The position numbers and the translations under genes were made by a program. A stretch of DNA of 6,971 bases from Clostridia bacterium (GTDB lineage: Bacteria; Bacillota_A; Clostridia; Oscillospirales; CAG-272): positions 1 through 6,971 of the forward strand of contig JAFXWT010000101.1 in the NCBI GenBank assembly GCA_017542695.1, in the 5' to 3' direction. The notes under the pieces are model-generated. The model did no database searches. It was given only the letters and a program-made list of their open reading frames with translations, and was not told the origin of the DNA. Positions 1 through 6,971 of the stretch are shown here, piece after piece (within the stretch, counting starts at the first letter, position 1; each line of letters begins with the position of its first letter).

Positions 1-1
1 A

Positions 2-241
2 TATTTTCGTCACCGAGAGGGCGGCAGATGGGTCGAACTCTACCTCGGCAAAAAGATTATCGACGATTATGTGCCCAAGGTCGAGAGCAACAATCGCATA
101 CGAGAAATCGAGAGGGAACTCCGAGAGATTCGTAAGGCACTGGCACAGGTGCGGGAGCGGCTCGGACTTCGTGACGAAAATAATACTGCCTGCACGCAGA
201 TGACCATCGAGGAGGCACTGGGCGGAGAGGGCGTGAAGTAA
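2..241 (+). CDS. C-terminal end of an unrecognised protein with a charged helical tail (5' truncated)
   Basis: The frame is open from the left edge to a TAA at 239-241, giving 79 residues with no start in the window, so this is the 3' end of a larger gene. It begins YFRHREGGRWVELYLGKK. Residues 27-57 are rich in Arg, Glu, Ile and Leu with heptad-like spacing (IREIERELREIRKALAQV), suggesting a coiled coil or long amphipathic helix, followed by a flexible tail ending GGEGVK. The family is not recognised. Two copies of the window-wide motif lie inside it: TTTTCGTCACCGA at 4-16 and TTCGTGACGAAAA at 168-180, the latter read as Leu-Arg-Asp-Glu-Asn. Long open frame, sensible composition and a clean stop just before the non-coding array support it as coding. 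No terminator is evident after the stop. Confidence 0.7.
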   Translation, partial: YFRHREGGRWVELYLGKKIIDDYVPKVESNNRIREIERELREIRKALAQVRERLGLRDENNTACTQMTIEEALGGEGVK

Positions 242-261
242 GATTTTCGTCCTGAAATCGG

Positions 262-299
262 GAAGCGGCACTTGCTGCTGAGCTCAGAACCGTCGCTTC
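262..299. repeat. Inverted repeat in the first wholly non-coding array interval
   Basis: GAAGCG (262-267) pairs with CGCTTC (294-299) and encloses the perfect 10-bp palindrome CTGAGCTCAG (278-287). It lies between motif copies at 244 and 320. No U-tract follows, so it does not look like an intrinsic terminator. Confidence 0.5.
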
Positions 300-341
300 T
301 CAGATGCTCCGTGTCGTTCTTCGTGACGAAAATGTAAGACA

Positions 342-394
342 CACAGATGTTGCTGCCACGAGCGTCTTCGACGATACTTGGGTACCCATCTGTG
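342..394. repeat. 8-bp inverted repeat with nested palindrome
   Basis: CACAGATG (342-349) is the exact complement of CATCTGTG (387-394), with 37 bases between. The perfect palindrome TGGGTACCCA (379-388) overlaps the right arm, so two exclusive folds are possible. It lies between motif copies at 320 and 409. Confidence 0.5.
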
Positions 395-450
395 AATCAC
401 AGGCAAACTTTCAAGACGAAATTTTGAATCCAGCTCAACTCACTCCGACT

Positions 451-462
451 GCAGTGCACTGC
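451..462. repeat. Perfect 12-bp palindrome
   Basis: GCAGTGCACTGC reads identically on both strands. It lies roughly midway between motif copies at 409-422 and 503-516, and is the longest uninterrupted palindrome I see in the array. Confidence 0.55.
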
Positions 463-533
463 GATGGACCGGCGAGTCAATTGGCAGAGTGTCAATGATT
501 CATTTTCGTTCTGAAACACTTATGAATGGCACG

Positions 534-566
534 CTGCAGGTATCCTGCCTCAGAATCCTGATGCAG
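534..566. repeat. Hairpin-forming interval between converging motif copies
   Basis: CTGCA (534-538) can pair with TGCAG (562-566), and GCAGG (536-540) with CCTGC (544-548) over a 3-base loop. The flanking F copy at 503-516 and R copy at 567-580 are themselves near inverted repeats, so the whole 503-580 unit is a possible cruciform. Confidence 0.45.
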
Positions 567-687
567 TTTCAAGACGAAAATCATTACTCACAGTTAATCC
601 ATTTGAACTTCGAGTAAGAATGCCATCCCACGGTGAATCAGACTCCAATGTGTATTTTCGTTCAGAAGGAGATTGCTGACACCCTGA

Positions 688-698
688 GGACGTCGTCC
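688..698. repeat. Perfect 5-1-5 inverted repeat
   Basis: GGACG-T-CGTCC lies in the interval between the F motif at 655 and the R motif at 718. The arms are fully complementary with a single central base, which looks more like a dimer binding site or cruciform centre than an RNA hairpin. Confidence 0.45.
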
Positions 699-748
699 CA
701 AGCATGACTGACAGATATTTCTCGTGACGAAAACTTCTTTCCTGAGTC

Positions 749-789
749 CTGCGCGCAGACGCCGGGATCTGCTCTGAAGAGCATGTCTG
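749..789. repeat. Nested inverted repeats in an array interval
   Basis: CTGCGCGCAG (749-758) is a perfect 10-bp palindrome. CAGAC (756-760) can pair with GTCTG (785-789) around an inner hairpin GCTCT-GA-AGAGC (771-782). The set lies between motif copies at 718 and 802. Confidence 0.45.
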
Positions 790-912
790 TGAGTAGGCAC
801 TTTTTCGTTCAGAAATCAGATGTCGGGATGAGAAGCGACTGGGATCCGGAAGGGCTCTGAACAGCGACTTTATGACGAAAATGATAGCAAGCATCTGACA
901 CGCGTCGATCGT

Positions 913-925
913 AATCCAGGGGATT
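913..925. repeat. Perfect 5-3-5 inverted repeat
   Basis: AATCC-AGG-GGATT lies between the R motif at 868 and the F motif at 929. The right arm ends only 3 bases before the next motif copy. Confidence 0.45.
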
Positions 926-972
926 GCCTTTTCGTTCTCAAACTGTTTACTTAAACACCTGGATGGAGGTGA

Positions 973-987
973 GATCCCGCCGGGATC
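973..987. repeat. Perfect 6-3-6 inverted repeat
   Basis: GATCCC-GCC-GGGATC lies between F motif copies at 929 and 999. A short outer pairing of CCTG with CAGG could extend it. It is the strongest short-loop hairpin of the array and has no U-tract. Confidence 0.5.
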
Positions 988-1089
988 AGGAATTACATTT
1001 TTCGTTCTGAGTTTTGAATTCGAATCCGGAATTCCTTCATGATGATCAGTATTCCCGCGTAAAAACCTTTTCGTTCAGAGATTGTTTTC

Positions 1090-1126
1090 TTGAAACGATT
1101 GCAAAAACTCCCGTAGATTGTACATA
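1090..1126 (+). promoter_or_regulatory. Weak candidate promoter for the 1160 gene
   Basis: Two partly overlapping sigma-70-like pairs are visible: TTGAAA (1090-1095) with TAGATT (1114-1119) at 18 bp, and TTGCAA (1099-1104) with TACATA (1121-1126) at 16 bp. Neither is a good consensus. The position, just after the last array motif and 34-70 bases before the start codon, is what makes a promoter plausible here. Confidence 0.3.
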
Positions 1127-1159
1127 CCGAAATTCAAAAATAGGAAGGAGTTTTTCAAA

Positions 1160-1717
1160 ATGAAAACAAAGACCAAATCACTTGATGAGTTGGCGCAAGA
1201 ATGTAAGCAGTCGTATGAGCGATGGACAGACCTTCATAACAACGGGTGTCGAGACCCCTGTTGGACAGACGGCGTAAATCTCAATCTCGTACGGAATCAC
1301 ATCATTCATTACAAACGGCAGATGGCGGTTTTATACAAAGAGGAAGGTGTGGAGCCACCACCCATTCTCTTAAGGGAACTGCCTCCGAGACTTGACCCAA
1401 AGTTTATGGCGAACGCAGATGAGATATGTCAGCGTGCCGCCGACATCATGACGAAAATAAGTCAGATGCCGGAGTACGGTGAGCTGAAGAGCATTTATCC
1501 TGGGTTAAGCCCCGCGCAGCGCAAGCAGAGTGGCTGTCAGTTTTTGATGAATTGGATTTCAAGACTAAAATCTGCAATCGAACAGGACAATCTAGTCGTA
1601 ATGCGCATCCACCTCTGGCAGACGGATGATGTATACGAAAAGATGGGTGAAGCTTTGGCGCAAGCCAAGGCGATGCCGGTAGAGTCTTACCAGCTGTCTA
1701 TGTTCGACATAGCGTGA
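1160..1717 (+). CDS. Conserved mobile-element protein with a C-terminal clamp-binding-like motif
   Basis: The product is 185 residues. The ATG at 1160 is chosen because GGAAGGAG (1143-1150) precedes it; the longer in-frame TTG at 1118 has no ribosome binding site. The N-terminal third contains CKQSYERWTDLHNNGCRDPCW followed by DGVNLNLVRNHIIHYKRQ, then PPPILLRELPPRLDPKFMA. From memory this resembles a widespread uncharacterised family on gut Firmicutes plasmids and phages; no search was possible. The middle and C-terminal parts look helical. The C-terminus, YQLSMFDIA, places QLSMF at residues 178-182, close to the QL(S/D)LF peptide that binds the DnaN sliding clamp, so contact with the replication machinery is possible but unproven. 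A motif copy lies in the gene at 1444-1457 (Met-Thr-Lys). No catalytic residues are recognised. Confidence 0.85.
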   Translation: MKTKTKSLDELAQECKQSYERWTDLHNNGCRDPCWTDGVNLNLVRNHIIHYKRQMAVLYKEEGVEPPPILLRELPPRLDPKFMANADEICQRAADIMTKISQMPEYGELKSIYPGLSPAQRKQSGCQFLMNWISRLKSAIEQDNLVVMRIHLWQTDDVYEKMGEALAQAKAMPVESYQLSMFDIA

Positions 1718-1861
1718 TTTCGTGACGAAAACGGATTCACCCGTTCGCCGTCGGACACTGAAGTACCACTTGAGTTCGGTAACGTATAGTTTGCTGAGAA
1801 GTTGGATTTCGGTGCCGGCGCCGGACTGGCGACAGGAGCGAAAATGATTTAAGAACGAAAA
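1718..1861. repeat. Outlying motif pair flanking a 10-bp palindrome
   Basis: The intergenic space before the 1875 gene starts with TTTCGTGACGAAAA (1718-1731), whose first bases directly follow the stop codon, and ends with TTTAAGAACGAAAA (1848-1861). Between them is the perfect palindrome CCGGCGCCGG (1815-1824). This repeats the array's plan of motif, dyad, motif outside the main array. I see no convincing promoter here, only a lone TATAGT at 1785-1790 without a suitable -35. Confidence 0.6.
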
Positions 1862-1865
1862 GGAG
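1855..1865 (+). promoter_or_regulatory. Ribosome binding site fused to a motif copy (1875 gene)
   Basis: The motif core ACGAAAA runs directly into the Shine-Dalgarno, giving ACGAAAAGGAG, ten bases before the ATG at 1875. The same fusion recurs upstream of the genes at 3007, 5588 and 5988. Confidence 0.75.
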
Positions 1866-1874
1866 TTTAATAAA

Positions 1875-2633
1875 ATGAAAATCATTCAGACACAGAACTG
1901 GGAGACTGTCCCCGACCATCCGAATCTCGTAAGACCCGTTTCACAACGAAAAGCAAAAGAAGTTTTCAAAGAACTTGAGGAGGCACTCCGAGATGCTGAG
2001 CTGTATCCCAATGAGTATTTTCTTCTGGACCGCGATTTTGATGACGAAAAGGCGGAGTTTCCGGTTATTCACGACGTTATCTGCTATGCCCAATGGGGCG
2101 GCAACGAGGGAATCTATCTGGAGGTGGAGTTGGTTATCTTTGATGAGAACAGCAAAACTTACAGACGAAAAAACTTCGCTACCGGCAAGACGCTCGCAGA
2201 GGATTCCGCGTCATTCGACAGGATGCAGTACATTGCAGGGTACATCTACAAGCTTTTCGCAGGCGGGCATCAAACCCCTGCAAGATACGTTTTGGTTGAG
2301 AACGAGGAGAAAAACCGGGAGACACTGCTCACGCGCGTTGCGCGGGAGTACCGTGAATATCTGCTCACCAATCTCGTCCACAAACAATTGGAGCTTGATG
2401 AGGTTACCGAACAGATCGCACTGCGAAGCGCCATCGTTCACGAGCTGCCTGAGTGCCTTCTCCCCGAAGATAAGGTCAAGGAACTGATCGAATCCGAGAA
2501 CGCACTGGACCTCTTGGCGAAAATCTGCGAGCCGATCATCGACTGGGATGCAGACTCGATCAACGAGATGGTTTCGTCCTGCGATTCCTTTTATAACGAA
2601 ATAGAAAGGATGGCAAAGAGGCATGGAACATGA
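1875..2633 (+). CDS. Uncharacterised accessory protein, 252 residues
   Basis: Start at 1875 follows AAGGAG with a normal gap. The protein has no signal peptide or membrane segment. The N-terminal half includes a beta-rich stretch IYLEVELVIFDENSKTY, then a segment GKTLAEDSASFDRMQYIAGY (about residues 104-123) that recalls a pattern seen in other proteins of gut mobile elements; this is memory-based. The C-terminal half is predicted helical and acidic, with regular Glu/Leu/Lys and a tail EIERMAKRHGT. Function is not recognised. The gene contains three R copies of the motif: TTTCACAACGAAAA at 1939, TTTGATGACGAAAA at 2037 (Asp-Asp-Glu-Lys) and CTTACAGACGAAAA at 2158 (Arg-Arg-Lys). The two Arg-Lys-type readings and the Glu-Lys reading show the motif in different frames of one gene. 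Its last 11 bases overlap the next gene. Confidence 0.85.
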   Translation: MKIIQTQNWETVPDHPNLVRPVSQRKAKEVFKELEEALRDAELYPNEYFLLDRDFDDEKAEFPVIHDVICYAQWGGNEGIYLEVELVIFDENSKTYRRKNFATGKTLAEDSASFDRMQYIAGYIYKLFAGGHQTPARYVLVENEEKNRETLLTRVAREYREYLLTNLVHKQLELDEVTEQIALRSAIVHELPECLLPEDKVKELIESENALDLLAKICEPIIDWDADSINEMVSSCDSFYNEIERMAKRHGT

Positions 2634-3000
2634 GTTCAGGATTCCGGAAGAACTTACCTACGAGGATATTCATGTCCAATACGGAACCGGCAGATACGTA
2701 CGCACATCAGGTTCCGGCAGGAACGCGCAGGGCTACTACCGCACCGGTTTCATGACGAAAATAGGTGATCTTGACGAACAAACCTGGATAGCCTATGCAG
2801 AGGAACTGGTCAGTCGAAACGGAGACGGAGCTGTTCTCAAACAACTCGAACAGTGGTTTGCCGAACATCTCGCCTGGCTTCGTGACGAAAAAGCAGTACA
2901 CCTGTACGCATTGAAGTTCCTCATCGCAGGTCTCCACGAGAGTTCCAAGTGGGTAGATTATGAGGCGTTCCATCAAAAATTCAAGAACGAAAAGGAGTAA
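2623..3000 (+). CDS. Uncharacterised small protein, 125 residues
   Basis: The ATG at 2623 overlaps the previous gene by 11 bases. Spacing of possible ribosome binding sites is imperfect: AAAGGA at 2605-2610 is 12 bases away and AGAGG at 2617-2621 is too close, so translation may be coupled to the upstream gene. The product begins MEHEFRIPEELTYEDIHVQY, has a Gly/Ser-rich segment near residues 23-40, and a helical C-terminal half with FAEHLAWLRDEK. No known domain is recognised. Perfect motif copies lie at 2748-2761 (TTTCATGACGAAAA, read Phe-Met-Thr-Lys) and 2878-2891 (CTTCGTGACGAAAA, read Leu-Arg-Asp-Glu-Lys), and the C-terminal KFKNEKE is encoded by a third copy that also forms the next gene's ribosome binding site. 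Confidence 0.8.
   Translation: MEHEFRIPEELTYEDIHVQYGTGRYVRTSGSGRNAQGYYRTGFMTKIGDLDEQTWIAYAEELVSRNGDGAVLKQLEQWFAEHLAWLRDEKAVHLYALKFLIAGLHESSKWVDYEAFHQKFKNEKE
2980..2997 (+). promoter_or_regulatory. Ribosome binding site fused to a motif copy (3007 gene)
   Basis: The core ACGAAAA (2987-2993) continues as GGAG (2994-2997), nine bases before the ATG at 3007. The motif also encodes the last residues (Asn-Glu-Lys-Glu) of the preceding protein, so one short sequence serves coding, translation start and motif. Confidence 0.75.
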
Positions 3001-3006
3001 GAACAG

Positions 3007-3636
3007 ATGAATACCAAGATCAGCTATATGTATCGCGACGCGGCAAACTACAAGATCCACTGCGAAGAAGTGGTAAAGGGTGAAATTCGTGACGAAGATC
3101 GGGAAGATCTCTTTGAAAACCATCCTACGGAACTGGAGGAGTTTTATCCAGCTACCGTCGGATTCAAAGCGCCCACTTTCGTCACGGAGGGCTACAAACC
3201 GTACCCTGACGATCCCGACACGCATGAGATCAGCGACATTACGCTTACGGAGCGTGAACCGACCGTCGACATGAACGTCGAGGACTTCGTAGCGAGAATC
3301 CGCAGCGGATTTACATCCAGACCGGCTTTCGTCGTGACGAAATTCGGAATGGTTCTGAAAGAGAAGCCGCCTGAGGAGGGACTCACAGTTGCTGAGATCA
3401 CCGAGATGCTTGACAAACTCGACCTCAGTCAGCAGATCTTCCCGGTGGACATCGAATCCAAGGACAGCAACAGTTGCGCTCTCGGTTTCGTCACGAGCGA
3501 AGCTTACGAAGCCATCGACTACGATCTCAGAGAACTGGATGGTTTCCTGAAAGCAAGGTTGTTCGACACAGATTCAACAACTGATTTTCGTTCTGAATAT
3601 ATCTTCCACGACGTTCGAGTTCACCTCAGCAGGTAG
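3007..3636 (+). CDS. Conserved two-part mobile-element protein, 209 residues
   Basis: Start at 3007 follows AAGGAG by nine bases. The N-terminal part (about 1-100) opens MNTKISYMYRDAANYKIHCE, continues with EEFYPATVGF and includes EREPT near residues 83-87. This resembles, from memory, a common uncharacterised family on gut Firmicutes mobile elements. The second part (about 125-209) has ITEMLDKLDL, a GFVTSEAYEAIDYDL segment and a C-terminus YIFHDVRVHLSR, a pattern I associate with a separate small family, so this may be a fusion. Function is unknown. The gene is dense in motif copies: 3086-3098 (GTGACGAAG form), 3178 (TTTCGTCACGG), 3328-3342 (TTTCGTCGTGACGAAA), 3486 (TTTCGTCACGAG) and 3585-3598 (F orientation TTTTCGTTCTGAAT, read Phe-Arg-Ser-Glu). 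Confidence 0.87.
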   Translation: MNTKISYMYRDAANYKIHCEEVVKGEIRDEDREDLFENHPTELEEFYPATVGFKAPTFVTEGYKPYPDDPDTHEISDITLTEREPTVDMNVEDFVARIRSGFTSRPAFVVTKFGMVLKEKPPEEGLTVAEITEMLDKLDLSQQIFPVDIESKDSNSCALGFVTSEAYEAIDYDLRELDGFLKARLFDTDSTTDFRSEYIFHDVRVHLSR

Positions 3637-3653
3637 CAATGGAGGAGAATCGG

Positions 3654-3833
3654 ATGAAAACGTTGAATGAGTTTAAGGACAAAATCAGTAAAACTGAAAC
3701 CCAAGAGAAATTCGGCGACATCGCGTACGAAGCGTTTCTTCAGGACGACCGTGCGCTGCAGAGTAAGAATTCTCTGTACGAAAAGGTAGTCAAGCTTTGC
3801 ATCAAACGCGAGGTTGAGCTGGGACTTTTGTAA
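3654..3833 (+). CDS. Small uncharacterised protein, 59 residues
   Basis: The ATG at 3654 is preferred over the in-frame ATG at 3639 because GGAGGAG (3641-3647) lies at the right distance from 3654. The product begins MKTLNEFKDKISKTETQEKF and is charged and helical throughout, without cysteines suggesting a metal site and with no membrane segment. It is not recognised. The ACGAAAA core at 3778-3784 encodes Glu-Lys. It begins 17 bases after the previous stop, consistent with the same transcript. A structured intergenic region follows it. Confidence 0.75.
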   Translation: MKTLNEFKDKISKTETQEKFGDIAYEAFLQDDRALQSKNSLYEKVVKLCIKREVELGLL

Positions 3834-3838
3834 GACAA

Positions 3839-3852
3839 TTTCATAACCAAAA
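3839..3852. repeat. Degenerate motif copy TTTCATAACCAAAA
   Basis: This differs from TTTCATAACGAAAA by one base (G to C at the CpG position). It sits just after the stop of the 3654 gene and just before the multi-arm hairpin region. It may be a decayed copy. Confidence 0.4.
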
Positions 3853-3853
3853 T

Positions 3854-3918
3854 TCAGTTGCCCCAAGGATGCGGGCAAACCAAATCCACGGCGGGCAACT
3901 GAACTACGGTTGCCCGCC
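3854..3918 (+). promoter_or_regulatory. Multi-arm hairpin with competing pairings ahead of the 3944 gene
   Basis: Four complementary arms are visible: A TCAGTTGCCC (3854-3863), D GCGGGCAA (3871-3878), B GGCGGGCAAC continuing to TGA (3890-3902), and C GTTGCCCGCC (3909-3918). B and C form a perfect 10-bp stem with a 9-base loop. A pairs perfectly with the last ten bases of B, and D can pair with C, so A:B and B:C exclude each other. This resembles an attenuator or antiterminator layout. Only TTTG follows the B:C stem, so if it terminates transcription it does so weakly; protein binding or mRNA-end protection are alternatives. The 3944 gene's ribosome binding site starts about ten bases downstream. 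Confidence 0.6.
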
Positions 3919-3943
3919 TTTGTAATGAAAGGAAGTTTGTATT

Positions 3944-5074
3944 ATGCATACAATCACATTGGTAACCGTAGAGGTGCCGAAAGGTCTGAACGAAAATGAG
4001 GAGTTGGCAAAGAAGAATCAGATTCAAAGCCTGATCCAACTGGCGGCTCACCACGCATCGTGCGCACCCGAAAACAAGGACGATATTATGATGGGCATCT
4101 TACGCGGCAGGATCAATTGCCGCAGAGACCCTTTTTCGTCAGCAGTTGACGACGCGGTAGCAGAAAAACTTGAACCATATGATGAGAACTGTAGTAATCC
4201 CAAGCACCTTGAGTTTCATGACGAAAATGAATCTGTCAGGGAAGAATGGGAAAACGGGACTCTCGACTGCATTCGTACGCCGGATGGCAGAGTTGTTCCT
4301 GTGAATTCTCAGTGGGATTATGTAATTCGAGATGGCAAGGTCTACGAGCGTTACGCCGGTCCTCTTCGTCACGAAATGAGGACGAAAAAGGCGAAAAAGC
4401 ATACAGCATTGCCTGCATACCCCATCCAAAAAGCCTTCCGTTCCTTAGGGGAATATGCGGCAGACTATCAGAACTTCGTGTTTGACGAGGACAAGAACGC
4501 CTGGGGTTACTACACCAACAAATACGGAGCATTCTGGGACTGGTATGCAGTCGGCGGCCGGTGGCCGACGATGTTTCTTGTCAAATCCGACTGCACCGAA
4601 TTTTCCATCGGTGACGTTGACCGTGAAGAGCCGGATGACGACGGAGCGCTGGAAGGGTACCGTTTCGCTGTCGCAGCGAGAAAAAAGGATATTCAGTGGC
4701 AAGCCTATTACGAATGGCAGAAGAGCTCGGCGACGGAGCGATTTTTCGTTCTGAAAGACGCCTTCGAATCAAAATCGATTCCGGAAGGGTTTTACGCTCA
4801 TCTCAAAGAAGATGGAATCTACACTTGGAACGGACTTTTGTATAAGGACGGCGAATCTCTGGACGAATATCTTAAGCGGCTCGGCTTCAACGATAACCTC
4901 AAGTACCACGCCCACGGCGGTGCGTATCTCGATTTGCAGGGAGTTTATCACGGAGGATGCTTTGCATCTATGTTCTCCGGCGAGCGAGACGACGCGTGGT
5001 CTCTGGAAATGGAAAAGTTTATAGACGAAATTCCGGATGATACCGTTATCGTAGCCGTTGATTGCCATAACTGA
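3944..5074 (+). CDS. WDWY/GGRW-motif protein of unknown function, 376 residues
   Basis: The largest gene in the window. Start at 3944 follows GAAAGGAAG (3927-3935). The clearest signature is GYYTNKYGAFWDWYAVGGRW at residues 188-207, and the protein ends DDTVIVAVDCHN. From memory, a WDWY-x-x-GGRW block plus a VDCH-type C-terminus marks a family of uncharacterised proteins in phages, plasmids and Firmicutes; I know no established biochemical role. The N-terminus MHTITLVTVEVPKG looks like a short beta strand. Residues 80-145 are polar and include a motif-encoded FHDENE. No membrane segment. Motif copies: 3990 (Asn-Glu-Asn), 4133 (F), 4214-4227 (perfect TTTCATGACGAAAA), 4364-4377, 4382, 4743-4756 (F, Phe-Val-Leu-Lys) and 5018-5031 (Asp-Glu). 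Copies become sparse after 4390. Confidence 0.88.
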   Translation: MHTITLVTVEVPKGLNENEELAKKNQIQSLIQLAAHHASCAPENKDDIMMGILRGRINCRRDPFSSAVDDAVAEKLEPYDENCSNPKHLEFHDENESVREEWENGTLDCIRTPDGRVVPVNSQWDYVIRDGKVYERYAGPLRHEMRTKKAKKHTALPAYPIQKAFRSLGEYAADYQNFVFDEDKNAWGYYTNKYGAFWDWYAVGGRWPTMFLVKSDCTEFSIGDVDREEPDDDGALEGYRFAVAARKKDIQWQAYYEWQKSSATERFFVLKDAFESKSIPEGFYAHLKEDGIYTWNGLLYKDGESLDEYLKRLGFNDNLKYHAHGGAYLDLQGVYHGGCFASMFSGERDDAWSLEMEKFIDEIPDDTVIVAVDCHN

Positions 5075-5088
5075 GGAGGAAGTGCTTT

Positions 5089-5607
5089 ATGAAGGAATCC
5101 AAATCCGAGCGATTTCACAGATTGATCGAGGCGAGAGTAAATAAGGCGATCAAGATGATTCGCCTAATTGGCAACTGTTCGACCGAGAGCAACTATGAGT
5201 ACACACCCGAGCAGGTTTCGCAGGTGTTTGACGCCTTGCAGAGAGAACTCAACGCGGCGCGTATGAAGTATGTTGCTCAGCATAAGGGTAAGAAGCGATT
5301 TTCTCTGTCCGAACCTCTTCAGGACGAAAAGGCGGATGAGATCTATCCAACCGTTTACCTTGACCTTGAGGATGGAACAGTCCTGAGTGCCACAGCGGTT
5401 GCGGGCGAGTATCCGTCGATCGACGTCAACTTGATCAGACCGTGCGATTCTCAGGACGAAAAAGTTGCGTTTGTCGAGTGGAATCACGACAGAGAGTCCG
5501 GAAGGGAACTGTGCGTCGGTTGTTACCGACACATTGGAGGCGAGCCGGCGTATTATCAATCTTATAATGACGAAAAGGAGCATAGCAATGACATTGATAA
5601 TCAGTAA
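5089..5607 (+). CDS. Conserved mobile-element protein with RVNKA...IRLIGN N-terminus, 172 residues
   Basis: Start at 5089 follows GAGGAGGA (5074-5081), which begins at the stop codon of the previous gene. The N-terminal helix carries RVNKAIKMIRLIGN and then SNYEYTPEQV (residues 16-43), a pattern I recall from an uncharacterised family common on gut Firmicutes elements. A second part (about 85-160) looks beta-rich: YPTVYLDLEDGTVLSA, YPSIDVNLI, VAFVEWNHD, and AYYQSYN, similar in layout to domains often attached to large polyvalent proteins of such elements. Function is unknown. Motif copies at 5317-5330 and 5449-5462 are both read Asp-Glu-Lys, and a third at 5563-5576 encodes Asn-Asp-Glu-Lys-Glu while forming the next gene's ribosome binding site. 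It overlaps the PcfJ-like gene by 20 bases. Confidence 0.86.
   Translation: MKESKSERFHRLIEARVNKAIKMIRLIGNCSTESNYEYTPEQVSQVFDALQRELNAARMKYVAQHKGKKRFSLSEPLQDEKADEIYPTVYLDLEDGTVLSATAVAGEYPSIDVNLIRPCDSQDEKVAFVEWNHDRESGRELCVGCYRHIGGEPAYYQSYNDEKEHSNDIDNQ
5570..5580 (+). promoter_or_regulatory. Ribosome binding site fused to a motif copy (5588 gene)
   Basis: ACGAAAAGGAG ends eight bases before the ATG at 5588 and lies inside the coding sequence of the upstream gene. It is identical over 11 bases to the sites before the genes at 1875, 3007 and 5988. Confidence 0.75.
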
Positions 5608-6004
5608 AGAACAGTTTGATGCTGTCAACGCAATGACCGAACGGCATAAGCAGTTATCGCTTATCGGAGAGAAGTTCATCATAAGACCTTTTAAAGATTG
5701 GTATGATTTTCTCCGTGAGGGACGAACGCTTCGTCACGCTGTTCACTACTATGCACTGAACCAATATGTAAACGGTAAAGATTACCTTTTCGCCATGAGA
5801 AGTGTCGAGAAAGCGGATACACCCTTTATCACTATAGAATTTGATGTTCATGGAAAGTTGGTTCAGGCGGTGAAACTCCACAACTCACCGATAAAAGATG
5901 CAGATGAGTCGGATTTCATCAATCACTTTAGAGAGAAGATTCTGTTGCCGTATTTATTGAAACTTAAAGACGAAAAGGAGAACGAAAATGAAAGTGAATC
6001 TTAA
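5588..6004 (+). CDS. PcfJ-like protein, short stand-alone form (138 residues)
   Basis: The ATG at 5588 is chosen because it follows the fused AAGGAG; the frame stays open upstream but without a site. Residues 38-125 match the pattern of the PcfJ C-terminal domain: DWYDFLREGRTLRHAVHYYA, then NGKDYLFAMR, TPFITIEFD, GKLVQAVKLHN and a following helix with FREKIL. PcfJ is named from the conjugative enterococcal plasmid pCF10, where it belongs to the transfer region; its biochemical activity is, to my knowledge, not settled. Typical PcfJ proteins are several hundred residues long, so this carries little more than the conserved domain. The family's usual HHCVG-like segment appears here as LRHAVHYY, so a conserved Cys and Gly are missing. 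The basic-acidic tail KDEKENENESES is partly encoded by motif copies. Confidence 0.8.
   Translation: MTLIISKEQFDAVNAMTERHKQLSLIGEKFIIRPFKDWYDFLREGRTLRHAVHYYALNQYVNGKDYLFAMRSVEKADTPFITIEFDVHGKLVQAVKLHNSPIKDADESDFINHFREKILLPYLLKLKDEKENENESES
5963..5990 (+). promoter_or_regulatory. Two tandem motif copies forming the ribosome binding site and start codon of the 5988 gene
   Basis: CTTAAAGACGAAAA (5963-5976) runs into GGAG, and a second core ACGAAAA (5982-5988) ends on the A of the ATG at 5988. The two cores are 12 bases apart, the closest pair in the window. Both lie within the end of the PcfJ-like gene. Confidence 0.7.
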
Positions 6005-6254
6005 AGCTTTTCTGGACACGTGGAACGTCTCACTTGAAGACATAGCCGGTTATCTCGGTATGTTTATCGCAGACAACGAGGTCATTCCTCAAGGCACCGT
6101 TACATTGAAGAGGTTTGAGGAAACGGTCGGTCAGTATATTGCGGAGTCGCTTGAAGCAGGCGAAAACCCGGAGTATATCCTGACGAAATTGGCTTCCGAA
6201 CACGAGGATCAGGAGATCCTCAGAGAAATGCTTTACGAGGAGGAAGACTCATGA
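5988..6254 (+). CDS. Small acidic uncharacterised protein, 88 residues
   Basis: Start at 5988 follows AAGGAG (5975-5980) at 7 bases and overlaps the previous gene by 17 bases. The product begins MKVNLKAFLDTWNVSLEDIA, is helical and strongly acidic toward the C-terminus (ILREMLYEEEDS). The LDTWNVSLEDIAGYLGM segment might be read as a helix-turn-helix-like pair of helices, but no family is recognised. A motif variant ACGAAAT at 6183-6189 encodes Thr-Lys. The stop overlaps the next start as ATGA, indicating translational coupling. Confidence 0.8.
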   Translation: MKVNLKAFLDTWNVSLEDIAGYLGMFIADNEVIPQGTVTLKRFEETVGQYIAESLEAGENPEYILTKLASEHEDQEILREMLYEEEDS

Positions 6255-6523
6255 CGAAAGTGTATGCGGAATTTGACGTGGATGAATCGTTCCTTATCGA
6301 CAATGATGACGAGACGCTGTCTGAACGTATAGATGAAGAGTGCGGTTGGATCGAGCAGAGCAGGATGTTCTTAAAGAACAAACTCATTGTGGACGAAAAT
6401 GATGATTGGCACAGGTACCTGCGGTATCTGGTCGATTGGGCTATGAAAGCTCAGGATTTCGTCACGAAAACTGACAGCCCGATGTCCTACGAAGAGTTTC
6501 TTGAAAGGAGTTCAGAGCAATGA
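6251..6523 (+). CDS. Small acidic uncharacterised protein, 90 residues
   Basis: The ATG at 6251 overlaps the previous stop (ATGA) and follows GAGGAGGAAG (6238-6247). The start itself sits in a motif variant, CATGACGAAAG, giving Met-Thr-Lys. The product begins MTKVYAEFDVDESFLIDNDD, with a beta-like opening (KVYAEFDVD) and a helical remainder. It is very acidic in the first half. Motif copies at 6393-6399 (Asp-Glu-Asn) and 6457-6470 (TTTCGTCACGAAAA, read Phe-Val-Thr-Lys). Not recognised. Its stop overlaps the next start by four bases. Confidence 0.8.
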   Translation: MTKVYAEFDVDESFLIDNDDETLSERIDEECGWIEQSRMFLKNKLIVDENDDWHRYLRYLVDWAMKAQDFVTKTDSPMSYEEFLERSSEQ

Positions 6524-6780
6524 CTTGGAGAATACCTGTTACCTGGTCGATGTGCGCAGTGATTCCGATCGAGGCTGACTCGCTGGAAGAGGCGATGCAA
6601 ATCGCTCGTGACGAAGATGGAGTTATCCCTTTGCCGCCTGCGACCGAGTCCGACTATGTCGATGGCAGTTGGTGCTTGTCCCACGAAGATACGGAAATGG
6701 TGCGTCAGTGCTATAACGGTGGAAGAAAAGATCCGGCGTTCACAAATACCGCGTTGAAAAAAGATGAAACTGTGCTATAA
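6520..6780 (+). CDS. Small conserved-looking protein, WxxPVTW type, 86 residues
   Basis: The ATG at 6520 overlaps the previous stop (ATGA); AAAGGAG (6504-6510) precedes it. The layout is WRIPVTWSMCAVIPIEADSL, then EEAMQIARDE, IPLPPATESDYVDGSW. From memory this beta-helix-beta order, with an ADSLEEA helix start and a PLP...YVDGS ending, is common in small uncharacterised proteins of gut mobile elements. No enzymatic residues are evident. The motif variant CGTGACGAAG at 6608-6617 encodes Arg-Asp-Glu. The last codons carry a candidate promoter for the following gene. Confidence 0.8.
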   Translation: MTWRIPVTWSMCAVIPIEADSLEEAMQIARDEDGVIPLPPATESDYVDGSWCLSHEDTEMVRQCYNGGRKDPAFTNTALKKDETVL

Positions 6781-6781
6781 T
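6754..6781 (+). promoter_or_regulatory. Candidate sigma-70 promoter with extended -10
   Basis: TTGAAA (6754-6759) and TATAAT (6776-6781) are separated by 16 bases, with TGC directly before the -10 (extended -10). The -10 is a perfect consensus. It lies in the last codons of the 6520 gene and would start transcription near 6788, leaving a leader of about 25 bases before the ATG at 6814. It is the best promoter candidate in the window. Confidence 0.6.
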
Positions 6782-6813
6782 AATCTTAGGAATACGAAAG
6801 GATTCAGAAAGCT

Positions 6814-6971
6814 ATGAAAACAGCAAAAATAGAAACGGTCTATCTTACCTGCACGGATGCTGAAATGGCAGATCTTGCAGAACGGATGGAAAAAGGGATT
6901 GAATCCGATGGAAGCTTTACCGAAGAATTTCGTGACGAAAACTTCACGATTCGGTTCTGCAGTCAGACGTC
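6814..6971 (+). CDS. N-terminal part of an unrecognised protein (cut by the right edge)
   Basis: Start at 6814 follows AAAGGA (6797-6802) and lies downstream of the 6754-6781 promoter candidate. Fifty-two complete codons are present and the frame is open to the edge. The product starts MKTAKIETVYLTCTDAEMAD, with a beta strand then a helix (ADLAERMEKGIESDG), and an EEFRDENFTIRF stretch in which RDEN is encoded by the perfect motif TTTCGTGACGAAAA (6928-6941). Family not recognised. Confidence 0.75.
   Translation, partial: MKTAKIETVYLTCTDAEMADLAERMEKGIESDGSFTEEFRDENFTIRFCSQT

Follow-up and report, generated by a model that had tools for sequence, protein, structure and literature searches.

A 14-bp imperfect dyad is repeated throughout the window (the whole 6,971-nucleotide stretch analysed here, probably part of a mobile element of gut bacteria), and its copies keep a minimum distance of about 62 bp from one another. 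The sites are best read as candidate operators at which an abundant dimeric DNA-binding protein, encoded by the replicon or its host, would bind as a saturating array; we assign this reading a probability of roughly 0.45. The motif itself is confirmed and is stronger than first noted, and the minimum-spacing rule is new over the original prediction.

The core word ACGAAAA/TTTTCGT occurs 38 times on the two strands, in agreement with an earlier hand count of about 38, against roughly 2.5 expected from 200 dinucleotide shuffles (mean 2.48, sd 1.57, maximum 7), and no 7-mer in the window is more enriched than ACGAAAA. In an alignment of sites picked by the exact core alone (37 of the 38, the remaining one lying too close to the window end), the left half is conserved at positions -7 to -4 (T 0.53, T 0.65, T 0.91, C 0.63). 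Because this half is conserved independently of the word used for selection, TTTCNNNACGAAAA is real, and the strict half and relaxed half originally proposed are both present. The site consensus is the imperfect dyad TTTC[A/G][T/G][G/A]ACGAAAA, with its centre of symmetry at the N of TTTCGT-N-ACGAAA; the relaxed half varies at its two positions nearest the centre, and the sites fall short of perfect symmetry. A matrix built iteratively, with a threshold that gives about two hits per window in shuffled sequence and with hits merged, finds 55 sites (7.9 per kb; 5.5 per kb for the exact 7-mer). These stand cleanly apart from background, with a single further hit between scores 8 and 10.4, and recur at a mean pitch of about 130 bp across the 7 kb, the largest gap being 369 bp:

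4..17, minus, dyad site, score 14.4, in ORF A
167..180, plus, dyad site, score 21.4, in ORF A
244..257, minus, dyad site, score 22.8
319..332, plus, dyad site, score 22.7
409..422, plus, dyad site, score 16.6
503..516, minus, dyad site, score 21.2
567..580, plus, dyad site, score 19.9
655..668, minus, dyad site, score 16.6
720..733, plus, dyad site, score 18.6
802..815, minus, dyad site, score 19.5
868..881, plus, dyad site, score 18.9
929..942, minus, dyad site, score 17.5
999..1012, minus, dyad site, score 15.2
1068..1081, minus, dyad site, score 18.2
1153..1166, plus, weak dyad site, score 11.7
1444..1457, plus, dyad site, score 18.6, in ORF B
1557..1570, plus, dyad site, score 15.7, in ORF B
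1718..1731, plus, dyad site, score 22.7, after ORF B
1848..1861, plus, dyad site, score 18.3, adjoins ORF C ribosome-binding site
1939..1952, plus, dyad site, score 15.3, in ORF C
2037..2050, plus, dyad site, score 20.3, in ORF C
2158..2171, plus, weak dyad site, score 11.9, in ORF C
2371..2384, minus, weak dyad site, score 12.4, in ORF C
2510..2523, plus, dyad site, score 15.2, in ORF C
2589..2602, plus, dyad site, score 13.7, in ORF C
2748..2761, plus, dyad site, score 21.4, in ORF D
2878..2891, plus, dyad site, score 20.3, in ORF D
2980..2993, plus, dyad site, score 14.3, ORF D end, adjoins ORF E ribosome-binding site
3085..3098, plus, dyad site, score 17.8, in ORF E
3176..3189, minus, dyad site, score 13.3, in ORF E
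3285..3298, plus, weak dyad site, score 12.7, in ORF E, 45 bp before the next site
3330..3343, plus, dyad site, score 15.6, in ORF E
3485..3498, minus, weak dyad site, score 11.9, in ORF E
3585..3598, minus, dyad site, score 18.9, in ORF E
3771..3784, plus, dyad site, score 14.3, in ORF F
3839..3852, plus, dyad site, score 15.7, between ORFs F and G
3983..3996, plus, dyad site, score 13.5, in ORF G
4133..4146, minus, dyad site, score 13.6, in ORF G
4214..4227, plus, dyad site, score 23.1 (highest of all), in ORF G
4363..4376, minus, dyad site, score 19.8, in ORF G
4375..4388, plus, dyad site, score 14.5, in ORF G, 11 bp after the previous site, the clearest spacing exception
4743..4756, minus, dyad site, score 17.4, in ORF G
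4856..4869, plus, dyad site, score 15.1, in ORF G
5018..5031, plus, dyad site, score 13.4, in ORF G
5317..5330, plus, dyad site, score 21.1, in ORF H
5449..5462, plus, dyad site, score 20.2, in ORF H
5563..5576, plus, dyad site, score 16.8, in ORF H, adjoins ORF I ribosome-binding site
5787..5800, minus, dyad site, score 17.2, in ORF I
5963..5976, plus, dyad site, score 16.9, in ORF I, adjoins ORF J ribosome-binding site
6176..6189, plus, dyad site, score 16.4, in ORF J
6247..6260, plus, dyad site, score 15.1, across ORF J/K overlap
6386..6399, plus, dyad site, score 16.0, in ORF K
6456..6469, minus, dyad site, score 19.4, in ORF K
6604..6617, plus, dyad site, score 14.3, in ORF L
6928..6941, plus, dyad site, score 20.7, in ORF M

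Only two of the 54 centre-to-centre gaps, of 11 and 45 bp, fall below 62 bp, against 20.9 at random (minimum 9 in 100,000), and the coefficient of variation (CV) of the gaps is 0.55. The deficit is present in the first 1.1 kb and in the remainder, each taken separately: the 14 sites below position 1100 have none of their 13 gaps under this limit, with 7.3 at random. Exact 7-mers alone behave in the same way (1 of 37 gaps, 10.6 expected). Helical phasing near 10.5 bp is absent from the gaps (R 0.13 vs a chance expectation of 0.15). This regularity is consistent with a bound protein that has a footprint, and the features of an architectural array, namely sites above chance, a minimum spacing and independence from coding, were all found. 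One segment consists of sites in non-coding DNA:

242..1159, no strand, non-coding array of 13 sites, centre-to-centre 62-95 bp, orientation mostly alternating

Orientation alternates over most of positions 173-936, where four minus-then-plus pairs have gaps of 74, 63, 64 and 65 bp. A reading as RNA finds no support in Rfam, where no family reaches its cut-off; as single-stranded DNA, the 921 nt of the array fold barely better than shuffled sequence (z -1.9, one of 20 shuffles as good).

As originally claimed, the motif occupies coding and non-coding DNA alike. By site centre, 39 of the 55 sites lie in 5,714 bp of coding sequence (one per 147 bp) and 16 in 1,257 bp of non-coding sequence (one per 79 bp), so that density is almost twofold in DNA free of coding constraint. 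Codon-shuffled controls, proposed at the outset as a check, leave the excess standing, which goes beyond codon use and protein sequence: the 12 gene models hold 23 exact cores, against 6.3±2.2 when synonymous codons were shuffled and the proteins kept (maximum 15 in 300 runs) and 1.8±1.3 when codon order was shuffled (maximum 5). The corresponding numbers for matrix sites are 36 against 9.6±2.3 (maximum 17) and 1.4±1.2 (maximum 7), the matrix, unlike the exact word, having been trained on the same window. Cores in genes prefer one strand by 20:3, and since the synonymous null itself gives 5.9:0.46, a transcript-level reading is not needed; orientation therefore looks indifferent, as for a dyad, and a transcript-strand signal was rejected on the grounds that codon composition accounts for the bias. 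Six sites precede chosen gene starts by 1-28 bp, four of them by 19-21 bp.

The genes on which the searches below draw, together with a PcfJ-like gene, are:

1875..2633, plus, ORF C, 252 aa, matches DUF3848 below threshold, 6 sites inside
3007..3636, plus, ORF E, 209 aa, 6 sites inside
3944..5074, plus, ORF G, 376 aa, phrog_10079 relative, 8 sites inside
5588..6004, plus, ORF I, 138 aa, PcfJ-like (PF14284), E 3.7e-11

Evidence that the motif imposes or freezes protein sequence is mixed. Codons of ORF G that overlap sites are more conserved than its other codons in homologues P0004 (0.93 vs 0.76; mask rotations as high, 0.005) and P0005 (0.78 vs 0.57; 0.035), and the difference is not clear in P0001 (0.112), P0002 (0.059), P0003 (0.309) or the other 15 aligned. 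For ORF E, none of 12 homologues shows a clear difference, and distant ones tend lower. The predicted fold of ORF G has no match among solved structures. A DNA-binding protein, ParB/KorB included, was not recognised among the ORFs scanned (10 of the 13 in the window per library; F and M in none).

Searches for relatives returned DNA that is not saturated by the motif. Megablast against plasmids and phages found no match to the window, and tblastn of ORF G found no plasmid and three phage records at 25-36% identity; the two of these in which cores were counted have none. Five pattern scans of viral_contigs gave either no match, as in the second, or loci unsaturated by core count. In the first (at least 120 stretches), the densest among the matches listed was a 1.1-kb piece with 2.65 cores per kb; in the third, the densest of the loci from L252 on was L283, with 7 cores in 1,852 bp, a local cluster with a different structure; loci counted from the last two reached at most 1.07 cores per kb, L003 of the fourth scan belonging instead to the set counted for the first. 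None of 131 loci with ORF G relatives (74 + 57; fetched with an alignment of 20 of 120 listed homologues) is saturated. The top observed/expected ACGAAAA count among the best 40 of the 131 is 5 against 0.8, and their top 7-mers are weaker than that of the window (z at most 23 vs 38, one N-run left out). When the 131 loci were scanned for dyads without bias, one comparable excess of a different dyad emerged, GTGAG-N5-CTCAC, present ten times in the 20 kb of one locus. For ORFs E and C no viral loci were found; ORF C relatives occur in 3 of 391 related genomes of one class, probably Clostridia, in loci free of a saturating core excess (0 to 3 cores each). None of the 391 genomes is saturated by the motif: TTCNNNACGAAAA matches 387 of them, with counts mostly under the reversed-pattern control, and the highest count, 41 against a control of 9, is scattered over many contigs. 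A two-site pattern gave three single matches in 51 genomes of one order, below the reversed control.

From the sites, their dyad, their enrichment and their minimum spacing we infer the protein, its dimeric state, its footprint and a function for the array. Each 14-bp site TTTCRKRACGAAAA would be one dyad for one dimer, with a high-affinity half and a tolerant half, and each bound unit would be allotted no less than about 62 bp, giving one unit per 62-95 bp where coding constraint is lifted. The outcome would be a beads-on-a-string nucleoprotein array spanning genes and non-coding DNA. Most likely it would serve to compact, partition or silence the replicon, and the non-coding array at 242-1159 would be a segment loaded to capacity. 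Helical phasing is typical of many cooperative arrays, and its absence counts against this explanation, as do the asymmetry of the sites, the two rule-breaking gaps and the lack of a recognised DNA-binding protein among the scanned ORFs. A more far-reaching version, which we put forward tentatively and consider rather doubtful, is sequence-encoded bacterial chromatin: a mobile replicon overwritten along its entire length, genes too, by 14-bp dyads never pitched closer than about 62 bp and coated by one dedicated dimeric protein, the regular coat of which might form a physical barrier between the element and host DNA, nucleases or transcription.

If the sites were dispersed operators of a replicon-wide repressor, KorB- or stoperator-like, that silences transcription along the element, which we regard as unlikely, this would suit the single-base-centred dyad, with its resemblance to the KorB operator, and the sites just upstream of gene starts. 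KorB silences at a distance, according to an excerpt of PMC11790492, but RK2 has only 12 KorB sites, going by the title of a cited reference, and L5 repressor sites lie in promoters or short intergenic spaces and follow transcription (excerpt of PMC9283540), against 39 of 55 in coding sequence and a codon-explained bias here. There is a rather slim chance that the sites serve self-recognition in uptake, transfer or packaging, where a receptor or loading protein would prefer site-bearing DNA and sites would accumulate until every short fragment has one. Nearly any 400-bp fragment of the window indeed carries a site, but uptake does not require sites to stay strictly about 62 bp or more apart, and no uptake sequence is known to us in Gram-positive bacteria, which counts against it. 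In its favour, the even spacing of uptake sequences was reported to be significant (Karlin et al., cited in an excerpt of PMC1939737).

An improbable origin is a mutational or methylation ratchet of the HIP type, in which a modification enzyme and mismatch repair accumulate a word that has no operator role. HIP1 is also strongly over-represented across genomes (1,000-2,000 per Mb), and such a ratchet was proposed for it, as excerpted from PMC4390886, but the model saturates near 1 per kb, against 5.5 (7-mer) and 7.9 (dyad) here, and HIP1 on the plasmid pANL lacks the short-gap exclusion of the window. That the sites are recombination or excision signals, marking the ends of small exchangeable segments, is very improbable too: inverted pairs with gaps of 63-74 bp in the alternating array point that way, but most sites in genes form no such pairs, and besides site-based families a repeat search of positions 1-1200 turned up no more than a single 12-nt pair plus imperfect inverted matches. 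The probability of chance, codon bias or an assembly artefact is negligible. Protein composition does lift the plus-strand core count (synonymous null 5.9), but the dinucleotide, synonymous and codon-order shuffles and the non-coding array speak against it, as does the recurrence of near-identical proteins in metagenome clusters at 98% (39 member sequences), 94% (62) and 86% (45).

With a dyad about every 130 bp, a near-absolute minimum spacing and a cost in codon choice, the window exceeds in density the dispersed-signal systems considered for comparison. Should the sites prove to be a binding array, they would exemplify a mobile replicon whose sequence itself sets the spacing of its nucleoprotein, and chromatin, partition or self-recognition specific to the element would become directly testable. 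Noc/ParB parS, MatP matS and RacA sites are dyads of 13-16 bp for chromosome-organising proteins and match the window's dyad length, but number tens per chromosome, unlike the density seen here. DNA uptake sequences of Pasteurellaceae and Neisseriaceae are likewise dispersed and reportedly evenly spaced; they occur genome-wide in naturally competent Gram-negatives at roughly 1 per kb, against about 8 per kb here, and are not known to form a dyad. The operator of KorB, a ParB-family CTPase clamp of IncP plasmids, is TTTAGC-S-GCTAAA; like the present site, it is an odd-centred dyad whose arms read TTT...AAA, and its copies are scattered over a mobile replicon. The dyad is shared, but KorB/ParB arrays comprise few sites near promoters or a centromere (12 on RK2, by that title), against 55 in 7 kb, mostly coding. 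Stoperators of mycobacteriophage cluster A resemble the sites in being asymmetric, 13-14 bp long and repeated along the element; they differ in numbering more than 20 per genome and in their mainly intergenic, transcription-oriented placement (excerpt of PMC9283540), which the window does not share. HIP1 of cyanobacteria, also a short word dispersed at high density, is an exact 8-bp palindrome present at about 1-2 per kb; its 2.07 per kb on pANL, against 7.9 per kb here, bears out the higher density originally claimed for the window. HIP1 keeps no minimum spacing, 47% of its gaps on pANL falling below 0.484 of the mean with a CV of 1.08, against 2 of 54 and a CV of 0.55 in the window.

The word ACGAAAA/TTTTCGT occurs 38 times in the window, compared with a mean of 2.48 (sd 1.57, maximum 7) in 200 dinucleotide shuffles; the original prediction of about 38 exact cores, far beyond expectation, is thus borne out. 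When 37 of the 38 cores are aligned by the core alone, the left flank is conserved independently of it (T at -7 to -5 and C at -4, followed by an A-rich position, G/T and G/A). An iterated matrix, its threshold set so that a shuffled window gives about two hits, has the consensus TTTC[A/G][T/G][G/A]ACGAAAA, a dyad centred on the seventh base. Both approaches agree with the predicted 14-bp dyad of one strict half (ACGAAAA) and one relaxed half, the relaxation lying beside the centre, and TTCGT-N-ACGAA is found eight times against 0.007 expected. After merging, the matrix identifies 55 sites (7.9 per kb) that occupy 11% of the window; the score distribution is split, with one further hit at 8-10.4 and six at 6-10.4.

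The window (6,971 bp, G+C 48%) comprises a non-coding array followed by tightly packed plus-strand ORFs, the gene models being our choice from the ORF list:

242-1159, non-coding array of 918 bp with 13 sites
1875-2633 (+), ORF C, 252 aa, weak DUF3848 match under the Pfam cut-off
3007-3636 (+), ORF E, 209 aa
3944-5074 (+), ORF G, 376 aa, matches phrog_10079 of unknown function (PHROGs)
5588-6004 (+), ORF I, 138 aa, PcfJ-like (Pfam PF14284, 3.7e-11)

Within the ORF C family, 12 of 19 aligned members match DUF3848 at 0.01. Together, the matches of ORFs I, C and G fit an element of conjugative or phage-like type from Clostridia, a small body of sequence evidence from which we infer the window's origin. 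Upstream of the array, 2-241 holds the C-terminal part of an ORF with a coiled-coil-like look and no family at its cut-off; it carries two sites, and its stop codon lies 2 bases ahead of the array site at 244. Two near-palindromic copies, GCTCTGAAGAGC and GCTCTGAACAGC, lie between array sites at 771-782 and 854-865. A strong, terminator-like hairpin, GGCGGGCAACTGAACTACGGTTGCCCGCC followed by TTTGTAATGA, is located between ORFs F and G (3890-3918); shuffles yield such matches about as often. PADLOC returned nothing for 10 window ORFs. The predicted structure of ORF G (mean pLDDT 87.7, pTM 0.78) retrieved no solved structure at E <= 0.001 in Foldseek (22 matches up to E 10), and on this model the family may represent a new fold.

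Sites are present in coding and non-coding DNA alike, as had been claimed, albeit at a nearly twofold different density (1 per 147 bp and 1 per 79 bp, respectively). The codon-shuffled controls named in the original prediction do not match the frequency in genes. The exact core occurs 23 times and the matrix site 36 times in twelve gene models, which total 5,529 bp when overlapping stretches are counted for each gene; synonymous-codon shuffling that keeps the proteins gives 6.3±2.2 (maximum 15 of 300) and 9.6±2.3 (maximum 17), and shuffling codon order within genes 1.8±1.3 (maximum 5) and 1.4±1.2 (maximum 7). Training on the window favours the observed matrix count, the exact word being untrained, whereas the shuffled codon pool includes the sites' own codons, a bias in the opposite direction. 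Sites use three reading frames and encode peptides such as DEK/DEN, MTK, RRK and FVTK; in-site codons are nearly fixed (Thr ACG 9/9, Glu GAA 19/20, Asp GAC 13/14, Lys AAA 15/16), largely because of how sites are defined. The strand bias of cores in genes (20 plus-strand versus 3) is predicted from protein composition (synonymous null 5.9 versus 0.46), so that a strand or transcript function need not be assumed.

Sites also keep their distance from one another. Just 2 of 54 centre-to-centre gaps (11 and 45) fall below 62 bp, a limit picked after the gaps were seen, compared with 20.9 under random placement, where the minimum over 100,000 draws is 9. The first 1.1 kb has 0 of 13 such gaps (7.3 at random) and the rest of the window 2 of 40 (14.2). 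Exact 7-mers alone give 1 of 37 versus 10.6 (p 0.00014 under a null keeping sites at least 14 bp apart); at other limits, p is 0.00018 (50 bp) and 0.0017 (65 bp), and none of 50,000 draws qualified at 60 bp. Gaps from 173 to 1075 run 78, 74, 90, 95, 63, 89, 64, 83, 65, 62, 70 and 69; gap lengths lack 10.5-bp phasing. In our reading, the sites favour a pitch of about 62-95 bp, which genes can accommodate only in part.

Operators for a dimer would be expected to show what is seen here: a dyad in which one half tolerates variation, no preferred orientation once codons are taken into account, a minimum distance broken only twice, and a higher density where DNA is otherwise unconstrained. The sites would be putative operators of this kind, each bound unit occupying or organising roughly 60-95 bp. 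An architectural role, i.e. compaction, partition or replicon-wide silencing, is preferred at slightly below even odds (about 0.45); the protein, its binding to the sites and the motif's borders are all putative. Pfam, PHROGs and NCBIfam recognised no DNA-binding protein among the 10 of 13 window ORFs covered by each library (ORFs F and M by none).

The main rivals are KorB-like or stoperator-like regulation, for which the comparisons draw on PMC9283540 and PMC11790492, and an uptake or transfer signal. At 1848-1871, 2980-3006, 5563-5587 and 5963-5987, a site directly abuts a ribosome-binding site (ACGAAAAGGAG), its centre 19-21 bp upstream of the gene start, and a protein bound there could also influence expression. 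For uptake sequences, PMC1939737 describes spacing that is significantly even, yet less even than compaction would predict.

Within the collections searched, which do not include the window's host genome, saturation appears confined to the lineage or replicon that the window comes from: none of 131 ORF G-relative loci in genomes and viral contigs (stronger matches mostly titled gut Clostridia; identity 41% at best) and none of 391 sampled genomes from the class of one such relative is core-saturated. The lineage itself looks real and recurrent, judging from close protein homologues. ORF G has 121 in the protein database; among the 120 listed, four share 78-86% identity, all on short contigs of one source (ENA), and the next 59% and lower. 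ORFs E (best match 94%, 62 member sequences) and C (98%, 39 member sequences) give a similar picture, and the lineage's DNA was not found in the collections searched. A distant ORF G homologue occurs in Myxococcus phage Mx1. One retrieved viral contig carries another repeated dyad, GTGAG-N5-CTCAC (10 times in 20 kb versus 0.02 expected), and two, L283 and L291, share hairpin-like ACGAAAA/TTTTCGT elements (TTTTCGTGACCCCACGAAAA) clustered within about 130 bp; this structure is local and unlike the window's.

Six spellings of the dyad had no match in the open-access literature, and none of the listed papers on dispersed motifs, judged by listing and abstract opening, was evidently about this site. 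The cyanobacterial palindrome HIP1 (GCGATCGC) provides a yardstick: PMC4390886 gives 1,000-2,000 HIP per Mb and a ratchet that saturates near one per 1,000 nt. On the cyanobacterial plasmid pANL, HIP1 occurs 95 times in 46 kb (2.07/kb), sparser, as had been proposed, than the window's exact core (5.5/kb) and matrix sites (7.9/kb). The two also differ in regularity: HIP1 gaps on pANL have a CV of 1.08, with 47% below 0.484 of the mean, whereas in the window the CV is 0.55 and 3.7% of gaps fall short of the corresponding limit.
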